Made by a program: the position numbers and the translations under genes. A stretch of 64,000 nucleotides of DNA. It comes from a virus. The notes below the pieces were generated by a model. That model was not told where the DNA came from, made no database searches, and saw only the letters and a list, made by a program, of their open reading frames with translations. Positions within the stretch are counted from its first letter, which is position 1, and every line of letters starts with the position of its first letter. The DNA lies in the IMG/VR virus record IMGVR_UViG_3300048029_000212, positions 1-64,000 of that record. One strand, given 5' to 3'. Shown here piece by piece: positions 1-64,000 of the stretch.

Positions 1-254
1 TCCAGTTTATCACACTTGCAGGATTCCACCAGACTAACTACTCTGTCTTTGATTTCGCAAACCGATACAAAGACGAAGGTATGTACGCATACTCGTTGTT
101 ACAAGAAGCAGAGTTTGCCGCAGAGTCGCGTGGATACACAGGAGCAAAACACCAACGTGAAGTGGGTGTCGGTTACTTCGATGCCATCACAACTACATTG
201 GGTTCTACGTCTACCGCAGCTATGACGGGTTCGACCGAAGAAGACCAGTTTTAA
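1..254 (+). CDS. 3' end of an unidentified protein (partial)
   Basis: An open frame enters from the left edge (codons from base 3) and stops with TAA at 254, giving 83 visible residues ending in TEEDQF. The visible part is soluble and rather polar, with no membrane segment. I do not recognise the family. The cytochrome gene starts 12 bases downstream, so the two may be co-transcribed. Confidence 0.6.
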
Positions 255-266
255 AAAGGAATAGTT

Positions 267-578
267 ATGAAAAATTTATTATTATCAATGTTACTAATCA
301 GTGCACCAGCATTTGCAGACGAAGATCGGTTTGAAGATGTTCGTGGCACATGGATGGTTTGTGCAGGTTGTCATGGAACAGAAGGTCAGGGCGTGGGTTC
401 GTTTCCCCCATTAGTAGGAAAGGACGCTGATTATATTATCGACGCTCTCTTATCATATAAGAATGGTGAGACACGTGGTCCATTATCTGGTCTTATGTGG
501 GGTCAAGCAAAAGGTTTGTCTGAAGGACAGATCGGTACGCTTGGTGTTTTCATTCAGGAAGGTCTACCATCAAAGTAG
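267..578 (+). CDS. Secreted c-type cytochrome (single heme)
   Basis: A 103-residue protein with an N-terminal signal peptide (hydrophobic stretch ending APAFA, cleavage near residue 17) and one heme-attachment motif CAGCH at residues 32-36. Met77, in a GLMWG context, is a good candidate for the distal axial ligand. Size and layout fit a small class I cytochrome c (c4/c553-like) that carries single electrons in the periplasm. Heme would have to be attached by the host maturation system. AAAAAGGAATAG upstream is a usable ribosome site. It is followed at once by a two-helix membrane protein. A cytochrome is unusual phage cargo; the di-heme peroxidase at 8086 is a possible partner. Confidence 0.85.
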   Translation: MKNLLLSMLLISAPAFADEDRFEDVRGTWMVCAGCHGTEGQGVGSFPPLVGKDADYIIDALLSYKNGETRGPLSGLMWGQAKGLSEGQIGTLGVFIQEGLPSK

Positions 579-602
579 ACAATTTATAGAGGGCCAGTGA
601 TA

Positions 603-941
603 ATGTTTAAGAGTGTTGGATTTGCAATTTACGATCTTTACAGATTTTTCTTTGATTTGAAAGTCAATCCACTGAGACACATTCCGAATGAACTTGTACA
701 GTTTATTCTCATGTTCTACTTGTCGGTGATGTGGTCAGTAGTGTTCACTTTCTGGGCAGGGTACACGTGGATGTATGGAATCTACAGTGTAGGTGGCCAC
801 CTTATGGTACTTGGTGCATTCTTTATCACTGTTGCTATATTCAGCGATGCGGAGAAGAATGGCCACCTGTGGGTACAACGTCCTAAGACACCCCCACTAC
901 CAGCACGCCGAGTCGCTTGGGATTTAGAAAAAGAAGGCTAG
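603..941 (+). CDS. Small membrane protein next to the cytochrome gene
   Basis: A 112-residue protein with two predicted transmembrane helices (about residues 30-50 and 60-80) and a proline-rich, charged C-terminus. I use the ATG at 603; an upstream GTG at 597 would add two residues. No family recognised and no heme motif. Its position right behind the cytochrome suggests, but does not show, a membrane partner role. Confidence 0.65.
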   Translation: MFKSVGFAIYDLYRFFFDLKVNPLRHIPNELVQFILMFYLSVMWSVVFTFWAGYTWMYGIYSVGGHLMVLGAFFITVAIFSDAEKNGHLWVQRPKTPPLPARRVAWDLEKEG

Positions 942-962
942 TTATAAACAGGAGTCTATATT

Positions 963-1181
963 ATGCCAGTAAAGTACAAGCAAAGTCAAGTCTACAAGAG
1001 CGCGATTGCGCGTTCGCGTAACACCGACAAGCATTACTATATGCACCAACTCGACAACACACAATTGTGGAACGAGTTCTTCAGTACAGGTAATAAGAAA
1101 CTAAAAAGAAAGATGCGCAATGAACTTGCAATGCGCGGATTTAGTCAGGAGGCAATCGCAGAGCGAGAGTCTTCAAGATGA
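963..1181 (+). CDS. Small basic protein, function unknown
   Basis: Seventy-two residues rich in Lys, Arg and Ser, with no membrane segment. It ends in an ATGA overlap with the next gene, a sign of translational coupling. An AGGAG-type site precedes the ATG. This style of small gene is common in T4-like marine phages; I do not know its role. Confidence 0.65.
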   Translation: MPVKYKQSQVYKSAIARSRNTDKHYYMHQLDNTQLWNEFFSTGNKKLKRKMRNELAMRGFSQEAIAERESSR

Positions 1182-1438
1182 GTTGGGATAAGTTAATACA
1201 GATCGCAGAGTCGCCTATTTCAAGAACAGGCAACGAAGTCTGGGACAAGACATTCAACGAGTGTTTCTGGGAAAATATGTCAACCATAGTGTGGAATCAT
1301 AACTGCATGTTTGAAGGCGACATCTGGATCGGTAAAGATGAAGAGTGTTCTTGGTGTGGCGGTACTGAAGAGACCGAAGGTCGCGAAATTGTTCATCATA
1401 GAATAATGGGAACTCTGTACGGAAATTTATATAAATGA
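1178..1438 (+). CDS. Hypothetical protein with a CxxC pair
   Basis: Eighty-six residues, acidic and Trp-rich. A CSWCGG motif near residue 62 followed by an HHR cluster near the C-terminus could bind a metal. The gene overlaps both neighbours by ATGA, so it is part of a coupled run from 963 to 2183. No known family recognised. Confidence 0.6.
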   Translation: MSWDKLIQIAESPISRTGNEVWDKTFNECFWENMSTIVWNHNCMFEGDIWIGKDEECSWCGGTEETEGREIVHHRIMGTLYGNLYK

Positions 1439-1590
1439 GTATAGGGATGTTGGGTCTTCTCGCAGTCTTTATGTGTCCTATGGTATTTGGCGGTATTACG
1501 ATGTACTACTCCCATAAAACCATACATAAAGAGACACTACATAGATGGAGAAAGAGTAAAGGTTTAACTTTGTCAGAGATGGAGGATTAA
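1435..1590 (+). CDS. 51-residue single-pass membrane protein
   Basis: The ATG overlaps the previous stop (ATGA) and the TAA overlaps the next ATG by one base. The product begins with a hydrophobic helix (about residues 3-24) followed by a basic tail. The tight coupling on both sides is the main support. Function unknown. Confidence 0.55.
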   Translation: MSIGMLGLLAVFMCPMVFGGITMYYSHKTIHKETLHRWRKSKGLTLSEMED

Positions 1591-2183
1591 TGACAGATAA
1601 TGATGTACGGTGGAATAAAATCACCGGAATGAAAGTAGGCGATACTTTGCCTGAAGCAACGTTTCAGACACGAGTACGTGATGATGAGATAGATGGTCCT
1701 AACCCATATCGTTGGGAAGAGACTACGATGGCTGACTACACAGAAGGTCGTCGTGTTGTAATCTTCTCATTGCCTGGCGCATTTACGCCAACATGTTCCA
1801 CTATGCAGTTACCGACATTCGAAGAGAAGTTTGATCAGTTTGTTGATCTTGGTATTGACGACATCTACTGTATGTCCGTGAACGACTCTTTCGTGATGAA
1901 CGCATGGTCACGTCAACAAGAACTCAAGCGAGTCAAAGTGATTCCAGATGGATCTGGTCACTTCACACGTGAGATGGGGATGCTTGTTGACAAAGACAAC
2001 CTAGGATTCGGATACCGTTCTTGGCGATACGCAATGGTCGTCACCGATGGTGTGATCGAGGCATTGTTCCGTGAAGCAAGTATCCGTGACAATGCGGATG
2101 ATGATCCGTATGAGATGACCACCCCTGAAAATCTACTTGGGTATTTGCGCAACGCGATACCACAAGAAGAAGAGGTGGCCTAA
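1590..2183 (+). CDS. Peroxiredoxin (Prx5-like)
   Basis: A 197-residue thioredoxin-fold peroxidase. The catalytic signature PGAFTPTCS lies at residues 62-70, giving Cys69 as the peroxidatic cysteine. Cys94 is the only obvious second cysteine nearby. Length and motif order match the Prx5/AhpE-like group, which reduces hydrogen peroxide or organic peroxides with thiol donors in the cytoplasm. There is no signal peptide. It is coupled by a one-base overlap to the gene before it, in the same run as the cytochrome. The glutaredoxin domain of the NrdA at 23513 could in principle share the same thiol pool. Confidence 0.88.
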   Translation: MTDNDVRWNKITGMKVGDTLPEATFQTRVRDDEIDGPNPYRWEETTMADYTEGRRVVIFSLPGAFTPTCSTMQLPTFEEKFDQFVDLGIDDIYCMSVNDSFVMNAWSRQQELKRVKVIPDGSGHFTREMGMLVDKDNLGFGYRSWRYAMVVTDGVIEALFREASIRDNADDDPYEMTTPENLLGYLRNAIPQEEEVA

Positions 2184-2186
2184 AGA

Positions 2187-2471
2187 CTAGACGATTTGTT
2201 GAACCTCACATGAGTTTCGCTTATCGTCTACTTCAATCACGATGCTACGGTCTTCGACGATGCGACGACCGTTGTTTTTTACCACGACTTTAGAGTCTGG
2301 TGAAATATTTAGATCACAGTTGTGAGATAACTTGACAGTCTCGTGATTTTTTGATATAATATGCACACTATCAGACGATATAAGTAGTTTATCATCTTTA
2401 CAGATAGTGACTGAGTTTGCAAGTGCCGCTGGTGTTGCTACCAACAGCAATAAAGTTAGTACTAGTTTCAT
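2187..2471 (-). CDS. Small exported protein, function unknown
   Basis: Ninety-four residues on the minus strand, convergent with the peroxiredoxin gene and only 3 bases from its stop. A clear signal peptide (hydrophobic stretch ending ALA at about residue 18) precedes a beta-rich domain with three cysteines. Probably periplasmic. It is one of few minus-strand genes in the left half. No family recognised. Confidence 0.6.
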   Translation of the reverse strand: MKLVLTLLLLVATPAALANSVTICKDDKLLISSDSVHIISKNHETVKLSHNCDLNISPDSKVVVKNNGRRIVEDRSIVIEVDDKRNSCEVQQIV

Positions 2472-2569
2472 TTGCTTTCTCCTGTCGTCTCACGACGACT
2501 TTTGTTGCCTCACGGCAGTTAATAGTATGACAGTTTTATTACACTGTACATATTATATATAAGTTTTTT

Positions 2570-2645
2570 TGGCGCGTAGCTCAGTTGGTAGAGCCGATGA
2601 CTGTTAATCATCTGGTCGCAGGTTCGAGCCCTGCCGCGCCAGCCA
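2570..2645 (+). tRNA. tRNA-Asn (GTT)
   Basis: Folds as a complete cloverleaf: seven-base-pair acceptor (TGGCGCG with CGCGCCA), anticodon loop CTGTTAA giving GTT, T-arm GCAGG/CCTGC with loop TTCGAGC, and an encoded CCA end. Confidence 0.95.
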
Positions 2646-2649
2646 CATT

Positions 2650-2734
2650 GCGAGAGTGGTGGAATTGGTAGACACGCTGGTTTTAGGTACCAGTGCCGCA
2701 AGGCGTGAGAGTTCGAGTCTCTCCTTTCGCACCA
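2650..2734 (+). tRNA. tRNA-Leu (TAG)
   Basis: Class II tRNA with a long variable arm. Acceptor GCGAGAG pairs with CTTTCGC, anticodon stem CTGGT/ACCAG encloses loop TTTAGGT (anticodon TAG), T-loop is TTCGAGT, and CCA is encoded. It starts 4 bases after tRNA-Asn. Confidence 0.95.
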
Positions 2735-2782
2735 ATATTATGATCAAGTGAAAAATTTACATAATAAAGTTTTCAAAAAGTG

Positions 2783-2812
2783 TTGACAAACTTCTCCAGA
2801 ATTTGGTATAAT
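2783..2812 (+). promoter_or_regulatory. Strong early sigma70-type promoter (cassette copy 1)
   Basis: TTGACA at 2783-2788, 18-base spacer, TATAAT at 2807-2812. An A-rich tract upstream resembles an UP element. It drives the HNH-methyltransferase pair. The downstream leader matches the other cassette copies, including the GATGAGAGAGA ribosome site. Confidence 0.85.
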
Positions 2813-2844
2813 GGTTACATAAATTGATGAGAGAGATTGTGAAT

Positions 2845-3270
2845 ATGTCTTCTGCTGCTATGAAAGAGAAGTTCTACAATGAGGAAAGAACCTTGCCTCT
2901 TTGCGTTAATGATGGTTGTGATAGAAATGTCGCAGTTCGTGAATGGAAGAACTGGTCGTTTAAGTCAGAGTGTAGTTCTTGCAGTAGTCGAAGAATCAAG
3001 ACAGGGGTGATGCGTGAAGGTGTGACTCAGCACAAGAAGACTTACTGTGAAAACGCAGATAGCCAACTTGGTTTTCCTTGTCCGGTACCGAAAGACGGTT
3101 GGGGGGGATTTTCCAACTCACTTGACTTAGATCATATAGATGGAGATCACTACAACAACGTGCCCGAAAATGTAAAAACTTTCTGTAAACTGTGTCACGG
3201 CCGGAAGTCTGTAGAAAATGGAGACTGCAACTCTCACAAATCTTCGGCGAGACGTATAGAGTCGTTATGA
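2845..3270 (+). CDS. HNH endonuclease-like protein paired with a methyltransferase
   Basis: A 141-residue protein with cysteine pairs at 43-46 and 114-117 and an HNH core around Asp96-His97 and the paired Asn104-Asn105, closing with a CKLCHG motif. I chose the ATG at 2845 because the GATGAGAGAGA before it is the same ribosome site used in the other early cassettes; the ATG at 2827 lies inside that site. The stop overlaps the methyltransferase start as ATGA. HNH proteins nick or cut DNA. Placed directly before a DNA methyltransferase it could be a restriction partner, a homing nuclease or a host-DNA nickase; the sequence cannot decide. Confidence 0.75.
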   Translation: MSSAAMKEKFYNEERTLPLCVNDGCDRNVAVREWKNWSFKSECSSCSSRRIKTGVMREGVTQHKKTYCENADSQLGFPCPVPKDGWGGFSNSLDLDHIDGDHYNNVPENVKTFCKLCHGRKSVENGDCNSHKSSARRIESL

Positions 3271-4091
3271 TTAATCAAATTCTTCATGGTGATTGCAAAG
3301 ATGTTCTGAAAACATTAGATTCTCAATCTGTTCATCTTACATGCACTTCTCCACCTTACTATAATGCAAGATCATATTCAGTGTGGCCTACCTATGAGTC
3401 GTATCTGGATTTTTTGCGAGATGTATTTAAAGAAGTGTTTCGAGTTACAAAAGACGGGAGAATGTGCGCTATTAACGTTTCTCCGGTGATACAGGCCAGA
3501 GAATCTAGATCTAAAGAAAGCTCTCGTTTGGGTATACCTTTCCACATGTTCTCTATTATGGAAGAAATGGGTTGGAAATATATTGATGATATAGTATGGG
3601 TGAAACCGGAAGGGTCTGCTTTGAATCGTAACGGAGGTTTCTATCAACATCGCAAACCAGTTGCATACAAACCCAATTTGGTTACTGAAAGCATTTTGAT
3701 TTTTCAAAAGCCGTGTGATTTCTTAATCGATAAAATTGTTAGATCGTATAGTGGAGAAATCTTAGATGAGTCTTTAGTATCAGATGGATATGAGAGATCC
3801 AATGTATGGAAAATTAATCCTGAAACTGCCTCCAAACATCTAGCACCATTTCCTAAAAAACTGAGCGACAATATTATATCTTACTATTCTTATGTCGACG
3901 ACCTTGTCTTGGACCCTTTTATGGGAAGTGGTACCACTGCGGTGTCTTGCTTAGACTTAGAGAGAAAATATGTAGGTATTGAAATTCATCAAGAATATAT
4001 TGATATGGCACAAAAAAGAATTCAATCCTTTAATCCTTTGCACCTACTTGCAAAAAATCGGATTGAGTCTACCAATCCGTTAGGAGTTTAA
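3267..4091 (+). CDS. DNA methyltransferase, beta class (N4-cytosine or N6-adenine)
   Basis: A 274-residue protein. The catalytic motif TSPPY is at residues 27-31 and the SAM-binding motif DPFMGSGTT at 216-224. Catalytic motif before SAM motif is the beta-class order, and the TSPPY form is typical of N4-cytosine enzymes, though some N6-adenine enzymes share it. Between them lies the variable target-recognition part. It is translationally coupled to the HNH gene upstream and shares its promoter. It probably modifies phage DNA at a short site, protecting it from host restriction or from the neighbouring HNH protein. Confidence 0.88.
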   Translation: MINQILHGDCKDVLKTLDSQSVHLTCTSPPYYNARSYSVWPTYESYLDFLRDVFKEVFRVTKDGRMCAINVSPVIQARESRSKESSRLGIPFHMFSIMEEMGWKYIDDIVWVKPEGSALNRNGGFYQHRKPVAYKPNLVTESILIFQKPCDFLIDKIVRSYSGEILDESLVSDGYERSNVWKINPETASKHLAPFPKKLSDNIISYYSYVDDLVLDPFMGSGTTAVSCLDLERKYVGIEIHQEYIDMAQKRIQSFNPLHLLAKNRIESTNPLGV

Positions 4092-4391
4092 ATGTCTAAG
4101 ACAGGACGTGGTGACCCTCAAGTGAGAGCAGACGGTCGCAATAAACCAGACAGAGAGTGGTGGCCCGAGAACTTTGATTGGTATCTGAAGTGGGCAGCAT
4201 CAATCATGATTTTAATTTCTCTGGCAATGCGATCTGCGGGCCCAGAATATCGCATGTATGACTTGACAATAGGGTTCGTAGGTATTATACTATGGACTTG
4301 GGTATCTATTATCTGGAAAGACCGCGCACTCATCATGTTGAATGCGGTCTCCGGATTTATGATTGCAACAACTATTTTGAGGGAGTGGTAA
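4092..4391 (+). CDS. Integral membrane protein, three helices
   Basis: Ninety-nine residues: a polar N-terminal 30 residues, then three hydrophobic segments (about 33-50, 56-74, 79-95). It starts directly after the methyltransferase stop and overlaps the next ATG by one base. No family recognised. Confidence 0.6.
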   Translation: MSKTGRGDPQVRADGRNKPDREWWPENFDWYLKWAASIMILISLAMRSAGPEYRMYDLTIGFVGIILWTWVSIIWKDRALIMLNAVSGFMIATTILREW

Positions 4392-4735
4392 TGAAAAACG
4401 TAAAAGATCTGAGAGCCGAAGGTTATGTTACTGAGGAAGAAATTCCTAAGTTCACACTAGACCTTCCGCCCAACTACAAGTTCAACGAAGATAAGTTGAT
4501 CGCAGAATTTGCGAGATACATTGACTCTACATATAATCAACACTACGCCAAAGAGAAGTTTCAGGCGACCGAATTTATTATTGATGGGGGGCACGGTACA
4601 GGATTCTGTATCGGTAATGTTTTAAAATACGCACAACGTTATGGGAAAAAGGGGACTCGTGACGATGCGCGAAAGGACTTACTAAAGGTACTTCATTATG
4701 CGCTTATTCAATTACACGTTCACGATAGCGATTAG
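4391..4735 (+). CDS. DUF3310-like protein
   Basis: 114 residues. The C-terminal half has the spaced pattern FCIGNVLKYAQRYGKKG then DARKDLLKVLHYA, which matches the DUF3310 family found in many phages, a small helical fold of unproven function. Start chosen at the TAATG overlap with the upstream gene. Confidence 0.7.
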   Translation: MKNVKDLRAEGYVTEEEIPKFTLDLPPNYKFNEDKLIAEFARYIDSTYNQHYAKEKFQATEFIIDGGHGTGFCIGNVLKYAQRYGKKGTRDDARKDLLKVLHYALIQLHVHDSD

Positions 4736-5078
4736 TTTACTCTTAACCGGATGTGCGACATCTGGTGTCACTAATGCGTACCGCTACGGTACGGATGATT
4801 ATAAGTTCCTAGAAAAGGAATATGAGAACTTGCATCCACAAGTTCACTTTGTTTTACTCAAAAACGAAGCCGAGTATAATTCAGCCAGACGACAGAATCT
4901 AGGCGTACAATGGGACACAGTGAGTGCATTCACTCTCTGGATTCCGGAAACCGGCGAGTGCACCGTGTACATAAAGGACCCACAGTGGCAGTGGGAACCT
5001 GAGTTGATTGGACACGAAGTGGCACACTGTATATGGGGGAGATACCATAGAGGCAAAGAAGGCCTCAGACCATATTAG
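4698..5078 (+). CDS. Lipoprotein with HExxH zinc-peptidase motif (paralogue 1)
   Basis: A 126-residue protein with a lipoprotein signal (LLTGC, lipidated Cys at about residue 19) and a C-terminal HEVAHCIWGRYHR. HExxH with a downstream Gly and His suggests a zinc metallopeptidase anchored in the outer or inner membrane facing the periplasm. The protein at 45727 has the same plan and the same C-terminal motif. The gene overlaps the one upstream by 38 bases, and its TAG stop shares one base with tRNA-Asp. A role in lysis or cell-wall remodelling is possible but not shown. Confidence 0.75.
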   Translation: MRLFNYTFTIAISLLLTGCATSGVTNAYRYGTDDYKFLEKEYENLHPQVHFVLLKNEAEYNSARRQNLGVQWDTVSAFTLWIPETGECTVYIKDPQWQWEPELIGHEVAHCIWGRYHRGKEGLRPY

Positions 5079-5154
5079 GAGCGGTAGTTCAGTTGGTTAG
5101 AATATCGGCCTGTCACGCCGAGGGTCGCGGGTTCGAGTCCCGTCCGCTCCGCCA
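5078..5154 (+). tRNA. tRNA-Asp (GTC)
   Basis: Acceptor GGAGCGG/CCGCTCC, anticodon loop CTGTCAC (GTC), T-loop TTCGAGT, CCA encoded. Its first G is the last base of the upstream TAG stop codon. Confidence 0.95.
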
Positions 5155-5170
5155 ACTTTGAGGAAAACTT

Positions 5171-5413
5171 ATGAGGTTTTTATTAGTTGCACTGTTGACA
5201 ACAGTGACCAGTTGTAGTACAATGAGTGAACAAATTGATAAAGGACTTTGTCTCAAGTGGGCAACCTTTATTCAAGAGGAACAAGAATGTGTTGGTGGTC
5301 GCGGTGTTGCGCAACAAATTTGCGTCGTGCGATATGTACCAAAAGCAAAGTGTTTAGTCTGGGAATGGCCAGAAGGAAGACCCGAAAATGGATCCGATAC
5401 AAGTTTGGAATGA
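5171..5413 (+). CDS. Small exported protein, probable lipoprotein
   Basis: Eighty residues. The N-terminus is a hydrophobic leader ending VTSC, an acceptable lipobox, so the mature protein may start at Cys15. Three or four further cysteines lie in the mature part. AGGAAAAC precedes the ATG. Function unknown. Confidence 0.6.
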   Translation: MRFLLVALLTTVTSCSTMSEQIDKGLCLKWATFIQEEQECVGGRGVAQQICVVRYVPKAKCLVWEWPEGRPENGSDTSLE

Positions 5414-5504
5414 GCTGGGATATATCGATGGTATTATGTTTACCATCTGGTTAGGTATCCTGTACTATGGGAAATGCTGGATTGACAGCAAATTTAAGGA
5501 TTGA
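5388..5504 (+). CDS. 38-residue membrane microprotein
   Basis: Starts inside the previous gene (26-base overlap) and stops 1 base before the next ATG. A single hydrophobic helix covers about residues 13-30. Support is the gene packing and the membrane segment only. Confidence 0.45.
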   Translation: MDPIQVWNELGYIDGIMFTIWLGILYYGKCWIDSKFKD

Positions 5505-5505
5505 T

Positions 5506-5703
5506 ATGCGAGGAAAGCATGTAGTCAAGCGCCGACGCGAAGGCGCACTCGATCGTCTTCAGGCGTCAACGTTCTTTGAGAAGAACGGCCGCACTGAACA
5601 ACAATGGCAGAAGCGTAAGGACAAGGAGATCGAGAGACTTGAGATCGCACTTGGAATTAAGCAAGGCGCTAAGAAACAACGCGAGGAGATAATCCTCGAT
5701 TAA
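5506..5703 (+). CDS. Small charged helical protein
   Basis: Sixty-five residues, very rich in Lys, Arg and Glu and predicted helical. I start it at 5506 (MRGKHVV) rather than at an earlier in-frame ATG inside the upstream gene, because of the 1-base spacing. Proteins of this look recur in marine T4-like phages; function unknown. Confidence 0.6.
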   Translation: MRGKHVVKRRREGALDRLQASTFFEKNGRTEQQWQKRKDKEIERLEIALGIKQGAKKQREEIILD

Positions 5704-5806
5704 GAGTTAGTCCTGAGATGACTCTAAACTCACTCTGGTCGTTACGCCCGTCTCCTGAGTATGAGGAAAACTGCTCCACACACAACACACACAAAAGGAG
5801 ACTATT

Positions 5807-6019
5807 ATGTCTAATACAAATCCATACGAACTTCGGTTCCAAATCTTTGAAACAGCAAGAAACGTCCTAACAGATGAGTACTGGGCTAAAGTAAATCGCC
5901 GAGAAGTCTTGATTGAGACAGGCGGCGTTGATACCATCCCAGAGTTTCCGACATATCCTACTATGCAAGATATCATGGAAAGGGTAAAAGTCATCAACGA
6001 GTTTGTTTCAAACAGTTAA
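5807..6019 (+). CDS. Conserved small T4-like phage protein
   Basis: Seventy residues beginning NPYELRFQIFETAR, a start I associate with a widespread family in cyanophage-type T4-like viruses. No catalytic motif. AAAGGAGA gives a strong ribosome site. It ends one base before tRNA-Pro. Confidence 0.7.
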   Translation: MSNTNPYELRFQIFETARNVLTDEYWAKVNRREVLIETGGVDTIPEFPTYPTMQDIMERVKVINEFVSNS

Positions 6020-6096
6020 CGGAGATTAGCTCAGCTTGGTAGAGCACTGCATTTGGGATGCAGGGGCCGTTGGTTCGAATCCAGCATCTCCGACCA
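6020..6096 (+). tRNA. tRNA-Pro (TGG)
   Basis: Acceptor CGGAGAT/ATCTCCG, anticodon stem CTGCA/TGCAG with loop TTTGGGA (TGG), T-loop TTCGAAT, CCA encoded. It begins immediately after a TAA stop. Confidence 0.95.
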
Positions 6097-6110
6097 ATTG
6101 AGGAAATGTT

Positions 6111-6272
6111 ATGATACACGAGTGGAAGATTTTTTACAAAGGTATGCAAGTAGGTCTCACCTACTCAATGACAGAGTACGGCGCACGAGAGCGATGGTAC
6201 AATAACCAGAGTACTAGTGCATCTAAATATTCAGGTCTGAACTTCTCAGACATCTTTGCAAAAAGGGTCTGA
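6111..6272 (+). CDS. 53-residue hypothetical protein
   Basis: ATG preceded by GAGGAAATGTT. The product is polar and Tyr-rich with no membrane segment. It sits between two tRNA genes. The next 103 bases hold only a weak GAGAG/CTCTC stem-loop. Confidence 0.5.
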   Translation: MIHEWKIFYKGMQVGLTYSMTEYGARERWYNNQSTSASKYSGLNFSDIFAKRV

Positions 6273-6375
6273 TTCCCCTATCCAAATAACTGAATCAGTG
6301 GTGCCCAGAAGAGCAGAGAGTCTCGTTCCTCTCTCAAATCAACGAACGAGTGGTACCGGAGGCTGGAAAGAATTG

Positions 6376-6452
<77 letters not shown>

Positions 6453-6456
6453 AAAT

Positions 6457-6531
6457 TGGGGTGTCGCCAAGTGGCAAGGCAGCGGGTTTTGATCCCGCCA
6501 TTCGGTGGTTCGAATCCATCCACCCCAGCCA
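6457..6531 (+). tRNA. tRNA-Gln (TTG)
   Basis: Acceptor TGGGGTG/CACCCCA, anticodon stem GCGGG/CCCGC with loop TTTTGAT (TTG), T-loop TTCGAAT, CCA encoded. Four bases after tRNA-Arg. Confidence 0.95.
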
Positions 6532-6547
6532 TATAATGAGGAATAGT

Positions 6548-6796
6548 ATGAGTTTTATTAGTGAAATGCAGAGACTGGAACAGAACATCAAAGAGTTGTC
6601 GCAGACATTCGATGCACTGCAAAAACAGGTTGAACGGTATCAGAACACACGAGGTGAACCGGAGTATCCTAACGAGTTGCGTGAACCAGACACTGTAGAT
6701 CTTGCAGATTCACATCCAAGACGATCGATTGATGAAATATCTCCACAATTGTGGGATGCTGTATCAAAGAGGTTCTACAGAGAACCCAAGTCATAG
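6548..6796 (+). CDS. Small coiled-coil protein
   Basis: Eighty-two residues. The first 45 have the heptad spacing of a coiled coil (LEQNIKELSQTFDALQKQ); the rest is acidic and polar. ATG follows ATGAGGAATAGT. Lies between tRNA-Gln and tRNA-Ser. Function unknown. Confidence 0.55.
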   Translation: MSFISEMQRLEQNIKELSQTFDALQKQVERYQNTRGEPEYPNELREPDTVDLADSHPRRSIDEISPQLWDAVSKRFYREPKS

Positions 6797-6801
6797 AATT
6801 A

Positions 6802-6889
6802 GGTGGGCTGGCTGAGTGGTCGAAAGCGATGGTCTTGAAAACCATTGAACCGAGAGGTTCCGTAGGTTCGAATCCTACGCCCACCGCCA
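6802..6889 (+). tRNA. tRNA-Ser (TGA)
   Basis: Class II tRNA. Acceptor GGTGGGC/GCCCACC, anticodon stem ATGGT/ACCAT with loop CTTGAAA (TGA), long variable arm, T-loop TTCGAAT, CCA encoded. Confidence 0.95.
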
Positions 6890-6897
6890 TTATTACA

Positions 6898-6914
6898 GCG
6901 GTTCCAGAAACCGC
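6898..6914 (+). other. Stem-loop after tRNA-Ser
   Basis: GCGGTT and AACCGC form a six-pair stem around a five-base loop. No T-run follows, so it may be a processing or weak pause site rather than a terminator. Confidence 0.4.
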
Positions 6915-6920
6915 AGTTAT

Positions 6921-6928
6921 TATAAATA
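6921..6928 (+). promoter_or_regulatory. T4-type late promoter
   Basis: Exact TATAAATA, 25 bases before the HNH gene at 6953. This is the -10 element used by T4 gp55-type late sigma with gp33 and the sliding clamp. Confidence 0.7.
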
Positions 6929-6952
6929 CTTCTAAACATAGGAGTATTTGAA

Positions 6953-7261
6953 ATGGCAGCAGCTAAAAACCCAAGAAACCAACACGGACCTAGAAGATTA
7001 GATGAAGATGTGTTTGTAGAGAATTCTACATACGCTAGACACAGACTGAAAGCAAGAATCATCAAACAAGAAATGATCTCGTATTCTTGTGATTGTTGTG
7101 GGATAGGACCAGAGTGGATGGGAAAACCAATGACTCTAGTCTTAGATCACATCAATGGGGTGAACAACGACAACAGACTAGAAAATCTAAGATTCGTTTG
7201 TAGTAATTGTGATTCTCAATTGCCTACATACAAATCTAGGAATAAGGCAAGCAATAACTGA
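6953..7261 (+). CDS. HNH endonuclease
   Basis: A 102-residue protein with a CDCCG knuckle at 46-50, an HNH core LDHINGVNNDNRLENLRF (His66, Asn72-74, Asn79) and a second CxxC at 83-86. This is the classic zinc-bracketed HNH fold of free-standing phage endonucleases. No DNA-binding AP2 domain is visible. It stands alone under a late promoter, which suggests either a homing gene or a nuclease acting on replicated DNA. It is not closely similar to the HNH protein at 2845. Confidence 0.85.
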   Translation: MAAAKNPRNQHGPRRLDEDVFVENSTYARHRLKARIIKQEMISYSCDCCGIGPEWMGKPMTLVLDHINGVNNDNRLENLRFVCSNCDSQLPTYKSRNKASNN

Positions 7262-7276
7262 CTACGCCATTATTTG

Positions 7277-7284
7277 TATAAATA
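7277..7284 (+). promoter_or_regulatory. T4-type late promoter
   Basis: Exact TATAAATA, 31 bases before the tagged kinase gene at 7316. Confidence 0.75.
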
Positions 7285-7315
7285 AATACATCTATCACCA
7301 ACAGACTGTATTACA

Positions 7316-8002
7316 ATGAAATCTTTTAAAACATTCCTAGACGAAGGTGTCAACGATCCAGCAATCTTCAAGGCGATCTTCCTTGCGGGTGGGCCAGGCT
7401 CTGGTAAGTCATTCATCGTCGGCAAAACTGGTTTGACCTCTATGGGTTACAAAGTTGTCAACTCCGATGACGCGTTTGAAGCTGCCATGAAGAAGGTTGA
7501 TATGGAGATGACTCCAGACAACATCTTCTCTCCGAAGGGTCAAGAACTTCGTGGTAAGGCAAAGAAGATTACTGGCAAAAAAGAGGAACGTTATCTGAAG
7601 GGACGCCTTGGTCTTGTCGTAGACGGTACTGGTAAAGATCCAGACAAGATTGCCGCGCAAGCAAAGAAGGTTAAAGAATTAGGTTACGATGTTGCGATGA
7701 TTTTCGTAAACACAGACCTTGATACTGCTATCAACCGTGATGCAAAACGTGCGCGTACTCTAGGCGCGAAAGGTGTTACTGAGTATTGGAAAGCAGTTCA
7801 GCGCAACGTCGGCAAGTTCCAACGCATGTTTGGTAAAGAGAACTTCTTGGTAGTTGATAACTCTGAAGGTAAGAACTACGAGAAAGAAACGTTAACTGCA
7901 TATCGTGATGCGAAGAAGTTTACGGACAAACCACACGGCGCGAAGGCCAAGCGTTGGATTGAAGTAGAGAAGCAAGCGATCAAACGCGTCAAAAATAGTT
8001 AA
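7316..8002 (+). CDS. P-loop kinase with capsid-targeting-like N-terminus
   Basis: A 228-residue protein. Residues 1-11 (MKSFKTFLDEG) resemble the capsid-targeting tag of T4 internal head proteins. The Walker A motif GGPGSGKS is at 25-32, followed by a conserved VNSDDAF and VVDGTGKD, the layout of zeta-toxin or polynucleotide-kinase type P-loop kinases. It probably phosphorylates a nucleic acid end or a small substrate with ATP. FLDE before Gly11 also fits the L-x-E cleavage rule of the T4 prohead protease. It has its own late promoter. Alternatives are a UDP-sugar kinase of the zeta-toxin type or a plain nucleotide kinase. Confidence 0.8.
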   Translation: MKSFKTFLDEGVNDPAIFKAIFLAGGPGSGKSFIVGKTGLTSMGYKVVNSDDAFEAAMKKVDMEMTPDNIFSPKGQELRGKAKKITGKKEERYLKGRLGLVVDGTGKDPDKIAAQAKKVKELGYDVAMIFVNTDLDTAINRDAKRARTLGAKGVTEYWKAVQRNVGKFQRMFGKENFLVVDNSEGKNYEKETLTAYRDAKKFTDKPHGAKAKRWIEVEKQAIKRVKNS

Positions 8003-8012
8003 TTATTCACAC

Positions 8013-8042
8013 TTGACAACCCCTAGCATAATGTAGTATACT
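8013..8042 (+). promoter_or_regulatory. Sigma70-type promoter of the peroxidase gene
   Basis: TTGACA at 8013-8018, 18-base spacer, TATACT at 8037-8042. It reads into the di-heme peroxidase from an intergenic gap, so that gene has its own host-type promoter. Confidence 0.75.
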
Positions 8043-8085
8043 TCTTATCGAAACTTGAAATAGAGTATTGAGAGGCTCTTATATT

Positions 8086-9498
8086 ATGAAGAAACTACTA
8101 ACTGTAGCTGTGTCTACGGCACTCCTGAGTGCATGTTCTGGCGGAGCAGATAACGCATCCGCCCCCGACCCTGTGGTCGTGACTCCCCCAACTGTAACAC
8201 CTGTTGATCCAGCAGTCGAGGCACGTGACAATCTACTCACGTTACTTGACTCCACATCAACGACAGGTTCATACGAAGAATACATCCTTCCCGACAGTGA
8301 TGACTTCGATAACATTCCGCAAGACCCAAGTAATCCTATTACTGCAGAGAAAGTTGCACTAGGTAAGTTAATCTATCATGAGACTGGTATCACTGAAGGC
8401 GACATTGCGTCCAGTGAAGGTACATTCTCGTGCGCGTCATGTCACAATGCCCAAAACGGATTCAAGTCTGGTATTCGTCAGGGTATAGGTGAAGGTGGTG
8501 TCGGTTTTGATCATCGCATGATCGCTGAGGGTGTCAATCCCGAAGACATCGATGTGCAACCTGTTGCAACACCCACTGTACTCAACACGGCATTCCAAGA
8601 AGTGATGTTGTGGAATGGTCAGTTAGGTAATGTGATTGCGGGTAATGTCAATGTTGGTATTGATCCCGATCGTCACTTCACAGAAGGTACTCCGAAAGAA
8701 GCAAACCTACGCAACTTTGCTGGTCTAGAGACACAAGCAGTTGCGGGTCTAGGTGTGCATCGTCAGGGTGACACAGATGATTCTATCCTGCGCACTAACG
8801 AAACTTATCGTGAGATGTTTGAAGCTGCCTACGGTGTTGCAGAACCCGACGATATGTTAGAGGCAACTGCACTAGCGATCGCCGCATACGAACGGACTAT
8901 TCTTGCGAATCAAGCACCCTTCCAAGCATACTTGAAAGGTGACGAAACTGCGATGACTGAATCTGAAGTCGCTGGTGCGGAAGTGTTCTTCGGTAAGGGT
9001 AACTGTTATGCGTGTCATAACGGACCTGCGTTGTCATCTCCCGTTGGTGCGATGGCAGACGAAGTGTTTATGACTGTCGGTTTCCACGATTTAGATATCT
9101 GGGAAGACACGGTCGGTGAAGTCAACGATGCGACTAGAGAGGGTCGTGGTGGATTCACTGGTGATGAGATGGAGAAGTTTGCGTTCAAAGTTCCGCCTCT
9201 TTACAACCTTATAGATACTACTGTATTCGGTCACGGTGCGTCGTTCTCTAGTGTAGAGGATGTCGTGCGATATAAAGTTGATGCGGTTCCCCAACACCCA
9301 CAAGTGGAGACGTATGACCTTGACTATCGGTTCACGCCGTTAGACTTGACCGAAGATGAGATTGCAAACCTTGTTGCGTTCCTTGAGAACGGTTTGCATG
9401 ATCCAGAGTTGATGCGATATGTGCCAGAGTCGTTACCAAGTGGCAACTGTCCTATCAACAACGATGAAGTGTCGCGTCAAGAACTTGGGTGCGACTAA
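8086..9498 (+). CDS. Di-heme cytochrome c peroxidase (CcpA/MauG family) lipoprotein
   Basis: A 470-residue protein. Lipobox LLSAC puts the lipidated cysteine at residue 17, followed by a Pro/Val-rich linker. Two heme motifs, CASCH at 116-120 and CYACH at 307-311, are spaced as in bacterial cytochrome c peroxidases, with the family words LGKLIYHE and TPTVLNTAF before and after the first heme. These enzymes reduce hydrogen peroxide to water with electrons from a small periplasmic cytochrome c. MauG enzymes share the fold and oxidise protein side chains, so the substrate is not proven. I start at 8086 (MKKLL), where the signal peptide begins. The gene is intact, stands alone between a sigma70 promoter and a tRNA region, and is very unexpected in a phage. 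Confidence 0.93.
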   Translation: MKKLLTVAVSTALLSACSGGADNASAPDPVVVTPPTVTPVDPAVEARDNLLTLLDSTSTTGSYEEYILPDSDDFDNIPQDPSNPITAEKVALGKLIYHETGITEGDIASSEGTFSCASCHNAQNGFKSGIRQGIGEGGVGFDHRMIAEGVNPEDIDVQPVATPTVLNTAFQEVMLWNGQLGNVIAGNVNVGIDPDRHFTEGTPKEANLRNFAGLETQAVAGLGVHRQGDTDDSILRTNETYREMFEAAYGVAEPDDMLEATALAIAAYERTILANQAPFQAYLKGDETAMTESEVAGAEVFFGKGNCYACHNGPALSSPVGAMADEVFMTVGFHDLDIWEDTVGEVNDATREGRGGFTGDEMEKFAFKVPPLYNLIDTTVFGHGASFSSVEDVVRYKVDAVPQHPQVETYDLDYRFTPLDLTEDEIANLVAFLENGLHDPELMRYVPESLPSGNCPINNDEVSRQELGCD

Positions 9499-9504
9499 AG
9501 TTTT

Positions 9505-9572
9505 GCGGAGTTCAGTATTGAGTCGGCGAGTACCCCTCGCTGAGGTAGGGGAAGTTCCTACGCTCCGCTCCA
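9505..9572 (+). tRNA. Degenerate tRNA-like element
   Basis: A 68-base element with a seven-pair acceptor (GCGGAGT with GCTCCGC, one T-G pair), T discriminator and encoded CCA. The anticodon arm is 5+7+5 with T33 kept (loop GTACCCC, anticodon ACC by position), and the T-arm is 5+7 but its loop is GGAAGTT instead of TTCRANN. The D-arm is shrunken and the variable loop is only 3 bases. Either a decayed tRNA or a tRNA mimic; it sits 30 bases before tRNA-Ala. Confidence 0.5.
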
Positions 9573-9584
9573 ATATTAATGTGG

Positions 9585-9592
9585 TATAAATA
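9585..9592 (+). promoter_or_regulatory. T4-type late promoter
   Basis: Exact TATAAATA, 10 bases before tRNA-Ala. Confidence 0.65.
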
Positions 9593-9602
9593 GACAGATA
9601 AG

Positions 9603-9678
9603 GGGGCTATAGCTCAGTTGGGAGAGCGCTTGATTTGCATTCAAGAGGTCGTGGGTTCGACTCCCTCTAGCTCCACCA
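9603..9678 (+). tRNA. tRNA-Ala (TGC)
   Basis: Acceptor GGGGCTA/TAGCTCC, anticodon stem CTTGA/TCAAG with loop TTTGCAT (TGC), T-loop TTCGACT, CCA encoded. The following 190 bases hold no convincing gene, only a 14-base palindrome at 9741-9754. Confidence 0.95.
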
Positions 9679-9868
9679 GTTCCCCCACAGAGTACGGTTA
9701 GTCTGACATAGAGTGAATTTTGCGCACGGGCGCACTGATAAGATCTGCAGATCTCTCAAATCGTGCATGTAAAAATGCCAGCAGAGTTATATCAAGTTTC
9801 ACCAAACAAAATGTCTAAAAGGCGCCGTACTTGTGGGGATCTTTTGCTATTGACAAGTGAGAGTTTTT

Positions 9869-10000
9869 ATGTTAGAATTCTTATTATATTTCTTTGCTAC
9901 CATTGGAGTTATATTAGTCTCCAGTGTAATCTTTTTATCATACCTCGTGAGAAGAGAGCGAAGATCCATAGATGAAAATGACTTGGATAATTATAGATAA
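9869..10000 (+). CDS. 43-residue membrane microprotein
   Basis: One hydrophobic helix (about residues 3-27) and an Arg-rich, acidic tail. A GTGAGAG ribosome site precedes the ATG and the TAA overlaps the next ATG by one base. I prefer it to a longer overlapping frame starting at 9763, which has no ribosome site. Confidence 0.55.
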   Translation: MLEFLLYFFATIGVILVSSVIFLSYLVRRERRSIDENDLDNYR

Positions 10001-10677
10001 TGTTTGAACATGTACCTATTGAATTGACTGAAATGAAAACGGAGAACCGCAATGGTCGCCGTGAGTATAAAACGCCCGAAGGTATCAACCTTCCCTCTAT
10101 AACCACCGTACTCTCTATACTTTCACGCGAGTCTATCGCAAAGTGGCGTAAAAAAGTCGGTAACGAAGAAGCAAACCGCATTTCTCATCGCGCATCTACA
10201 CGCGGTACTGCAGTCCATGAAGTGGTTGAGAAATACATCAACAATGAAGAGAGTTTCAAAAATGGATATACTCCAGATATTATTAGTAGTTTCCTTGATC
10301 TTCAGCCCATTCTCGATAGCCGCATTGGCAGAGTATTTGCACAGGAAGCACCTCTCTACTCCAATCATCTGGGTGTGGCTGGTCGTGTGGACTGTGTTGC
10401 TGAGTTTGATGGTAAGTTGTCTATCATCGACTTTAAAACCTCACTTAAACCAAAACGACTTGAATGGGTCAAAAACTATTTCATGCAAGAGTCCGCCTAC
10501 GCTATTATGTGGGAAGAACGGACGGGAAGGCCCATCACCCAACTAGTCACCATCATTTCTGTAGACAACCACGAACCACAAGTCTTTATTGAACATAGAG
10601 ACAATTGGGTTCGTCCTCTCCGCGACACAATTGCGCAATATAATGCAGAAAATTCTGGAAATGCCCTTGACATATAA
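10000..10677 (+). CDS. PD-(D/E)XK exonuclease (RecB/Cas4-like)
   Basis: A 225-residue protein. The nuclease core is GRVDCVAEFDGKLSIIDFKTS at about residues 128-149: Asp of the first acidic motif, then DFKT, the (D/E)xK motif. RGTAVHE near residue 69 is the usual N-terminal histidine motif of this family. It probably degrades or processes DNA ends during phage recombination or host DNA breakdown. Coupled by a one-base overlap to the microprotein upstream. Confidence 0.82.
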   Translation: MFEHVPIELTEMKTENRNGRREYKTPEGINLPSITTVLSILSRESIAKWRKKVGNEEANRISHRASTRGTAVHEVVEKYINNEESFKNGYTPDIISSFLDLQPILDSRIGRVFAQEAPLYSNHLGVAGRVDCVAEFDGKLSIIDFKTSLKPKRLEWVKNYFMQESAYAIMWEERTGRPITQLVTIISVDNHEPQVFIEHRDNWVRPLRDTIAQYNAENSGNALDI

Positions 10678-10680
10678 ATA
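10673..10680 (+). promoter_or_regulatory. T4-type late promoter
   Basis: Exact TATAAATA overlapping the exonuclease stop codon, 43 bases before the gene at 10724. Confidence 0.7.
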
Positions 10681-10723
10681 GTGTCTGTTATACTTACGAT
10701 AAAGTAATTACGGAGACTATTAC

Positions 10724-12127
10724 ATGGCAATGCTTGCTGGCGGGGACTTCAAGTTTTCTAAGCCATACTTAAACATGCTTGCTGACAAAATCACTAATGG
10801 TGAACCTGTTAAGTTTAAGGGCAATGTTTCTCAAGTAATCAATCAGACAGACTTAGTCAAAAAGTTTGTGTCTGCTGTAGAGAAACAAAACATAACTCAG
10901 GTCAATGTTTCGGCAAAGTCTGGAAATAACTATGCGCCTATATTCAATGGATATAAGTGGACCGAAATAGACAAGTCGCCGTTTAGTGGAATGGGCGGAA
11001 AAAGTGGTAAACCAGACGGTAAGACCACTGCGATGCAAGAACGAGCCAGTTTGTTAGCGATTCAGAAAGGTATTGAGAAAAATGGATATACTAATAAAGA
11101 AACGTTTTTAAAACTATATCGTGAAGATCTCTTGAAAGAATATCCTGCCATGGACGAATACTGGGAGAATGTTTTCTTTGAACAACAGAAGTTGACACAA
11201 CAGAAAGTTGGCAATACACAGTATGGTCACTACAGTCGTGATGGCGGGTTCATGGATTACATCACAGACACTTGTAAAGAGTTGTATGGCATAACACAAA
11301 AAGATACGTGGAACCCGGCTGACATTTGGTTGGTCGCAGATTTATCAAAGGCGAAACGAGACCTAGACTCAAAAATTAGGGATAACTCAACATCGCTTCC
11401 AGAGTTTAATGCAATTCTTCAAGATATGTTCAACAGTCGTCAAGTCGTAGGCATTTCTTTGAAGAAGATGTCCGGTAAAACTGCAAGATGGGAACTGGTA
11501 AACTTTGATGGAGAAGACCTATTTGACGGCGATGAATATCGGTTTGATTTTCAAGAATCAAAATTAAATCTGTCTCTGTCAGGCACTTCTTTTGTTAACA
11601 CAGAATCGTCTTTTCAGATTGCGTCGAGCAAGGTAACCATCAACTTTCAGATAAGACAGAACTCGCGTGGATTCAACAACTTAAAGATTGAAGGTACCGA
11701 TGTTAGTGCGCGGGCCGCGAGACTAGGTAAAGCGCCACTAGACATGGTCTCTGCGGCACTTAGATCTTATGGTGTCAAAAATTATGATCGGTGGAGATCT
11801 TGGAGAAAATATCCCCAAAGTCTAGAAGATTTTTTGAAAGAACAGGACGTTCACGTCGGGCGATTTAAATCACTTAATCGTACAGGTCGTGTTGAAATGA
11901 ATATCAAGTCAGAAAAAGAATTTATTGATAACATGCGAACAGTGTTTGACAGTTCGAAGAACGACAATGAAAGAGCTGTTGCGAATAGTAAGTTGATGCA
12001 GTTGGATTTGCTTAATGAGATATTTACGATACGTGACATTAATAAAGTAAGCGACCTTTTATCTGATATCTCATATCTTGGTCAGAAAAAGGGCGATCTA
12101 TTTGGACCATTTGCGAAACTATACTAA
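10724..12127 (+). CDS. Large late protein of unknown function
   Basis: A 467-residue soluble protein under a late promoter, in front of the tagged ligase-like gene. It has no signal peptide, membrane segment or clear catalytic motif that I can see. Late expression and neighbours suggest a virion or DNA-maturation role. I do not recognise the family. Confidence 0.7.
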   Translation: MAMLAGGDFKFSKPYLNMLADKITNGEPVKFKGNVSQVINQTDLVKKFVSAVEKQNITQVNVSAKSGNNYAPIFNGYKWTEIDKSPFSGMGGKSGKPDGKTTAMQERASLLAIQKGIEKNGYTNKETFLKLYREDLLKEYPAMDEYWENVFFEQQKLTQQKVGNTQYGHYSRDGGFMDYITDTCKELYGITQKDTWNPADIWLVADLSKAKRDLDSKIRDNSTSLPEFNAILQDMFNSRQVVGISLKKMSGKTARWELVNFDGEDLFDGDEYRFDFQESKLNLSLSGTSFVNTESSFQIASSKVTINFQIRQNSRGFNNLKIEGTDVSARAARLGKAPLDMVSAALRSYGVKNYDRWRSWRKYPQSLEDFLKEQDVHVGRFKSLNRTGRVEMNIKSEKEFIDNMRTVFDSSKNDNERAVANSKLMQLDLLNEIFTIRDINKVSDLLSDISYLGQKKGDLFGPFAKLY

Positions 12128-12128
12128 T

Positions 12129-13349
12129 ATGGAAAACTTCAGTAACTTTATCACAGAACAAAAGAATACGCATATGACTCACATCGAGGACAAGGTCCTG
12201 TACGGTGGAGTTGACGGGACGCGTCAGGCAATCAATGCCTTGCGTGGACTACGCGATATGTTATCTGGCACATCAAAAGGTCGCATCTCTGTAAAGTGGG
12301 ACGGTGCGCCTGCGATCTTCTGTGGTACCGATCCTTCAGACGGCGAGTTCTTCGTTGCTAAGAAAGGCATCTTCAACAAGAACCCAAAGGTCTATAAGAC
12401 CGACGCAGACATTGATGCTGATACGTCGGGCGATCTAAACTCTAAGTTGAAAGACGCGCTCAAGTATTTACCAGCTCTAGGCATCAAAGGCGTCATTCAA
12501 GGCGACTTTTTATTCGGTGATGGAGATGTCACTACTAAGACCATTGACGGTCAGAAGTACAGCGTATTTCACCCAAACACAATCGCATACGCAGTTCCCT
12601 ATGATCAAGCGAAAGAAGTACGTGCCGCTAAGATCGGTATCGTATGGCACACAACATACACGGGTACATCTTTTGAGAACATGAAAGCAGACTACGGTGT
12701 TGATGTCAGTAAGTTGCGAAAGTCACGCAACGTATGGTCACAAGATGCGATGTTAAAAGATGCGACTAAAGCTACAATGACTGAACGCGAAACCAAATCG
12801 GTCAATGATTTACTAACACAGATAGGTCGTCTATTCAAACAGACTTCTGCAACTACCTTGAAAACTGTCGCGGACAACCCCGAGTTCGCACAGTCAATCG
12901 AGACATACAATAACTCATTCGTTCGTGCGGGTACAGTACTTCCGGACTCAAGAAAGCACGTTAACGGACTGATAAGTAACAGACAAGCCTACTACGCAAA
13001 AGAGATTGCAAGTAAGAAATCTCAGCGAGGTAAGGACAATTGGATTGCCAAAATGAAGGATGAGATGGAGTTTTTCTCTGCCACAAACAAGGCAAACCTA
13101 GTAAAAATGTTTGAGTTGCAAAAATTGATCGTATTAGTGAAATTAAAACTTATAAATAGTTTGGACAAACTTAAATCGATTGATACTTTCGTGAAAACTT
13201 CTAATGGTTACAAAGTGACTGGCGAAGAAGGATATGTTGCAATTGATACACTTGGTGGTGACGCGGTGAAATTGGTTGACCGTATGGAATTTTCATACAA
13301 CAACTTTTCGTCCGATATATTAAAGGGTTGGGATTCAGCTCGTAGATAA
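12129..13349 (+). CDS. Ligase-like nucleotidyltransferase (DUF6267 type) with capsid-targeting-like tag
   Basis: A 406-residue protein starting MENFSNFITEQ, close to the T4 capsid-targeting pattern, with ITE as a possible L/I-x-E cleavage site. KWDG at 56-59 has the K-x-D-G form of the ATP-dependent ligase nucleophile motif. FFVAKKG and GVIQGDFLF further on sit where ligase motifs III and IV would be. I believe this family is named DUF6267 in T4-like phages. It may be an RNA or DNA ligase. Start chosen just after the upstream stop; a longer frame would run into the previous gene. Confidence 0.75.
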   Translation: MENFSNFITEQKNTHMTHIEDKVLYGGVDGTRQAINALRGLRDMLSGTSKGRISVKWDGAPAIFCGTDPSDGEFFVAKKGIFNKNPKVYKTDADIDADTSGDLNSKLKDALKYLPALGIKGVIQGDFLFGDGDVTTKTIDGQKYSVFHPNTIAYAVPYDQAKEVRAAKIGIVWHTTYTGTSFENMKADYGVDVSKLRKSRNVWSQDAMLKDATKATMTERETKSVNDLLTQIGRLFKQTSATTLKTVADNPEFAQSIETYNNSFVRAGTVLPDSRKHVNGLISNRQAYYAKEIASKKSQRGKDNWIAKMKDEMEFFSATNKANLVKMFELQKLIVLVKLKLINSLDKLKSIDTFVKTSNGYKVTGEEGYVAIDTLGGDAVKLVDRMEFSYNNFSSDILKGWDSARR

Positions 13350-13381
13350 CATGGAATAAACCAATAGGGGATAAGATAGTT

Positions 13382-13753
13382 ATGCTATCGTTTAAACAGT
13401 TCGTAAGCGAAGTGCTTGATGCGACCCAACGTCGCAAGCTCGCTATGAAAATGAAAAAGAATAAAACTCGTATTGCACTAGGTCGCAAACGCGCAGAACG
13501 TAAGATGGCTTCGAAAGAGGTTCTTCAGAAACGTGCACGTCGTCAAGCAAGAAAGGCGATGGTATCAAAAATCACCAAAGGTCAAGACAAAGGTGATATG
13601 TCTATTGCTCGTAAGAAAGAAATCGAGAAGCGTTTAGCGAGACCTGCTGTACAATCACGAATAGACCGTCAGTCACGTAAGTTGATGAAAACGGTTCGTC
13701 GCCAAGAGATAGATAGAAAGAGAGCTAAGAGACAGGGCGGCGCAGAAAAGTGA
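13382..13753 (+). CDS. Very basic tagged protein, probable internal head protein
   Basis: A 123-residue protein in which nearly four of ten residues are Lys or Arg. It begins MLSFKQFVSEVLD, a capsid-targeting-like tag. High charge and a short N-terminal tag are the two hallmarks of T4 internal head proteins, which bind packaged DNA. Its stop is GTGA, overlapping the next gene's GTG start. Confidence 0.7.
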   Translation: MLSFKQFVSEVLDATQRRKLAMKMKKNKTRIALGRKRAERKMASKEVLQKRARRQARKAMVSKITKGQDKGDMSIARKKEIEKRLARPAVQSRIDRQSRKLMKTVRRQEIDRKRAKRQGGAEK

Positions 13754-15087
13754 TTAAGAATTTCAGTCAGTACCTCGTTGAAGAAGAACGCGAGGTCTAC
13801 TTTACATTCGGACGTATGAACCCACCTACCGTAGGACACGGTAAGGTGATGGACGCGTTAGCGCAGAAGTCAGGCAAAGCTGACTATAAAGTCTTCGTGT
13901 CACAATCCCAAGACGCGAAAAAGAATCCTCTGTCGTATACCGACAAAATCAAACACACTCGCAAGATGTTTCCAAAACATGCACGGAACGTCATGGTTGA
14001 TAAGTCTGTCAAGACCGCTATCAACGCAATGGTCACACTGTACAACCAAGGTTACAAGTCAGTTACTATGGTTGTCGGTGCAGATCGTATTACAGAATTC
14101 GAAGTCCTGTTGAACAAATACAACGGACAGAAAGCAAGACATGGTTTTTACAATTTTAAAAGCATTAAGATAGTATCTGCAGGTAAGAGAGATCCGGACG
14201 CTAGCGGCGTAGAGGGTATGTCTGCCTCTAAACAAAGAGAGAACGCGTCAAAGAATGATTTCGTTGCATTCTCTCAGGGCGTTCCTAAGTCTATGTCAAA
14301 CCCAGACACACGTAAGTTATTCAACGACGTGCGTACAGGTATGGGACTCAAGGAAGCCAGCGAATTCCGTAATCACTTAGAACTAGAAACAGTATCAGAA
14401 ACTCGTGAACAATATGTTTCGGGTGAACTGTTTGGAGTTGGTGATACGGTAGTTATTAAAGAATCTGAAGAGATCGCTACCGTATCCGTTCTAGGTGCGA
14501 ACTACGTTATCGTAGAAACATCTGACGGTAAGAAACTACGCAAGTGGTTAGATTCTGTTGAGCTTGTTGAGAAACAAGATCCAGACATCAAAGATCGTGA
14601 GGGTACTCAGCCTGCACGATATCACTCCGGACTGAAGAAGTCCACCAAAGCAAAGCGCGATGCGCACTTCAAGAAACACGGCAAGAAAGATGACGACGAT
14701 TCATCTGCCTATAAACCTGCGCCTGGAGATAAGACCGCCAAGACTAAACCATCCAAGTATACCAAGTCGTTCAAGGATATGTACGACGAAGATTGCTGGG
14801 ACGGTTACAAACAAGTCGGTATGAAGAAGAAGGGTAAGAAGATGGTACCGGACTGTGTACCAGAAAGCACTGATTTAATTGAGAACTGGGTGACCGATTT
14901 AATGAATCGTGTCGGTTCAAAAACTATAAATAAAGACAAATATCGCAAAGTGGCGCAACACATTAAACGTGAGATGCAAAAGGGTAAGTACACGTCTCCG
15001 GAGTTTGCAGCCGCAGATACCATTCGCAAGTTCAGTCTAGATATTGACGCAAAAGTACTTGCGGGAATGATAAGGAAATTGGCATGA
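13750..15087 (+). CDS. Nucleotidylyltransferase-like protein with tag and C-terminal modules
   Basis: A 445-residue protein with a GTG start overlapping the previous stop. Tag MIKNFSQYLVEEER, then a Rossmann nucleotidylyltransferase domain with GRMNPPTVGH (signature [HT]xGH at 27-30) and GVEGMSASKQR, the usual S-x-x-x-R partner. This is the NMN/nicotinate or cytidylyltransferase-like superfamily. After about residue 210 come separate modules: a small beta domain ending RKWLDSVELVEK, a Lys/Asp-rich SAYKPAPGDKTAKTKPS segment, and a CWDGYKQVGMKKKGKKMVP module, each typical of marine T4-like phages. Probably multi-domain virion cargo. Confidence 0.8.
   Translation: MIKNFSQYLVEEEREVYFTFGRMNPPTVGHGKVMDALAQKSGKADYKVFVSQSQDAKKNPLSYTDKIKHTRKMFPKHARNVMVDKSVKTAINAMVTLYNQGYKSVTMVVGADRITEFEVLLNKYNGQKARHGFYNFKSIKIVSAGKRDPDASGVEGMSASKQRENASKNDFVAFSQGVPKSMSNPDTRKLFNDVRTGMGLKEASEFRNHLELETVSETREQYVSGELFGVGDTVVIKESEEIATVSVLGANYVIVETSDGKKLRKWLDSVELVEKQDPDIKDREGTQPARYHSGLKKSTKAKRDAHFKKHGKKDDDDSSAYKPAPGDKTAKTKPSKYTKSFKDMYDEDCWDGYKQVGMKKKGKKMVPDCVPESTDLIENWVTDLMNRVGSKTINKDKYRKVAQHIKREMQKGKYTSPEFAAADTIRKFSLDIDAKVLAGMIRKLA
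14935..14942 (+). promoter_or_regulatory. T4-type late promoter inside the nucleotidylyltransferase gene
   Basis: Exact TATAAATA, 142 bases before the gene at 15084; it could drive that gene and the propellers behind it. Confidence 0.5.
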
Positions 15088-15356
15088 TATCTTTTAAAAA
15101 CTATCTTGACGAAAAACGATATTCAGTATATGATAGTATTGATCTGGACGAAGGTCCGGATGGTATCGCTGCGAAGGCGAAGAAGTCGGGTATCTCACCA
15201 GATACCTTGAGAAAAGTTTATAATCGTGGAGTTGCTGCGTGGAAGACAGGTCATCGGCCTGGCACCACACCGCAACAATGGGGAATGGCGCGAGTCAACG
15301 CGTTCATTGTTAAAAAGAAAAAAGGCGGCCTAAATCACGATAAGGATTTGGCGTAA
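15084..15356 (+). CDS. Small tagged protein with DUF5824-like domain
   Basis: A 90-residue protein. It begins MISFKNYLDEKR (capsid-targeting-like), has a second L-D-E site in DSIDLDEGPDG near residue 23, then a compact domain (GISPDTLRKVYNRGVAAWKT, later PQQWGMARVNAF) that is common in T4-like marine phages and that I associate with DUF5824 or a relative. The two L-x-E sites flank what would be a short removed propeptide. ATGA overlap with the gene before. Confidence 0.7.
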   Translation: MISFKNYLDEKRYSVYDSIDLDEGPDGIAAKAKKSGISPDTLRKVYNRGVAAWKTGHRPGTTPQQWGMARVNAFIVKKKKGGLNHDKDLA

Positions 15357-15382
15357 TCTAATTAAAGATAACGGAAACTAAA

Positions 15383-16705
15383 ATGGGATTCAAATTAAGA
15401 CCAGGCACTTCAGTATTTGGAAACGTTACGTTTACTCCAGGCACTAACGAGAACTATGTTGCACCACCAGAACCTCCGATACCATTGTCAACAAATCCAC
15501 TTTTCTTGTTATCACAATACGATGACACTCCAGAAAATGGTCCTATTAATGATGGTTCGGTATACATCTATGACCTAGATGACCTTACACAAGAACCTAT
15601 TATAAAGGTTTCTTCAACGGAAGGTGGTCAATATGGAAGTTCGGCATATAGATCTTCAAAGTACCTTTTTATTGGGAGTAGGGGGGTTGACTCAGAGACC
15701 GTAAGCAGCCAAGGCGTGGTTTATGTTTATGATGTCAATGATTTAAATCAACTCGTCACAACATTATCGCCTTCAAATCCAACTGAATATATGCAGTTTG
15801 GTCTTTCTCTTTCAGGCGATGAAGATTCTCTTCTGGTGAGCTGTTGGAGTGGCGGAATTGCATATTTGTATGATATGAACGATCTTTCAGCCGACCCTAT
15901 AGAAATCTCAGAACCAGTAGATGGATTCTCCTTTGGTAGAACTGCACTTGTTCTTCCCAATCATATTGTACTCAGTGAACTGGGTTACTCACACAACTTA
16001 GACAGTGCAAACTACCTGTACTCAGGTGCTATGTGGGTTTACGATAGAAACGATTTATCATCACCACCAACATTAGTTGAACAACCTGAGGGGCCCTTTA
16101 AATATAGTCAGTTTGCAAAATCACTTGATTTATCTGTAGACGGATCTAAGTTTGTAGTAGGATGCGCTGGTGTTGGAAATATATACGTCTATGATTCAAA
16201 CAACCCATTGAATCCCCCACTTTATGAATTTATCTTATCCGCAGAATTAAAAAACAGGTATTATGCGGAACCTAATGAAGCTCAGTACTCAAGCGTGCAA
16301 AACGCTTTAAATGATACTCACTTTGTTACCGGTTTTCACCTGTTTGACGGCCAAGACGTTAATGGTGACTACTTGACTGCGGGTAGAGTTTATATTTGGC
16401 CTCACGACGATCCATCTGCGACACCAACTACTCTTTCAGGATTTGACTTGGGCATTACCAGAGACAGTTTAGGCACTCCTGCTTGGAATCCAGAGTTTGG
16501 GAATGCAGTTAAAGTTGTTGGTGATAAACTTATAGCTTCTTCTAATGAAGGTACTCCAGAAATTCCGGATAGACCAGGCACAGTTCGTGTTTTTGATATA
16601 AACAACTTGTCTTCGCCTTTAAAAACAATCACGCAACCATATTCTGAATATGTGCCTCACGATTTATTTGGAGTTTCTCTGTATGCGCCTGGACCACTTG
16701 ATTAA
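15383..16705 (+). CDS. Seven-bladed beta-propeller structural protein (FG-GAP-like), copy 1
   Basis: A 440-residue protein. After a short leader (MGFKLRPGTSVFGNV) the sequence has seven imperfect repeats marked by a VYxYDxNDL strand motif, as in FG-GAP/integrin-type propellers. Repeats are more diverged than in the next gene. The leader is similar to those of 16725 and 31906, suggesting a shared attachment or assembly module. Probably a virion surface or adhesion protein; late region. Confidence 0.7.
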   Translation: MGFKLRPGTSVFGNVTFTPGTNENYVAPPEPPIPLSTNPLFLLSQYDDTPENGPINDGSVYIYDLDDLTQEPIIKVSSTEGGQYGSSAYRSSKYLFIGSRGVDSETVSSQGVVYVYDVNDLNQLVTTLSPSNPTEYMQFGLSLSGDEDSLLVSCWSGGIAYLYDMNDLSADPIEISEPVDGFSFGRTALVLPNHIVLSELGYSHNLDSANYLYSGAMWVYDRNDLSSPPTLVEQPEGPFKYSQFAKSLDLSVDGSKFVVGCAGVGNIYVYDSNNPLNPPLYEFILSAELKNRYYAEPNEAQYSSVQNALNDTHFVTGFHLFDGQDVNGDYLTAGRVYIWPHDDPSATPTTLSGFDLGITRDSLGTPAWNPEFGNAVKVVGDKLIASSNEGTPEIPDRPGTVRVFDINNLSSPLKTITQPYSEYVPHDLFGVSLYAPGPLD

Positions 16706-16724
16706 TATAAGGAATTAAAAGAAA

Positions 16725-17966
16725 ATGGCAACTAAAATTACATCGGGATCAATCTTTAGTGCGGGTGCAGTAGTCACTGGAGTAGACGCAGACGCGCCTC
16801 CAGCAGTTCCTTCTCCGTCACCAGAACCAGCACCGGAACCAGCCCCATCTGCAAACTGGTTGGTAGTTGGAGTACCATATTCAGATATAGATTTCACAAA
16901 CTCTGGTTCAGTCTACGTCTATGACATTAACAACTTATCTGATCAATCAACAAAATTAATTTTAAGCGGTAATGGACGATTTAATGATCAGTTTGGTAGT
17001 TCAGTTGGTGCTACGGCCGATAAAATCTTTGTCGGCACACCACATGATGACGACAATGGATCTGATTCTGGTGCGGTATACGTCTATGACGCGAACGATC
17101 TATCTGCTCAACCAACTAAGTTAACAGCATTCGATGGTGCTGCAAGTGATAGATTCGGCAAACAACTTTCTGCCAATAATGGTAAGTTAGTTGTTGCCGC
17201 GGAAAGTGATGACGACAACGCCGCAGAAAACTCAGGTTCTGTATACGTTTATGACACCAACGATCTGACAGCGCAACCAACTAAACTAACAGCGTTTGAT
17301 GGTGCTACGTCTGATTCCTTTGGAACCTCAGTTGATGCGACATCTGATAAGATCGTCGTTGGTGCACTTAACGACGATGACAACGGATCTAACTCTGGTT
17401 CAGCTTACGTCTATGACGCCAATGATCTATCTGCTGCACCTACCAAACTAACAGCGTTTGATGGAGTGCAGGGTGATAACTTTGGAATCTCAGTTGTTGC
17501 TACTGACGATAAGATTATTGTTGGTGCACATTATGACGATGACAACGGATCTAACTCTGGTTCAGCTTACGTCTATGACTCAAATGATCTTTCTGCGACA
17601 CCAACGAAACTAACAGCGTTTGATGGAGCTGCGGGCGATAACTTTGGAAAATCAGTTGCTGCTATTGACGATAAAATCTTTGTCGGATCTCCAAACTTCG
17701 GACCAGAGGATTCTGGTTCAGTATATGTTTATGACGCCAATGATTTATCCACACAACCGACTAAACTGACCCTACCCACTGGCCTGTTCGGAATGTCAAT
17801 TGATGCGCTCCTTGATAAACTAATTGTTGGCGCTCCAGGCGATGATGGTTACACGGGTTCTATTTATATTTATGATACTAATGATCTATCTGCGCAGCCG
17901 ACTAAACTGGTCCCATTCGATAGCATAAGTCCAGATTGGGTCGGATATTCGGTCTCTATAGGATAA
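16725..17966 (+). CDS. Seven-bladed beta-propeller structural protein (FG-GAP-like), copy 2
   Basis: A 413-residue protein with a Pro-rich linker (residues 25-42) and seven repeats of about 55 residues. Each has a VYVYDANDLSAQPTK core followed by a DDDNGSxSG acidic turn, which looks like a calcium-binding FG-GAP loop. Several repeats are very alike at the DNA level, pointing to recent duplication or conversion. Likely a surface-exposed adhesin-like virion component. Confidence 0.75.
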   Translation: MATKITSGSIFSAGAVVTGVDADAPPAVPSPSPEPAPEPAPSANWLVVGVPYSDIDFTNSGSVYVYDINNLSDQSTKLILSGNGRFNDQFGSSVGATADKIFVGTPHDDDNGSDSGAVYVYDANDLSAQPTKLTAFDGAASDRFGKQLSANNGKLVVAAESDDDNAAENSGSVYVYDTNDLTAQPTKLTAFDGATSDSFGTSVDATSDKIVVGALNDDDNGSNSGSAYVYDANDLSAAPTKLTAFDGVQGDNFGISVVATDDKIIVGAHYDDDNGSNSGSAYVYDSNDLSATPTKLTAFDGAAGDNFGKSVAAIDDKIFVGSPNFGPEDSGSVYVYDANDLSTQPTKLTLPTGLFGMSIDALLDKLIVGAPGDDGYTGSIYIYDTNDLSAQPTKLVPFDSISPDWVGYSVSIG

Positions 17967-17968
17967 TT

Positions 17969-18181
17969 ATGAAAAAGTTTACTGAAATAAGAGAAGCAAG
18001 GCGGTCTGCACAAGACCGTCTTTCCGCACGTGCGTCGAAACATGGTCTTGGGTCTCAAAAGAAACTAGACAGGATCAAGAAGTCGGCTGACTTTTTCAGT
18101 AAACCACCACCATCCTTCTCCAAGGCAGAATTAAAAAAGATGGGATATGCAGTAGAACAATTAAATAAGGACAACGTATGA
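17969..18181 (+). CDS. Small tagged basic protein
   Basis: Seventy residues, starting MKKFTEIREARR, a capsid-targeting-like tag; the remainder is Lys/Ser-rich. I start at 17969 rather than at an in-frame ATG inside the propeller gene. ATGA overlap with the next gene. Candidate internal head protein. Confidence 0.6.
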   Translation: MKKFTEIREARRSAQDRLSARASKHGLGSQKKLDRIKKSADFFSKPPPSFSKAELKKMGYAVEQLNKDNV

Positions 18182-18357
18182 GCAAATCGAAGAAACCACG
18201 TAACAAGAAAATGTCTGCTGCAAAAAAAGAAAGACTGCAACAGGCAACCGACAACAACTACGGCGGTACTAGTTTTAATCCTATAAATAGTAAAGTTAAA
18301 ACAGTCAATCCAGTTGCCGGAACGAAGGTATTTCGAGGCGCATCAAGAGGAAGTTAA
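18178..18357 (+). CDS. Small basic protein
   Basis: Fifty-nine residues, beginning MSKSKKPRNKKMSAAKKER, no membrane segment. Overlaps the previous stop by ATGA. Contains a late promoter octamer within its coding sequence. Function unknown; charge suits nucleic acid binding. Confidence 0.55.
   Translation: MSKSKKPRNKKMSAAKKERLQQATDNNYGGTSFNPINSKVKTVNPVAGTKVFRGASRGS
18282..18289 (+). promoter_or_regulatory. T4-type late promoter
   Basis: Exact TATAAATA, 74 bases before the modular gene at 18363. Confidence 0.65.
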
Positions 18358-18362
18358 ATAAA

Positions 18363-19610
18363 GTGAAAGATTTTTTTGAACTAAGAGAATCCGCAAATAA
18401 AGATAAGTTTGTGGTGAAGTACGCAATGTCAAAGAAAGGGCCGATTCGTACGATGCCTTTTAACCTATTAGTGTACGCCAAGAAATTCCTTGCTGATAAG
18501 GAAAAAGAAGGATACAAGGGTATCATTTCTAAAGGTGGCAAACCTGTAAAGGAGTCAGTTGAACTTGATGAAGCAACAGCAAAGATCAAGACAACTATGG
18601 CAGACAAGGTTTCTTCGGGCGCAACACGATTTGGTCTGAAAGCAACCACATCGGGCGGCCATGTCAGTATCAGTGGACCAAAAGGCAAACTGAATGACTT
18701 CATGCGGTCCGTCATCGGAAAGTCTTCGTATGGCAATGCAAGTGACGTGAGCGAGTCAGTCGAACTTGACGAAGCAAAACTTTCTGATATGGGTATTCAC
18801 AACAAGATCGCCGATCGAAACCTACTTATCAAAGCAGTCAAAACTGCCGAAAAAATGGGCGGTAATATGACAGGTGCTGTTCGCGAGATTGAGAAAATGA
18901 AGAAAGGTCTGTCTAAGCATAAGGCAGTACAAGCGGCACTTCGTCAAGCAAATGAGTCAGTCGAACTTGGTGAATCCAAGTACAACAAAGGCGCTGTCGA
19001 TAAAGAGATCAAAAAAGATCGTCGTATCAAAGGCAAAGAGTCGAAAGCCATTCATTCACTACTCAAAGGTCGCACCCCAAGAAAAGAAGATATCGAACTT
19101 GACGAAGCCGCAGATTTTGAAAAGATATCTAATGAACTCTTGAAACATAAGAAAAAGGGTATTGAGTTCGAGAAGGCCGCTGCATTCGCACGTGTTATGT
19201 TTATGAATTCCTCTTTAAGTGTACAGGATAAGGCATTCATGGGTTTGACTAAGTTGCTCAAGGATATGGACGACTTGGTAAAGAAGACCACTATTACTAA
19301 AATCCTAAAAGATAACGGATTCAGAGTGAAAGGTGGTAAACTCATGCGTGAAGGGTTAGAGGAATCAGTAGAATCGCTTGATGAAAATTACCGAACTCTT
19401 GCAACTAAAGGCATGGGCGCAGAGACAAAGAACTCAATCAACGTTGGAAGAGGTGTTGATTTCTACGAACCTAAGAATGGCGATAAGAGAATGGGTAAGA
19501 TCACTAAGATGACCAAATCTGGTTATGTGGTCAAAGACGAAAAGGACGGTAAGTCTTATACATTCGCTTTCCACGATCGCACCAAGGCAAAGGCATTACT
19601 TTCAAAATGA
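18363..19610 (+). CDS. Modular late protein with repeated ESVELDEA cleavage-like sites
   Basis: A 415-residue protein with a GTG start. The N-terminus MKDFFELRESANK is tag-like. Five copies of an ESVELDEA-type motif start at about residues 64, 131, 198 (ESVELGES), 242 (EDIELDEA) and 333 (diverged), separating unrelated small basic modules. L-D-E before Ala matches the L/I-x-E cleavage rule of the T4 gp21 prohead protease, so the protein may be cut into several small internal head peptides. The module after the third site closely resembles the stand-alone protein at 49696. A KGGKLMREG and a KITKMTKSGYVVKDEKDGKS module follow. Stop overlaps the next ATG. Confidence 0.75.
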   Translation: MKDFFELRESANKDKFVVKYAMSKKGPIRTMPFNLLVYAKKFLADKEKEGYKGIISKGGKPVKESVELDEATAKIKTTMADKVSSGATRFGLKATTSGGHVSISGPKGKLNDFMRSVIGKSSYGNASDVSESVELDEAKLSDMGIHNKIADRNLLIKAVKTAEKMGGNMTGAVREIEKMKKGLSKHKAVQAALRQANESVELGESKYNKGAVDKEIKKDRRIKGKESKAIHSLLKGRTPRKEDIELDEAADFEKISNELLKHKKKGIEFEKAAAFARVMFMNSSLSVQDKAFMGLTKLLKDMDDLVKKTTITKILKDNGFRVKGGKLMREGLEESVESLDENYRTLATKGMGAETKNSINVGRGVDFYEPKNGDKRMGKITKMTKSGYVVKDEKDGKSYTFAFHDRTKAKALLSK

Positions 19611-19924
19611 AAAAGTTTAAACAGTATGTAGAAGAAAGATGTTGTGAGGCGTGTAAGTCTCTCGACGAAGAGTTAGAACTCAGCGAGGCGGAGTATCAGG
19701 GCAAGACTGTTACATTGAACAAACCTGTACGTGGTGGCTCTAAGAAGTTCTACGTGTATACAAAGAACGAGAAGGGAAATGTCGTGAAGGTCTCATTCGG
19801 TGATCCGAATATGGAGATTAAAAAAGACAACCCTGCTCGTCGTAAAAGTTTTCGAGCTAGGCACAATTGTGCAGATCCTGGCCCGAAGTGGAAGGCACGA
19901 TATTGGTCGTGTCGCGCATGGTAA
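19607..19924 (+). CDS. Tagged protein with conserved Cys/Trp C-terminal domain
   Basis: A 105-residue protein. Tag MKKFKQYVEERCC, then ELELSEAEY, another possible cleavage site, then a domain with KFYVYTKNEKGNVVKVSFGD and an end rich in Cys and Trp (RHNCADPGPKWKARYWSC). I have seen this domain as a common marine phage protein with no assigned function. ATGA overlap with the modular gene. Confidence 0.7.
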   Translation: MKKFKQYVEERCCEACKSLDEELELSEAEYQGKTVTLNKPVRGGSKKFYVYTKNEKGNVVKVSFGDPNMEIKKDNPARRKSFRARHNCADPGPKWKARYWSCRAW

Positions 19925-19932
19925 TTGATTGT

Positions 19933-19940
19933 TATAAATA
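19933..19940 (+). promoter_or_regulatory. T4-type late promoter
   Basis: Exact TATAAATA, 87 bases before the gene at 20027. Confidence 0.65.
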
Positions 19941-20026
19941 AACACAAACCTTAAACCATAAGTCAACTAATTATATAATAATTATCATATGACTTATATT
20001 ATCAATACTAATGGGCTGATCGAGAC

Positions 20027-20338
20027 ATGGCAGATAACAACCTAATTTTACAAGAGCATGTGCAACGTGAAGAGCAACGCCTCGCAAGAATCGAGGACAA
20101 AATAGACAAGCTTTCCGATGCAATGATTGATCTTGCAAGAGCGGAAGAAAAGCTTATTAACATTGAGAAGGCGAACTCACAACACTTTGAACGTATGAAT
20201 CGTTTCTCAACTCGAATGGACGAAATCGAAGATAATGTTCAAGAACAAGGAAAGACTGTTAAAGTAATGCAGTATATTATTACATTATCTGCAACAATCT
20301 TTGCCGGTGTAGTCATCAAAATTTTCTTTGATGCATAA
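20027..20338 (+). CDS. Coiled-coil protein with C-terminal membrane anchor (XhlA-like)
   Basis: A 103-residue protein: a long heptad-repeat helix (about residues 10-78) followed by a C-terminal transmembrane helix (about 82-100). This is the layout of XhlA-type haemolysin/holin accessory proteins. Probably inserted in the inner membrane late in infection. A role in lysis is an inference from the fold type. Confidence 0.6.
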   Translation: MADNNLILQEHVQREEQRLARIEDKIDKLSDAMIDLARAEEKLINIEKANSQHFERMNRFSTRMDEIEDNVQEQGKTVKVMQYIITLSATIFAGVVIKIFFDA

Positions 20339-20357
20339 TTAATTAACGGAGACTATA

Positions 20358-21206
20358 ATGTCAGATATCACTAAAATTATGGAGGCGTATTTGGGAATGG
20401 TCTCCGAGCCTCAGGCAGAGGAAACTCTAGAGGAAGCAGTAAACATGGGGCCGTGGAATCGCGGTGCTATTAATAAAGCAATGTCTAAAGCGGGCATCAA
20501 AGGTCCACAAGCCAAGGCATTCATCGCAGCATTGCGTGTGTCTGGAACTGTTAAAGAAGAAGTCGAATCAGAACTAGACGAAGCCTGTGGCAAAAAAACT
20601 TACAAAGAAGGACAGAAAGAATGTCCTAAGTGTGAAGGCAAAGGTTGTGATCACTGCGATAACAAAGGTTATCACGAAGTGTCTGAAAAGAAACTTGATC
20701 CAGTAGACGATAAAGAGAACGATAAGAAGTTCAAAGATCGTAAGGACAAGGACATCGATAATGATGGCGATACAGATTCTTCTGACGAATACCTACACAA
20801 GAAGCGTGCCGCAACGGACGACGCGATCGATGCAAAGGATGACGAAGAGAATCCTGTCAAGAAAAACCCTAAGACTGCTGATAAGAAATCAGAGATCTCC
20901 AAGATCGAGAGTCTAGACCTACGTGGATCGTTTGCAGATATGTGGTCGGCATTTGCTGAAGCCGCAAATCCTAAGAAAGGCGCACTTGCTCCTGAAAAAT
21001 ATGATGATCATTCTTCTGAACATGACAAGAAAGTCATTGGTATGCACAAGAAGTCTGATAAGAAAGTTGAAGGCGAAGAAGAAGATAGTCATAAGAAAAC
21101 TTTTGCTGCTGCTAAGGCAGTCAAGAAACAAGCGCCTGCACGAAGTGGTGCAGACAATCTATCTAATGGTGATAAGTCAGTCATCAATCCAGTAAAAGGA
21201 AAGTAA
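20358..21206 (+). CDS. Acidic-basic late protein with zinc-knuckle motif and cleavage-like sites
   Basis: A 282-residue protein of low complexity, very rich in Lys, Asp and Glu. The N-terminus MSDITKIMEAYLG is weakly tag-like; ESELDEACGKK near residue 73 resembles the repeated site of the modular gene at 18363. It is followed by CPKCEGKGCDHCDNKG, a DnaJ-type zinc knuckle, and an acidic DIDNDGDTDSSDEY segment that could bind calcium. A second folded region starts near ESLDLRGSFADMW. Composition resembles scaffold or internal head proteins; I cannot assign it to gp67, gp68 or gp22. Confidence 0.6.
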   Translation: MSDITKIMEAYLGMVSEPQAEETLEEAVNMGPWNRGAINKAMSKAGIKGPQAKAFIAALRVSGTVKEEVESELDEACGKKTYKEGQKECPKCEGKGCDHCDNKGYHEVSEKKLDPVDDKENDKKFKDRKDKDIDNDGDTDSSDEYLHKKRAATDDAIDAKDDEENPVKKNPKTADKKSEISKIESLDLRGSFADMWSAFAEAANPKKGALAPEKYDDHSSEHDKKVIGMHKKSDKKVEGEEEDSHKKTFAAAKAVKKQAPARSGADNLSNGDKSVINPVKGK

Positions 21207-21207
21207 T

Positions 21208-21426
21208 ATGATCAAGGCTCCTAAGTGGTGTAGTAACGCAGTTCCTTCTAGGGCTGGTTGGTTAGACCCATATACAGGCGAAGTTCTAAAAATGCAGAAC
21301 TTTTCTAAGGAACAGATTGCAGAATGGCATGAAGCCAAAAACCCTACTCCAGTCAAGAAAAAACCTAAAGTAGTAGAACCTGCAGAAGACGTACCTTACA
21401 TCTTCGAAGTAAAAGATTCAGAGTAA
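21208..21426 (+). CDS. Small conserved late protein
   Basis: Seventy-two residues; the N-terminal half (WCSNAVPSRAGWLDPYTGEV) looks like a small folded unit and the C-terminal half is Pro/Lys-rich. It starts 1 base after the previous stop and is followed by a strong terminator, so it is the last gene of this late unit. Function unknown. Confidence 0.6.
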   Translation: MIKAPKWCSNAVPSRAGWLDPYTGEVLKMQNFSKEQIAEWHEAKNPTPVKKKPKVVEPAEDVPYIFEVKDSE

Positions 21427-21442
21427 TCTAACTATTCTTTTG

Positions 21443-21470
21443 AAACCGCAGTTGATACTGCGGTTTTTTT
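21443..21470 (+). terminator. Rho-independent terminator
   Basis: ACCGCAG and CTGCGGT form a seven-pair stem with a six-base loop, followed by a run of T. It ends the tagged-protein late unit. Confidence 0.9.
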
Positions 21471-21512
21471 GTGCGTCTAAATAAATCTGACCACACTTCT
21501 AAAGTCTTTATC

Positions 21513-21869
21513 ATGAAGCTAACAAAAAACAATTTGGTTGTGTATGCTGCCAAACATTACTATAACCCTAAGCACATTGACGGTGAAGAGTTTTTTGACG
21601 ACCTGAAAAAATTTAAATATGTTAAACGATTGATTAATCGGTATCATCAAAATGGCGATCTAGCAGAAAGATTAATACTCAATCACCTCATCGTCATTTT
21701 CAACGTATTTGGTCACGAGGCTGGAGTAGAGATGCTCGCCCTTAAAATACCTCTAGAACAATGGACTACCCTCAAACCCTTTTTGGTATTTCTTCGCGCA
21801 ATACGAACCGAAGACATCACAGGTATAGAAATGGATAAATACGTAATAGATAAATTGAGAGCACTCTAA
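21513..21869 (+). CDS. Conserved T4-like phage protein (DUF7207 type)
   Basis: A 118-residue helical protein beginning MKLTKNNLVVYAAKHYYNP. I have the impression of a family of unknown function in marine T4-like phages. I start at 21513; the in-frame ATG at 21471 lies in the terminator tail. One-base overlap with the next gene. Confidence 0.65.
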   Translation: MKLTKNNLVVYAAKHYYNPKHIDGEEFFDDLKKFKYVKRLINRYHQNGDLAERLILNHLIVIFNVFGHEAGVEMLALKIPLEQWTTLKPFLVFLRAIRTEDITGIEMDKYVIDKLRAL

Positions 21870-22462
21870 TGGGAATCCTTAAGTCAGCGGCGGACATCGT
21901 CTATACAATTCGTTTCTTGAAATTACTCGTGACTAAGTTCGAGGATACCAACGCATTTAAGGCGGGTATCATTGACGCGGACGGAAACAAACGAAAAGAT
22001 TTCTCTATGGACACAATGGATAACCGTGACGCATACAGATCGCACTACACCGCATTCCATCGTCTTGTATTCAATCTAAAGAGGCTTATGGCAAAGGTGC
22101 CTGGCGGATCATCTATTGTCGCACGATACGGTGCTGCACTTGCGTTGATCAAAGAACACGGCGAACTGTCCGACAATCAAATCCAAAAGATACACGAAGA
22201 GACGGGCATTGATCTAATGGAAGCTCTACTAGAGAACTCTAAGTGGTATGTAATGTCAGACGGGAATTTGGGTCCTGGCCTCTACCGCATACAAAATGAC
22301 ACGATGACAGATCAGGCAGAAGAGATAGTCCGAAAAGACGATAAGATTCGTGTGGAAGAAAATAACCTAAGTTGCGATATCTTGGGCATCCCAGTTTACG
22401 AAGGCACACATATTAAAACCGGCCGCAGAGTTTTGTTCTCTGCAAATGAGATTGCGAAATGA
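21869..22462 (+). CDS. Conserved T4-like late protein
   Basis: A 197-residue protein with FEDTNAFKAGIIDADGNK near residue 30 and a helical middle. Strongly conserved in cyanophage-type genomes as far as I remember, but without function. It is sandwiched by coupled genes (one-base and four-base overlaps). Confidence 0.65.
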   Translation: MGILKSAADIVYTIRFLKLLVTKFEDTNAFKAGIIDADGNKRKDFSMDTMDNRDAYRSHYTAFHRLVFNLKRLMAKVPGGSSIVARYGAALALIKEHGELSDNQIQKIHEETGIDLMEALLENSKWYVMSDGNLGPGLYRIQNDTMTDQAEEIVRKDDKIRVEENNLSCDILGIPVYEGTHIKTGRRVLFSANEIAK

Positions 22463-22638
22463 AGACGTATCGAGAGTTTATAAAACAGTTTGATGAAGAA
22501 ATCACCAACAATACCAGTGGTGTGCCTGGCGCAGGTGACGATTCTTCTACCGTCATCATACGTAAAAAGTACGATCGTAAAAATAAGCGCAAAGACGCTG
22601 TCAAGATTTTGCGCAGACTCCTACCAAAAAAAATCTAA
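22459..22638 (+). CDS. Small tagged basic protein, closest match to T4 internal protein start
   Basis: Fifty-nine residues. The start MKTYREFIKQFDEE is nearly the T4 IPIII start as I recall it (MKTYQEFIAE). The remainder is short and ends in a Lys/Arg-rich stretch. ATGA overlap with the gene before. Good candidate for an internal head protein. Confidence 0.65.
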   Translation: MKTYREFIKQFDEEITNNTSGVPGAGDDSSTVIIRKKYDRKNKRKDAVKILRRLLPKKI

Positions 22639-22646
22639 TATCTCCC

Positions 22647-22675
22647 TTTACAAGTACTCCAAAATACTATATACT
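22647..22675 (+). promoter_or_regulatory. Sigma70-type promoter before the nrd block
   Basis: TTTACA at 22647-22652, 17-base spacer, TATACT at 22670-22675, 25 bases before the ATG at 22701. Confidence 0.6.
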
Positions 22676-22700
22676 TCTACGTCAAATTAAAGGTTTGGTC

Positions 22701-23036
22701 ATGAAGATTATAGACTGTTTAGATTTTAAAATTATCTTACTAGAATCCTCAAACGAAGATCCGAATATGATACTTCCGTCATATGATGAATCTAGGCTTG
22801 TCTATGTTCCTATGAAAGGTTATGTCGGTGAAGATTTTGCTTACAGTAGATTTCTAACTGAAGACCCTTCTCTCTCGTTTTCAAATCATCTCTTATGGGA
22901 AGGTTTGTTTGACAAAAAAGAACAACTTGATTATATCATAGATTGTTGTCAAAAATTCTGGAACACTGGCCAACAGATGATCGTAGAAAACTATGATTAT
23001 CAAGAAGATGAACCCTTTTATGATTACTCAAAATAA
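22701..23036 (+). CDS. Acidic hypothetical protein
   Basis: A 111-residue acidic protein, no membrane segment or known motif. It is the first gene after the promoter that leads into the nrd block. ATG preceded by AAAGGTTTGGTC. Function unknown. Confidence 0.6.
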   Translation: MKIIDCLDFKIILLESSNEDPNMILPSYDESRLVYVPMKGYVGEDFAYSRFLTEDPSLSFSNHLLWEGLFDKKEQLDYIIDCCQKFWNTGQQMIVENYDYQEDEPFYDYSK

Positions 23037-23037
23037 T

Positions 23038-23490
23038 ATGTCCTCAGCACTGAACAATTTGAAAACAAACAGCAAGGCATATAAAGTCATATCTAGCCTT
23101 GACAAGACCACACTTACCGAGTATACTGTCAAGTATTGTTCAGTCAGAGAAGACACTGCATACATCATATTGGTGTCTGATTTCATAGACGCCACAATGG
23201 GTAGTAGGTGGTCTCGTGCAAAGTTCCAATGTCGTGAACAAGGCATCTATCTAGATGTGTCGGTTGTCACGGAGGAACAGTACATTAAGTGGGTTCATAA
23301 CTCCGTGAGGAGAGATCCAGAATCTTCTGAAGAGTGGTTGCAAAGATGGTATAAGGTATTCGAGAAAGACCCGAAAGATGGTCTTTGGGCGAAAGCCGCA
23401 GATCATATATACTATCTGAAAGACATTCGTAATTACGAATCAATAGCGCCAAAAATACTTGAAAATGGTTATTTTTCTTTGAGAAGATAA
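23038..23490 (+). CDS. Hypothetical protein upstream of nrdA
   Basis: A 150-residue protein. I use the ATG at 23038, 1 base after the previous stop; an earlier in-frame ATG would overlap that gene. No recognised domain. Its location between the promoter and nrdA suggests co-expression with ribonucleotide reduction genes. Confidence 0.55.
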   Translation: MSSALNNLKTNSKAYKVISSLDKTTLTEYTVKYCSVREDTAYIILVSDFIDATMGSRWSRAKFQCREQGIYLDVSVVTEEQYIKWVHNSVRRDPESSEEWLQRWYKVFEKDPKDGLWAKAADHIYYLKDIRNYESIAPKILENGYFSLRR

Positions 23491-23512
23491 TCTCTACAGT
23501 TTGGAATAAAAA

Positions 23513-25507
23513 ATGAAAGTAGATGTGAATTACGATCGCGATGATCTGTTAACAGACTATGCGATAGGTATGTTAAAAGATTTCTATATGATTGAGGGTG
23601 AAGAGTCGCCCCAAGATGCGTACGCAAGAGCTGCAGAAGCGTGGTCAACATATCAAGATCAAGTAGATCCGTATCTAGCGCAGAGGCTTTATGAATATGC
23701 CTCAAAGAAATGGTTTATGTTTGCGTCTCCGGTTCTGTCAAACGCACCCAAAGAAGGCGCGGACACTCGCGGACTTCCCATCTCTTGTTTTCTTACCTAT
23801 GTCCCAGACACACTTGAAGGACTGATTGAACACTCTTCGGAGTTGCGTTGGTTGTCCGTAATGGGCGGTGGTGTCGGTGGACACTGGGGAGACGTGCGTA
23901 CGGTCTCTGACATCGCGCCTGGCCCGATTCCGTTTCTACACACAGTAGATGCAGACATGATCGCGTATCGCCAAGGCAAGACACGTAAGGGGTCTTATGC
24001 GGCGTATCTGGATGTGCATCATCCAGACATCATGGAATTTCTAAACATTCGCATTCCTACAGGCGACGTACAACGTAAGGCGCTGAACATACACAATGCG
24101 ATCAACATCACCGATGAGTTTATGGCTGCGGTGATCAACAATACAGATTTTGACTTACGTGACCCGAAAGATGGTATTGTGAAAGATTCTGTCAATGCAC
24201 GTAAGTTATGGGAACGAATCCTTGAGGTACGTTTCCGTACGGGAGAACCATACTTGAATTTTATTGACACTGCGAATCGTGCGCTCCCAATGCCACTAAA
24301 GGAGAAAGGACTAAAGATTCACGGGTCAAACCTATGCAACGAGATTCACTTGCCGACAGGTCCAGACAGGACTGCGGTATGTTGTTTGTCATCACTAAAC
24401 TTGGAATACTATGATGAGTGGAAAGACACTAATATCGTGCGGGATCTTATTCGTATGCTGGATAACGTTCTCGAATACTTCATCGGTCATGCGCCAGATA
24501 GTATTTCCCGCGCCCGTTATTCGGCGGCACGTGAAAGAAGCATTGGACTTGGAGCAATGGGTTTCCATTCACTCCTACAGAAACACTTTGTTGCTTGGGA
24601 ATCTGACAAAGCCCGAGAAATAAATAATGTCGTGTTTGAACATATCAATCACGAAGCAAAAGAAGAATCAAGACTCCTTGCGAAAGAGCGGGGTGAATAC
24701 TCAGACGGTTTAGGTTCAGGGATGCGCAATGCCCATCTACTAGCAATAGCACCTAACGCGTCGTCGGGAGTCATCTTATCCACGTCACCATCAATCGAAC
24801 CATTGAAGGCATGTGCTTATACGCATAGAACTCGTGCAGGTTCGTTTTTGGTGAAGAACTCGTATCTAACGGCCCTACTCAAAGAGAAGGGTCAGGACAA
24901 CGAATCTACGTGGTCTAGTATCATTACCCGCAAAGGATCGGTTCAACACTTACCGTTCTTAAATGAAGGTGAGAAGGCGGTCTTTAAGACTGCACAAGAA
25001 CTGGATCAAAACTGGGTAGTGACACACGCGGCTGACAGACAACAGTACATCTGTCAGGGTCAGTCGGTTAATCTTTTCTTCCCGTCAGGAACACCGAAAC
25101 GTTATGTTAACAAGGTGCATTTCACGGCCTGGAGGAAAGGATTGAAAGGTCTGTACTATTTGCGCACAGAGGCAAAGTCTCGTGCGGAGACGGTATCAGA
25201 CAAAGTGGAACGGGTTGCGTTACAAGACGACAACCGTACCATACTTTACGGAAAAAAAGATTGTCCGTATTGTAAAATGGCCGCAGAGGAACTGTCGCTA
25301 CGCGGCATAGATTATGACTACGTTGACCTTGAGGAGATAAAGAAGTCTGCCGCAGAGGTTACAGGAAGAAAGGTCGAGACAGTTCCTCAAATTTATCTGG
25401 AAGGCAAGTACATAGGTGGTTATGAAGATCTTATGATGCATCTAAAGGGTGAAGTGGAGTACGAACCAAGTGACGGTGGCGACGAATGTCGGGCCTGCGA
25501 GGGTTAA
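23513..25507 (+). CDS. nrdA: Ribonucleotide reductase class Ia large subunit with built-in glutaredoxin
   Basis: A 664-residue NrdA. Catalytic hallmarks are visible: ISCFL (first active cysteine), NLCNEI (radical cysteine with Asn and Glu), and GLYYLRT (the paired tyrosines of the radical path). The N-terminal ATP-cone regulatory domain is absent. From about residue 576 there is a complete glutaredoxin domain with CPYC at 584-587 and the cis-Pro TVPQIY. The protein then ends in CRAC (659-662), the normal NrdA redox tail. So the glutaredoxin lies between the barrel and the tail, where it could reduce the tail directly. It makes deoxynucleotides for phage replication together with NrdB, the next gene. 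Confidence 0.95.
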   Translation: MKVDVNYDRDDLLTDYAIGMLKDFYMIEGEESPQDAYARAAEAWSTYQDQVDPYLAQRLYEYASKKWFMFASPVLSNAPKEGADTRGLPISCFLTYVPDTLEGLIEHSSELRWLSVMGGGVGGHWGDVRTVSDIAPGPIPFLHTVDADMIAYRQGKTRKGSYAAYLDVHHPDIMEFLNIRIPTGDVQRKALNIHNAINITDEFMAAVINNTDFDLRDPKDGIVKDSVNARKLWERILEVRFRTGEPYLNFIDTANRALPMPLKEKGLKIHGSNLCNEIHLPTGPDRTAVCCLSSLNLEYYDEWKDTNIVRDLIRMLDNVLEYFIGHAPDSISRARYSAARERSIGLGAMGFHSLLQKHFVAWESDKAREINNVVFEHINHEAKEESRLLAKERGEYSDGLGSGMRNAHLLAIAPNASSGVILSTSPSIEPLKACAYTHRTRAGSFLVKNSYLTALLKEKGQDNESTWSSIITRKGSVQHLPFLNEGEKAVFKTAQELDQNWVVTHAADRQQYICQGQSVNLFFPSGTPKRYVNKVHFTAWRKGLKGLYYLRTEAKSRAETVSDKVERVALQDDNRTILYGKKDCPYCKMAAEELSLRGIDYDYVDLEEIKKSAAEVTGRKVETVPQIYLEGKYIGGYEDLMMHLKGEVEYEPSDGGDECRACEG

Positions 25508-25532
25508 TAAACAATTCAAATAAAGGATTAGT

Positions 25533-26507
25533 ATGTCATTACTAAAAACGTCCGAAACATACAAACCGTTCAAGTATCCTTGGGCGGTTGAACTATCAAA
25601 AAAACACGAGGAAATACACTGGATTGAAGATGAAGCAGAATTGTCAGAAGATGTACAAGATTGGAAGACCAAACTGTCTGAGTCAGAGAAAGAATTTATT
25701 ACTCATGTACTGCGACTATTCACGCAGTCAGATGTACAGGTAGGGGAGAACTACCACGAACTGTTGATACCAAAGTTCAAGAACAACGAAGTCCGCAACA
25801 TGTTGTCATCGTTTGCGGCAAGAGAAGCAGTACACCAACGTGCGTACGCACTTCTCAATGATACACTTGGTCTGCCAGACGAAGACTTTCACAAGTTCCT
25901 AGAGTACAAGGAGATGGCAGACAAGATTGATTTTATGAAAGAGGGTGAAACGAACTCTCACACCGGACTTGCACTCGCGTTAGCGCAGTCAGTGTTCAAC
26001 GAAGGCATGTCTGTCTTCGCATCGTTTGTCATGCTACTGAACTTCCAGAGGTTCGGTAAGATGAAGGGTATGGCGACAATCGTAGAGTGGTCCATCCGTG
26101 ATGAGACCATTCACGTACAAGGTAACTCAAAGTTGTTCCGTGAGTTTTGTGAGGAACATCCTCGCATCGTGAACGACGAACTCAAGTCAAAGATTTATTC
26201 TATGGCTGAGAATGCTGTCAGGTTGGAAGAGAAGTTCATTCAACTTGCATTTAAAGGTAACGATGTTCAAGGCCTAACAAAGAAAGAAGTCCGCGACTAC
26301 ATACGTCACATTGCTGACCGTCGTCTACTTCAGTTAGGAATGAAGCCGTTATTCAACCAAAAGAAAAACCCATTGCCGTGGTTAGATTGGGTGCTCAATG
26401 GAGCGTCACATGACAACTTCTTTGAAAAACGTGTAACAGAATACTCTGTTGCGGGTATGGAAGGTGAAGACTTCGGTTGGGAGGATATAGAATTAGAGGT
26501 AGCGTGA
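25533..26507 (+). CDS. nrdB: Ribonucleotide reductase class I small subunit
   Basis: A 324-residue ferritin-like protein. Diiron ligands are in place: SDVQV (first acidic ligand), REAVHQRAY (Glu, His and the likely radical Tyr three residues later), NEGMSVF, and RDETIHVQG (Glu, His). It generates the tyrosyl radical needed by NrdA, whose gene ends 25 bases upstream. AAAGGATTAGT is the ribosome site. Confidence 0.95.
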   Translation: MSLLKTSETYKPFKYPWAVELSKKHEEIHWIEDEAELSEDVQDWKTKLSESEKEFITHVLRLFTQSDVQVGENYHELLIPKFKNNEVRNMLSSFAAREAVHQRAYALLNDTLGLPDEDFHKFLEYKEMADKIDFMKEGETNSHTGLALALAQSVFNEGMSVFASFVMLLNFQRFGKMKGMATIVEWSIRDETIHVQGNSKLFREFCEEHPRIVNDELKSKIYSMAENAVRLEEKFIQLAFKGNDVQGLTKKEVRDYIRHIADRRLLQLGMKPLFNQKKNPLPWLDWVLNGASHDNFFEKRVTEYSVAGMEGEDFGWEDIELEVA

Positions 26508-26647
26508 TGGACACCGAATATACTATCGAGTGCCCGATTTGTGACATACACACTGTGGTACGTGTGCCATACGAGGATGAAATGCCTAGGCATTGTCCTA
26601 TGTGTGGTGCAGATGTCGAATCGGAAATATCATCCGATGATGAATAA
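26507..26647 (+). CDS. 46-residue zinc-ribbon protein
   Basis: Two CPxC knuckles (CPIC at 9-12, CPMC at 30-33) form a minimal zinc ribbon, followed by an acidic tail. The ATG overlaps the nrdB stop by one base. Possibly a small regulator; function unknown. Confidence 0.6.
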   Translation: MDTEYTIECPICDIHTVVRVPYEDEMPRHCPMCGADVESEISSDDE

Positions 26648-26671
26648 CTTACCAGACCTATACATAGGTTC

Positions 26672-27085
26672 ATGGATTGGTTATATGAAGACACCACATT
26701 TGAACCCGAAGATGGATTTCTTGAAGACTATCAGGGGTTTGTGTATCTGATTACTGAGCTCGACACGGGCATGAAGTATATCGGAAAAAAGTTTTTTTGG
26801 AAACCTAAAACACTGCCAGTGACTAAGACTCGAAAGCGTAAAGTAAAGACGCGAGTAGAGTCTGACTGGCCCAGGTACTACGGATCAAGCCAAGATCTAA
26901 AAGAGGCAGTCGCGCAACGCGGCGCCGATAACTACAAACGAGAAATCCTCAAGCTCTGCCGAACCAAAGGCGAGTGTTCCTACTACGAAGCAAAACTCCA
27001 GTTCGAGTACGACGTACTCCTGAGAGACGACTACTACAACGCGTTCATCGGTTGTAAAATCCACGCCAAACATCTCCCCCAATAA
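26672..27085 (+). CDS. GIY-YIG endonuclease (SegE-like)
   Basis: A 137-residue protein with GFVYLI near residue 22 and KYIGKK near 35, the two strands of the GIY-YIG fold, then RYYGSS and a Glu in YYEAKLQFEY. The basic stretch KTRKRKVKTRV may contact DNA. This is the SegE-like group seen in T4-type phages, usually free-standing homing nucleases. It lies right after the nrd genes, a usual home for such elements. Confidence 0.8.
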   Translation: MDWLYEDTTFEPEDGFLEDYQGFVYLITELDTGMKYIGKKFFWKPKTLPVTKTRKRKVKTRVESDWPRYYGSSQDLKEAVAQRGADNYKREILKLCRTKGECSYYEAKLQFEYDVLLRDDYYNAFIGCKIHAKHLPQ

Positions 27086-27111
27086 ATGTGACAAATTACC
27101 ACAAATAACTC

Positions 27112-27140
27112 TTGCGTCTTTTCGAAACATGTACTATAAT
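27112..27140 (+). promoter_or_regulatory. Early promoter, second cassette type (copy 1)
   Basis: TTGCGT at 27112-27117, 17-base spacer, TATAAT at 27135-27140. The upstream stretch from 27088 is the same as that before 50544. Confidence 0.75.
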
Positions 27141-27175
27141 GGTTACATAAAGTTGAGATAGAGAGTGAGATTGTA

Positions 27176-27361
27176 ATGATTTTGATTGAAAACATTAATG
27201 AGTTTGTAGGTTCAATTCCTTCGGGCCACGAGATGGTCGTGTTCGAGAAAGGTGACGTTAGCACCGCTTTGTCGTTGTTTGGTTTTGACGAAGTCGGTAT
27301 GTTTGACAACATGTTCAACAACCCCCAGTATGGGTTCATTAGTATTTCGGAGATTGTGTAA
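27176..27361 (+). CDS. Small acidic early protein
   Basis: Sixty-one residues under an early promoter, with no known motif. One-base overlap with the following gene. Confidence 0.6.
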   Translation: MILIENINEFVGSIPSGHEMVVFEKGDVSTALSLFGFDEVGMFDNMFNNPQYGFISISEIV

Positions 27362-27507
27362 TGGATGCAGTAGTAGGTAATCTTTATAACGAGTTGATGT
27401 GCCTCTGTGAGGTACGTGGGGAGTTGTCTCCCGAAGACAACGCACGTGTTGAGGCGCGTATTGCCGCGCTTCAAACCCAAATCGAGAAGCTGGAGAAGGC
27501 AGTATGA
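27361..27507 (+). CDS. 48-residue helical early protein
   Basis: ATG overlaps the previous TAA by one base and the stop overlaps the next ATG (ATGA). Predicted helical with a C-terminal coiled coil (ARIAALQTQIEKLEKAV). Function unknown. Confidence 0.55.
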   Translation: MDAVVGNLYNELMCLCEVRGELSPEDNARVEARIAALQTQIEKLEKAV

Positions 27508-27647
27508 GTCCGTATAGAGATTTTGTTCGTCGCGAGAGAAACAAAGAACCAGAGATTAGTAATGGCGGTTTCGTTGCTTACTTGATTCTAGTTAGTATGG
27601 GTATGGCTCTTGGATTTATGATGGGTTATGGTTTACTTTATACTTGA
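27504..27647 (+). CDS. 47-residue single-pass membrane protein
   Basis: A basic 16-residue N-terminus, then one hydrophobic helix (about residues 23-46). Coupled by ATGA to the gene before. Function unknown. Confidence 0.55.
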   Translation: MSPYRDFVRRERNKEPEISNGGFVAYLILVSMGMALGFMMGYGLLYT

Positions 27648-27683
27648 GTGTGAAAATTAACATAAAAAAGTTTTAAAAAAGTG

Positions 27684-27711
27684 TTGACTTTCTTTCAAAA
27701 ACGTGTATAAT
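27684..27711 (+). promoter_or_regulatory. Strong early promoter (cassette copy 2)
   Basis: TTGACT at 27684-27689, 16-base spacer, TATAAT at 27706-27711, with the shared upstream AAAAAAGTTTTAAAAAAGTG tract. Confidence 0.85.
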
Positions 27712-27741
27712 GGTATTTGTAAAGTGATGAGGAGATAAGTT

Positions 27742-27957
27742 ATGTCAGGTTTTTATCAGTTGAACAATCAACCCTTTCAGCGGACAATGAAGTCTGGCGC
27801 GAGAGGTAACACTGCAATGGATGCGAAGTCCAATCAACACTTGAGTCGCTGGGTGAATCGCGATCTTCAACGCGCTGAGAACACTGGCGATTGGTCTGAA
27901 CTTCTTGCGAAGGCTGAATCTCAGACTCGCCGCTTCCGTAACGATTTTTACGCCTAA
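27742..27957 (+). CDS. Small early protein
   Basis: Seventy-one residues, basic and Gln/Arg-rich, helical C-terminal half. Ribosome site GAGGAGATAAGTT. Unknown function. Confidence 0.6.
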   Translation: MSGFYQLNNQPFQRTMKSGARGNTAMDAKSNQHLSRWVNRDLQRAENTGDWSELLAKAESQTRRFRNDFYA

Positions 27958-27976
27958 ATTTTTAGAGGTCTTTATT

Positions 27977-28492
27977 ATGTCTAATTCAATCATTGTTGTT
28001 ATCGCTACTCAGTTCCGTGAGAACTACGGTGCCCACGATTGGAACGGTGAGGGTTACTGCCCTCAGCACTGGAAGTCTAAGGGTGGCGACACCTACTTCA
28101 TCAACGCGTCGGCGGATGATGTCGCCAACACTCAGTGGTGGGTCGACGTTGAGCGATCTATTCAACACTCATCTGAGTACTCTGAGGAGTACATCATTTC
28201 TGAGTCGGTTGTCGATCTTATCGACTTCCGTGAGGAAGACCACATCGAGTTCTGGGAGTCCGCGATCTACGCGTCGGTAGACTTCGGTCAGTTGTACTGC
28301 GAACAGAAGGCGCTCAACTTCGAAAACGAGGTTGTCGGTGTCCGTCGCTGGGAGCAGGACTCTATGGGTAAGGACGCATGTTCGCTTACCAACCTTGACG
28401 AAGCTGTCCGCGAGGAATGGCGCGTCAAGAAAGAGATGGGCATGCATGGTGTCGAAGAACAGTTCGACGAACTTGAGGCAATGATGGCATAA
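27977..28492 (+). CDS. Acidic early protein
   Basis: A 171-residue strongly acidic protein with many Trp residues. Start taken at 27977 (MSNSIIVVIATQFREN), 19 bases after the previous stop, with AGAGGTC upstream. Acidic early phage proteins often inhibit host nucleic acid-binding proteins, but nothing here proves it. Confidence 0.65.
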   Translation: MSNSIIVVIATQFRENYGAHDWNGEGYCPQHWKSKGGDTYFINASADDVANTQWWVDVERSIQHSSEYSEEYIISESVVDLIDFREEDHIEFWESAIYASVDFGQLYCEQKALNFENEVVGVRRWEQDSMGKDACSLTNLDEAVREEWRVKKEMGMHGVEEQFDELEAMMA

Positions 28493-28500
28493 GGAGAGTT

Positions 28501-28683
28501 ATGCATAATAATAAATTCAAAATAGTCCTAACAGACAAGAGGGGGTGCACGTTCAATGCGGCTTACTACAAGTCTTTTGAACTTGCACAGAAACGATTTG
28601 AAAGCGTGGTGTATGACAAGTACTGGAAGAACAACACAATCCAGATAGTTGATGCCGTAATTGAACCGATCGGACGTTTCTAA
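28501..28683 (+). CDS. 60-residue early protein
   Basis: Follows AAGGAGAGTT, an ideal ribosome site. Mixed beta/alpha composition with a Cys near residue 16. Unknown. Confidence 0.6.
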   Translation: MHNNKFKIVLTDKRGCTFNAAYYKSFELAQKRFESVVYDKYWKNNTIQIVDAVIEPIGRF

Positions 28684-28723
28684 AAAATGTGTAAAATTAA
28701 CATTAACTTTTTTTTAAAATGTG

Positions 28724-28753
28724 TTGACAGATGTTTTTAAATCGTGTTATAAT
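28724..28753 (+). promoter_or_regulatory. Strong early promoter (cassette copy 3)
   Basis: TTGACA at 28724-28729, 18-base spacer, TATAAT at 28748-28753, preceded by the GTAAAATTAACAT stretch shared with other cassettes. Confidence 0.85.
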
Positions 28754-28789
28754 TACCACGTAATTTGATGATCAAGAGAGAGATTTGAT

Positions 28790-29083
28790 ATGACTGACAT
28801 TTTAGAAATCCACGCTGTTACTGAGTACTACCGATGTGCATTCCGACCCAACGATCCAGAAATGACCGTTGCCGAGGTCCTCGACTTCATCGAGTACATG
28901 CAGATGTTCTACTGCGGTGAAGACGCGATCTACCGTTACGACTTCACTATCGCTGAGATTTGCGGAGGTATGATCGACCGATTCAAGGGTCGTCCGTCTT
29001 TTGACTTTGACGGTGACAGCATCGACCGTGAGATTGTCCGTGACATGATCTTGGACGTTCGCGAACGAAAGGAGGCTGCGTAA
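28790..29083 (+). CDS. Acidic early protein
   Basis: A 97-residue protein, isoelectrically acidic, first gene after a strong promoter. One-base overlap with the next ATG. A long minus-strand frame across this region is a codon-bias shadow. Confidence 0.65.
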   Translation: MTDILEIHAVTEYYRCAFRPNDPEMTVAEVLDFIEYMQMFYCGEDAIYRYDFTIAEICGGMIDRFKGRPSFDFDGDSIDREIVRDMILDVRERKEAA

Positions 29084-29292
29084 TGAGTCAAACCGACGTA
29101 CAGTTAGAGCTTCTTGAACAGATGCTCCAGAACCACGATTGGTTCTATCACTTTTCTGACGACAATCGTTACTACGTGAAGGGACGCGATGAGTCCCAAC
29201 GCATTCGTGTGACGATGGATCGTCTCGCTGAACTTGGTCTTGAAGCCGAGGCCAAAGAACTATTTGAAACCTATCGACCAGAGGATATTTAA
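29083..29292 (+). CDS. Small early protein
   Basis: Sixty-nine residues, mostly helical, no known motif. Coupled to the genes on both sides (one-base overlap, 2-base gap). Confidence 0.65.
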   Translation: MSQTDVQLELLEQMLQNHDWFYHFSDDNRYYVKGRDESQRIRVTMDRLAELGLEAEAKELFETYRPEDI

Positions 29293-29294
29293 TT

Positions 29295-30254
29295 ATGAGT
29301 TTGAATAACGTATTACAAATTGAGACATCAGCTACTGTTGGAAACTGCCCTTGGGGTATCGGTACTAACGTATCTAATGATTTGACTCCAGTGCAGATGA
29401 TGGAGAAGGCGGGCGTCAACTGGGAAGTTGAGAAGGTACCTACTTATGCCGCGAAAGAGGGTGTTGATCTGATCCCTACTGGTATGGAAGCCCTCGTGCG
29501 TTCATCTGACAATAAGGTATTGACCCAAGTTGGTGGTAACTGGGAACCCTGTCAGAACCTTGAGGCGTTCACATTCTTCAACGAGTACTGTGCCGCTGGT
29601 GACATGGAGATGAACTCTGCGGGTTCACTCAAAGATGGCAAGTTCGTCTACGCACTCGCGAAGATCAAGGAGTCGTTTGACGTGTTGAAGGGCGATCAAG
29701 TTGATTCATACCTTCTGTTCTCTAACCCACACGAGTACGGTAAGTCTATTGACATCCGATTCACCCCGATCCGTGTGACTTGTATGAACACTCTGACACT
29801 TGCACTCAAGGGTTCTGCGAACAACGGAATCAAGGTGAATCACCGACGTGCGTTTGACCCACAGATGGTCAAGCAACACTTGGGTCTTGCCCACGAGAAG
29901 TTTGACCAGTACAAAGAGATGGCACAGTTCCTGTCTTCTAAGCAGTTCACCGCAGAGTCGTTGATCAACTACTACAACACTTTGTTCCCATCACAGGCAC
30001 CTGCTGATGAGGTACGTGAGTACAAAGATCTCGCACCTAACGCGAAAAAGGCGTACGAGTTGTTGGAGACTCAACCAGGCGCTGAGTTCGGTCGCGGTTC
30101 ATGGTGGCAAGCATTCAACTCTGTGACCTACTTAACTGACCACGTTGCGGGTCGTACTGCTGACGGTCGTATGACTTCTGCATGGTACGGTGCCAACGGT
30201 GTCAAGAAGAAGAAGGCTGCAGAACTCGCAGTCGAGATGGCAGTCGCTGCGTGA
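29295..30254 (+). CDS. DUF932 family protein
   Basis: A 319-residue protein. The order of motifs (VQMMEKAGVNWEVEK, a VGGNWEPCQNLEAF segment, FTPIRVTCMNTLTLAL, and RGSWWQAFNSVTYLTDH) is that of the DUF932 phage/plasmid family. The family is common on mobile elements; its biochemical role is unclear. Third gene of the early unit starting at 28724. Confidence 0.85.
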   Translation: MSLNNVLQIETSATVGNCPWGIGTNVSNDLTPVQMMEKAGVNWEVEKVPTYAAKEGVDLIPTGMEALVRSSDNKVLTQVGGNWEPCQNLEAFTFFNEYCAAGDMEMNSAGSLKDGKFVYALAKIKESFDVLKGDQVDSYLLFSNPHEYGKSIDIRFTPIRVTCMNTLTLALKGSANNGIKVNHRRAFDPQMVKQHLGLAHEKFDQYKEMAQFLSSKQFTAESLINYYNTLFPSQAPADEVREYKDLAPNAKKAYELLETQPGAEFGRGSWWQAFNSVTYLTDHVAGRTADGRMTSAWYGANGVKKKKAAELAVEMAVAA

Positions 30255-30466
30255 ACGTAGATCTGTTACTGGCACGACTCGAGGAGAGACTGAGAGAAGT
30301 AAAACACTTTCAGTCTCAAATCGACATTGTCAATCAAGAAACTTTAGTGAGTACCAGAATAAGTACTCGTAAAACTTCTTGGATGTTGTGTGAAGGTGAG
30401 ATCAATGGTCTCTCTCAATCTATTGAACTGATAAAGGAAATGAATGATGTACAACCAACTGATTGA
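30251..30466 (+). CDS. Small helical protein
   Basis: Seventy-one residues with a GTG start that overlaps the DUF932 stop (GTGA). Two amphipathic helices, probably a coiled coil. Unknown. Confidence 0.5.
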   Translation: MNVDLLLARLEERLREVKHFQSQIDIVNQETLVSTRISTRKTSWMLCEGEINGLSQSIELIKEMNDVQPTD

Positions 30467-30644
30467 AACAACGGACTGGGGCGGTGCAGCTTCCAACTAC
30501 ATTTATTATGCGTCCGAACGCAACACCTATCTACACGGATACCAAAAAGAGTTGGGTGGTAAGTTCATTCCATTTAAGTCGCGACTCTTTTCAACCAAGG
30601 GTCGTACATTTATTAAGAAAAAGGTGGACAAACTACCCGAATGA
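30444..30644 (+). CDS. Small basic protein
   Basis: Sixty-six residues, Tyr/Lys-rich. Tandem ATG codons at 30444 and 30447; AAAGGAAATG gives the ribosome site. Overlaps the previous gene by 23 bases. Unknown. Confidence 0.5.
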   Translation: MMYNQLIETTDWGGAASNYIYYASERNTYLHGYQKELGGKFIPFKSRLFSTKGRTFIKKKVDKLPE

Positions 30645-30657
30645 AACCCTCTCCGTC

Positions 30658-30665
30658 TATAAATA
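30658..30665 (+). promoter_or_regulatory. T4-type late promoter
   Basis: Exact TATAAATA, 25 bases before the gene at 30690. Confidence 0.7.
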
Positions 30666-30689
30666 ATTATAGACAAAGGAGAGAGTCTA

Positions 30690-30959
30690 ATGCGCACTTT
30701 ATATACAGCGGCACTCAGTGCCTTGCTGTGCTCTTTGGTCTGGATTGGTGGCACAGCTAAGATACAAGATGAATATATAAAAGTGTTAGATCAGAAGAAC
30801 AATCGCATCGCTCAATTAGAGAGAAAGGTTGGTCAAGATCGCAATACAATCATTAGGTATGATATCGGACTAAGACAGTTCTTGTTTGCATGTACTACGA
30901 AACAAGAAATTCTCATTGAGAGAAAACGTTATGTCTGTTATCCAATTGAGAAGGCATAA
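30690..30959 (+). CDS. Exported or membrane-anchored coiled-coil protein
   Basis: Eighty-nine residues: an N-terminal hydrophobic helix (about 4-24), then a heptad-rich helix and a C-terminal pair of cysteines. The layout is that of an inner-membrane spanin (Rz-like) component, though no partner is evident nearby. Late promoter directly upstream. Confidence 0.55.
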   Translation: MRTLYTAALSALLCSLVWIGGTAKIQDEYIKVLDQKNNRIAQLERKVGQDRNTIIRYDIGLRQFLFACTTKQEILIERKRYVCYPIEKA

Positions 30960-30962
30960 GAT

Positions 30963-31394
30963 ATGAACACCATTCGTAAAGAAGTCTTTGAGATCTTTGA
31001 GGAGTACAAGAAAGCTGACTCTCGTGAAGATCGATTAGATGTATTGAAAAAATACACAGAAAACTGCGCCCTTCGGGATATTTTACGCGGAACGTTTGAC
31101 GATTCCTTGACGTTTAATCTGCCCGAAGGTCGTCCCCCCTTTACCCCAAACAAAGCTAAATCTACACCGTCTACTCTTTTGAGACAACACAAGGAGTTTG
31201 GTTGGTTTGTAGAAGGCGGTCGAGGCGATACGCTTCCCGCATACAAACGAGAGAATAAATTTATTCAGCTTCTAGAATCCGTTCACGCGGAGGATGCTGA
31301 GTATGTTTTAAAAATGGTGGCAAAGAAACCACCTGTCCGTTACATCACCAAGAAAATTGTACAGGAGGCATTTCCAAATTTGATCCGCGAGTAA
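30963..31394 (+). CDS. DUF6433-like T4-type protein
   Basis: A 143-residue protein that I associate with DUF6433, conserved in T4-like phages. The middle (LPEGRPPFTPNKA) and the C-terminal LLESVHAEDAEYVLKMV are its recognisable parts. Cytoplasmic; function unknown. Confidence 0.65.
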   Translation: MNTIRKEVFEIFEEYKKADSREDRLDVLKKYTENCALRDILRGTFDDSLTFNLPEGRPPFTPNKAKSTPSTLLRQHKEFGWFVEGGRGDTLPAYKRENKFIQLLESVHAEDAEYVLKMVAKKPPVRYITKKIVQEAFPNLIRE

Positions 31395-31432
31395 TCTTTT
31401 CGACAATTAAACTATAATCTAAGGAGAATCCT

Positions 31433-31588
31433 ATGTCGAGACAAGAAGAAAAGTTGAACAAAGATATTAACGAACTTCAGAGGTTCGTTCACGATGCAAG
31501 GCGACAATCGCTATACTCTCAAGGTAATTTAACGTATTATCAAACGAGACTGTATTGTAATTCGTCTACTCAACAACTTTCTCGATAG
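31433..31588 (+). CDS. 51-residue hypothetical protein
   Basis: ATG follows TAAGGAGAATCCT. Gln/Arg-rich helical product. Function unknown. Confidence 0.5.
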   Translation: MSRQEEKLNKDINELQRFVHDARRQSLYSQGNLTYYQTRLYCNSSTQQLSR

Positions 31589-31651
31589 GAGGTGATCATC
31601 TCTTCAAAGACGTGTGAGATCTTTGTCGTAGTGACTGAAAGATTTGGAATG

Positions 31652-31659
31652 TATAAATA
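31652..31659 (+). promoter_or_regulatory. T4-type late promoter touching a start codon
   Basis: Exact TATAAATA directly followed by the ATG at 31660. Transcripts from it would begin inside that gene, so it more likely serves the fibre gene at 31906. Confidence 0.6.
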
Positions 31660-31902
31660 ATGCCTCAATATGAATTTAAAAATGTGGAGACCGGAGAGGT
31701 CATGGAAATGTCTCTCCGGATTTCCGAATACGATGAGTGGAAAAAAGATAACCCGCAATGGGAAAGATACCACTCATCTGGTTCTGCTCCCAAAATTGTT
31801 TCTGGTGTCAAGTCAGCAATGACCATGGCTGGAAAGGATTGGGAAAATCACTTAACTAACATAAAAAAATCATCCGGTAAGGATAACACAATAAAGGTTT
31901 AA
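31660..31902 (+). CDS. FmdB-like small protein without zinc cysteines
   Basis: Eighty residues. The start MPQYEFKNVETGEV and the following MSLRISEYDEW match the FmdB-like phage proteins, but the usual CxxC pairs are missing. It sits 3 bases before the fibre gene. Must be translated from an upstream transcript. Confidence 0.55.
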   Translation: MPQYEFKNVETGEVMEMSLRISEYDEWKKDNPQWERYHSSGSAPKIVSGVKSAMTMAGKDWENHLTNIKKSSGKDNTIKV

Positions 31903-31905
31903 GTA

Positions 31906-34176
31906 ATGGGACTAATACTAAAAACGGGCGCAGTACTTAGTGGTAATGTCGCTCTTACTTCGGACGGTGTCGAAGAAGTCCGTCCACCACAGTGGGATCA
32001 CCCTGTGGTCCTTGGTTCTATATCCAATATTTATGGAACTACATCTAAACTAGTTATAGACGGTACCGAAGTCACTGGTGGAACAATTCTATTCCCATCT
32101 AGTGAACCAAATGACAGTATCTGGGCCAATGAAGTGGTTCTAGGATCTATCTCAGATATTTACAGCGAGACCTCTAAACTTCTACTAGACGGTACTGAAG
32201 TTACTGGCGGAACAAGGCTGTTCCCGTCCGAAGAACCAAATGACAGTATCTGGGCCAATGACGTAGTTCTAGGATCTATGTCCGGTATCTATGGAACTAC
32301 ATCTAAACTTCTACTAGACGGTACCGAAGTCACTGGCGGAACAAGGCTGTTCCCATCTAGTGAACCAAATGACAGTATCTGGGCCAATGAAGTGGTTCTA
32401 GGATCTATCTCAGATATTTACAGCGAGACCTCTAAACTAACTCTAGACGGTACCGAAGTCACTGGCGGAACAAGGCTGTTCCCATCTAGTGAACCAAATG
32501 ACAGTATCTGGGCCAATGAAGTGGTTCTAGGATCTATGTCCGGTATCTATGGAACTACATCACGTCTGTTCATGAAGTATACTCAGATTTCATTCTCAGG
32601 CAGTTTAGAATCTTCTCATAATGTAGGTGAAGGGGAAACTTTCTCTCTGAGCGCCGCAGAAACCGATATGGCATATCACTCTACAAGTTTTACAGTTGAT
32701 AAACCGACTGTAATGGAGATGCACTTATGGGGCGCTGGCGCTGGGGGAAGCAAATCGTCTTCTAGCGAACGAGGAGGTCGAGGAGGATACTCGACCGGAG
32801 TATACACGTTTGAACCAAACGTAGAATATCACGTAGTTGTTGGCGGCGGTGGTGAAGGAGGTTCTCAGAGCCCAGTAGTTAACGACGCATATGGTGCGTA
32901 TTCAACCGGCGGAGGAAGAACAGAACAAAACACTACTGAAGTTAATGATGGTGCTGGTGGTGGTGGATATACTGGCATATTTGTAAATTCGGTCAGTCAG
33001 GCCTCATCATTAATTATTGCAGGCGGCGGCGGTGGTGGTTCAGCAGAATCAGCTGGCGGCGGTGGTGGTGGCGCAACCGGAGGTCATGGTGGTTGGGCTA
33101 CAACTAGCAGCGGTATTGGTGCTGGTGGAACACAAGTAAGTGGTGGTGGTGCTGGAGATCCAACCGCTTTGTCCGGTTCTGCTCTACAAGGTGGCCGCGG
33201 AAGCGAAGAATCATCTGGCGGTGGCGGAGGTTACTACGGTGGCGGTGGCGCTGCAGTCAAAGAAGGAAATGGTACAAGTTTACAATCTAAAGGATTGACA
33301 GGTGGTCAAGGGTATAGTCAATATACAGGCACTCCTAGTAAGGACATGTCCGCCCAATCGCCTCGAACAATTCAAAATGGATATCATAGTGGCGGTTGGA
33401 ATGGAGGTCTAACTCCTACTGGAACAAGGTATAGGTGGAGCGATTGGGGCGGTGATTGGTTTGATGATTGGGGAGATTTTTATATTTACAACCCTGTAAC
33501 TAGTTCGGCTTCTTATATTAGTTTTGCAAATATGAATGGTAACGACGGTGTAATATACACAGAAACACAAACCCATCATGGCAGAACATTTACCGTAAAA
33601 CATGGTTGGACAGTTCGAGGAATCTTTAAACTGGATGTCGAATGCAATGATCCTACCTTTAACTTCTCTGTTGGTACATGGGGCAACTTGGGTTCTGATG
33701 GCAGTACGAATCTTACGAATAGTACAAGAACAGAATCTTGGGGACAAATGAGGGTAGCTCACACTAATCAAAGCAATAACAGTGAGTGGTTCTTCGTTAA
33801 TACTATTCTTAAAAATGTTAGCCAACAATACCTTACTGGAAGCATTACTTGTAGCATATATGGAAACGACAACCTAGCAGTATATACTCCCACCATCAAC
33901 ACTGGTGTGATAATGTATTTTGTCAAAGGCGATCGCGGTTTGTGGGGCGGATCAATGTATCAATGGGTGTCAAATGATATACAACCTCCTACTGTAGATA
34001 TTCCTAAAGCAGCGGGTGGTGGATCTGGATATGTTTCGCCTGACCTAATAAGCGCTTCTACCACAACACACTTAACAAACACTTACTATAAAGATAACGC
34101 CGGTGTAGGTGGTTCTTCTGGACAACAGGGCGAAGGTGGTCTTTTAGTTTTGCGAAAACTGCTAGAGACGCAATAA
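31906..34176 (+). CDS. Fibre or adhesin-like virion protein with tandem repeats and Gly-rich domain
   Basis: A 756-residue protein in three parts. Residues 1-30 form a leader (MGLILKTGAVLSGNVALT) like those of the propeller proteins. Residues 34-220 hold four full 43-residue repeats plus a partial fifth (VVLGSISDIYSETSKLLLDG type). Residues about 265-460 are glycine-rich with many GGGG runs, resembling the glycine-rich host-recognition domains of T4-like adhesins. The C-terminal part has no recognised fold. Late promoter at 31652. Probably a receptor-binding or decoration protein. Confidence 0.75.
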   Translation: MGLILKTGAVLSGNVALTSDGVEEVRPPQWDHPVVLGSISNIYGTTSKLVIDGTEVTGGTILFPSSEPNDSIWANEVVLGSISDIYSETSKLLLDGTEVTGGTRLFPSEEPNDSIWANDVVLGSMSGIYGTTSKLLLDGTEVTGGTRLFPSSEPNDSIWANEVVLGSISDIYSETSKLTLDGTEVTGGTRLFPSSEPNDSIWANEVVLGSMSGIYGTTSRLFMKYTQISFSGSLESSHNVGEGETFSLSAAETDMAYHSTSFTVDKPTVMEMHLWGAGAGGSKSSSSERGGRGGYSTGVYTFEPNVEYHVVVGGGGEGGSQSPVVNDAYGAYSTGGGRTEQNTTEVNDGAGGGGYTGIFVNSVSQASSLIIAGGGGGGSAESAGGGGGGATGGHGGWATTSSGIGAGGTQVSGGGAGDPTALSGSALQGGRGSEESSGGGGGYYGGGGAAVKEGNGTSLQSKGLTGGQGYSQYTGTPSKDMSAQSPRTIQNGYHSGGWNGGLTPTGTRYRWSDWGGDWFDDWGDFYIYNPVTSSASYISFANMNGNDGVIYTETQTHHGRTFTVKHGWTVRGIFKLDVECNDPTFNFSVGTWGNLGSDGSTNLTNSTRTESWGQMRVAHTNQSNNSEWFFVNTILKNVSQQYLTGSITCSIYGNDNLAVYTPTINTGVIMYFVKGDRGLWGGSMYQWVSNDIQPPTVDIPKAAGGGSGYVSPDLISASTTTHLTNTYYKDNAGVGGSSGQQGEGGLLVLRKLLETQ
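32005..32570 (+). repeat. 129-bp in-frame tandem repeat
   Basis: Four complete 129-base units start at 32005, 32134, 32263 and 32392, with a partial fifth from 32521. Units are close to identical and two variants (ISDIYSET and MSGIYGTT) alternate. Confidence 0.9.
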
Positions 34177-34192
34177 AAGTTTTATAAATATT

Positions 34193-34200
34193 CCCAACTT
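34193..34200 (+). promoter_or_regulatory. T4-type late promoter
   Basis: Exact TATAAATA, 31 bases before the gene at 34232. Confidence 0.75.
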
Positions 34201-34231
34201 AACTTAATTTATTTTTAGGAGAGATCTAAAA

Positions 34232-35875
34232 ATGTCAACAACAATTATAGATGTAAACATTCCATATGCTAGCGGTAATGTCGGCTCCACCTCTGGAAAC
34301 AACGTTGCCGACAGCAACGGGTTCGGGTGGTGTTGGATCGGCGGAAATAACGACCGCAAGATATTCAGCATCCGAATGCAAGAAGACGAAAATTATTGGT
34401 TCGTCGAAGTTTCAGAGGTGGACGATTTACAGTCCCCTACTGAAAAAACAGTATTATATTCCGAAGCTATTAATTCTCAATTACAGAATTTATATACAAC
34501 ACGTACAAGTAATATAGAAATGTGTAGATTAAGTTCTTCAGCTGTCTATATGAAGGTTCTTACGTCTACGGTTAGAAGCGCCAACAATAAGGGCAGTGTA
34601 CATTTTATTATAGAAATTGATGAGTCTAATGGCAATACGGTATCCGTAACAGACCTTGATCAACAAATTCCTAATTTTTTGATGGGTGGCGCTTACAATT
34701 ATAACAGTAGTGCATATCAACAAGGTTATGGCATACATCATCGATTTATGCATCAATTGGAAGAGAATAAAATTCTCACTTATGAATCTAATTCTGATTG
34801 GACTTGGGGAGGGGGATCTTTGGTTGAACGATCTTGGGACCCAGTAACAAAATCTTTGACCAATAGAATTGTGTGTTCAAATTATAGAGGTCCACATATA
34901 AGAACCCAGTCTACATGGCGAACTGCGGATTATAGTGGTTATGGAGACACATGGTCCTTTGTGCCTGAATTAGATCAAAATAACTTTCAAGTTATGCGAC
35001 CATCTGATGTTGATGTAGATTTAGTAAGTAGTTATGATAACTGGCCGGTGATGCATGGGCACGCTTCAGATTATTCGGGCGACCAAGGCAATGCAAATAC
35101 AATGAGGTGGTTGTCCGTTGTCACTGGTAGAGACGGGTTATTGCACTTTGGTGCAGTTCAAGAATCCACCGGTACGCAGGGTAGTCACTATTGGTCCAAC
35201 TTTAACGCAAATATGTCATATAATGAATACTTCATTACGTACAATCCGTCTGATGGTTCTTGGGGACTAACAGGCCGAAGATGTGATGACCAATCTTTAC
35301 CAGGCAGTAGAGAAGATTTTGGTGTTTGGTTACCACTAAACACTATGACAGTAAGCGATTATGCTGCCGAAGTAGATAAGGACATTTCTACATTTAATGG
35401 TGTTGAAAATTCTCGTACATTCAAAACATGGATGTTTGTTGGGGGAAGAGAACAACAAGTTCAGGGTATTAGTTCGGGTTCCCCACAGCAATTTACAAGC
35501 ACGGAATACCTTAATGCTTGGAATACTCACAGAACTGATTCGTACAAGGCTCCTAATGAGTCTTTACAATCTATGTGGTTAGATGAAGAACATTTTATCG
35601 TGTTCAGTTGGACCGACGTCCAAAGCAACAGCATGTCTACTGGTTATGCATACAATCTGTTGTATACGATTTATAGATATTTTGATGAGAACAAGATAGA
35701 AATGATTTCTCATGGCGCTGTTCAAGAATACAACGAACCAATGCAGTACCAACAATTCTCAGGCGGAAATATATTCCAAAGATATTCTACAAGTATGTTA
35801 TTGTCGGATAAATTTGCTGATAATTTAGCAACCCTTTCTGCCGGACCAGCTCCTGCTGACTCAGACGGTTCATAA
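34232..35875 (+). CDS. Large late protein, probable virion component
   Basis: A 547-residue, Ser/Asn/Tyr/Trp-rich, beta-type protein with no signal peptide or catalytic motif I can name. It follows the fibre gene and has its own late promoter and an AGGAGAGAT ribosome site. Composition fits a tail fibre, tailspike or other surface protein. Confidence 0.65.
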   Translation: MSTTIIDVNIPYASGNVGSTSGNNVADSNGFGWCWIGGNNDRKIFSIRMQEDENYWFVEVSEVDDLQSPTEKTVLYSEAINSQLQNLYTTRTSNIEMCRLSSSAVYMKVLTSTVRSANNKGSVHFIIEIDESNGNTVSVTDLDQQIPNFLMGGAYNYNSSAYQQGYGIHHRFMHQLEENKILTYESNSDWTWGGGSLVERSWDPVTKSLTNRIVCSNYRGPHIRTQSTWRTADYSGYGDTWSFVPELDQNNFQVMRPSDVDVDLVSSYDNWPVMHGHASDYSGDQGNANTMRWLSVVTGRDGLLHFGAVQESTGTQGSHYWSNFNANMSYNEYFITYNPSDGSWGLTGRRCDDQSLPGSREDFGVWLPLNTMTVSDYAAEVDKDISTFNGVENSRTFKTWMFVGGREQQVQGISSGSPQQFTSTEYLNAWNTHRTDSYKAPNESLQSMWLDEEHFIVFSWTDVQSNSMSTGYAYNLLYTIYRYFDENKIEMISHGAVQEYNEPMQYQQFSGGNIFQRYSTSMLLSDKFADNLATLSAGPAPADSDGS

Positions 35876-35877
35876 AT

Positions 35878-36069
35878 ATGAAACTCTTATCTTGGTTACG
35901 ATTCAATAAAGTAAGCAAGATAGACAATGGTCCAGATCCTGAAGACATCTCTGTAGATAATGCCTACAAGACTCGATGGATCTGGTACCATACTATTTTG
36001 GCATTAGAATTGTTGATGACTAATATTTTACTATGTGCAATTCTCGTAACGCTTGCAATCAAACTTTAA
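35878..36069 (+). CDS. Small membrane protein before lysozyme
   Basis: Sixty-three residues with one C-terminal hydrophobic stretch (about 36-62). It precedes the lysozyme by 17 bases; a holin or anti-holin role is possible. Confidence 0.55.
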   Translation: MKLLSWLRFNKVSKIDNGPDPEDISVDNAYKTRWIWYHTILALELLMTNILLCAILVTLAIKL

Positions 36070-36086
36070 TTGGAGTATAATACAAC

Positions 36087-36575
36087 ATGAATCGTAATGC
36101 TGTATTTGAACAACTAAAGATTGACGAAGGAGTTGTCTATGAGATTTACCTCGACCATCTCAACTATCCCACGTTCGGTGTTGGACATCTCATCACAGAG
36201 AGTGACCCCGAGCATGGATACCCAATCGGAACTAAAGTATCCGAAGAAAGAGTCGCCGAAGCTTTCGAATCCGACCTTAACACCGCACTCGCAGAATGCA
36301 CTGTGTTATACGGAAACGGGTGGCATAAGTTTCCAGACGAAGTCAAGCAGATACTGGTTAATATGATGTTCAACCTTGGGCGACCACGGTTGTCCAAGTT
36401 CAAGAAGATGCAGGCAGCTCTATATAGAGATGACTGGGAAACCGCGGCCGCTGAAGGTCGTGATTCATTATGGTACCGTCAAGTAAGCAATCGTGCTGAA
36501 CGACTTATGACGAGGTTAGAAAATGTCCCGAAACGCCATCTTTCAATATATGATTGTTACGGAGGCGGTCGATAA
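36087..36575 (+). CDS. T4-type lysozyme (muramidase, GH24)
   Basis: A 162-residue enzyme aligned over its length with T4 lysozyme. The catalytic Glu is in IDEGVV (residue 14), the Asp in IYLDH, and the Thr in YPTFGVGH. The C-terminal SLWYRQVSNRAERLMTRL matches the conserved final helix. It has no signal peptide, so it would need a holin to reach the cell wall. Its 3' end overlaps the glycosyltransferase gene by 53 bases. Confidence 0.92.
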   Translation: MNRNAVFEQLKIDEGVVYEIYLDHLNYPTFGVGHLITESDPEHGYPIGTKVSEERVAEAFESDLNTALAECTVLYGNGWHKFPDEVKQILVNMMFNLGRPRLSKFKKMQAALYRDDWETAAAEGRDSLWYRQVSNRAERLMTRLENVPKRHLSIYDCYGGGR

Positions 36576-37341
36576 ACGAGGCCGCATCGGAGATTGGAAT
36601 CGTTCTGATCTCTACCAAGAAGTCGCACGAATCTCGCGAGAGTCTTTTGAGGACTATGCCGATAAAATAGGCGCAACTCACTTCTATTCAGACGAACGTG
36701 TCGTTACCAAAGGGCACGGTTGTTCTACTTCTCTACTACACGAGTGCGCTCGTGTCTGGCTAGATCCTATCTTTGATGACTATGACAATCTGTTATTTGC
36801 AGATACAGACATCGTGGTCAATACCGAAGAAAACATATTTGACGTAATGGAGTCTGGTGCCGATGTCTATGGTGTCCTAGAATCAGACTTTGTTACTGCA
36901 TCGGGTGGTGGGTACAACTCGTGGGATTACAAAGATTCTACCTACAGAGATTTCTGTCGTAAGTTCGAGATGCATGACTGTCCCATTGTCCCTGTAATGC
37001 CGCCTAACAAACCTTCTAAACTAATGATTATGAATACAGGGGTCGTTCTCTGGACGCGTGAGGCGCGCCTACGTGCGCGTGAGGAGTTTATGAACTGGGA
37101 AGACTGGTGTTACTCCGGCGATTTCCACATGTCCATCATGAACGATCAACCCTATATTTCATCTCAATTGATGAAACACGACTTTGATGTCGAGACTATA
37201 GACCAAACATGGAACGACTCACCACACTACGCATCCGAAGAAGAGTTTTTTGAGAAGGCAAAGTTCTGTCACTACACGGGTGGCGAGTGGAAGCTGGACA
37301 TGTTGCAGCACTGGAATGACAAGCGATATAAGACACAGTAA
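36523..37341 (+). CDS. Glycosyltransferase (GT-A, DxD)
   Basis: A 272-residue protein. LLFADTDIVVN supplies the DxD metal/nucleotide-sugar motif, followed by a conserved MNTGVVLW and a late HYTGGEWK, the pattern of GT8-type enzymes. First of at least five sugar-transfer genes between 36 and 47 kb. Acceptor (DNA base, virion protein or host surface glycan) unknown. Confidence 0.75.
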   Translation: MSRNAIFQYMIVTEAVDKRGRIGDWNRSDLYQEVARISRESFEDYADKIGATHFYSDERVVTKGHGCSTSLLHECARVWLDPIFDDYDNLLFADTDIVVNTEENIFDVMESGADVYGVLESDFVTASGGGYNSWDYKDSTYRDFCRKFEMHDCPIVPVMPPNKPSKLMIMNTGVVLWTREARLRAREEFMNWEDWCYSGDFHMSIMNDQPYISSQLMKHDFDVETIDQTWNDSPHYASEEEFFEKAKFCHYTGGEWKLDMLQHWNDKRYKTQ

Positions 37342-37367
37342 ATATTTACATTTATTGAAAATAAGTG

Positions 37368-37396
37368 TTGACAGACACTTTTATCTGCGTTATAAT
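37368..37396 (+). promoter_or_regulatory. Sigma70-type promoter
   Basis: TTGACA at 37368-37373, 17-base spacer, TATAAT at 37391-37396. Drives the pair at 37426 and 37620. Confidence 0.8.
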
Positions 37397-37425
37397 TGTT
37401 TTTGAAATGTGAAAGGAGTAGTAGT

Positions 37426-37620
37426 ATGAGAGCGAGTCAACAATTAGTAGAAGATTTAGTTCGTCACTATGTGTATCAATCTCCAACAGGGGCAGCCGAC
37501 TGGGGCGGCATTCAACTTGCCTTGCAAGACTATGGGTACACCCCAAGCCAAGTGTACGAGATTCTAAATGATGTACGACAAGGTGGAACTGGAATTGTTC
37601 AGTTCCTAACGGAGGCGTAA
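37426..37620 (+). CDS. Small early protein
   Basis: Sixty-four residues with a helical LVEDLVRHYVYQ start and a second helical unit. AAAGGAGTAGT ribosome site favours the ATG at 37426. One-base overlap with the phosphatase gene. Confidence 0.6.
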   Translation: MRASQQLVEDLVRHYVYQSPTGAADWGGIQLALQDYGYTPSQVYEILNDVRQGGTGIVQFLTEA

Positions 37621-38192
37621 TGCGAGATAAGGTTATATTGGTAGACTGTGACGGAGTACTACTTGATTGGGTGTACTCATTCCAACAGTGGATGAAACGT
37701 CATAACTATATGATCAAGAACCCAGATGTATATGACGTTGGCGTTATGTACGGTCTGGAACGCAACGAGAAGCGACGACTCTGTCGTATGTTCAATGAGA
37801 GTGCGACAATCCGTAAGGTACCTCCCCTACGAGACGCAATGAAGTATGTACGTAAGTTACACGAAGAGCACGGTTACGTATTCCACGCGATCACGTCTCT
37901 GAGTAACGACGAATACGCACAACACCTGCGCACTAAGAATCTCCAAGAGTTGTTCGGCCCAACAGTATTCGAGAAGTATGTGTATCTTGATACCGGCGCG
38001 GACAAAGATGAAGAGCTAGAATTCTACCGAGACACAGGATGTCTGTGGGTAGAAGACAAGGTAGAGAATGCCGTCGCTGGTGCGAAGGTAGGTCTGGAGT
38101 CTATAGTTATGTCGCACGGGTACAATCAGGACAGCGAGTTCCCATTGATGCGTAATTGGAAAGACATATATAACTACGTAATTGGAGAATAA
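37620..38192 (+). CDS. HAD-superfamily phosphatase
   Basis: A 190-residue protein with VDCDGVLLDW at residues 8-17 (DxDGV nucleophile and acid), a TSL motif near 92, and VEDKVENA near 144. This fits HAD phosphatases of the 5'-nucleotidase type. It may adjust nucleotide pools in infection. Followed by a strong terminator. Confidence 0.8.
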   Translation: MRDKVILVDCDGVLLDWVYSFQQWMKRHNYMIKNPDVYDVGVMYGLERNEKRRLCRMFNESATIRKVPPLRDAMKYVRKLHEEHGYVFHAITSLSNDEYAQHLRTKNLQELFGPTVFEKYVYLDTGADKDEELEFYRDTGCLWVEDKVENAVAGAKVGLESIVMSHGYNQDSEFPLMRNWKDIYNYVIGE

Positions 38193-38212
38193 CCCGCTCA
38201 AGGTAGCATGTT

Positions 38213-38236
38213 GGGGGACTTCGGTCCCCCTTTTTT
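38213..38236 (+). terminator. Rho-independent terminator
   Basis: GGGGGAC/GTCCCCC stem with a TTCG loop, then six T. Confidence 0.92.
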
Positions 38237-38247
38237 ATAGGTGAAAA

Positions 38248-39753
38248 ATGAGATACGTAGGTTACAGCGAATTCTATCACGACGCAGGCTTAGCGATCAT
38301 CAATGAAGATGGTACAGTAGAATTTGCTACGCACGGAGAACGATACTCCAAAAAGAAAAACGACGCTAACATACCCGATGTATTATGGGATATGATAAAT
38401 GATGATGACCATGTGTCTTTCTATGAAGATCACGGTATCAAGTTTGATATACGTGGCGGAGCAGAAGGTACAGCTAGAAACCTAGGAAGTATTAGATTTT
38501 CTGAAGCGTTCGAAAAATTTCCATATCCAGAAGCGTCTGTGTATGATGCGCACCATCTACATCACGAGTCACACTGCGCCTCTGCGTTCTATACGCGGCC
38601 GTGGGATTCATCTGAAGATACTGTCCTAGTCTCTATCGATGGGGTCGGTGAATTGCAGACGGCTTGCATCATGGACCACAAGTTCAATTTAATCAAAGAG
38701 TGGCACTACCCGAAGTCAGTCGGTCTAGTGTACACACTCGTGACTAAGTTCTTGGGATTGCGTCCACTTGAAGATGAGTACGTGGTTATGGGTCTGTCTG
38801 CGTATCATGAGACTGACGAACAGTCTATGGAACTGACGCAGTGGTTGATCGATTGGTACGACAACCTAGAAGACATCGCACCAGAAGTTGCAATGGGTGT
38901 TGCAGTCGGCGATCCAAAATCTAAACGTGAACAAGATAGACTGCAGTTTCGTAAAGAATACCAGAGACGCGTTCTTTCGGTAGAAGATAAAGTTGCGGCA
39001 CGTGCGGTTCAAGATTTCGCGGACTACGCGATCATGAGTATAATGCGCGAGGCGTCTAAATATGGTAAGAAGTTGTGTTACTCTGGGGGGTGCGCACAGA
39101 ACGTCGTAATCAACTCGCGTTTGTTTGAGTTGTTTGACGAAGTGCACATTGCAGTATCACCAACGGACGCTGGTTCAGGTCTAGGTACTGCCGCACGTTC
39201 ATGGGCAAAAGCAACAGGTAAAGATAAACTTATTTGGAGTCCATATGCGGGATATGATATTACCAATCCTATTGATCCCAGTGCTGTCGTTGACCATCTA
39301 CTTGAACATAAGTATTGTGGCATTGCTAATGGAAGGGCTGAGTTTGGCCCTAGAGCTCTTGGCAACCGATCTCTTATCGCTGATGTAAGATTCGACGTAC
39401 AGGACACGGTCAATACAATCAAACGGCGGCAGAAGTATCGTCCGTTTGCCCCTGCCATTCTGGAAGAGTATGCAGAAGAATACTTCGACGGCCCAATGAA
39501 CGAACACATGCAATTTACTTCGTGGGCAAAGCATGACTATGCACCCGTCACACACGTGGACGGTACTGCACGAGTACAGATTGTGCGTAAGGATTGCGAA
39601 TCGGTGTTCCGTAAGGTTATTGAAGAATATTATGATCGTACCGGCGTGCCAATGTTACTAAATACTAGTTTAAACATACGTGGTCGACCAATGGTCAACG
39701 ACGAACACGATGCAGAACTATGGCAACAAAAATACGACGTAAAGGTCTTCTAA
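38248..39753 (+). CDS. Carbamoyltransferase (NodU/TobZ-type)
   Basis: A 501-residue enzyme. DAHHLHHESHCASAFY (histidine cluster of the carbamoyl-adenylate site), SIDGVGE, SGGCAQN (nucleotide binding) and GRAEFGPRALGNRSLIAD (C-terminal domain signature) are all in place, in family order. These enzymes make a carbamoyl adenylate and pass the carbamoyl group to a hydroxyl, for example on a sugar or an antibiotic; phage members have been linked to DNA base or glycan decoration. It stands at the head of the modification island. Confidence 0.88.
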   Translation: MRYVGYSEFYHDAGLAIINEDGTVEFATHGERYSKKKNDANIPDVLWDMINDDDHVSFYEDHGIKFDIRGGAEGTARNLGSIRFSEAFEKFPYPEASVYDAHHLHHESHCASAFYTRPWDSSEDTVLVSIDGVGELQTACIMDHKFNLIKEWHYPKSVGLVYTLVTKFLGLRPLEDEYVVMGLSAYHETDEQSMELTQWLIDWYDNLEDIAPEVAMGVAVGDPKSKREQDRLQFRKEYQRRVLSVEDKVAARAVQDFADYAIMSIMREASKYGKKLCYSGGCAQNVVINSRLFELFDEVHIAVSPTDAGSGLGTAARSWAKATGKDKLIWSPYAGYDITNPIDPSAVVDHLLEHKYCGIANGRAEFGPRALGNRSLIADVRFDVQDTVNTIKRRQKYRPFAPAILEEYAEEYFDGPMNEHMQFTSWAKHDYAPVTHVDGTARVQIVRKDCESVFRKVIEEYYDRTGVPMLLNTSLNIRGRPMVNDEHDAELWQQKYDVKVF

Positions 39754-39914
39754 TGAAACATCTGAAAGAGATTGAACTGGGTTACTTTGAACATCTACGA
39801 AGGGCTTGGACAATCTCTTTTGTTTCGTTTGTACATGGACTGTGTCCTTGGGTCTGGGAAACAAAAGCAAAAGAACTGATCAACGGCGACCCGAAAGATT
39901 TTAAGGTTAAGTGA
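39753..39914 (+). CDS. DUF6356-like small protein
   Basis: Fifty-three residues with EHLRRAWTISFVSFVHGLCP, which matches the short DUF6356 pattern (a membrane-associated helix with conserved His). One-base overlaps on both sides. Confidence 0.6.
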   Translation: MKHLKEIELGYFEHLRRAWTISFVSFVHGLCPWVWETKAKELINGDPKDFKVK

Positions 39915-40180
39915 TGGAAGAAGAATTTATCTGTCCAGACGATCTGGTCTGTATGGACATCGACACATGGAACGGTATCGTAGAAGAATATGATCTTGCC
40001 ATGGATATGTCAGATGTTTCTAGAACAAGTGACGTACAGGCAATCGTAGATCTTTCGTGGGAGTTGTTGTTTCTTCACCCGTGGGAGTTGATCTACATCG
40101 GTCTGCCGATGAGTGTACTTGCGTTTTATGGTCTTTCAATATATGCCATATATAAATGGATACAAAAAAGGTTTAGCTAA
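39914..40180 (+). CDS. Membrane-anchored acidic protein
   Basis: Eighty-eight residues: an acidic N-terminal half and one or two hydrophobic segments at about 50-82, then a basic end. ATG chosen over a GTG 3 bases earlier. Unknown. Confidence 0.5.
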   Translation: MEEEFICPDDLVCMDIDTWNGIVEEYDLAMDMSDVSRTSDVQAIVDLSWELLFLHPWELIYIGLPMSVLAFYGLSIYAIYKWIQKRFS

Positions 40181-40516
40181 ATGACAGAAGAATCAGCAGT
40201 ACCAGTAGTAGAGAAAAAGAAACTGCAAGTAGAGATTGAGTTAGATACAACTCAGAAGGCGCCGGAATATAATAAATTCGAGTCCCTACTACAATTCGCA
40301 GACGTAATTGATGCATACAGATTATTCCCTCGTGCATTCATTGGTACTTATCTGTACCTGCTCATACAGACAACTCAGTGGTTTATGTCTCTACCAGAGC
40401 CTAACGCGTCACAGGCAGGTCTTATCTCTGTCGTAGTCGGTGCGGGGGCTGCATGGTTTGGTCTGTACACGTCTACAGGTTCAGCACGTAAAGTCAAGAG
40501 TATTAAGACGAATTAA
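40181..40516 (+). CDS. Small membrane protein, holin candidate
   Basis: A 111-residue protein: 45 polar residues, a hydrophobic helix at about 55-70, a short loop and a Gly/Ala-rich helix at about 82-98, basic tail. Holin-like architecture; starts right after the previous stop and overlaps the next ATG. Confidence 0.5.
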   Translation: MTEESAVPVVEKKKLQVEIELDTTQKAPEYNKFESLLQFADVIDAYRLFPRAFIGTYLYLLIQTTQWFMSLPEPNASQAGLISVVVGAGAAWFGLYTSTGSARKVKSIKTN

Positions 40517-41400
40517 TGAAACCGTCCGAGCTCGTTACCTGGCGCGGTACCCCAGGCGTCGGTGATTTTATGTGGGCACTCAATGCCTGCCATCGTTACG
40601 CGGCTGATCATAATGTCCGAAAGATCAATCTAGAACTTCATTGGGAACACGGACCAGACTATCTTCATCACTTCGAAGATCCTGAGACGATCATCGAACG
40701 ATGTGACTACATCCACAACTTCTACCACCAACAAGATCGCGTAGAGATACATCACATCTTTAACGCGAACGGCCGATACCGTGATTGGAAGTTTGACGAT
40801 GATGTTGTTTTGGAGTCGAATGGTGAACGTAGAATAGCAGCTATAAACTCTCACGGGCCCAAGAATAGGTTCTGGTTTCAATCAGGATACTACAAAGACG
40901 ATCGGGGATCCCCTGCGCCGAACAACGATTGGATCTTTCGGCAAGATGCGTTTCAAGAGTACGCCCCCAAACGTATCGTGTTCTGGCGGCCGACATGGAA
41001 CGCAGAGAAACCTCGCACATGGAAACGGTTGTTCGATAACGAAGACTGGGAACAGTTGATTATACACTTCAAGGCGATGGGGTTCGAGTTACACGAACTA
41101 TCGTATCGTACACCAGCATCTGAAGCAATGCACCTTATCTCTACTGCACGGATGGTGATTTGTTACGACGGGATTTGGCACTATGTCGCGAAGAACTTTG
41201 CAAGACCTCTCGCCGTAATCAGTGGTGAAGGCGTGACTAAATACCATACACCTAATGCGCTTAGGTTGAACCCTGAGACGCACTATGACGATCGTAACGT
41301 TTGGTGGTGGTTAGAACATACAGGTGATCTATTAGGTCACGCAAAGAATAAAGCAGTTGACTATGAGAATAGGATGAATCAATACTATGGAAATGACTAG
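40516..41400 (+). CDS. Glycosyltransferase-like protein (GT-B, heptosyltransferase-like)
   Basis: A 294-residue protein. The N-terminal GTPGVGDFMWALNACH and the C-terminal LISTARMVICYDGIWHYVA followed by GEGVTKYHTP are the positions where ADP-heptose:LPS heptosyltransferases bind the sugar nucleotide. Overlaps the radical SAM gene by 14 bases. Confidence 0.65.
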   Translation: MKPSELVTWRGTPGVGDFMWALNACHRYAADHNVRKINLELHWEHGPDYLHHFEDPETIIERCDYIHNFYHQQDRVEIHHIFNANGRYRDWKFDDDVVLESNGERRIAAINSHGPKNRFWFQSGYYKDDRGSPAPNNDWIFRQDAFQEYAPKRIVFWRPTWNAEKPRTWKRLFDNEDWEQLIIHFKAMGFELHELSYRTPASEAMHLISTARMVICYDGIWHYVAKNFARPLAVISGEGVTKYHTPNALRLNPETHYDDRNVWWWLEHTGDLLGHAKNKAVDYENRMNQYYGND

Positions 41401-42373
41401 AGAAACATTTCAAATTGACCGTGCCGTGATTGAGGTAGCGGGGGGATGTAACTACTCGTGTTCTATGTGTCCACAAGATCTACGTGAGGGCGGCCGCCAC
41501 AAAGGGTTTCGGCGCATCATGAAAGTGGATGAGTTTGAGAAGTACGTCGCTGACTGCGCACAGTATGGCCTGAACGTAGTCAACTTAGATGGGTCAGGCG
41601 AGGCGACGATGGCTAAGAACTTGCCTGAGTATATTAAGATATGTAAGAAGTATGGCGCAAAGGCGTTCATTTTCTCTAACGGATTTAAAATGGAAGGTCA
41701 GTACATGCGCGACTGTGTAGACGCGGGACTGGACTTCTATCGGTTTTCATTCATTGGTGCGGACGAACAAGACTACACCAAGTGGATGTACAATGCTGTG
41801 GGTGGGCACTACGCGCAGATCAAGCGCAACATTCAGGAAATGGTTTCCTATGTAAATGAGACAGGCGCAGATTGCGTAGTGTCTACCTATCACTTAATCA
41901 CAGACAACGACAGCATCGACCAAGAACTAGAGAAGTACAAGTCGCTGGTCGATGAGTTGGGCGTCAAGACAGAGATCTGGAAGATGCACAACTGGTCTGG
42001 CGCATGGGATATCGGAGACAACGCACGACAGGGACAAGTAAAGACTTGTGGTCGTCCGTTCTCGCCCGATGTAGTAATTCGTGCCGGTGGTCTAGAAGGC
42101 GAGACGGGTGCGGTTCACCCGTGTTGTCAGGTTCTAGGTCGCGATGAAGAGGCCGTACTTGGTCACTGTTCAGAAGATAACATCTTAGATATCTTCTTTG
42201 GTGAAGAGTACGAAAAACTTCGTGAACAACATCGTACAGGGGACTATCCAGACTTCTGTAAAAACTGTGACTTCCTCATTGATGATCCAGAAGTATTGGT
42301 CTACACCAATCACGAGAGAGATTTGATGAAGATGCACGGAACAAACTTTACTTTAAACGATTATAGGGACTAA
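41387..42373 (+). CDS. Radical SAM enzyme
   Basis: A 328-residue protein. CNYSCSMCP (CxxxCxxC, residues 21-28) binds the 4Fe-4S cluster, DGSGEA is the SAM-binding GxE-type motif, and further cysteines (TCGRP, HPCCQ, FCKNC) near the C-terminus can hold an auxiliary SPASM-like cluster. Such enzymes modify peptides, sugars or nucleosides. Surrounded by glycosyltransferases; substrate unknown. Confidence 0.85.
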   Translation: MEMTRETFQIDRAVIEVAGGCNYSCSMCPQDLREGGRHKGFRRIMKVDEFEKYVADCAQYGLNVVNLDGSGEATMAKNLPEYIKICKKYGAKAFIFSNGFKMEGQYMRDCVDAGLDFYRFSFIGADEQDYTKWMYNAVGGHYAQIKRNIQEMVSYVNETGADCVVSTYHLITDNDSIDQELEKYKSLVDELGVKTEIWKMHNWSGAWDIGDNARQGQVKTCGRPFSPDVVIRAGGLEGETGAVHPCCQVLGRDEEAVLGHCSEDNILDIFFGEEYEKLREQHRTGDYPDFCKNCDFLIDDPEVLVYTNHERDLMKMHGTNFTLNDYRD

Positions 42374-42375
42374 CT

Positions 42376-42579
42376 ATGTTTAATCTTTCAGCGGTATCAG
42401 TATATGCATCACTTGCAAAACAATGGGTGATGTCACGTCTAGGGGAACGCACCACATATGATGGTGTTGTTATCGTCGCATTGTGCGGTAGTTACATTCT
42501 TTTTGAGTCTATTCTTACACTTGGCGCATATGGCGGTGTACTTTATGGACTTTGGACGATGTATAAGGAACAGAATTAG
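42376..42579 (+). CDS. Small two-helix membrane protein
   Basis: Sixty-seven residues with hydrophobic segments at about 28-46 and 47-62. Starts 2 bases after the radical SAM stop. Unknown, holin-like in size. Confidence 0.5.
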   Translation: MFNLSAVSVYASLAKQWVMSRLGERTTYDGVVIVALCGSYILFESILTLGAYGGVLYGLWTMYKEQN

Positions 42580-42587
42580 TATAAATA
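42580..42587 (+). promoter_or_regulatory. T4-type late promoter
   Basis: Exact TATAAATA, 53 bases before the gene at 42641 and overlapping the previous stop region. Confidence 0.65.
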
Positions 42588-42640
42588 CATTCATCTAATT
42601 GTGTTAATCACGCAGTCCAAAAAAGAGGAATAAAACCAAA

Positions 42641-43339
42641 ATGGAAGAAGTATACTCAATAGTATCTCTGGATGATCACTACATGGTAGGCGGTGTCTGT
42701 TCAGGTGCAGACTTTGCACAGAATATGTATGGGATGTATGTCCGTTTTAATCAGAGCCTACCTAAAGACCTAACTAACCTAGAAGTGTCAGCTATTGCTC
42801 ACCAATGGATGTGGAAGCCTCTTTTTGCAACTAGTATGGGCCATACACCTGTTGAAGATAGTCTTACTCTGGAGAGGTTATCTAAGTCTGCGACAACTTG
42901 TCTTTTCAGAATGACTCGCGATTACAAAGACGCAATGGTTCATACATGGAAGACCTTTGCCCCAGATATGATGTGGGAAGATTTTCGTGATAGTTCTTTG
43001 GGATTTGATTTAGTAGCCGCTTTTGAAAAGGAAGCGTCCGAACTAGTCTATGAGTTTGAATTCTCATATGAACAGTTAGTTGAAGAACCACAAGTGTTTT
43101 TGACTAAGTTGGTCAACTTTTTAGTTCCACGTCAAGACAATCCACAACTAGAAACTTTTGGTCAAGCAAAACGCGAAGTGTCTTTTGACATTGTAGACTT
43201 AGTTGTACAGGAGTGCAATGTTCGCGAGCTGCGCAGTGAAGTCAAATCGCCAGGTCTTTTGGATCGCGTGGGTATTCACAAAGAGTTCTTATCAAAAGAA
43301 CAAGCAGAAGAGATTGACGAATTTGTTGATTCTCTCTAA
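42641..43339 (+). CDS. Possible sulfotransferase-like protein
   Basis: A 232-residue protein. Only the segment FEFSYEQLVEEPQVFLTKLVNFLV (two thirds in) looks like the conserved C-terminal part of sulfotransferases, where PAPS is bound. The N-terminal P-loop of that family is not clear. Own late promoter, and a terminator follows. Treat as a weak family guess. Confidence 0.5.
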   Translation: MEEVYSIVSLDDHYMVGGVCSGADFAQNMYGMYVRFNQSLPKDLTNLEVSAIAHQWMWKPLFATSMGHTPVEDSLTLERLSKSATTCLFRMTRDYKDAMVHTWKTFAPDMMWEDFRDSSLGFDLVAAFEKEASELVYEFEFSYEQLVEEPQVFLTKLVNFLVPRQDNPQLETFGQAKREVSFDIVDLVVQECNVRELRSEVKSPGLLDRVGIHKEFLSKEQAEEIDEFVDSL

Positions 43340-43362
43340 GACTTAACGTCAAACTATATAAG

Positions 43363-43395
43363 AGACAGGAAGGGAAACCGACCTGTCTTTTTTTT
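43363..43395 (+). terminator. Rho-independent terminator
   Basis: AGACAGG and CCTGTCT form a seven-pair stem with a 12-base loop, followed by eight T. Confidence 0.88.
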
Positions 43396-43410
43396 GTCTA
43401 TGAGGTGCGT

Positions 43411-44061
43411 ATGAGAGCATTTGTTATCACGATCAACAGTAATGTACAGTCGCGACTATCCGCAGAGAGATGTATTGCGTCGGGTAAAAAGTATGGACTG
43501 AATATTGAGACAATGGCTGCGATCACACCAAAAGATGATGTTGATAAGTTGTGCGTTAATGTCGGAATAGTTAATACAGAAAAGTTTGATGACAAGTATT
43601 CAAAACGAGACAACTGTATTGCTTGTTTTCTCTCGCACTACACGTTGTGGAAAACGTGCATAAGCTTGAACGAACCCATCGTAATTTTTGAACACGATGC
43701 CATCGTCACTGGACCCTTACCGTCAACGCCACCAAACTTTGTCGGTAACATTGGTCAACCCTCGTTTGGAAAGTTTAACACGCCAGCGACGATTGGGTGG
43801 GGTCCATTGCAGTCTAAACCTTACTTTCCTGGCTGTCATGCATACATCGTTACGCCTATGGGCGCGAAGTTATTAATAAAACGTGCGAGGCGCGAGGCCG
43901 GACCAACTGACGTATTCCTACATATAAGTAGATTTGGGTGGTTACAAGAATACTATCCGTATTGTGCGTATGCAGACGACAGTTTTTCTACAGTGCAAAA
44001 CCATAAAGGTACCGTCGCAAAACACAACTACAGTAATGAGTATGAGTTGATAGATGTATAG
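43411..44061 (+). CDS. Glycosyltransferase (GT25-like)
   Basis: A 216-residue protein. AFVITINSN start, CFLSHYTLWK and IFEHDAIV are the usual landmarks of the GT25 family of LPS glycosyltransferases (the Glu-His-Asp stretch stands for ExD). I start at the ATG at 43411. Overlaps the next gene by 8 bases. Confidence 0.75.
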   Translation: MRAFVITINSNVQSRLSAERCIASGKKYGLNIETMAAITPKDDVDKLCVNVGIVNTEKFDDKYSKRDNCIACFLSHYTLWKTCISLNEPIVIFEHDAIVTGPLPSTPPNFVGNIGQPSFGKFNTPATIGWGPLQSKPYFPGCHAYIVTPMGAKLLIKRARREAGPTDVFLHISRFGWLQEYYPYCAYADDSFSTVQNHKGTVAKHNYSNEYELIDV

Positions 44062-44713
44062 AAGAAATTTTTTAACGGGATGTGACAGTAACACCGAGTG
44101 GCAGTTGCCTTGGTTTCTGCAGAACTTTCTTAAGTGGTCAGAAGTACCACTCATGGTCGCGGACTTTGGAATGTCAAGTGATATGTTGGCCAATCTCAAA
44201 GAACATCCGATGTATGAGAATCGTTTCTATGTTGTTCATACAGAATCACCAGTGGACGGCTGGTTCAAAAAACCTCGTGCGATCTACAACGCGACACTAG
44301 ATGGATTTAGAGTGTGTTGGTTAGACACAGACTGTCAGATAGACGGTGACATTGACTCTATTTGGGAACACTTTGAACACGGCAAGCTGGGTATGGTAAT
44401 TGACCGCCCTTGGACTACACGACGGCCTCAGAACGGAGACTGGTACAATTCCGGTGTTGTAATGACAGACCGTAACCACGTACTAGAGTCGTGGATGTTA
44501 CGTACAGAGTCCGCACCAGAACAGGGGGATCAAGAAGTTCTGCATAATATGTATTCGCCGATAGAAAAGTTAAGTAAAATATATCCCCTACCACACACAT
44601 ATAATACGTTACGTATTGACTACATAGATAATGTAGCGGTAAAAGATCCTATCGTCATCCACCATACAGGTAGAAAGGGCAACGATACGATACGTGGACT
44701 AATGAATAAATAA
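44054..44713 (+). CDS. Glycosyltransferase (GT8-like)
   Basis: A 219-residue protein with VCWLDTDCQIDGD (DxD), DWYNSGVVM and VIHHTGRKGND, the same arrangement as the enzyme at 36523, though the two are not obvious duplicates. AGGAGG-type site precedes the next gene only. Confidence 0.75.
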   Translation: MYRRNFLTGCDSNTEWQLPWFLQNFLKWSEVPLMVADFGMSSDMLANLKEHPMYENRFYVVHTESPVDGWFKKPRAIYNATLDGFRVCWLDTDCQIDGDIDSIWEHFEHGKLGMVIDRPWTTRRPQNGDWYNSGVVMTDRNHVLESWMLRTESAPEQGDQEVLHNMYSPIEKLSKIYPLPHTYNTLRIDYIDNVAVKDPIVIHHTGRKGNDTIRGLMNK

Positions 44714-44722
44714 GGAGGTCAT

Positions 44723-45184
44723 ATGTTGAGCGGTCTTATAGGGTCTATACTTGGTTTTGGTAGTTCGGTCGTACCTGCGATCACAGAACACTACAAGACT
44801 AAAAAGAGTATGGAGTTTGAACTCAAGAAGATGGAGAAGATGGCTGAACTCACTGCCAAAGGTTACGAGCATGAGATCAAGCGATTTGCCGAGATGGGTC
44901 TGCACGAAGAGCAGAAGGCGCTTCTAGCACACGACACAGCGATTTCTCAGGGGACGGGTCTTATGTCCGCACTGCAGAAATCAGTACGGCCAGTGATCAC
45001 GTATGCATTTTTCATACTGTTCGCTGCAATTGAAATTACATTACTGCGAGAAGCAATCAACAACGGAATGTCACTAACAGAGGCGTTAAACATTCTATGG
45101 GACGACGACACCAAGGCAATCTTCGCCGCCATCATTTCGTTCTGGTTTGGTTCTCGTGCAATAGAGAAAGCAAGGGATAGATAA
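44723..45184 (+). CDS. Holin of the three-helix type
   Basis: A 153-residue protein: N-terminal hydrophobic Gly-rich segment, a long charged helix, SVRPVITYAFF (typical of the 3TM holin family), a second membrane segment, and IISFWFGSRAIEKAR at the end. It probably forms lesions in the inner membrane that release the lysozyme. TAAGGAGGTC is a strong ribosome site. Confidence 0.7.
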   Translation: MLSGLIGSILGFGSSVVPAITEHYKTKKSMEFELKKMEKMAELTAKGYEHEIKRFAEMGLHEEQKALLAHDTAISQGTGLMSALQKSVRPVITYAFFILFAAIEITLLREAINNGMSLTEALNILWDDDTKAIFAAIISFWFGSRAIEKARDR

Positions 45185-45399
45185 TGAGCACACCTTTACG
45201 TACACGAATGATCGAAGCTACAGTTTCGCATCTACAAGGCAAGATCGCATATCATAAAGCGAACTTGGAAGTATATCTGCAGAACCCTGCGGGTATTGGA
45301 GAACACTCCGATATTATGGAGTCGTTTGAACATGAACTTAAACAGATCGCCGAGTATCAAGATATGCTTGAGGTGGCGTTTCAAATTCCGTCAGACTAA
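45184..45399 (+). CDS. Small helical protein
   Basis: Seventy-one residues, helical, no known motif. One-base overlaps with holin and nuclease genes show a coupled unit. Confidence 0.6.
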   Translation: MSTPLRTRMIEATVSHLQGKIAYHKANLEVYLQNPAGIGEHSDIMESFEHELKQIAEYQDMLEVAFQIPSD

Positions 45400-45737
45400 T
45401 GTACGAGTATGAAGCGACAGTTCGTAGATGGGTTGATGGCGATACCGTCGACGTTGATATTGATCTTGGTTTTGGCCTCATTTATGCTAATCAGCGCCTT
45501 CGTCTTTACGGTATTGATGCTCCTGAGCAGCGTACACGAGACCTTGACGAAAAGGAAAAAGGCCTTGCTGCAACCGCGTACGTAAACGAAGTTGCTCCTG
45601 TGGGATCAAAGGTAACTATTGTCACATACAAAGAAGGTAAGTATGGTCGTATACTTGCCGAGGTTTTTTTGGAAGACCGAACAAACCTAAATAGTTTACT
45701 CACAGAAGTAGGCCATGCTGAAAGATATGAAATCTAA
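45399..45737 (+). CDS. Thermonuclease (staphylococcal nuclease fold)
   Basis: A 112-residue single OB-fold domain. Active-site landmarks are WVDGDTVDVDID (Asp), LRLYGIDAPEQ (Arg and Asp) and GRILAEVF (Arg). No signal peptide, so it would act in the cytoplasm or after lysis. It could help break down nucleic acid at the end of infection. Confidence 0.85.
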   Translation: MYEYEATVRRWVDGDTVDVDIDLGFGLIYANQRLRLYGIDAPEQRTRDLDEKEKGLAATAYVNEVAPVGSKVTIVTYKEGKYGRILAEVFLEDRTNLNSLLTEVGHAERYEI

Positions 45738-46086
45738 AATAACAGTATTAATCGCTTTATTCACATTCCTGTTAGTTTCTTGCGAACCATCTAAGGACAG
45801 AGAAAAGATTTCTGGTACACAGGACTACAGTGGAATTCAATTTCCTATTACGGTCTATACGTTTCAGAATCAAAGAGAGTTTGATAAAGCAATGAAAGAC
45901 ATCAAGACCCACGACGAATCCGCAATCGGATACTCGCGTTGGTTTCTTTCTAAAACAACTGGAGAGATGTCTCGTTGTGAGATCTATGTCATTGTACCTG
46001 AAGGCGTAGCCGACAATCACATGACCACTTGGGGTCACGAACTTGCACACTGTGTGTATGGAACTTATCACAGAGAACCAAAATGA
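45727..46086 (+). CDS. Lipoprotein with HExxH zinc-peptidase motif (paralogue 2)
   Basis: A 119-residue protein. Lipobox LLVSC, lipidated Cys at about residue 19. The C-terminus is HELAHCVYGTYHR, the same pattern as HEVAHCIWGRYHR in the protein at 4698. Lies in a lysis-like context (holin, nuclease). ATGA overlap with the next gene. Alternative ATG at 45715 would add four residues before the signal peptide. Confidence 0.75.
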   Translation: MKSKITVLIALFTFLLVSCEPSKDREKISGTQDYSGIQFPITVYTFQNQREFDKAMKDIKTHDESAIGYSRWFLSKTTGEMSRCEIYVIVPEGVADNHMTTWGHELAHCVYGTYHREPK

Positions 46087-46739
46087 AAAGAGTAAATATA
46101 TTAGGTAACGGGCCTGGGTCACGTATTTTTACAAGGGGCACTGAAGGCCTTTTATTGGTATGTAATATGCCACCGATCAAGTTGCCGCCAGAAGAAGTGT
46201 TCGCTTCTTGTATGGTAGACTTCAAGATGATGAAGGCGTTGCACGAAGGACAAGTTGATCTTGGTCAATATGACTGGGTTCTAGGCACACGTCCACGTAA
46301 GTGGATGGAACAGACGCCTGCGTTCTATCTCAAGTACTCTGTGAACATCAAAGGGTTTCACGTCTTTATACCGCCATACGCACAACTACCGGGCCACTCT
46401 CTATCAGATGCTGCGACCAACTACTCTTGTGGTCATATGGCAACCGACTATGCGTGTCGTGTCATGAAGGCAGACGAAGTTCATATGTATGGGTTCGATG
46501 CAATGTTCGACATGAATCTAGACAGCTACACTGACGAATTCCTCAAGAGCGATCGCAGTCCATTGAATGTACACCGTATGTCGAGCAACTGGCGTCCTAT
46601 CTGGGGGTCGTTCTTCAAAGAGTTCAAAAACACGCAGTTTGTAATACATCACACGCATTCTGACATAAAACTAAAATTGCCAGAGAATGCTAGGGTCGAA
46701 GTGGGGACACGGTCATGGAAGGAAGAATCGAGCAAGTAA
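46083..46739 (+). CDS. Glycosyltransferase-like protein (GT29/DUF115-like)
   Basis: A 218-residue protein. NILGNGPGS near the N-terminus and CRVMKADEVHMYGFDAMF in the middle resemble sialyltransferase/DUF115-type folds. HHTHSD near the end may be the base. Fifth sugar-transfer candidate of the island. Confidence 0.6.
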   Translation: MKRVNILGNGPGSRIFTRGTEGLLLVCNMPPIKLPPEEVFASCMVDFKMMKALHEGQVDLGQYDWVLGTRPRKWMEQTPAFYLKYSVNIKGFHVFIPPYAQLPGHSLSDAATNYSCGHMATDYACRVMKADEVHMYGFDAMFDMNLDSYTDEFLKSDRSPLNVHRMSSNWRPIWGSFFKEFKNTQFVIHHTHSDIKLKLPENARVEVGTRSWKEESSK

Positions 46740-46846
46740 TAAAATTTATCAAGTATACGATCAAAGACTTTCAGTGGGTTTGGGATAATGCACCCAACGT
46801 TCTGATTTGGTGTGCCATCGCAGGCATGTTCTTATACTGGGCATAA
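46715..46846 (+). CDS. 43-residue membrane microprotein
   Basis: Starts 25 bases before the previous stop. One Trp-rich hydrophobic helix at the C-terminus (APNVLIWCAIAGMFLYWA). Support: position and ribosome site CATGGAAGG is weak. Confidence 0.4.
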   Translation: MEGRIEQVIKFIKYTIKDFQWVWDNAPNVLIWCAIAGMFLYWA

Positions 46847-46867
46847 AAAAAGGGGACCGTAGTCCCC
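46845..46867 (-). terminator. Rho-independent terminator for the minus-strand gene
   Basis: Read on the minus strand: GGGGAC, four-base loop, GTCCCC, then seven T. It ends the 47.75-46.9 kb transcript and lies between convergent genes. Confidence 0.85.
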
Positions 46868-46894
46868 TCGCGTGTCTTACTGTCGGGTAAGTTC

Positions 46895-47746
46895 CTAGAA
46901 TACGGAAATCATCTTACTCATAATGTCGTATTCTTCTGGTCGGCCACCGCCGGTCTTAACATCATCATCCCATCCCGAACGAATAGAGAAAGCAACTTCA
47001 ACCATAGTCGTGTTGTCTTTTTCTTCTCCATTAAACCACTTCACAGAGGATGGTAATCCATAATAGATGTCTACCATCTCAAAATCTTCTGTACACATTG
47101 GTGCAAAAATCTCTCGCACCTGATCCTCTTCAAATCCTACACCTTGTTCCATCATAGGAACTCCCAAGAACACAACAGCATCAAACTTTTCGTGTTCACC
47201 TTCCAGTGACCATGAAGTTTGTCCGTGTTTATATTGGTGAGAACATGGAAGAGAGTCTTGAACCATTCCCACAGCTTCGTATATGGTATGCATTACGCCC
47301 TTATGTTTTGACTCTGGTGGTCTAACGACGGTAAAGGATGCATCATACTCCATTGTTTTGAAAACATACGGTACGAACTGTGCAACGATGTTTAAATCTG
47401 GGAATGTCTGCATGTGATCACGTTCCGGTGGAAAAACGTCTACCATTCTTCCTGAGAACTTATCCAACATCCAGTGCGTCTGGTGGTCGTTGTAGTGACC
47501 AACAAATAAAATGTTCTTATATCTACGAGACATGATTGCATTACACATCATAGTTCCACGAGAGAAAGCTTCTTCTATGACGTTGACTTCTGAATTTTTG
47601 TAACGTAAATATTTGCCTTGGTGAACAGTCAAGAACTTCATAAGTGAGTTGATGCTCTTTACCATCTGGTGTTTATCTGATCCAGTGATAATAGATTGTA
47701 CTTCACCATCTCTTAAAATAAATTCGTCTTTGGTACTATAAAACAT
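46895..47746 (-). CDS. Minus-strand protein of unknown function
   Basis: A 283-residue soluble protein. ILFVGHYNDHQTHWMLDKFSGR in the first third is a recognisable conserved-looking stretch but I cannot place the family. Starts 3 bases after the small gene upstream and ends in a terminator; late promoter at 48014. Confidence 0.65.
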   Translation of the reverse strand: MFYSTKDEFILRDGEVQSIITGSDKHQMVKSINSLMKFLTVHQGKYLRYKNSEVNVIEEAFSRGTMMCNAIMSRRYKNILFVGHYNDHQTHWMLDKFSGRMVDVFPPERDHMQTFPDLNIVAQFVPYVFKTMEYDASFTVVRPPESKHKGVMHTIYEAVGMVQDSLPCSHQYKHGQTSWSLEGEHEKFDAVVFLGVPMMEQGVGFEEDQVREIFAPMCTEDFEMVDIYYGLPSSVKWFNGEEKDNTTMVEVAFSIRSGWDDDVKTGGGRPEEYDIMSKMISVF

Positions 47747-47749
47747 TGG

Positions 47750-48001
47750 TTAGGGTCCCTTATAGATGTTTTGAATATGTGTTTCGAATTGTTCAATCTT
47801 ATCCAATCGATTTGGCCACAAAATGTACTCTTTCTCAGGATTCATCTTGAGATTGGTCAGTAGCGGTTGAATCGCATTGTATAGATTATCAAGACGTGTT
47901 TGAGTTTCATCTACAGCCTCCGAGACGTTCTCGAGTTGTTGAAATGCCTCGAGCTCGGACTCATCTACTGCAGTAAAACCAAAATCAAATAAATCGTTCA
48001 T
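47750..48001 (-). CDS. Conserved small T4-like protein
   Basis: Eighty-three residues beginning MNDLFDFGFTAVDE, a start I know from many T4-like marine phages; coiled-coil middle, IEQFETHIQ end. First gene of a two-gene minus-strand late unit. Confidence 0.7.
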   Translation of the reverse strand: MNDLFDFGFTAVDESELEAFQQLENVSEAVDETQTRLDNLYNAIQPLLTNLKMNPEKEYILWPNRLDKIEQFETHIQNIYKGP

Positions 48002-48006
48002 AGAGT

Positions 48007-48014
48007 TATTTATA
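48007..48014 (-). promoter_or_regulatory. T4-type late promoter
   Basis: TATAAATA on the minus strand, 5 bases before the ATG (48001). Very short leader. Confidence 0.65.
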
Positions 48015-48059
48015 CCTAAATAAAATTATACGTAAAAAAAATAAAAATCCTCGACGGGC

Positions 48060-48088
48060 TTGACAGAACTCAATTTATCCTGTACAAT
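48060..48088 (+). promoter_or_regulatory. Sigma70-type promoter
   Basis: TTGACA at 48060-48065, 17-base spacer, TACAAT at 48083-48088; divergent from the minus-strand late unit. Confidence 0.75.
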
Positions 48089-48115
48089 ATCCTAACCAAA
48101 TGGGGGATATAGTAT

Positions 48116-48682
48116 ATGAATATTTTTGTACTCAGTAACAATCCAGTCATAGCTGCCCAAGAGCAGTGTGACAAACACGTTGTCAAAATGATCGTCGAGT
48201 CTGCACAGATGTTGTCAACGGCACATCGTATGCTTGACGGTCAAGTATCTCGACAACCTTCCAAGTCTGGTAAGACCATGATCAAGTACTACGATCATCC
48301 TACCCTAGACGACCAACTCTACAAAGCAGTCCATCACGGACACCCCTGCACCATCTGGACGATGGAATCTATCTGCAACTACATCTGGCACTACAAGCAC
48401 TTCATCGCACTCTGTGATGAATATATGTATCGTTATGGTAAACGACACTTGACAGACACCCTTCTACGTGATATATTACTCACTCCACCGGCGCGTATAC
48501 CACACGTCGAGCGGACACCGTTCAAGCTTGCTATGGGTTCCAACCCTGAGTGTATGATGTCTGACCCTGTAGAGTCATACCGTGCATTCTACCAGACCAA
48601 GCAAGATCGGTTTAGTATGACGTGGACTAGTCGTCCCGTCCCATCATGGTTTGAGGTAAAGAATGAAAGAGAAAGTGCTTAA
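48116..48682 (+). CDS. Conserved T4-like early protein
   Basis: A 188-residue protein. CDKHVVKMIVESAQML, then HGHPCTIWTMES and DEYMYRYGKRH are strongly conserved blocks with many His and Cys in a T4-like family known to me only as uncharacterised. The metal-type residues suggest an enzyme. Confidence 0.7.
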   Translation: MNIFVLSNNPVIAAQEQCDKHVVKMIVESAQMLSTAHRMLDGQVSRQPSKSGKTMIKYYDHPTLDDQLYKAVHHGHPCTIWTMESICNYIWHYKHFIALCDEYMYRYGKRHLTDTLLRDILLTPPARIPHVERTPFKLAMGSNPECMMSDPVESYRAFYQTKQDRFSMTWTSRPVPSWFEVKNERESA

Positions 48683-48830
48683 GATCGTCAAAGAAGAAAT
48701 CTCTGAGAAGATGGACCAGATACGAAATCTTCCCGTTGACAACACATCACCCAACACCAAGTTGCATTTCTTAACAGCAGAGCTGGGTGCGATGCAACAG
48801 ATACTACGTCGAATGGAGAAAGAGTTGTGA
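48663..48830 (+). CDS. 55-residue helical protein
   Basis: Overlaps the previous gene by 20 bases; stop TGA overlaps the next GTG start. Helical, charged. Unknown. Confidence 0.5.
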   Translation: MKEKVLKIVKEEISEKMDQIRNLPVDNTSPNTKLHFLTAELGAMQQILRRMEKEL

Positions 48831-49162
48831 TACATGGATCGATGAGACATACCCCTAGTGGTCGTAAGATTAAAAAAGTGAAACCTAAAGGAGAAGTTTA
48901 TGGGAAATACCAACCGCCAGCGTTCCGTGCAATCAAGACAACGAAACCAACGCGCATCCTTTCATATGCAGAGCAAAGATGCGCGGAGTCAAATCAGTAC
49001 CCCAGTCGGTCAGACTTCGCAACACCGGAGTCATGTTCTAAGCCCGAACGAAAAGAGTACACTGGCACTCTCGTAAAGGGTATCGGTACTATGCACAAGT
49101 CGAATGCGATTCCCGTAATTGACGAACAACAGATGAAAGACCTTGCGTCAATGCGTAGATAA
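48827..49162 (+). CDS. Conserved small phage protein
   Basis: A 111-residue basic protein, GTG start overlapping the previous stop. The C-terminal half YTGTLVKGIGTMHKSNAIPV is a conserved block in T4-like marine phages. Function unknown. Confidence 0.65.
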   Translation: MIHGSMRHTPSGRKIKKVKPKGEVYGKYQPPAFRAIKTTKPTRILSYAEQRCAESNQYPSRSDFATPESCSKPERKEYTGTLVKGIGTMHKSNAIPVIDEQQMKDLASMRR

Positions 49163-49199
49163 ATGTGTAATATTCACACAAAAAAGTTTTAAAAAAGTG

Positions 49200-49227
49200 T
49201 TGACTCTTTCGCCAGATTTGATATAAT
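49200..49227 (+). promoter_or_regulatory. Strong early promoter (cassette copy 4)
   Basis: TTGACT at 49200-49205, 16-base spacer, TATAAT at 49222-49227, with upstream AAAAAAGTTTTAAAAAAGTG and a following GGCTACATCAAATGAGGAGA leader. Confidence 0.88.
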
Positions 49228-49252
49228 GGCTACATCAAATGAGGAGAGACAT

Positions 49253-49552
49253 ATGATGAAATTTGAAAACACTGCGAACGTCGGAGACATTATTCGTGCA
49301 TACGATTTTGAACCGATGTCTGATCGTCCGGATTCTTACCTCGTAGGTGAGGTACTTGAGAAAGGTGCGATTTGGGCGAAACCCCACTACACTGCTCCTC
49401 GCAAGGTCTATATGTGTGATGGTTACACCATCTTCGTCAAGGACTCTGTGACTGGGTCTGTAGAACACGACATACAACGTGTGGGTCGCATCATGTATGT
49501 CCCCTTTGAGATGGCTGGTCGTGATTTTGATAACCGTGTGGAGGTGATCTAA
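49253..49552 (+). CDS. Small early protein
   Basis: A 99-residue beta-rich protein. I start at 49253, 8 bases after GAGGAGAG; an upstream in-frame ATG lies in the promoter -10. Unknown. Confidence 0.6.
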   Translation: MMKFENTANVGDIIRAYDFEPMSDRPDSYLVGEVLEKGAIWAKPHYTAPRKVYMCDGYTIFVKDSVTGSVEHDIQRVGRIMYVPFEMAGRDFDNRVEVI

Positions 49553-49553
49553 G

Positions 49554-49685
49554 ATGATTAAATTGAAGCCCGCAAGTCCCCAACGAATTGTTGAAGTTCT
49601 TTTCGCTAATGCAACTCTTTGGATGTTCGTCTACGCTGCGATGCAACTCGCTGCCGGTCATCCTGTTGAACCCTATGTCTACTAA
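49554..49685 (+). CDS. 43-residue membrane microprotein
   Basis: Starts 1 base after the previous stop. One hydrophobic helix (about 14-33). Unknown. Confidence 0.5.
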   Translation: MIKLKPASPQRIVEVLFANATLWMFVYAAMQLAAGHPVEPYVY

Positions 49686-49695
49686 GGAGTCGTCT

Positions 49696-49803
49696 ATGAA
49701 GTACAACAAGGAAGCGGTACAGAAAGAGATAAACAAAGATCGTCGTATCAAGGCTAAAGAGGCGAAGGCGATACATGCACTTTTGAGAGGGAGAACACGA
49801 TGA
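49696..49803 (+). CDS. 35-residue basic protein, paralogue of a module in the 18363 gene
   Basis: The whole product (MKYNKEAVQKEINKDRRIK and onward to LLRGRTR) aligns with residues about 206-238 of the modular protein encoded at 18363, differing at about a quarter of positions. AAGGAGTCGTCT precedes the ATG and the stop overlaps the next ATG. Basic, probably nucleic acid-binding. Confidence 0.7.
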   Translation: MKYNKEAVQKEINKDRRIKAKEAKAIHALLRGRTR

Positions 49804-50264
49804 GTGCTACATTTGAACGAATCTGGGAGGAGTTGGTTCCTCGTGAAGGTAACGCCGCTACTGTCGCTGGTGAGATGGTTCGTGCCGCCGGTCGTCTGCG
49901 TTATGACTTCTACAACAACGGGATGGGTAACAACACTTCCGGTGCCCTGAAGTTCCTACGTGAGAAGGGTGCGATCGACAAGGAGTTATTCGATTACGTC
50001 CTACCCTACACGACGGGTCGACTCTATGAAGGTAAGTATGAGGACGACTTTTTCCATGTTGCCATCGACCGCATCGTTGAGATGACCACCAAGATGGTGA
50101 CCTTCAACCCTCAGTTGATGACGATGGAGAACACCGAAGACATGCTCGACTATTCGGATGAAGATCTTGATGAGACGTGTCAAGAGTGTTCAGGTTATGG
50201 GTACGATGACTATGGCGATGAAGACTGTTACATGTGTGACGGTACCGGATTCGTTAGTCAATAG
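49800..50264 (+). CDS. Early protein with C-terminal zinc knuckle
   Basis: A 154-residue protein: helical N-terminal domain, then CQECSGYGY and CYMCDGTGF, a DnaJ-like zinc-binding pair separated by acidic residues. Unknown function; followed by a structured terminator. Confidence 0.65.
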   Translation: MSATFERIWEELVPREGNAATVAGEMVRAAGRLRYDFYNNGMGNNTSGALKFLREKGAIDKELFDYVLPYTTGRLYEGKYEDDFFHVAIDRIVEMTTKMVTFNPQLMTMENTEDMLDYSDEDLDETCQECSGYGYDDYGDEDCYMCDGTGFVSQ

Positions 50265-50269
50265 TTAAG

Positions 50270-50332
50270 AGGGGAGTCGGTCTTGCGAAGATTCCGACTG
50301 ACAGGTATGTGGACTGCTCCCCTATTTTTTTT
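50270..50332 (+). terminator. Two-stem structured terminator
   Basis: An outer stem AGGGG/CCCCT encloses a long hairpin in which AGTCGG pairs with CCGACT and TCTT with AAGA around GCG, plus a short CAG/CTG stem. A run of T interrupted by one A follows. More elaborate than needed for termination alone. Confidence 0.7.
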
Positions 50333-50349
50333 ATTTACAGGAGATCAAT

Positions 50350-50517
50350 ATGAGAGAAAGTGAAAGAAAGTTGAACGAGTCGTTTGATAAAGTAGAAGCG
50401 GCGTTTGATCGATGGGATGCCGCGGCCGACAGGGTAGAACGAAAACTAATCATGATGCCTTTTGTTGTTGTGGGTTCTATCGTTGTATCATCACTCTTGG
50501 CCCGATATTTCTTCTAG
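50350..50517 (+). CDS. 55-residue tail-anchored membrane protein
   Basis: Charged coiled-coil N-terminal 35 residues, then a hydrophobic helix (about 36-53). ACAGGAGATCAAT ribosome site. Unknown. Confidence 0.55.
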   Translation: MRESERKLNESFDKVEAAFDRWDAAADRVERKLIMMPFVVVGSIVVSSLLARYFF

Positions 50518-50543
50518 TTGTGACAAATTACCACAAATAACTC

Positions 50544-50572
50544 TTGCATATTTCTGAAACATGTACTATAAT
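50544..50572 (+). promoter_or_regulatory. Early promoter, second cassette type (copy 2)
   Basis: TTGCAT at 50544-50549, 17-base spacer, TATAAT at 50567-50572. The upstream GTGACAAATTACCACAAATA is identical to that at 27088. Confidence 0.8.
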
Positions 50573-50599
50573 GGTTACATCAAATGAGGAGAGGTTGTT

Positions 50600-50851
50600 A
50601 TGGAAAATTTGAAAGGTCGTGTAGTTCAGATCAACTCTGGTGCGATGTACCCAGAGCGTATGGGTGAGGTCGTCGAAGATCGTGGTGAACAGGTTGTGGT
50701 CTACTTCCCACCTATCAGCAGTGCTGATCAATCTGAACTGCGGTACATTGCGAAGTTCCGATTGCTTGTGAGTGAGTATGCCTTCTGTGATGTTCCCGCT
50801 TGCCCTGGCATTTACTTGATTGCGAAACCATTTGTTGAGGAGTGTGCGTAA
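50600..50851 (+). CDS. Small early protein
   Basis: Eighty-three residues, beta-rich, SH3-like pattern (GRVVQINSGAMYP, GEVVEDRGEQVVVYFP). Unknown. One-base overlap with the next gene. Confidence 0.6.
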   Translation: MENLKGRVVQINSGAMYPERMGEVVEDRGEQVVVYFPPISSADQSELRYIAKFRLLVSEYAFCDVPACPGIYLIAKPFVEECA

Positions 50852-51072
50852 TGAATACCTATTCATCGTTAAACAAATTCATGTTAGAAGTTGAATTGGA
50901 AGCCCTACAAAAAGATGTGGGTACTGACCATCCCTTTGCCCGCGAGATCGGGTGCCGCATCGCGGAGATCAAGAACATCTTGTCTCCCAAACCTGTCCCC
51001 CAGATCGAGGAACAGACCGAGTTGGAACTGGTTGTTCCAATGACCTTTGATGAATTGTTTGGAGTTGCATAA
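50851..51072 (+). CDS. Small acidic early protein
   Basis: Seventy-three residues, helical N-terminal part and acidic C-terminus. Coupled by TAATG. Unknown. Confidence 0.6.
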   Translation: MNTYSSLNKFMLEVELEALQKDVGTDHPFAREIGCRIAEIKNILSPKPVPQIEEQTELELVVPMTFDELFGVA

Positions 51073-51080
51073 GGAGTTCT

Positions 51081-51344
51081 ATGTCTAAGATCATTAAGTT
51101 AAATTTCACCAAGAAGGTGCGTTATATCTTCGACAAAGAGACTGAAGAGAACGCACAACTTGGAGAAAAAGTTTTAAACCACTTCGGATCGTTTATTGAT
51201 AATACATGGGAAATGACCGATGTGAAAAGATTCCACAAGACCCTTCGTGAGTGTGGGTTATCAGTTGAGGAGTTCCTCGCAAAGAAATGGACAGCACCCA
51301 AGAAGAAGGCTCCTGCCAAGAAGCGGGTAAGGAAAAAGAAGTAA
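51081..51344 (+). CDS. Small protein with very basic tail
   Basis: Eighty-seven residues; folded first 70 residues, then a Lys/Ala/Pro-rich tail (KKKAPAKKRVRKKK) like a histone tail, likely to contact nucleic acid. One-base overlap with the metallopeptidase gene. Confidence 0.6.
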   Translation: MSKIIKLNFTKKVRYIFDKETEENAQLGEKVLNHFGSFIDNTWEMTDVKRFHKTLRECGLSVEEFLAKKWTAPKKKAPAKKRVRKKK

Positions 51345-51931
51345 TGCGAACTGCATATCGCAGAGCATTGAACGCGGGACTGACTACCTCTCAGGCCCAA
51401 AAGTATTCTGACTACTACCGTCGCAAGACTGTCCTGCCAAAACGCGACAGTGAGAAGACCAAGACCTATAACGCAGAGTGGAAACTCGAAAACGAACACC
51501 CTGAGTTGATCGGTCCACTCAATGAGTTCAAAGACGTGGAGAAGTTTGTAAAACAAGTGACCGCTTCCAAGACTTGGGAGAAGGTGTCCCGTTACCACGG
51601 TAAGGTGAGAGTCGTCCAGTCACGCAATATGGGAAGTCGAGCGGCATACATGGGTAGGTCGCATGGGTCGTGGATCGAGATCTCGCCCGCGTTCGACTTC
51701 AACAAGTACATCGTCCTACACGAACTCGCGCATAGTGCAGGACACAGCCACCACCATGTGACCTTTCGACAGACCCTACTGAAACTGGTGTCGAGGTTCC
51801 TTGGTCGTGAGACCGCCACGATCCTGAAGGCGAACTTCAAGGAACAGGGTCTGCGAGTGACCCCGTCGAAACCGAAAGATCCTGAGTCGTGGTTAAAAGC
51901 AGTAAAAAACGCACCCTTTATTCCAAAATAA
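51344..51931 (+). CDS. SprT-like zinc metallopeptidase
   Basis: A 195-residue cytoplasmic protein. LHELAHSAGHSHHHVTFRQ contains HExxH and a following His-rich stretch, as in phage proteins of the TIGR04338 type. Zinc-dependent hydrolase by motif; substrate unknown. Confidence 0.75.
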   Translation: MRTAYRRALNAGLTTSQAQKYSDYYRRKTVLPKRDSEKTKTYNAEWKLENEHPELIGPLNEFKDVEKFVKQVTASKTWEKVSRYHGKVRVVQSRNMGSRAAYMGRSHGSWIEISPAFDFNKYIVLHELAHSAGHSHHHVTFRQTLLKLVSRFLGRETATILKANFKEQGLRVTPSKPKDPESWLKAVKNAPFIPK

Positions 51932-51944
51932 TCTAAAAAAGGTC

Positions 51945-51972
51945 TTGACTTTATTTGAAAAAAGAGTATAAT
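51945..51972 (+). promoter_or_regulatory. Sigma70-type promoter of the structured leader
   Basis: TTGACT at 51945-51950, 16-base spacer, TATAAT at 51967-51972. Transcription should start near 51979, at the first base of the structured RNA. Confidence 0.82.
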
Positions 51973-51978
51973 GTGTAT

Positions 51979-52111
51979 TGTGAGTTGGGGAGATCTGGTC
52001 TCTCGACTAGGGGCTTCGGCCCACTGTTTGTCTCTCCGAGACATCTGGTGTCAGAATAGGAACTACGGTTCACTGCTTCTTCCCTTCTCACTCCTTTGCT
52101 AAGAGGTTATC
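51979..52111 (+). ncRNA. Structured leader RNA, candidate new regulatory element
   Basis: The expected transcript begins with GTGAG (51980-51984) then GGGGA (51987-51991), which pair with CTCAC (52087-52091) and TTCCC (52080-52084), closing a long end helix. Inside are GGGC-TTCG-GCCC (52011-52022), a GAAC-TACG-GTTC hairpin (52060-52071), and one GAGAC (52038-52042) that can pair either with GTCTC at 51998-52002 or with GTCTC at 52030-52034. No reading frame of note lies within. It ends just before the ribosome site of the gene at 52112. Could be a riboswitch-like leader or a free small RNA. Confidence 0.55.
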
Positions 52112-52348
52112 ATGAGTTGTTTACAAGGATACATTGACGTGTCCTATGAAAGGTTGACCGAAGTGTTGGGAGAGCCTAACATCTTCTACGAATTTAAGTT
52201 TGAAGCGTACGACATCTACGGAGAAGAATTTGAGATCACTATCGCCAGTCAGTACGACGGCACTTGGAGTGTTTTCGCAAACGATCCCTGTGCAATGCGA
52301 ATTGTTGAACGAAAAATACAACCCATTTATTGTGAAAAATTAACATAA
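52112..52348 (+). CDS. Small early protein behind the structured leader
   Basis: Seventy-eight residues, acidic, alpha/beta. AAGAGGTTATC is the ribosome site. Unknown, but the RNA upstream suggests its translation may be controlled. Confidence 0.6.
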   Translation: MSCLQGYIDVSYERLTEVLGEPNIFYEFKFEAYDIYGEEFEITIASQYDGTWSVFANDPCAMRIVERKIQPIYCEKLT

Positions 52349-52366
52349 AAAAGTTTTAAAAAAGTG

Positions 52367-52394
52367 TTGACAATCCCGCCAGATTTGGTATAAT
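52367..52394 (+). promoter_or_regulatory. Strong early promoter (cassette copy 5)
   Basis: TTGACA at 52367-52372, 16-base spacer, TATAAT at 52389-52394. Same upstream A/T tract and the same GATGAGAGAGAG ribosome site as copy 1. Confidence 0.88.
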
Positions 52395-52425
52395 GGTTAC
52401 ATAAATTGATGAGAGAGAGTTAATT

Positions 52426-52974
52426 ATGTTGAAGTTGATTGAGAAGTACGAAGCGCGTGGTCTTGAGTTGGAGATTGATGAGGCGAAGATCACTGCGGTT
52501 TGTAAGCGTCCTACTAAACGTGCCCGTCTGGGTTACAAGACCGAGTTCGCTTACCGTTACGGCACTGTCGCTCGTATGATTGAACACGTTGAGCAGTTCC
52601 TTGTTGACCTTGAACGCGCTGATCAGTGGAAGCAGGAACGCAAGATCGCTCGTGCTGCCGCCAAGGCTGCCGCTCTTGAGTCTGTCAAAGAGGGTGACAT
52701 CTATGTCGCGTCTTGGGGTTGGGAACAGACCAACATCGACGCTTACCAAGTTGTCGCCAAGAAAGGTGCGACTGTCACTCTGCGTGAGATCGCTGTCGCT
52801 TCTGTTGAAGGTAGTGAGAGTTTCATGAGTGACCGTGTCATTCCAGTCAAGAACGAGTTCATCGGTGGTGAGTTCAAGAAGCGAATCACTGGTAAGTACA
52901 TCAACATTGACGATGTGCGTCACGCTGGTCTCGCCGAAGAAGGTAAGTCTTTCTACCGAAGTTGGTACGCGTAA
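52426..52974 (+). CDS. Early protein, unknown
   Basis: A 182-residue protein: basic N-terminal half with an Ala-rich helix (residues 75-90), then a beta-rich domain (EGDIYVASWGWEQTNID). First gene of its early unit. I do not recognise a named family. Confidence 0.65.
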   Translation: MLKLIEKYEARGLELEIDEAKITAVCKRPTKRARLGYKTEFAYRYGTVARMIEHVEQFLVDLERADQWKQERKIARAAAKAAALESVKEGDIYVASWGWEQTNIDAYQVVAKKGATVTLREIAVASVEGSESFMSDRVIPVKNEFIGGEFKKRITGKYINIDDVRHAGLAEEGKSFYRSWYA

Positions 52975-53135
52975 TGAACTTTCGTCACTGGTGTAACCAA
53001 AAGTGGTATGAGCATTGCGACGAAGTGGCACAGTTCACGGGTCGCAGTCCCCTCTACGATTCAGCAGAATATTTTAGAATGTATAAGTGGTGGTTGAAGA
53101 GAGAGTACCGTCACGAAATGAAAGGAGAGAAGTAA
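52974..53135 (+). CDS. 53-residue early protein
   Basis: TAATG overlaps at both ends. Basic, aromatic-rich (Trp, Tyr, His). Unknown. Confidence 0.55.
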   Translation: MNFRHWCNQKWYEHCDEVAQFTGRSPLYDSAEYFRMYKWWLKREYRHEMKGEK

Positions 53136-53368
53136 TGTATACAGCAAAGCCTAAGTTAAACAACAACCTTGATGTGCAAGAGTTTGAAGTCGTCCTAGAC
53201 GCGGTTGATTACTTGAACGAGTACAACAAGATGGGTAAGAAGTTTCAAGATGAACACGGCCAGTTTGTGCCTACTATGAAGGCTGAAGATTGGTGGTTGT
53301 TAGGTAAGTTAAGTGCCCCCGAGGGGTTCGAGTTTAGAGACAATAGGTTAGTGGAGTCAAAGCAATGA
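53135..53368 (+). CDS. 77-residue early protein
   Basis: Starts at the TAATG overlap; mixed charge, no motif. ATGA overlap with the next gene. Confidence 0.6.
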   Translation: MYTAKPKLNNNLDVQEFEVVLDAVDYLNEYNKMGKKFQDEHGQFVPTMKAEDWWLLGKLSAPEGFEFRDNRLVESKQ

Positions 53369-53574
53369 CAGCATGGTATGCACGTGGTGAAGTGGGAGAG
53401 TATCTTCGAGATCTTTTTGATTCGGTGATTGATGATATGCTCTCACCTGAGATGGCAGTTTCTAGTATGGAAGCTATTGGTATGAGTGAAGTCGAGATTC
53501 GTGAGGCAATCCAAGATGAGATTGATCTACTCGAAGCGTTCGATGAAGTCATGCCCGAAATAACAATTCATTAA
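53365..53574 (+). CDS. 69-residue acidic helical early protein
   Basis: Acidic and helical, no known motif. Coupled by ATGA to the gene before. Confidence 0.6.
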   Translation: MTAWYARGEVGEYLRDLFDSVIDDMLSPEMAVSSMEAIGMSEVEIREAIQDEIDLLEAFDEVMPEITIH

Positions 53575-53583
53575 GGACTAGGT

Positions 53584-54057
53584 ATGATTGCCGAAAATGT
53601 TATTATAGAAAACTCGCCCAATGAGGGCATCTCCGACTATGTGTTTCGTTGCGCAGAGTCAATTGGAATTACCCGTCTAGGCGGGTATGTTAAAGTTTTG
53701 TTTGAAGAAGAGATGATCGGCAATTTTTCTGGTGAAACAGATGGTGATGAAGATCGAGTAGATATTCGGTTTTCAACTCATGACCAAGATGATGAATCGC
53801 TCAAGATTAATATCGCACACGAGTTTGTTCATGCTGTGCAGATTTTAACGGGACGACTCATTCATGTGGGTCTAACTCTTGATGAGGATGGTTTGTCATA
53901 CAAACATATCTTTGATGGAGTTGAGTACACAAACCTTGCCTATGAAGATCATCCTTGGGAAGAAGAGGCGTATAGGTATGAAGAAGAAATCTATCAATCG
54001 GTCGAATCCGGTGGCGAAACACTCACCGAAGTTCAATCGGCCATCCACCCACGTTGA
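53584..54057 (+). CDS. HExxH zinc-peptidase-like early protein
   Basis: A 157-residue acidic cytoplasmic protein with INIAHEFVHAVQIL (HExxH) and a downstream HPWEEEAYRYEEEIY, where the Glu-rich helix gives a third zinc ligand as in many gluzincins. Fourth HExxH protein of the window. Unknown substrate. Confidence 0.7.
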   Translation: MIAENVIIENSPNEGISDYVFRCAESIGITRLGGYVKVLFEEEMIGNFSGETDGDEDRVDIRFSTHDQDDESLKINIAHEFVHAVQILTGRLIHVGLTLDEDGLSYKHIFDGVEYTNLAYEDHPWEEEAYRYEEEIYQSVESGGETLTEVQSAIHPR

Positions 54058-54127
54058 CCGTAAGAAAGAGGTCAAGAAACGGGGCTATCCTGAAGATAGC
54101 CTCTATCCTAATAATGATCACTCTTGA
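53978..54127 (+). CDS. 49-residue basic protein overlapping the peptidase gene
   Basis: Starts 80 bases before the previous stop, in another frame. The product NRSNPVAKHSPKFNRPSTHV then DRKKEVKKRGY matches a small basic family that I recall from T4-like phages. The conserved pattern is the main support for calling it despite the overlap. Confidence 0.6.
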   Translation: MKKKSINRSNPVAKHSPKFNRPSTHVDRKKEVKKRGYPEDSLYPNNDHS

Positions 54128-54152
54128 CAAGAAGAGTTTTTTGGAGTATAAT
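54124..54152 (+). promoter_or_regulatory. Sigma70-type promoter, nearly leaderless
   Basis: TTGACA at 54124-54129, 17-base spacer, TATAAT at 54147-54152. The next ATG is at 54155, upstream of the likely start point. Confidence 0.8.
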
Positions 54153-54154
54153 AT

Positions 54155-54379
54155 ATGTCAATTTCGAAAGAAGAACGTTACGCAATGATTCGTGCAGCTG
54201 CACTTAAGATTCAGAAGCGTGGCAAAATCAGTGCGGCAAATAAACGTCTCGCTGATGAAGTAGAACGTCTTGATCGTCAAGACTATAAGTCGGATGTGCG
54301 TTGGGGAGATGAGGTTAAATTTGTGAATACTCATTTCTCAGACGTATATGAAGCTAACCAAAACGAGGAGTGGAATTAA
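54155..54379 (+). CDS. Small basic early protein
   Basis: Seventy-four residues from the ATG at 54155, or 64 from an internal Met if the promoter above makes the message. Helical and basic. TAATG overlap with the next gene. Unknown. Confidence 0.55.
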   Translation: MSISKEERYAMIRAAALKIQKRGKISAANKRLADEVERLDRQDYKSDVRWGDEVKFVNTHFSDVYEANQNEEWN

Positions 54380-54666
54380 TGTCCCTACCTGAAAACCTTA
54401 TTGACTTAGGTCAATACCCTCGCAATGATGTAGAACTCATCGCACGTGAGTACATGCGCATTGCATATCTAGACACTCTGGATACCTTCGTTAAGGAGTT
54501 CGCAGAACTTCCTGAAGACGATGAGAAACGTATGAATGTAATCTCTACGCTCGAAGCGTTTGAGCACACGATTGCAGTTCTTGATCAGAGTGAAGAGTTT
54601 CTCGAAGCCGTTCATGCAGATACTGGTGAAGAAGGCGCCGAGGACGATGAATACGAACGATTCTAA
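54379..54666 (+). CDS. Acidic early protein
   Basis: Ninety-five residues with an extremely acidic C-terminus (DTGEEGAEDDEYERF), no motif. Unknown. Confidence 0.6.
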   Translation: MSLPENLIDLGQYPRNDVELIAREYMRIAYLDTLDTFVKEFAELPEDDEKRMNVISTLEAFEHTIAVLDQSEEFLEAVHADTGEEGAEDDEYERF

Positions 54667-54676
54667 GGAGGCGTCA

Positions 54677-54928
54677 ATGTCATATGAAAACATTGTTGAA
54701 CAGTTAAAGTCTAACATCTTACAGGTCACGTTCACAAAGGTAGATGGAGAAGAGCGTGTTATGCCCTGTACCCTTTTACCTGAGTTGTTACCGAAACGTG
54801 AACAGGGTGAGACTGCGGCTGCATTGGCTGTGAACAACTCAGTTGTACGTGCGTTCGCTATCGATAAGCAAGCTTGGCGGTCTTTCCGTGTGGAAAACGT
54901 CACGCAAGTTGAGGTACTCGATGGATGA
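54677..54928 (+). CDS. DUF2693-like protein
   Basis: Eighty-three residues: ILQVTFTKVDGEERVMPCTL, an unconserved middle, then AWRSFRVENVTQVEVL. This is the pattern of DUF2693, a small beta-barrel found in phages. AAGGAGGCGTCA is the ribosome site. Next to gp33; function unknown. Confidence 0.7.
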   Translation: MSYENIVEQLKSNILQVTFTKVDGEERVMPCTLLPELLPKREQGETAAALAVNNSVVRAFAIDKQAWRSFRVENVTQVEVLDG

Positions 54929-55157
54929 ACAAACTGAAGAGAAGTTCCTAACCAAAAAATCTTTCTCAACTATGGTTGAGAGTTTCGTGTTTCGAAACAA
55001 ACAGTCCTATATGGACGCTATTGTACATCTATGTGAAGAGAATGGACTAGAGTTAGAAGACATTAAGAAATACTTGTCTCCGACTATAGTTGAACATCTC
55101 GAGGCTGAAGCGAGACAGTTACATTTTCTCCCTCAGCAGAACACACTAGACGTATAA
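54921..55157 (+). CDS. 33: Late transcription co-activator gp33
   Basis: A 78-residue protein. KKSFSTMVESFVFRNKQSY followed by MDAIVHLCEENGLELE and EAEARQLHFLP match the gp33 family of T4-type phages, which links RNA polymerase to the sliding clamp so that late promoters fire. Its presence agrees with the TATAAATA promoters here. The stop codon itself lies within a TATAAATA. The gp55 sigma partner is not in the window. Confidence 0.82.
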   Translation: MDEQTEEKFLTKKSFSTMVESFVFRNKQSYMDAIVHLCEENGLELEDIKKYLSPTIVEHLEAEARQLHFLPQQNTLDV

Positions 55158-55160
55158 ATA
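55153..55160 (+). promoter_or_regulatory. T4-type late promoter
   Basis: Exact TATAAATA overlapping the gp33 stop, 61 bases before gp32. Confidence 0.65.
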
Positions 55161-55221
55161 GAAGTGCCCTAGAGGCAATTCATATTTTAGTTTATATTTA
55201 AGTTTATACAAGGTACATATT

Positions 55222-56169
55222 ATGTCTTTTGCAAATCTAAAGTCCAGATCTATGGACATCTCCAAACTTGTCACTGCCGCAACCGAAGCGTCAGGTCAGA
55301 CAACCAACACCAACAAATACCAAGACGATCGCAAGTGGAAGCCTACTGTTGATGAACAGGGCAACGGCTACGCTGTTATTCGTTTTCTTCCTGCTACTGA
55401 GGGTCAAGACCTACCGTGGGTCCGTTATTGGGACCACGCATTCAAGGGTCCAACCGGACAATGGTACATCGAACGATCACTCACTACCCTTGGTCAGAAC
55501 GACCCAGTCGGTGAGTTGAACTCACGTCTGTGGAACTCAGGTATCGAAGAGGACAAAGAGACCGCACGTCGCCAGAAGCGTCGTCTACACTACGTCACTA
55601 ATATCCAAGTGATCAACGATCCTGCGAACCCTGCCAATAACGGCAAGACGTTCCTCTATGAGTTCGGTAAGAAGATCTTTGATAAGATCATGGACCAGAT
55701 GCAACCAGAATTCCCAGGCGAGACTCCAGTCAATCCGTTTGACTTCTGGGGCGGCGCAGACTTTGAACTAAAGATCCGCAATGTCGCTGGGTATCGTAAC
55801 TATGATAAGTCGGACTTCAAGTCCCCTTCTGCACACTTAGGTTCAGATGAGACGCAACTTGAAGCCGTGTACAATGCGTTGTACGATCTAAATGAGTTTG
55901 TAGTACCTAACTACCCTAACGCACACGATGCCAACTGGTTTAAGACTTATGATGAGTTGAAGAACAAGTTGGAGACTGTGTTGGGACTTGCAACAGGTTC
56001 TGGCGCAACTGTTAAGAATGAGGCTCTCGCCCAGACTGCAGAATCTGCTCCTTGGAAAGAATCTTCTGAACCAACAATCGTAGCTGCTCCTGCTCCTGCC
56101 CCTGCAGCGGTTGCGACCGAAGAAGACGACACCCTGTCGTACTTCGCACAGATGGCAGCGGAGGATTAA
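55222..56169 (+). CDS. 32: Single-stranded DNA-binding protein gp32
   Basis: A 315-residue protein. SFANLKSRSMDISKL is the cooperativity arm, DDRKWKPTVDEQGNGYAVIRFLP the start of the OB core, and the C-terminus is acidic (EEDDTLSYFAQMAAED), where replication and repair partners dock. The zinc-binding cysteines of T4 gp32 are missing, as is reported for several cyanophages. It coats single-stranded DNA in replication and recombination. Confidence 0.93.
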   Translation: MSFANLKSRSMDISKLVTAATEASGQTTNTNKYQDDRKWKPTVDEQGNGYAVIRFLPATEGQDLPWVRYWDHAFKGPTGQWYIERSLTTLGQNDPVGELNSRLWNSGIEEDKETARRQKRRLHYVTNIQVINDPANPANNGKTFLYEFGKKIFDKIMDQMQPEFPGETPVNPFDFWGGADFELKIRNVAGYRNYDKSDFKSPSAHLGSDETQLEAVYNALYDLNEFVVPNYPNAHDANWFKTYDELKNKLETVLGLATGSGATVKNEALAQTAESAPWKESSEPTIVAAPAPAPAAVATEEDDTLSYFAQMAAED

Positions 56170-56172
56170 AAA

Positions 56173-56457
56173 ATGGATAACAATATGATTATTCTGGTCC
56201 TAGCGGGACTAGTCGCACTTGGTCTGATCTACCGATCAGTATCACGCAAACCGGAAAAGACTACGGGTGGAGGCTCTTCTCCTACCACTCCTACTACTCC
56301 TACTCAACCTGATCAGGCTGATTTAATGTCATTAACTAGGGCACAATTAGTTGTGATGGCCGAAGAATTGGGGTTGATGGTACCGAAGTCTTATACTAAA
56401 TCAAGGATCGTAAAAATGATCTTGATTGAGTCACTCGATAGAAACTCTACCAACTAA
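56173..56457 (+). CDS. Membrane-anchored protein with SAP/HeH-like domain
   Basis: Ninety-four residues: N-terminal transmembrane helix (about 5-22), a Thr/Pro linker, then LMSLTRAQLVVMAEELGL with SYTKSRIVKMIL, a two-helix HeH/SAP-like fold often used to bind nucleic acid. It could attach DNA or a replication complex to the membrane. Starts 3 bases after gp32. Confidence 0.65.
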   Translation: MDNNMIILVLAGLVALGLIYRSVSRKPEKTTGGGSSPTTPTTPTQPDQADLMSLTRAQLVVMAEELGLMVPKSYTKSRIVKMILIESLDRNSTN

Positions 56458-56463
56458 AAGTAA

Positions 56464-56485
56464 GGGGACATCAAGTCCCCTTTTT
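56464..56485 (+). terminator. Rho-independent terminator between convergent genes
   Basis: GGGGAC/GTCCCC stem, five-base loop, then five T. It ends the gp33-gp32 unit ahead of the minus-strand tape measure gene. Confidence 0.85.
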
Positions 56486-56486
56486 C

Positions 56487-58160
56487 TTATTTGCGTGTTC
56501 CTACGTATGGATCTTGAGGATCTGTCGTAGATATGTTTCCGGTCACGATGGATGCCCCGCCACCACCGCCGTTAGAAACATTGTTTAATGTGCTGTTGTC
56601 GATAGCTACAACAGGAGGCGTATTTTTCATCTCGTTACTTTCTTTTACTAAAGAAGACACGTTACTAGAAGATGTCGGTGTAGACTGTCGTGATGATTCA
56701 CTTACCGATAAGACAGAATCTATTTTACTGAACGTATCATTAGGTATGTTTTTTAAGCCCGGTTTAAATGTTAATTCTTTCCCCTTTGGAGTATTCGCCT
56801 TTCCACCTTCATACATTGCATCGAACATCGGAAGTGTTAACGCCATCAATTCTCCAAGTTCACTTAATTCTTTTTTAGACCGACTGAAGTTAAGGCTTGT
56901 GTCCGAAAGATTTGATAAAGCCATCGTCATTTTTGCAACTGCATTTGCGGCTGGGTCAAACTTTTCTAGTTTAGAAAGGTCAACTTGTTCAAGTTGCTTA
57001 AGACCTTCGCTAACTCTTTCATAAACGGTTGAAGTGTCTCCGGTCAAAAAACTTGCAAAACCATCAATTAAATTACCAACCCCATCAATTGCTTTTGCTC
57101 CTGTTAACATAGCAATGCCGGTTGCAACTATAGCAGCCACCGGAGCAAACCCAAGAAGTTTTGTATAGTCTGGTTTTGTCAGTCCCGTTAAACCCTCGCC
57201 CAAGTTAATCATCATATTTCGTATGTTGGAACCGTCAACGTTCATCCAGTCCATTGCTTTGTCGCCAACAGCAAGACCACCGAAGAATCCACCAATACCC
57301 AGTCCAATTGCAGTCATGCCGACTGCAGCATATCCTAACCCCTTTATTCCACCTTTAAATTGTGCAAATATACCAGCTCCGGTTAAAAGCGCAGCCAGAC
57401 CTACTAGTTGACCACCACTGAATGCACTCAAACCCTCGGAGAGGTTGATCATCATTGATTTGAGTTTAGAACCATCAACATTCATCCAAGACATTGCTTT
57501 GTCGCCAACAGCGAGAGCTCCGAAAAATCCGGCTAGTCCAAGACCAAGCGCGGCCATACCGCCGCCTGCTCTAAAGGATGACCCTGCACCGAACAGAGCT
57601 CCTAATGCACCAGAACCTGCAATAAGACCCCCAAGTATAAGTAACCCGTCCTTTGGCGCCTCTGAGAATGCTTCACTCAAAGTGATTATTTGTTTTTTAA
57701 GAGATTGTCCATCTATTTTTAAGTAATTTCCTGCAGCATCTGCCAAAGCAATCCCTGAAAAGAATGCACCCAGTCCAATACCTAGTCCCGCAAGAGCGGC
57801 ACCAGCGCCTAGGCCTTTAGCCATAAAACCCAGACCGCCCGCTAATGCATTTGAGAACACGCCTTGTTTTTTTCCGGATCCTTTTGTATCTTTATCTTTG
57901 GTGTTGGCCGAAATTTCCATTAGAGTGTCCAGCATTTTTTTATCAAATGCTTTCTTTTCACTCTTTTCTTCGGACAAATCTCCGGGCTCGGGCGTGATGT
58001 TCCTTATTTTTTCAGCAGTGTCCATCAACTCCAGTCTGTATTGTTTCAGACTAGGTGTTTCGTGAACTACCGCCCTGATGTAGTCATATACATCATTGTG
58101 AGAATCCCTTTGATCTTTATTTAATTCTTTTAATTGTTCTGATAGATCAGCTAAAGACAT
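56487..58160 (-). CDS. Tail tape measure protein
   Basis: A 557-residue protein with a charged N-terminal region, then a long Gly/Ala-rich hydrophobic middle built from three imperfect repeats of about 72 residues, each containing a GDKAMxWMNVDGSxL signature, then a polar C-terminus. Long size, hydrophobic repeats and position after the gp26-type gene fit the tail length-determining protein (T4 gp29 role). The ATG directly follows the stop of the frameshift extension of gp26. Confidence 0.7.
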   Translation of the reverse strand: MSLADLSEQLKELNKDQRDSHNDVYDYIRAVVHETPSLKQYRLELMDTAEKIRNITPEPGDLSEEKSEKKAFDKKMLDTLMEISANTKDKDTKGSGKKQGVFSNALAGGLGFMAKGLGAGAALAGLGIGLGAFFSGIALADAAGNYLKIDGQSLKKQIITLSEAFSEAPKDGLLILGGLIAGSGALGALFGAGSSFRAGGGMAALGLGLAGFFGALAVGDKAMSWMNVDGSKLKSMMINLSEGLSAFSGGQLVGLAALLTGAGIFAQFKGGIKGLGYAAVGMTAIGLGIGGFFGGLAVGDKAMDWMNVDGSNIRNMMINLGEGLTGLTKPDYTKLLGFAPVAAIVATGIAMLTGAKAIDGVGNLIDGFASFLTGDTSTVYERVSEGLKQLEQVDLSKLEKFDPAANAVAKMTMALSNLSDTSLNFSRSKKELSELGELMALTLPMFDAMYEGGKANTPKGKELTFKPGLKNIPNDTFSKIDSVLSVSESSRQSTPTSSSNVSSLVKESNEMKNTPPVVAIDNSTLNNVSNGGGGGASIVTGNISTTDPQDPYVGTRK

Positions 58161-58346
58161 TTATAAACCTTTCCGTTTTGCCCTCTCATTTTTTTCTTTT
58201 ACATCATCCACTAACAGTGTTAAGTAGATTTCTCTCTCCCAAGGAATCATATGTTCAACGTCGTCCAATGAGTAATTGAAATTGTTCATTAGTTGGAAGT
58301 TGACTTGATAATAGTTTGTCAACGTTTCATGGGAGAGGTTTACTAA
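58161..58346 (-). CDS. Second reading frame reached by -1 frameshift from gp26
   Basis: A 61-codon open frame (from TTA at 58346 to TAA at 58161) that continues in frame -1 exactly from the slippery TTTTTTT just before the gp26 stop. It has LTNYYQVNFQLMNNF and DVEHMIPWEREIYLTLL. It has one internal ATG but no ribosome site before it. Best read as the C-terminal part of a fused gp26 product of about 298 residues. Confidence 0.6.
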   Translation of the reverse strand, partial: LVNLSHETLTNYYQVNFQLMNNFNYSLDDVEHMIPWEREIYLTLLVDDVKEKNERAKRKGL

Positions 58347-59056
58347 AAAAAATCGTCGAGTCCTCTTAATATGTGATCGTTTTCAGTTCCACATGAGTGA
58401 CACTTAAACTCTATGTTTTTTGTGAGACTGGGTATGTTGTTGGCGAAGTCAGAAATCTTTTCAAATTGACTTGATGTCATAGACTCTAAAAAAGACATTA
58501 TATCTTCATTTGTTTCGTCTTTAACAGAAATATTTTCTTCTTCGGTCATAATGGAGTCCATACAAGTAATGATTAGTTGCATGAGAGCTTCGGTTACCGT
58601 AGAACTTTCAGATAAGTTTTCATTTAAGAGAAACTCATCATACGTTGGATATTTCATTTTGACAGACACATCATCGGTAATAGGTATGATAGTGCCGGAC
58701 TTTTCACTTCCGGTTGTGACTTCTATATCGTCTAATGATATAGAAATCTCATTTTCTTCGTTACACTCGCTACAAGAAACGTTTATTTTAGATGTTTCTC
58801 CCACCGACTTAGAACGAATTTTTGTGAACATATAGTCAACATCAAATGTTGTTAGTCCATGATCTAATTTTTCTTCAACACAAGACTCAATAGTGCGAAT
58901 TATCGATCTAACGATGTCTCTGCGGTTTTGAGATTCAAGTGCAATCAATAAAGATTTTTGCTCTTTAACTAGAAATGGTCTGTATGTGACACTTTGTTTG
59001 CTAGATGGAACTGTCATCCCATACGACGGCGACGAGTTAAGTTTTGGTAATGCCAT
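58343..59056 (-). CDS. 26: Baseplate hub/tail assembly protein gp26-like
   Basis: A 237-residue protein in the T4 gp26 family: KQSVTYRPFLVKEQKSLL near the start, paired cysteines in VSCSECNEE and FKCHSCGTE that could form a zinc site, and a ESMTSSQFEKISDF segment. It lies between a tail-tube protein and the tape measure, the position of tail assembly chaperones in other tailed phages. The last codons GAT TTT TTT TAG hold a slippery heptamer. Confidence 0.82.
   Translation of the reverse strand: MALPKLNSSPSYGMTVPSSKQSVTYRPFLVKEQKSLLIALESQNRRDIVRSIIRTIESCVEEKLDHGLTTFDVDYMFTKIRSKSVGETSKINVSCSECNEENEISISLDDIEVTTGSEKSGTIIPITDDVSVKMKYPTYDEFLLNENLSESSTVTEALMQLIITCMDSIMTEEENISVKDETNEDIMSFLESMTSSQFEKISDFANNIPSLTKNIEFKCHSCGTENDHILRGLDDFF
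58346..58352 (-). promoter_or_regulatory. Probable -1 ribosomal frameshift site
   Basis: T TTT TTT in the gp26 frame, directly before TAG. A -1 slip reads TTA and opens 61 further codons. Confidence 0.6.
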
Positions 59057-59071
59057 GATATATCCTATAAT

Positions 59072-59695
59072 TTAAATTAAACCACCAAGATTGAGCCCTA
59101 TGCTTGGACTCAACCCATCCTTTTCGTTCTTTATAACTTCCCAATCAGTGTAGGAAAACTGTACAGAAAATTCAACAATTTGATCCTGATCACTATTCAA
59201 CTGAATAGAACTCATTGACGTTGGAAATGCGTTTATCAGTTTTACACTGTATATAGATTTTCCCAAAACATCTAGATTAAAATCTAATGGTCCTAAATCA
59301 AAACCAAATCTGGCGATAGGTTTTTTTAGTTGACGTATAAAAATATCTCTTGAATAATTGTCTCTGTATCCAACATGTAAATGGTCGTCTTTTTTTACGA
59401 TTATTTCAGACTTCCATTTATCAAAATACTTCTTGGGAGCATAGTCATTCGTAACATAAAATGTCATAGACACATCCTCTGTTGAGAATCCATTAGCAAC
59501 TTTTTCTTGGACCATTGCGATGGGTCTGTCAAGAGTAAGTATCTGTCTTCCCGGCAAAGACACTTCTTTACAGAGAACATTCATTGTACGACTATCTACT
59601 CCGCCCATTGATGGAAGATTAACCAGAAACTGGTTGTTCATAGCCAGACCACCTTTGGAGATCAGTTTACTTTTTAATTCTTCTATGCCTGCCAT
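59072..59695 (-). CDS. Tail-tube-fold protein (gp54/gp19 type)
   Basis: A 207-residue protein. MNNQFLVNLPSMGG, CKEVSLPGRQILTLDRPI and VSMTFYVTNDYAPKKYFDKW are landmarks of the T4 tail tube fold. With gp48 close by, this is probably the tube initiator gp54, though gp19 has the same fold and a separate gp19 is outside the window. Confidence 0.78.
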   Translation of the reverse strand: MAGIEELKSKLISKGGLAMNNQFLVNLPSMGGVDSRTMNVLCKEVSLPGRQILTLDRPIAMVQEKVANGFSTEDVSMTFYVTNDYAPKKYFDKWKSEIIVKKDDHLHVGYRDNYSRDIFIRQLKKPIARFGFDLGPLDFNLDVLGKSIYSVKLINAFPTSMSSIQLNSDQDQIVEFSVQFSYTDWEVIKNEKDGLSPSIGLNLGGLI

Positions 59696-60285
59696 TAGTC
59701 TGTTATCTTCTGTCTGGAGTCTTTATAGACTGCGTTTATACTTGCCTTCTCGAACTTAGCTGTCGGTAAGAATGTTGCGATCTCCCACTCTGGTGCGGGT
59801 ACCATCGCGAACTTACTCTGTACATGTTCGTTCAAGTAGTGTTTGAAACACGGTTTGAAATACTTTAATTTTGCCGTCTTCGCCAACAGTTCATACGACA
59901 TCTTGAATCGAGTTGAGTCGTTAAACTTATTATTTGTTGTGATGTCCATCAACGCATCCAACATCTTCGCACGTAAGATGGGTGGAAGGTAGTGTAGGTT
60001 CAAACCATAGAACCCACCTTCAGCTGGACCAACAACGACAACTAATGGAAACGTGTCGTAGAACGGCAAAGTCTCTTTGTGCTTCGGGTCGTAGAAGAAC
60101 ATATACATGCTACCTATGATCTCTCTGCCTGTTTGCTTCAGCGGATCCTCTTTCATCAAGGATTCGCGATTAATACTTTTAAGACTTTTGATCTTCTTTC
60201 TGAACCACTCACGGGACTCCTTGGTACGCGGAGTGATCCCAGCACGAAACGCCTGCAGTTCTAGGTTCTGAAATATGTTAGACAT
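59695..60285 (-). CDS. T4-type head or tail completion protein (probable DNA end protector)
   Basis: A 196-residue protein. GSMYMFFYDPKHKETLPFYD and GFYGLNLHYLPPILRAKML are strongly conserved in T4-like phages; I associate this family with the DNA end protector (gp2), but gp3 is an alternative. One-base overlap with the tube gene. Confidence 0.6.
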   Translation of the reverse strand: MSNIFQNLELQAFRAGITPRTKESREWFRKKIKSLKSINRESLMKEDPLKQTGREIIGSMYMFFYDPKHKETLPFYDTFPLVVVVGPAEGGFYGLNLHYLPPILRAKMLDALMDITTNNKFNDSTRFKMSYELLAKTAKLKYFKPCFKHYLNEHVQSKFAMVPAPEWEIATFLPTAKFEKASINAVYKDSRQKITD

Positions 60286-60312
60286 GTGCGCTTCCGTAAA
60301 AATTCTTAACTG

Positions 60313-60320
60313 TATTTATA
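60313..60320 (-). promoter_or_regulatory. T4-type late promoter
   Basis: TATAAATA on the minus strand, 27 bases before the ATG at 60285 and overlapping the end of the gp4 gene. Confidence 0.7.
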
Positions 60321-60825
60321 CGCGTTTTTTCTTTTTTCTGAACGGAGGCAATTTCTTGATTGGTTTCTTGGATCGTAATGGCTTAGGCATAATACCCATA
60401 GCGGTGAGTTCGTTCTCTGTCCAAATCTCAAAGTGGTACCCACGGTCGTCTGCATATTGCTTTGCGGCCTTCCACTTGGATTGGTTCTTTATGTAAGTCA
60501 TCCCCTCGTTTAGTAAGGTGTTTCTGGATTTCCCTTGCTTACGTTCGGGACGCATTGTTTGTTTGTGGGGTTTAACCTCGACTAGTACAACACGACCAGA
60601 CTTGTACTGAATGACGAAGTCCATATAATATCGGTGAGGCTTATTGTCGGTCTCGCAGATGTAGGGGATGACCAACTCTTCGGACATCCACTGTTCAACG
60701 TCAGAACTATCATCACACCATTTCATGACGTGTCGTTCCCACATAGAACGATACACGACATTGTTCGCGTCACCCACATACTTGGATGCGTTCTTTGGTT
60801 TGTATCTTCCTTTGTAGGTCTTCAT
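60316..60825 (-). CDS. 4: Head completion nuclease gp4
   Basis: A 169-residue protein. The T4 gp4 signature is clear: YKGRYKPKNASKYVGD, YRSMWERHVMKWCD, then LVIPY, HRYYMDFVI and VLVEVKP, the last two giving the Asp and ExK of a TnsA-like nuclease fold. The C-terminus is very basic. It finishes the packaged head before tail joining. Confidence 0.88.
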   Translation of the reverse strand: MKTYKGRYKPKNASKYVGDANNVVYRSMWERHVMKWCDDSSDVEQWMSEELVIPYICETDNKPHRYYMDFVIQYKSGRVVLVEVKPHKQTMRPERKQGKSRNTLLNEGMTYIKNQSKWKAAKQYADDRGYHFEIWTENELTAMGIMPKPLRSKKPIKKLPPFRKKKKRV

Positions 60826-60837
60826 TTGAAAATCGTG

Positions 60838-60845
60838 TATAAATA
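60838..60845 (+). promoter_or_regulatory. T4-type late promoter (gp48-gp53 unit)
   Basis: Exact TATAAATA, 35 bases before gp48. Confidence 0.75.
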
Positions 60846-60854
60846 CTTAAATCA

Positions 60855-60862
60855 TATTTATA
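60855..60862 (-). promoter_or_regulatory. T4-type late promoter (gp4 unit)
   Basis: TATAAATA on the minus strand, 30 bases before gp4. Its transcript start and that of the plus-strand promoter overlap. Confidence 0.75.
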
Positions 60863-60879
60863 GACATAGGTTACACATC

Positions 60880-62100
60880 ATGGCAGATGATCCAAATGTT
60901 GTAGTTAGTTCGGGTAGAGTAATATCGCCCACAGAAACTACCGAGCCTCCTTTAACGATTACGGATACCAGCGAATTAGAAGAGTCTACCCTCTCGAGTA
61001 GAATAAAAGAAGAATCTACAGAGGAAGTAGAAAAGGATGACGAAACTCCTAAAGAACCTGAAAATCTTAAGTATCCTTTAGAAGAAGAAACTCGTTACTA
61101 TGGAGCTAGTGTAACCTTTACTTTGATGGAAGTAAAGGGAGCTAGTTTAAGTGGGTTTGGTCTCGTGGACAAATTTAGTGATGTTATAGAAAAATACTTA
61201 CCGTCTATTGACTATAGAGAGGCTAATAAGAAACTTCAGTCAGCTAATAGCGCAGACTATGACCCATCTGAAAATGATGGGAAGTCACAAGAACAAGCTA
61301 TAACTGAAGCGGAAGAAAACGCAAGGGCTACAGTCAATAGTTCAGACAATTCGACCGGCGCCGGCGAGCCCGACACAGGCGCTGTTTATACAGAAAAACT
61401 TATAGAACCAAGAAAGGGTGTTCCTAAAATTAAATTGTATCTGCCGATTTCGTTTCAACAGAACGATTCATTTAATATTGCTACGCCAGAACTTGGACAG
61501 ATTGGTGCAGCATCAGCGGCCGTTATGAGTAACGGTGGTCAGGTGATAGATGCTCTCTCGAAAGGAGCATCAACTTTTGTTGATTTAGTTACTGGACAAC
61601 TTGCAGGAGATGCTGCTAGGTTGGGTGTGTCGCAACTCGCAGGTAAGGTTCCGGTCTTAGGGACTGAGTTGGGTGCAGCTGCACAGATCTCCGGAGCTGT
61701 TACTGTCAACCCTAATATTAGAAGTGCCTTCCGTGGGGTTGCTTTGCGAGAATTTTCTTTTACTTTTAAATTTATTGCCAGATCTCAAAAAGAATCTAAA
61801 ACCGTTGAGAAGATTATTCGTAATTTCAGAGAATTTTCCTACCCAGAAGTAATACAAGCTGGTGGGATAAGTGCTGGATACAAGTATCCCGACATGTTTG
61901 GAATTGAAGTGAAACATGAACCTTCAAATAAAAGAATTGGATCTAAAATAAAAGATTGTTTTTTACGATCAATATCCACAAATTATAATCCAACATCAAT
62001 GTCTTTTCATACAGATGGTCAACCAGTCGAAATTGATTTGACACTTAACTTTGTAGAAGAGGTCACATTATCTCGCACGGATATAAGGAATAATTATTAA
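60880..62100 (+). CDS. 48: Baseplate tail tube cap gp48
   Basis: A 406-residue protein: an acidic, probably disordered first 65 residues, YYGASVTFTLMEVKG, a GPxxSGFG-like strand region, and RGVALREFSFTFKFIARSQK with a C-terminal LNFVEEVTLSRTDI. Order matches T4 gp48, which caps the baseplate hub and starts the tail tube. The ATG at 60880 is used; an in-frame upstream start would run through the promoter region. One-base overlap with gp53. Confidence 0.82.
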   Translation: MADDPNVVVSSGRVISPTETTEPPLTITDTSELEESTLSSRIKEESTEEVEKDDETPKEPENLKYPLEEETRYYGASVTFTLMEVKGASLSGFGLVDKFSDVIEKYLPSIDYREANKKLQSANSADYDPSENDGKSQEQAITEAEENARATVNSSDNSTGAGEPDTGAVYTEKLIEPRKGVPKIKLYLPISFQQNDSFNIATPELGQIGAASAAVMSNGGQVIDALSKGASTFVDLVTGQLAGDAARLGVSQLAGKVPVLGTELGAAAQISGAVTVNPNIRSAFRGVALREFSFTFKFIARSQKESKTVEKIIRNFREFSYPEVIQAGGISAGYKYPDMFGIEVKHEPSNKRIGSKIKDCFLRSISTNYNPTSMSFHTDGQPVEIDLTLNFVEEVTLSRTDIRNNY

Positions 62101-62837
62101 TGTCATACTTTCAAAGGTTTCCTTCATCTGTATATACATTCGCGAATGGAGAAAGAGCGGCCATACAAAATATCTCGGTATATGCTGAAATATTAGATGA
62201 AATAAAAACAAACAGTTCTTTTTATAAAAACTACTACATTCGTAACGGCGATAGATCGGATAATGTTTCATATGAATTATATGACAACCCGTTGTTACAC
62301 TGGACATTTTTTATGATGAACGACCATCTTCGCGAAAAGGGATGGCCACTTGATCATATTGAAATCGTAAATAAAGCAAAAAAGGATTTCCCGTACATAA
62401 CATTGTCTACTGAGGATATTATACCTTCAACATTTGTCGTTGGATCGACGGTTGTCGCTTCACAGTCGGCCGACGGAAATCCCTCTGGTGCTACGGGAAA
62501 ACTCATATCATATGACCTAGATTTAAAACAACTTGTTATAGAAACAACTAGTGTAACTTCTTTTAAGTCAACCGACATTGTCAACGTTCAAGGGTTTGTT
62601 GATTCCGTTCAATTAACATCGGTAGAACTTCAATACCTATCAGCTCACCACTATTTACATGAGGATGAGTTGTACAGAAACAAGTCTGACTTACCAGACC
62701 AACTAACTTATGTTGAGGTTACCAATTTAGATTTTTATAATCAAAAAAATGAGGACTTACGACAAATCGTTGTAATAAAACCAACTGCAATGAACAGGGT
62801 TGTTCAATTATTCAGAGAGGCTATTAGTACACAATGA
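62100..62837 (+). CDS. 53: Baseplate wedge protein gp53
   Basis: A 245-residue protein, YFQRFPSSVYTFANGE at the start and YYIRNGDRSDNVSYELYDNPLLHW with FFMMNDHL later, typical of gp53, plus a C-terminal beta domain. Links wedge and hub of the baseplate. ATGA overlap with the next gene. Confidence 0.85.
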   Translation: MSYFQRFPSSVYTFANGERAAIQNISVYAEILDEIKTNSSFYKNYYIRNGDRSDNVSYELYDNPLLHWTFFMMNDHLREKGWPLDHIEIVNKAKKDFPYITLSTEDIIPSTFVVGSTVVASQSADGNPSGATGKLISYDLDLKQLVIETTSVTSFKSTDIVNVQGFVDSVQLTSVELQYLSAHHYLHEDELYRNKSDLPDQLTYVEVTNLDFYNQKNEDLRQIVVIKPTAMNRVVQLFREAISTQ

Positions 62838-64000
62838 GCGAGGTAAATCCGTCACCGCCCGAATCTGTTGATTCGGTGTCAATAAAATCTGTTTTTATTC
62901 ATAGTCAACATTCTGAAAAGGTGGACATATCTGGTGTTGTCACTGACCTAGATGTATTTGAACATCTAGATAAACCGTATGTTACAGCTCTGCTTGGTTT
63001 TGTAGATATTCAGGACGTTGTTGGTGTTTTGAATATAAGCGGCGGCGAGAAAATAACAATTGTACTACAGTCAAATATGGAGAATGCTGTTCCTGTCGAA
63101 AAGGTTTTCTATATTGATAAAATTTCATCATCAAACAAAGTTTCTGACAACGAAGAATTTTTTGCTATACACCTAATAGAAGACATCGGATTTTTATCTA
63201 ATTTGATCAACTTGAACAGGTGTTATAGCGGTAAGCCTTCCTCTATTATTGAGGATATATCTTCTGAGTTTTTTGATATGGAAGTAAATAGACCAATAGA
63301 CAAAGATCAACAGAGTATAAAAGTCATCGTCCCCAACCTAACGCCCATTGATGCAATGTGTTGGATTAAAAATAGAACCACTACAGTAAAGGGATATCCT
63401 TTCTATCTCTATTCTACTTTAATAGATGAGAATTTAAACTTCGTTGATTTACAGAGTCTTTTGACGGCTCCCGTGATGAACCCAAAAAAGGGAAGAGAAT
63501 ATACGTATTATGAATCTCAGATAGGGTCTCCATCAGCGGGCGATAGACGTAGAGTGATTATGGCTATGCAGTCTAAAGATAGTTATGACATGTATAATTT
63601 AATTGACAAGGGACTTTTAGGATCGGAATATCAGTATATTGATACGATAAAAAAAATAAAAGAAGAAGAAGATACTTCTCTAGAAGAGGTTACTTCTTTA
63701 GAAGCTCTAGAAGAGGTTACTTCTTTAGAAGCTCTAGGAGAGGGTACTTCTTTAGAACAAAAGTACAAGAAGAAATTTAATAGGTTTCTTTTTGATATTG
63801 AGACTGACGTAATCGAGACACTCGAAGAAGACGGCATTGTTGAAAAGGGAAGATTGCCAATATATGATAAGTATCGATATGATTGGTCAACTTCAACTAT
63901 CAACTCAAGAAAAATTACACGAGTAGGCAGTTCAAAGGTTTTCGATGATAAGAAATCTATATCCGAAGAAACAGAAACTGGCGACTATAGATTGAATGAA
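62834..64000 (+). CDS. Baseplate hub-like structural protein (3' end outside window)
   Basis: The frame opens at the ATGA overlap with gp53 and stays open to the right edge (389 codons). SIKSVFIHSQHSEKVDISGVV, LGFVDIQDVVGVLNISGGEK and VPNLTPIDAMCWIKNRT resemble the domain layout of T4 gp27-type hub proteins. A triple repeat EEVTSLEAL lies near residues 282-308. Confidence 0.65.
   Translation, partial: MSEVNPSPPESVDSVSIKSVFIHSQHSEKVDISGVVTDLDVFEHLDKPYVTALLGFVDIQDVVGVLNISGGEKITIVLQSNMENAVPVEKVFYIDKISSSNKVSDNEEFFAIHLIEDIGFLSNLINLNRCYSGKPSSIIEDISSEFFDMEVNRPIDKDQQSIKVIVPNLTPIDAMCWIKNRTTTVKGYPFYLYSTLIDENLNFVDLQSLLTAPVMNPKKGREYTYYESQIGSPSAGDRRRVIMAMQSKDSYDMYNLIDKGLLGSEYQYIDTIKKIKEEEDTSLEEVTSLEALEEVTSLEALGEGTSLEQKYKKKFNRFLFDIETDVIETLEEDGIVEKGRLPIYDKYRYDWSTSTINSRKITRVGSSKVFDDKKSISEETETGDYRLNE
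63680..63760 (+). repeat. 27-bp in-frame tandem repeat
   Basis: Three units of 27 bases; the first two are identical, the third has a few substitutions. Confidence 0.85.

Follow-up and report, generated by a model that had tools for sequence, protein, structure and literature searches.

The stretch of DNA analysed here (the window, 64,000 nucleotides) is part of a 160,050-base IMG/VR virus record and belongs to a T4-like aquatic phage. The closest relative with an annotation is Phage C48C1 (Kyanoviridae, OQ984149); after C48C1, the gp32 of Melnitz is among the nearest to that of the window phage, at about 50% identity. A psbA-family photosystem reaction-centre gene, sought as a sign of a cyanobacterial host, was not found in the 160 kb record. 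Between window positions 2570 and 9678 there are eight tRNA genes (Asn, Leu, Asp, Pro, Arg, Gln, Ser, Ala). Perfect promoters of the pattern TTGACA-N15-19-TATAAT number 15 in the whole record, 14 being on the + strand, and the reversed control pattern has no match.

At the locus, a promoter is followed by a structured leader RNA and a small gene. Two different small HExxH proteins flank it (51347-51928 and 53584-54054); both are SprT-like by eye, and neither reaches a Pfam match. The run of small genes up to gp32 is the same in two other contigs (L212 and L208) and rearranged in others. The features are as follows.

51945-51972, + strand: sigma70-type promoter TTGACT-N16-TATAAT (11/12 consensus matches), predicted start at about G51980
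51980-52091, + strand: leader RNA of two fused three-way-junction modules, 112 nt (covariance model R1 and covariation)
51987-51993, + strand: P1 5' strand GGGGAGA, pairing with 52078-52084 (columns 8-14/119-125 of alignment A1)
51994-51998, + strand: junction 1 joining strand UCUGG (AUCUGG with the last P1 base), invariant in 14/14
52001-52008, + strand: P5 5' strand, pairing with 52049-52055, with one bulged C in the window copy
52011-52022, + strand: P2 hairpin GGGC-UUCG-GCCC, 100% paired, two compensatory pairs
52023-52026, + strand: junction 2 joining strand ACUG, invariant in 14/14
52029-52043, + strand: P3 hairpin UGUCUC-UCC-GAGACA, compensatory changes in 5/6 pairs
52045-52048, + strand: junction 2 joining strand CUGG (part of AUCUGG), invariant in 14/14
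52049-52055, + strand: P5 3' strand (covariation, RNAalifold)
52056-52059, + strand: junction 1 joining strand AUAG, invariant in 14/14
52060-52071, + strand: P4 hairpin GAAC-UACG-GUUC, two compensatory pairs
52072-52075, + strand: junction 1 joining strand ACUG, invariant in 14/14
52076-52097, + strand: pyrimidine tract without G (95% C+U), extending from the P1 3' strand in the direction of the Shine-Dalgarno sequence
52078-52084, + strand: P1 3' strand UCUUCCC (covariation)
52112-52348, + strand: first gene under the leader, 78 aa, with relatives in 25 contigs

The preliminary description had placed a structured leader exactly at the start point of its own promoter, and the relatives bear this out. 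A promoter stands upstream of the leader in 19/19 representatives, and the distance from the end of the -10 box to P1 is constant at 13-14 nt, so the predicted start falls 6-7 nt before P1. Other elements of that description were also recovered: a long closing helix (GUGAG 51980-51984 with CUCAC 52087-52091, then 51987-51993 with 52078-52084), two tetraloop hairpins (P2 and P4), and the lack of any open frame of at least 60 aa on the + strand inside the leader. The outer GUGAG/CUCAC extension pairs the very 5' end in the window's lineage and is not conserved. In two contigs (L118 and L069), the 3' end of a tRNA-like gene (GGTTCGAATCCAGCCACTCCGACCA) lies closely upstream of the leader promoter.

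Stability above shuffled sequences and covariation in related phages had been named as checks on the structure, and both came out in its favour. The RNA from 51979 folds at -53.9 kcal/mol against -39.1 in shuffles (z = -4.15, 0/200). In the alignment of 14 two-module sequences, the five helices comprise 29 pairs, which are intact in 96.2% of cells. Compensatory, two-sided changes occur at 14 pairs (34 cells) and in all five helices, a count that takes the sequences as independent, several contigs being close relatives collapsed only when identical. The shuffled controls averaged 5.8 such pairs and reached 14 in 0/500 cases, and slid versions of the structure gave at most two. P1 is 99% paired and shows an A-U to G-C change in L128. 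P5, which links the two halves, has four pairs with compensatory changes and reads UCUCAAC/GUUGAGA, UCCCGAC/GUCGGGA or CCUGAUU/AAUCAGG in different sequences; RNAalifold recovers its five-pair core without a supplied structure. Since G-U pairs are tolerated, selection acts on the RNA. An element working as DNA, or a structure arisen by chance, has its sole support in the position beside the promoter; with this covariation and stability to account for, its probability is close to nil.

Each half of the leader follows the same order: helix, AUCUGG, P5 or hairpin, UAG, hairpin, ACUGYUU, helix. The joining strands AUCUGG, UAG and ACUGYUU are nearly invariant, and the same set occurs in both halves. 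Read from the aligned sequences, the architecture is almost certainly a two-fold pseudosymmetric pair of three-way junctions, fused through a shared P5 and closed by P1. It shows a conserved 5'-leader fold with a near-invariant unpaired core, as looked for in riboswitch-type RNAs. Helix P5, the two-fold junction repeat and the wider family were absent from the preliminary description.

That description had instead seen a switch in two GTCTC segments competing for a single GAGAC. All three segments do occur in the window sequence, but the second GTCTC and GAGAC form the conserved, covarying hairpin P3. The alternative pairing with the first GTCTC has zero compensatory changes and loses one of its five pairs in 8/14 sequences. 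The exclusive pairing taken as a sign of a switch therefore fails in the relatives, and such a switch is very improbable.

A different pair of mutually exclusive helices involves P5. In the window copy, where P5 is irregular because of its bulged C, the free minimum-energy fold favours a local hairpin, CUGGUC/GACUAG, over P5 by about 9 kcal/mol. As a conserved fold this hairpin was rejected: it has zero compensatory changes and broken pairs in 6/14 sequences, whereas P5 covaries. For L010, L035, L061, L068 and L069, energy minimisation gives the conserved fold, P5 included. Since the two helices are mutually exclusive, an exchange between them is possible in the window copy, judging by these modelled folds.

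Relatives of the leader were collected from loci of the 78-aa protein, from pattern scans of IMG/VR and by reading of the matches. They amount to about 50 IMG/VR contigs, with 14 distinct two-module and seven distinct one-module sequences. The number of modules varies: one, two, or two plus one. In the one-module form (e.g. GGGGAGAUCUGGUGUCUUCUGACUAGGAACCCUCGGGGUUCACUGCUUCUCCCC), there is a single junction and a short hairpin replaces P5; this fold is supported separately, by compensatory changes in 5/14 pairs. Covariance models found one leader locus in nearly every record; in the window record, the R1 match at 51980-52090 is the sole one in 160 kb (105 bits, E 8e-25, with the window sequence in the training set). 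Two records (G017 and G028) had an extra 16-bit match beyond the main locus. With these models no leader was found in Phage C48C1, nor in three records that do have the gene (those of L015, L017 and L023).

Outside this set, a pattern scan of 84,980 prokaryote genomes gave 41 matches, all of them chance by eye and none with a flanking first module. Several viral pattern matches (e.g. L143-L153 and L226-L260) were likewise rejected as chance. A blastn search of the INPHARED phage collection with three leaders returned nothing above chance.

Several unrelated gene families can stand first behind the leader, namely the 78-aa one, one of 182 aa and one whose members open with MSDQTIR, besides a weakly SprT-like protein, an HNH-like one (by eye) and small ORFs. 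The 78-aa protein has no Pfam or PHROG match, and a protein search of INPHARED found nothing. At the loci of its relatives the leader is present in some contigs and absent in others, at least ten of the 25 lacking it. In L010 and L049, an ORF that is HNH-endonuclease-like by eye separates the leader from the 78-aa gene, which otherwise follows it immediately. Natural leaderless forms are seen in L015-L016 and L018-L025, where close relatives of the window's downstream gene have a promoter at about the same place and no structured leader.

In every representative read, the leader has the same orientation as the first gene, and in 14/16 a start codon with a Shine-Dalgarno-like sequence follows 16-31 nt after the leader. 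A tract poor in G extends from P1 in the direction of the Shine-Dalgarno sequence and is 83-100% pyrimidine in the 14/14 representatives measured; the figure for the window's other early leaders, in a small comparison, is 22-50%. A translational switch through pairing of the P1 strand with the Shine-Dalgarno sequence found no consistent support, as blocking P1 in silico gave no common shift in accessibility. No intrinsic terminator was found closely downstream of the leader.

Several of these features would also suit a passive 5' stabiliser or insulator, a ligand-free compact fold that protects the early mRNA from 5'-end-dependent decay and leaves the pyrimidine-rich site of ribosome entry open. 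P1 lies 6-7 nt from the predicted start, GUGAG/CUCAC pairs the 5' end in the window's lineage, the leader does not depend on which gene comes first, and the pyrimidine tract comes after P1. However, such a role does not call for two copies of a junction with invariant bases, a single leader of this kind stands beside at least 15 strong promoters in the phage, and the GUGAG/CUCAC extension is not conserved. We regard a purely passive role as rather unlikely.

Regarding known RNAs, no family of Rfam 15 matched at its gathering score, and permissive searches of the element gave chance matches only. We found no description of this leader in the open-access literature, subscription papers being outside the scope of the search. 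Double hammerhead ribozymes also combine two three-way junctions with a common helix, but the joining strands of the leader lack the hammerhead core and no Rfam match was obtained. A further reading is a product acting in trans: processing of the leader could yield a stable RNA titrating some factor of the host or the phage, or the leader could be a new self-cleaving ribozyme. The stable fold, the single locus per record, the many invariant unpaired bases and the lack of a tie to the first gene would fit. Nevertheless, a separate small RNA has no need of the start codon and Shine-Dalgarno-like sequence nearby in 14/16 representatives, and no Rfam ribozyme family matches. We hold a trans-acting product to be quite improbable.

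The glutamine riboswitch (glnA, RF01739) resembles the leader in that glnA RNAs can occur in tandem (PMC2864571) and in its phage setting, having been reported in T4-like marine phages, e.g. Melnitz (PMC9004378). However, its joining strands differ, and it was rejected for this locus: in ten records, that of the window included, RF01739 gave no match there; its best match in the window record lies elsewhere (9373-9393) at 13.9 bits, with a cut-off of 35. The manA and wcaG motifs are precedents for structured 5'-leader RNAs in T4-like cyanophages and marine metagenomes, and their function was left unsettled there (Weinberg 2010, PMC2864571). They adjoin metabolic and photosynthesis genes, whereas the leader described here adjoins small early genes, and no Rfam 15 model reaches its threshold on it.

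Another precedent is putL of HK022; located immediately after PL, it suppresses termination of both the intrinsic and the Rho-dependent kind (PMC9378689). Both are structured RNAs right after a phage early promoter, and put acts in cis regardless of the gene (PMC9378689). A put-like antiterminator, whose nascent RNA binds RNA polymerase soon after initiation so that it passes early-operon terminators, would agree with a gene-independent leader directly after an early-type promoter, in cis orientation and at one locus per record. The fold is different: put has two stem-loops in about 70 nt, and the leader has five helices and two three-way junctions in 112 nt, so that identity with put was rejected. 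Moreover, a perfect promoter at 52367 serves the gene block that comes next in the window, thus little transcript would depend on read-through, and no terminator-like site was seen on the + strand between the leader and 54900. Antitermination of this kind appears improbable.

Leader RNAs as such are already known from phages; what is new here is the family and its architecture. To our knowledge, few structured RNAs of phages are known besides tRNAs, tmRNA and a handful of motifs. The present one is defined to the base-pair level, occurs in many T4-like phages of aquatic origin, is built from one or two junction modules and heads an early transcript.

At the functional level, we give about even odds to the view that these leaders are a new RNA family that acts in cis through a binding core and controls the translation or decay of early mRNA. 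Action in cis, the junction as binding core, and P1 with the pyrimidine tract as output are our inference. Transcription would start just ahead of P1. The RNA folds, as the covariation shows, into two three-way junctions that have identical joining strands, are linked by P5 and are closed by P1. The invariant junction bases would be a putative binding core, present once or twice per leader, and its ligand might be a small molecule or else a protein of the phage or of the host. Depending on whether the core is occupied or folded, P1 may then retain or release the start of the pyrimidine tract that leads up to the ribosome-binding site, and the result would be tuned translation or decay of the early mRNA, whichever gene comes first.

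This cis-acting reading is favoured by the covariation, the fixed distance from promoter to P1, the sense orientation, the recurrence of the joining strands, the variable number of modules and the pyrimidine tract. Against it, the first genes are diverse and without a known metabolic role, unlike those of most riboswitches, the Shine-Dalgarno sequence shows no consistent shift, no terminator is close, and the window copy favours the local hairpin at minimum energy. Because blocking P1 does not consistently unmask or mask the Shine-Dalgarno sequence and no terminator lies close by, the proposed output step is tentative. The passive stabiliser and the put-like antiterminator are the main rivals. 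A more specific proposal, a new phage riboswitch class with a three-way-junction aptamer, either single or as a pseudosymmetric pair with a common helix that would bind two ligands per leader, and with early expression set by the state of the host, is tentative and somewhat unlikely. If the leader does bind a metabolite or host protein, it would show how a lytic phage reads its host as infection begins.

Since one-module forms of about 55 nt occur naturally, the leader is directly testable with short in vitro RNAs. In L007 and L009, at about 3.93-3.98 kb (G006:24520-24573), one of the seven one-module sequences stands in tandem directly behind a two-module copy, with the same gene after it.

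Follow-up and report, generated by a model that had tools for sequence, protein, structure and literature searches.

A single gp26-like gene very probably gives rise to two forms of one tail assembly chaperone by programmed -1 ribosomal frameshifting in the T4-related marine phage from which the window (the whole stretch of 64,000 nucleotides that was analysed, positions 1 to 64,000 of IMG/VR record IMGVR_UViG_3300048029_000212) was taken. A conserved slip site at the end of the gene, an extension in the -1 frame, an SD-like element upstream of the site, a covarying stem downstream of it and homology to T4 gp51 are all found in the sequences compared. A frameshift at this place had been proposed in a preliminary description of the locus and is strongly supported by the conservation of the arrangement, by the many relatives whose extension lacks a start and by the conserved signals on either side of the site.

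Gene order and the slip site

All features of the locus are on the minus strand. The gp26-like ORF (59056..58343, 237 aa) terminates GAC GAT TTT TTT TAG, with the stop at 58343..58345 and a run of eight T at the end of the frame. When the sequence was read with a -1 slip on the heptamer T TTT TTT (58346..58352) the addition of 61 codons, as first described, was confirmed, giving an extension of 61 aa and a stop (58161..58346) with the product LVNLSHETLTNYYQVNFQLMNNFNYSLDDVEHMIPWEREIYLTLLVDDVKEKNERAKRKGL. The last base of its TAA is 58161 and the next ATG starts at 58160, so that the extension ends directly before the presumed tape measure gene (56487..58160), also in agreement with that description. 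The genes follow each other as tail tube (gp19-like, 59072..59695; phrog_45, 2.3e-35), gp26, extension and presumed tape measure, as had been stated, the last being assigned by position and size only (557 aa as compared to 590 aa in T4 gp29); a DNA end protector (phrog_429) precedes the tail tube. This 557-aa protein gave no Pfam or PHROG profile match, and an identification with T4 gp29 by sequence was set aside as the match was weak and of low complexity only. The two joined frames are thus placed between tail tube and tape measure, as in the frameshifted chaperone genes, with the tape measure assigned in this way.

Profile searches placed gp26 in PF12322 (6.8e-59, 199.6 bits against a curated cut-off of 24.5) and in phrog_150 (9.4e-59), and it is the single PF12322 gene above the cut-off in the whole genome; it would represent the short chaperone form (TAC-N, the lambda G counterpart). 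Two matches were obtained with the extension, one to phrog_634, "baseplate hub assembly catalyst" (3.5e-22), the other to the C-terminal end of phrog_150 (1.4e-8). The second match suggests that some members of the gp26 family are fused to the extension in frame; the extension would be the counterpart of lambda T and of the C-terminal domain of T4 gp51.

The preliminary description had proposed to examine whether the heptamer and the extension frame are kept in related phages. Among viral contigs and annotated phage records 334 loci holding both gp26 and the extension were counted, and an extra query from BUCT-ZZ01 added only three viral loci. The extension is in the -1 frame in all 334, and in 333 of them the last codons of gp26 contain, precisely in frame, either T TTT TTT or T TTT TTC, so that the two frames would be joined at a conserved slip site close to the gp26 stop. 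The sole locus without the heptamer (L302, 1414-1510) lacks the end of gp26, either through a real deletion or through an assembly fault. The slip site was found in Kyanoviridae, Pelagibacter phage Mosig, Aeromonas phage phiAS5, Vibrio phages XZ1 and D485, Menderavirus (Mendera), Agrobacterium phage Atu_ph04, Sinorhizobium phage phiM12 and Acinetobacter phage SH-Ab 15599. By codon usage, the probability that all 109 non-redundant loci would have a T-ending codon followed by TTT as first Phe codon is ~10^-33, a figure that ignores shared ancestry.

Elements flanking the slip site

Two groups of loci were distinguished by the residues following the slip, type I (.LSH, 154 unique loci), which is the clade of the window, and type II (.MAH, 62 loci), consisting of P-SSM2-type cyanophages. 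In both, the heptamer is preceded by an SD-like stretch, its 3' end 8-10 nt away, whose pairing with the anti-SD is stronger than that of synonymous recodings, with -6.11 against -4.80 kcal/mol under the synonymous-codon null in type I and -8.68 against -5.55 kcal/mol in type II. The element is weak in the window genome (AGAGGA, 58361..58366, 3' end 8 nt before the heptamer), where it is a probable upstream stimulator. Both this element and the downstream stem had been missed in the preliminary description.

The type I stem is formed by YCTYTCYCA, 7 nt after the heptamer, and TGGGARAGR in the codons of a PWERE motif, enclosing a loop of ~88 nt. In the window the 5' arm CCTCTCCCA (58330..58338) begins 7 nt past the heptamer and the 3' arm TGGGAGAGA (58233..58241) consists of the codons TGG GAG AGA; when CTCTCCCA is paired with TGGGAGAG eight of the nine pairs form, the outermost being C.A. 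In 73 non-redundant loci the mean pairing is 8.63 of 9 as compared to 6.35 under the synonymous-codon null (sd of the mean 0.13), all nine pairs are formed in 47 loci where 2 were expected, and 95.9% of the cells of the nine-pair stem are paired. The codon choice within the arms is skewed in the same loci, the Leu codon being CTC in 55/73 (6% usage elsewhere) and the Arg codon AGG in 45/73 (10% usage elsewhere).

The two variable pairs, which alternate between C-G and U-A, correlate best with their exact partners among 56 codons (r 0.85 and 0.75). On a tree built from gp26 alone they showed 8 and 6 same-branch double changes (expected 0.57 and 0.52), 14 in total, and the other codon positions tested 0 to 4 against ~1 expected. 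All compensatory changes are at third codon positions and are synonymous. RNAalifold returned this stem and no other as consensus, and sliding or shuffling the arms sharply weakened the signal. Folding of single sequences discriminates poorly, with the stem in 62/73 natural sequences and in 47-56/73 with swapped 3' arms. A coupling to GC content was rejected as source of the covariation, the variable pairs changing independently and in opposite directions (CT/GA in 14 loci, TC/AG in 18) and the unpaired codons not following them. Each stem has one position at which U.G pairs prevail when it is read as mRNA, which disfavours a structure on the antisense strand.

The outermost type I pair (window positions 58338 and 58233; A2 columns 15 and 120) departs from C-G/U-A only as C.A, in 9/73 loci, and never as U.G; the reverse would be expected of an mRNA helix, and this is at odds with the mRNA-strand reading.

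The long-range stem is absent from the type II cyanophages. These have a local hairpin of 10-11 bp, 5-6 nt past the heptamer (AGUAUGGCUCA...UGAGUCAUACU), with 9.30 of 10 pairs formed against 5.51 under the null and covariation at one pair, where U-A, A-U and G-C are exchanged. One locus (L327, 1495-1617) combines a cyanophage-type extension with the long-range stem (CCCTCTCCC with GGGAGAGGG) in place of the local hairpin, which suggests that one architecture was exchanged for the other. When the region after the site was folded and compared to synonymous recodings, a stronger structure was found in C48C1, S-PM2, Mosig, XZ1, D485 and BUCT-ZZ01 (z -2.8 to -7.1) and a weaker one in SH-Ab 15599, phiM12 and phiAS5 (z about -1.5 to -2.3), and in DSL-LC03 the same comparison revealed no structure after the slip site.

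Stimulatory structures of bacterial -1 sites begin 4-10 nt after the motif and are 17-140 nt long (PMC4066793), and the spacing of 5-7 nt found here therefore fits the published rules. The three parts of a bacterial -1 signal, an SD-like element 6-17 nt upstream, a heptamer and a structure 4-10 nt downstream, are all present. A real frameshift combined with some other function of the covarying stem, for instance in mRNA stability or as a restraint on translation of the extension, is improbable, though this is the alternative that survives best; the long type I loop would be unusual for a stimulator and speaks for it, but the spacing lies within the window known for stimulators (PMC4066793) and unrelated structures hold the same place in other lineages, which ties their role to the slip site.

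Translation of the extension and its relation to T4 gp51

If the extension were not reached by frameshifting it could be a separate small gene, "gp51", with a start of its own used by termination-reinitiation or internal initiation, and it is given as a separate gene in most cyanophage annotations; the records of P-SSM2, S-PM2, C48C1, Mosig and phiM12 have it in this form. The annotated starts vary between phages and exclude conserved residues. For most type I relatives an own start was rejected, ATG, GTG and TTG being absent from the first 12 extension codons in 94 of the 154 unique loci, and the third-position variability of the -1 frame begins directly after the slip, ahead of any start codon. 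An in-frame ATG shortly past the gp26 stop does exist in all 62 type II loci, but the nearest in-frame AUG is buried in the 5' arm of the hairpin (L163, 2992-3036, and the 61 other type II loci), so that initiation there is unlikely, and the SD-like element is ~23 nt from the ATG, too far for initiation and well placed for frameshifting. The small "gp51" gene annotated in P-SSM2-type cyanophages is therefore, judging from its sequence context, probably not translated on its own. Taken with the heptamer kept in 333/334 loci, and with the in-frame fusion of the same domain to a gp26-like domain in T4 and in Campylobacter phage CP220, this leaves little likelihood to a separately started gene.

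Five records (L161, L162, L163, L166 and L172) list the extension as a protein of its own, a "baseplate hub assembly catalyst", with a length of 34-57 aa and a start that differs among them; T4 gp51, by contrast, has 249 aa and carries a gp26-like domain ahead of the extension.

A relative with a separately started extension had been named beforehand as an observation that would speak against frameshifting, and one such relative was found. In Vibrio phage D494 (L177, 3640-3900) there is one PF12322 gene, T TTT TTY is absent and the ATG of the extension overlaps the gp26 stop (TAATG), which favours the separate gene in that phage; D494 is a distant exception outside the clade of the window. A switch from frameshifting to reinitiation in D494 is possible, as is the use of its T TTC tetramer.

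Transcriptional slippage in place of ribosomal frameshifting is disfavoured by the slip sites. The eight consecutive T in the window would allow the frame to be changed in the transcript, but in about half of the loci the site is T TTT TTC with only six T in the run. A run of six T is too short for efficient slippage of RNA polymerase. Neither the SD-like element nor the downstream stem would have a role in such a process, which is very unlikely to be the source of the -1 frame. A sequencing error or a decayed single gene, suggested by the homopolymer at the junction and, as regards its length, already raised as an objection in the preliminary description, has a negligible probability, as the same heptamer in 333/334 loci and an extension that is always in -1, in an arrangement shared by 334 loci and many isolate genomes, exclude both error and chance.

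To address the relation to T4, pairwise comparisons were made, in which residues 16-247 of T4 gp51, almost the full protein, aligned to the predicted fusion with 22% identity (E-value 4e-10) and T4 gp26 to gp51 with 3e-6, the latter two being paralogues. The T4 gp51 architecture, a gp26-like and a PWERE-type C-terminal domain in one polypeptide, is found only for the predicted fusion, the extension by itself lacking the gp26-like first domain. T4, Klebsiella phage KP1, Aeromonas phage 31.2 and Campylobacter phage CP220 each have two PF12322 genes, and the extension is joined in frame to one of the two. Of the phages with the slip site, those tested (phiAS5, phiM12, SH-Ab 15599 and the window genome) have a single PF12322 gene that exceeds the cut-off; the heptamer is absent from the gp26 ends of T4 and KP1.

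In CP220 (L175, 2328-3062) the second PF12322 gene is located ~9 kb away from the in-frame fusion of gp26-like domain and extension. This two-gene state lies outside Tevenvirinae and perhaps represents an independent duplication.

An AF2 model of gp26 (pLDDT 88) was used for structural comparison, and its residues 1-85 matched the HK97 tail assembly chaperone 2OB9 with Z 7.4 and rmsd 3.0 over 82 residues, ranked second among 998 chains; a Z under 8 can reflect a common arrangement, and the Foldseek E for the match was 1.1. A sequence search of the PDB revealed no relative of gp26. The predicted fold is thus suggestive of a link to the HK97 chaperone, short of proof. In T4, gp26 and gp51 are both counted among the hub assembly chaperones, and the particle does not contain gp51 although this protein is required (PMC3004832), which fits the chaperone reading. 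The suggestion made from the locus, that gp26 corresponds in T4-type phages to the frameshifted chaperone pair, is in this way supported by the T4 gp51 paralogue with its in-frame extension and by the HK97 fold likeness.

Proposed mechanism and known systems

Slippage, its rate, its stimulation by the stem and the chaperone role are what we infer from these sequences. Most ribosomes would stop at the TAG and yield gp26 alone; on a minority both tRNAs would re-pair on T TTT TTT and translation would continue in the -1 frame, yielding gp26 with the 61-residue domain, a long form that would be the equivalent of T4 gp51 and of gpGT in lambda. If lambda is taken as a guide, gp26 would coat the tape measure, and subunits of the tail tube or hub would be brought in by the extension. 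The SD-like element 8-10 nt upstream and the 9-bp stem 7 nt downstream with its ~88-nt loop most likely raise and set the slip rate, because of the selection at silent sites and their placement as in known -1 stimulators, and the stem would probably tune the ratio of short to long form. It seems likely that the frameshift of T4-type phages depends on a dedicated three-part signal whose downstream structure has been rebuilt between lineages, and that T4 substituted a gene duplication for it, with two genes in place of RNA setting the ratio.

A review from 2016 described the G-T frameshift as conserved in long-tailed phages "except T4" and stimulators as seemingly absent in certain tailed-phage frameshifts (PMC5009743). 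Papers citing Vladimirov, Gautam and Davidson 2022 (Virology 566:9-15) credit that study with identifying the chaperone genes of T4-like phages, some having a short gene and a separate fused gene, and with T-rich (poly-T) slip sequences in TAC-N genes of these phages (PMC10885494, PMC12846349). The frameshift idea for this family is hence not new and its principle is published; the identification of gp26 as a chaperone counterpart, although supported here, was likewise already in print for T4-like phages, which the preliminary description did not know.

Among the papers searched (the full text of the 2022 study lying outside their scope) none was seen to describe the SD-like element or the covarying structures of the single lineages, and in Rfam no family matches the region. 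What appears to be new is thus the three-part signal of SD-like element, heptamer and stem 5-7 nt downstream, with a putative stimulatory function. T4-type phages would no longer stand apart from the other tailed phages, in which this frameshift is very widely conserved, and the "gp51" that many cyanophage genomes list as a separate gene of ~57 aa is probably no more than the last part of the fusion protein. The phages form a natural series for the control of chaperone ratio, in which the slip site is followed by a long-range stem, is followed by a hairpin, or is replaced by two separate genes.

The present system shares the T4-type chaperones with short and long form with the gp26/gp51 of T4-like phages treated by Vladimirov et al. 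2022, a study whose title stresses a mechanism other than frameshifting, with separate short and long genes. In the chaperone frameshift of Vandenendeviridae/Andersonviridae (phage Adele) a conserved -1 frame upstream of the tape measure and a T-rich slip sequence are likewise found; the available part of that paper gives the motif as GTTTTT and does not mention RNA structure (PMC12846349). With lambda G/GT the locus has in common the position between tail tube and tape measure, a -1 slip shortly before the first frame ends and a short and a long product, a comparison made on gene arrangement. Compared to those tailed-phage frameshifts that seem to have no stimulators (PMC5009743), both an SD-like element and a stem are conserved here. 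The -1 signals of E. coli dnaX and the IS3 family are similar in having an SD-like element and/or a downstream structure at comparable spacing around a heptamer, and differ from the present one, in which the heptamer is T TTT TTY and the type I stem is long-range with its 3' arm in the PWERE codons.
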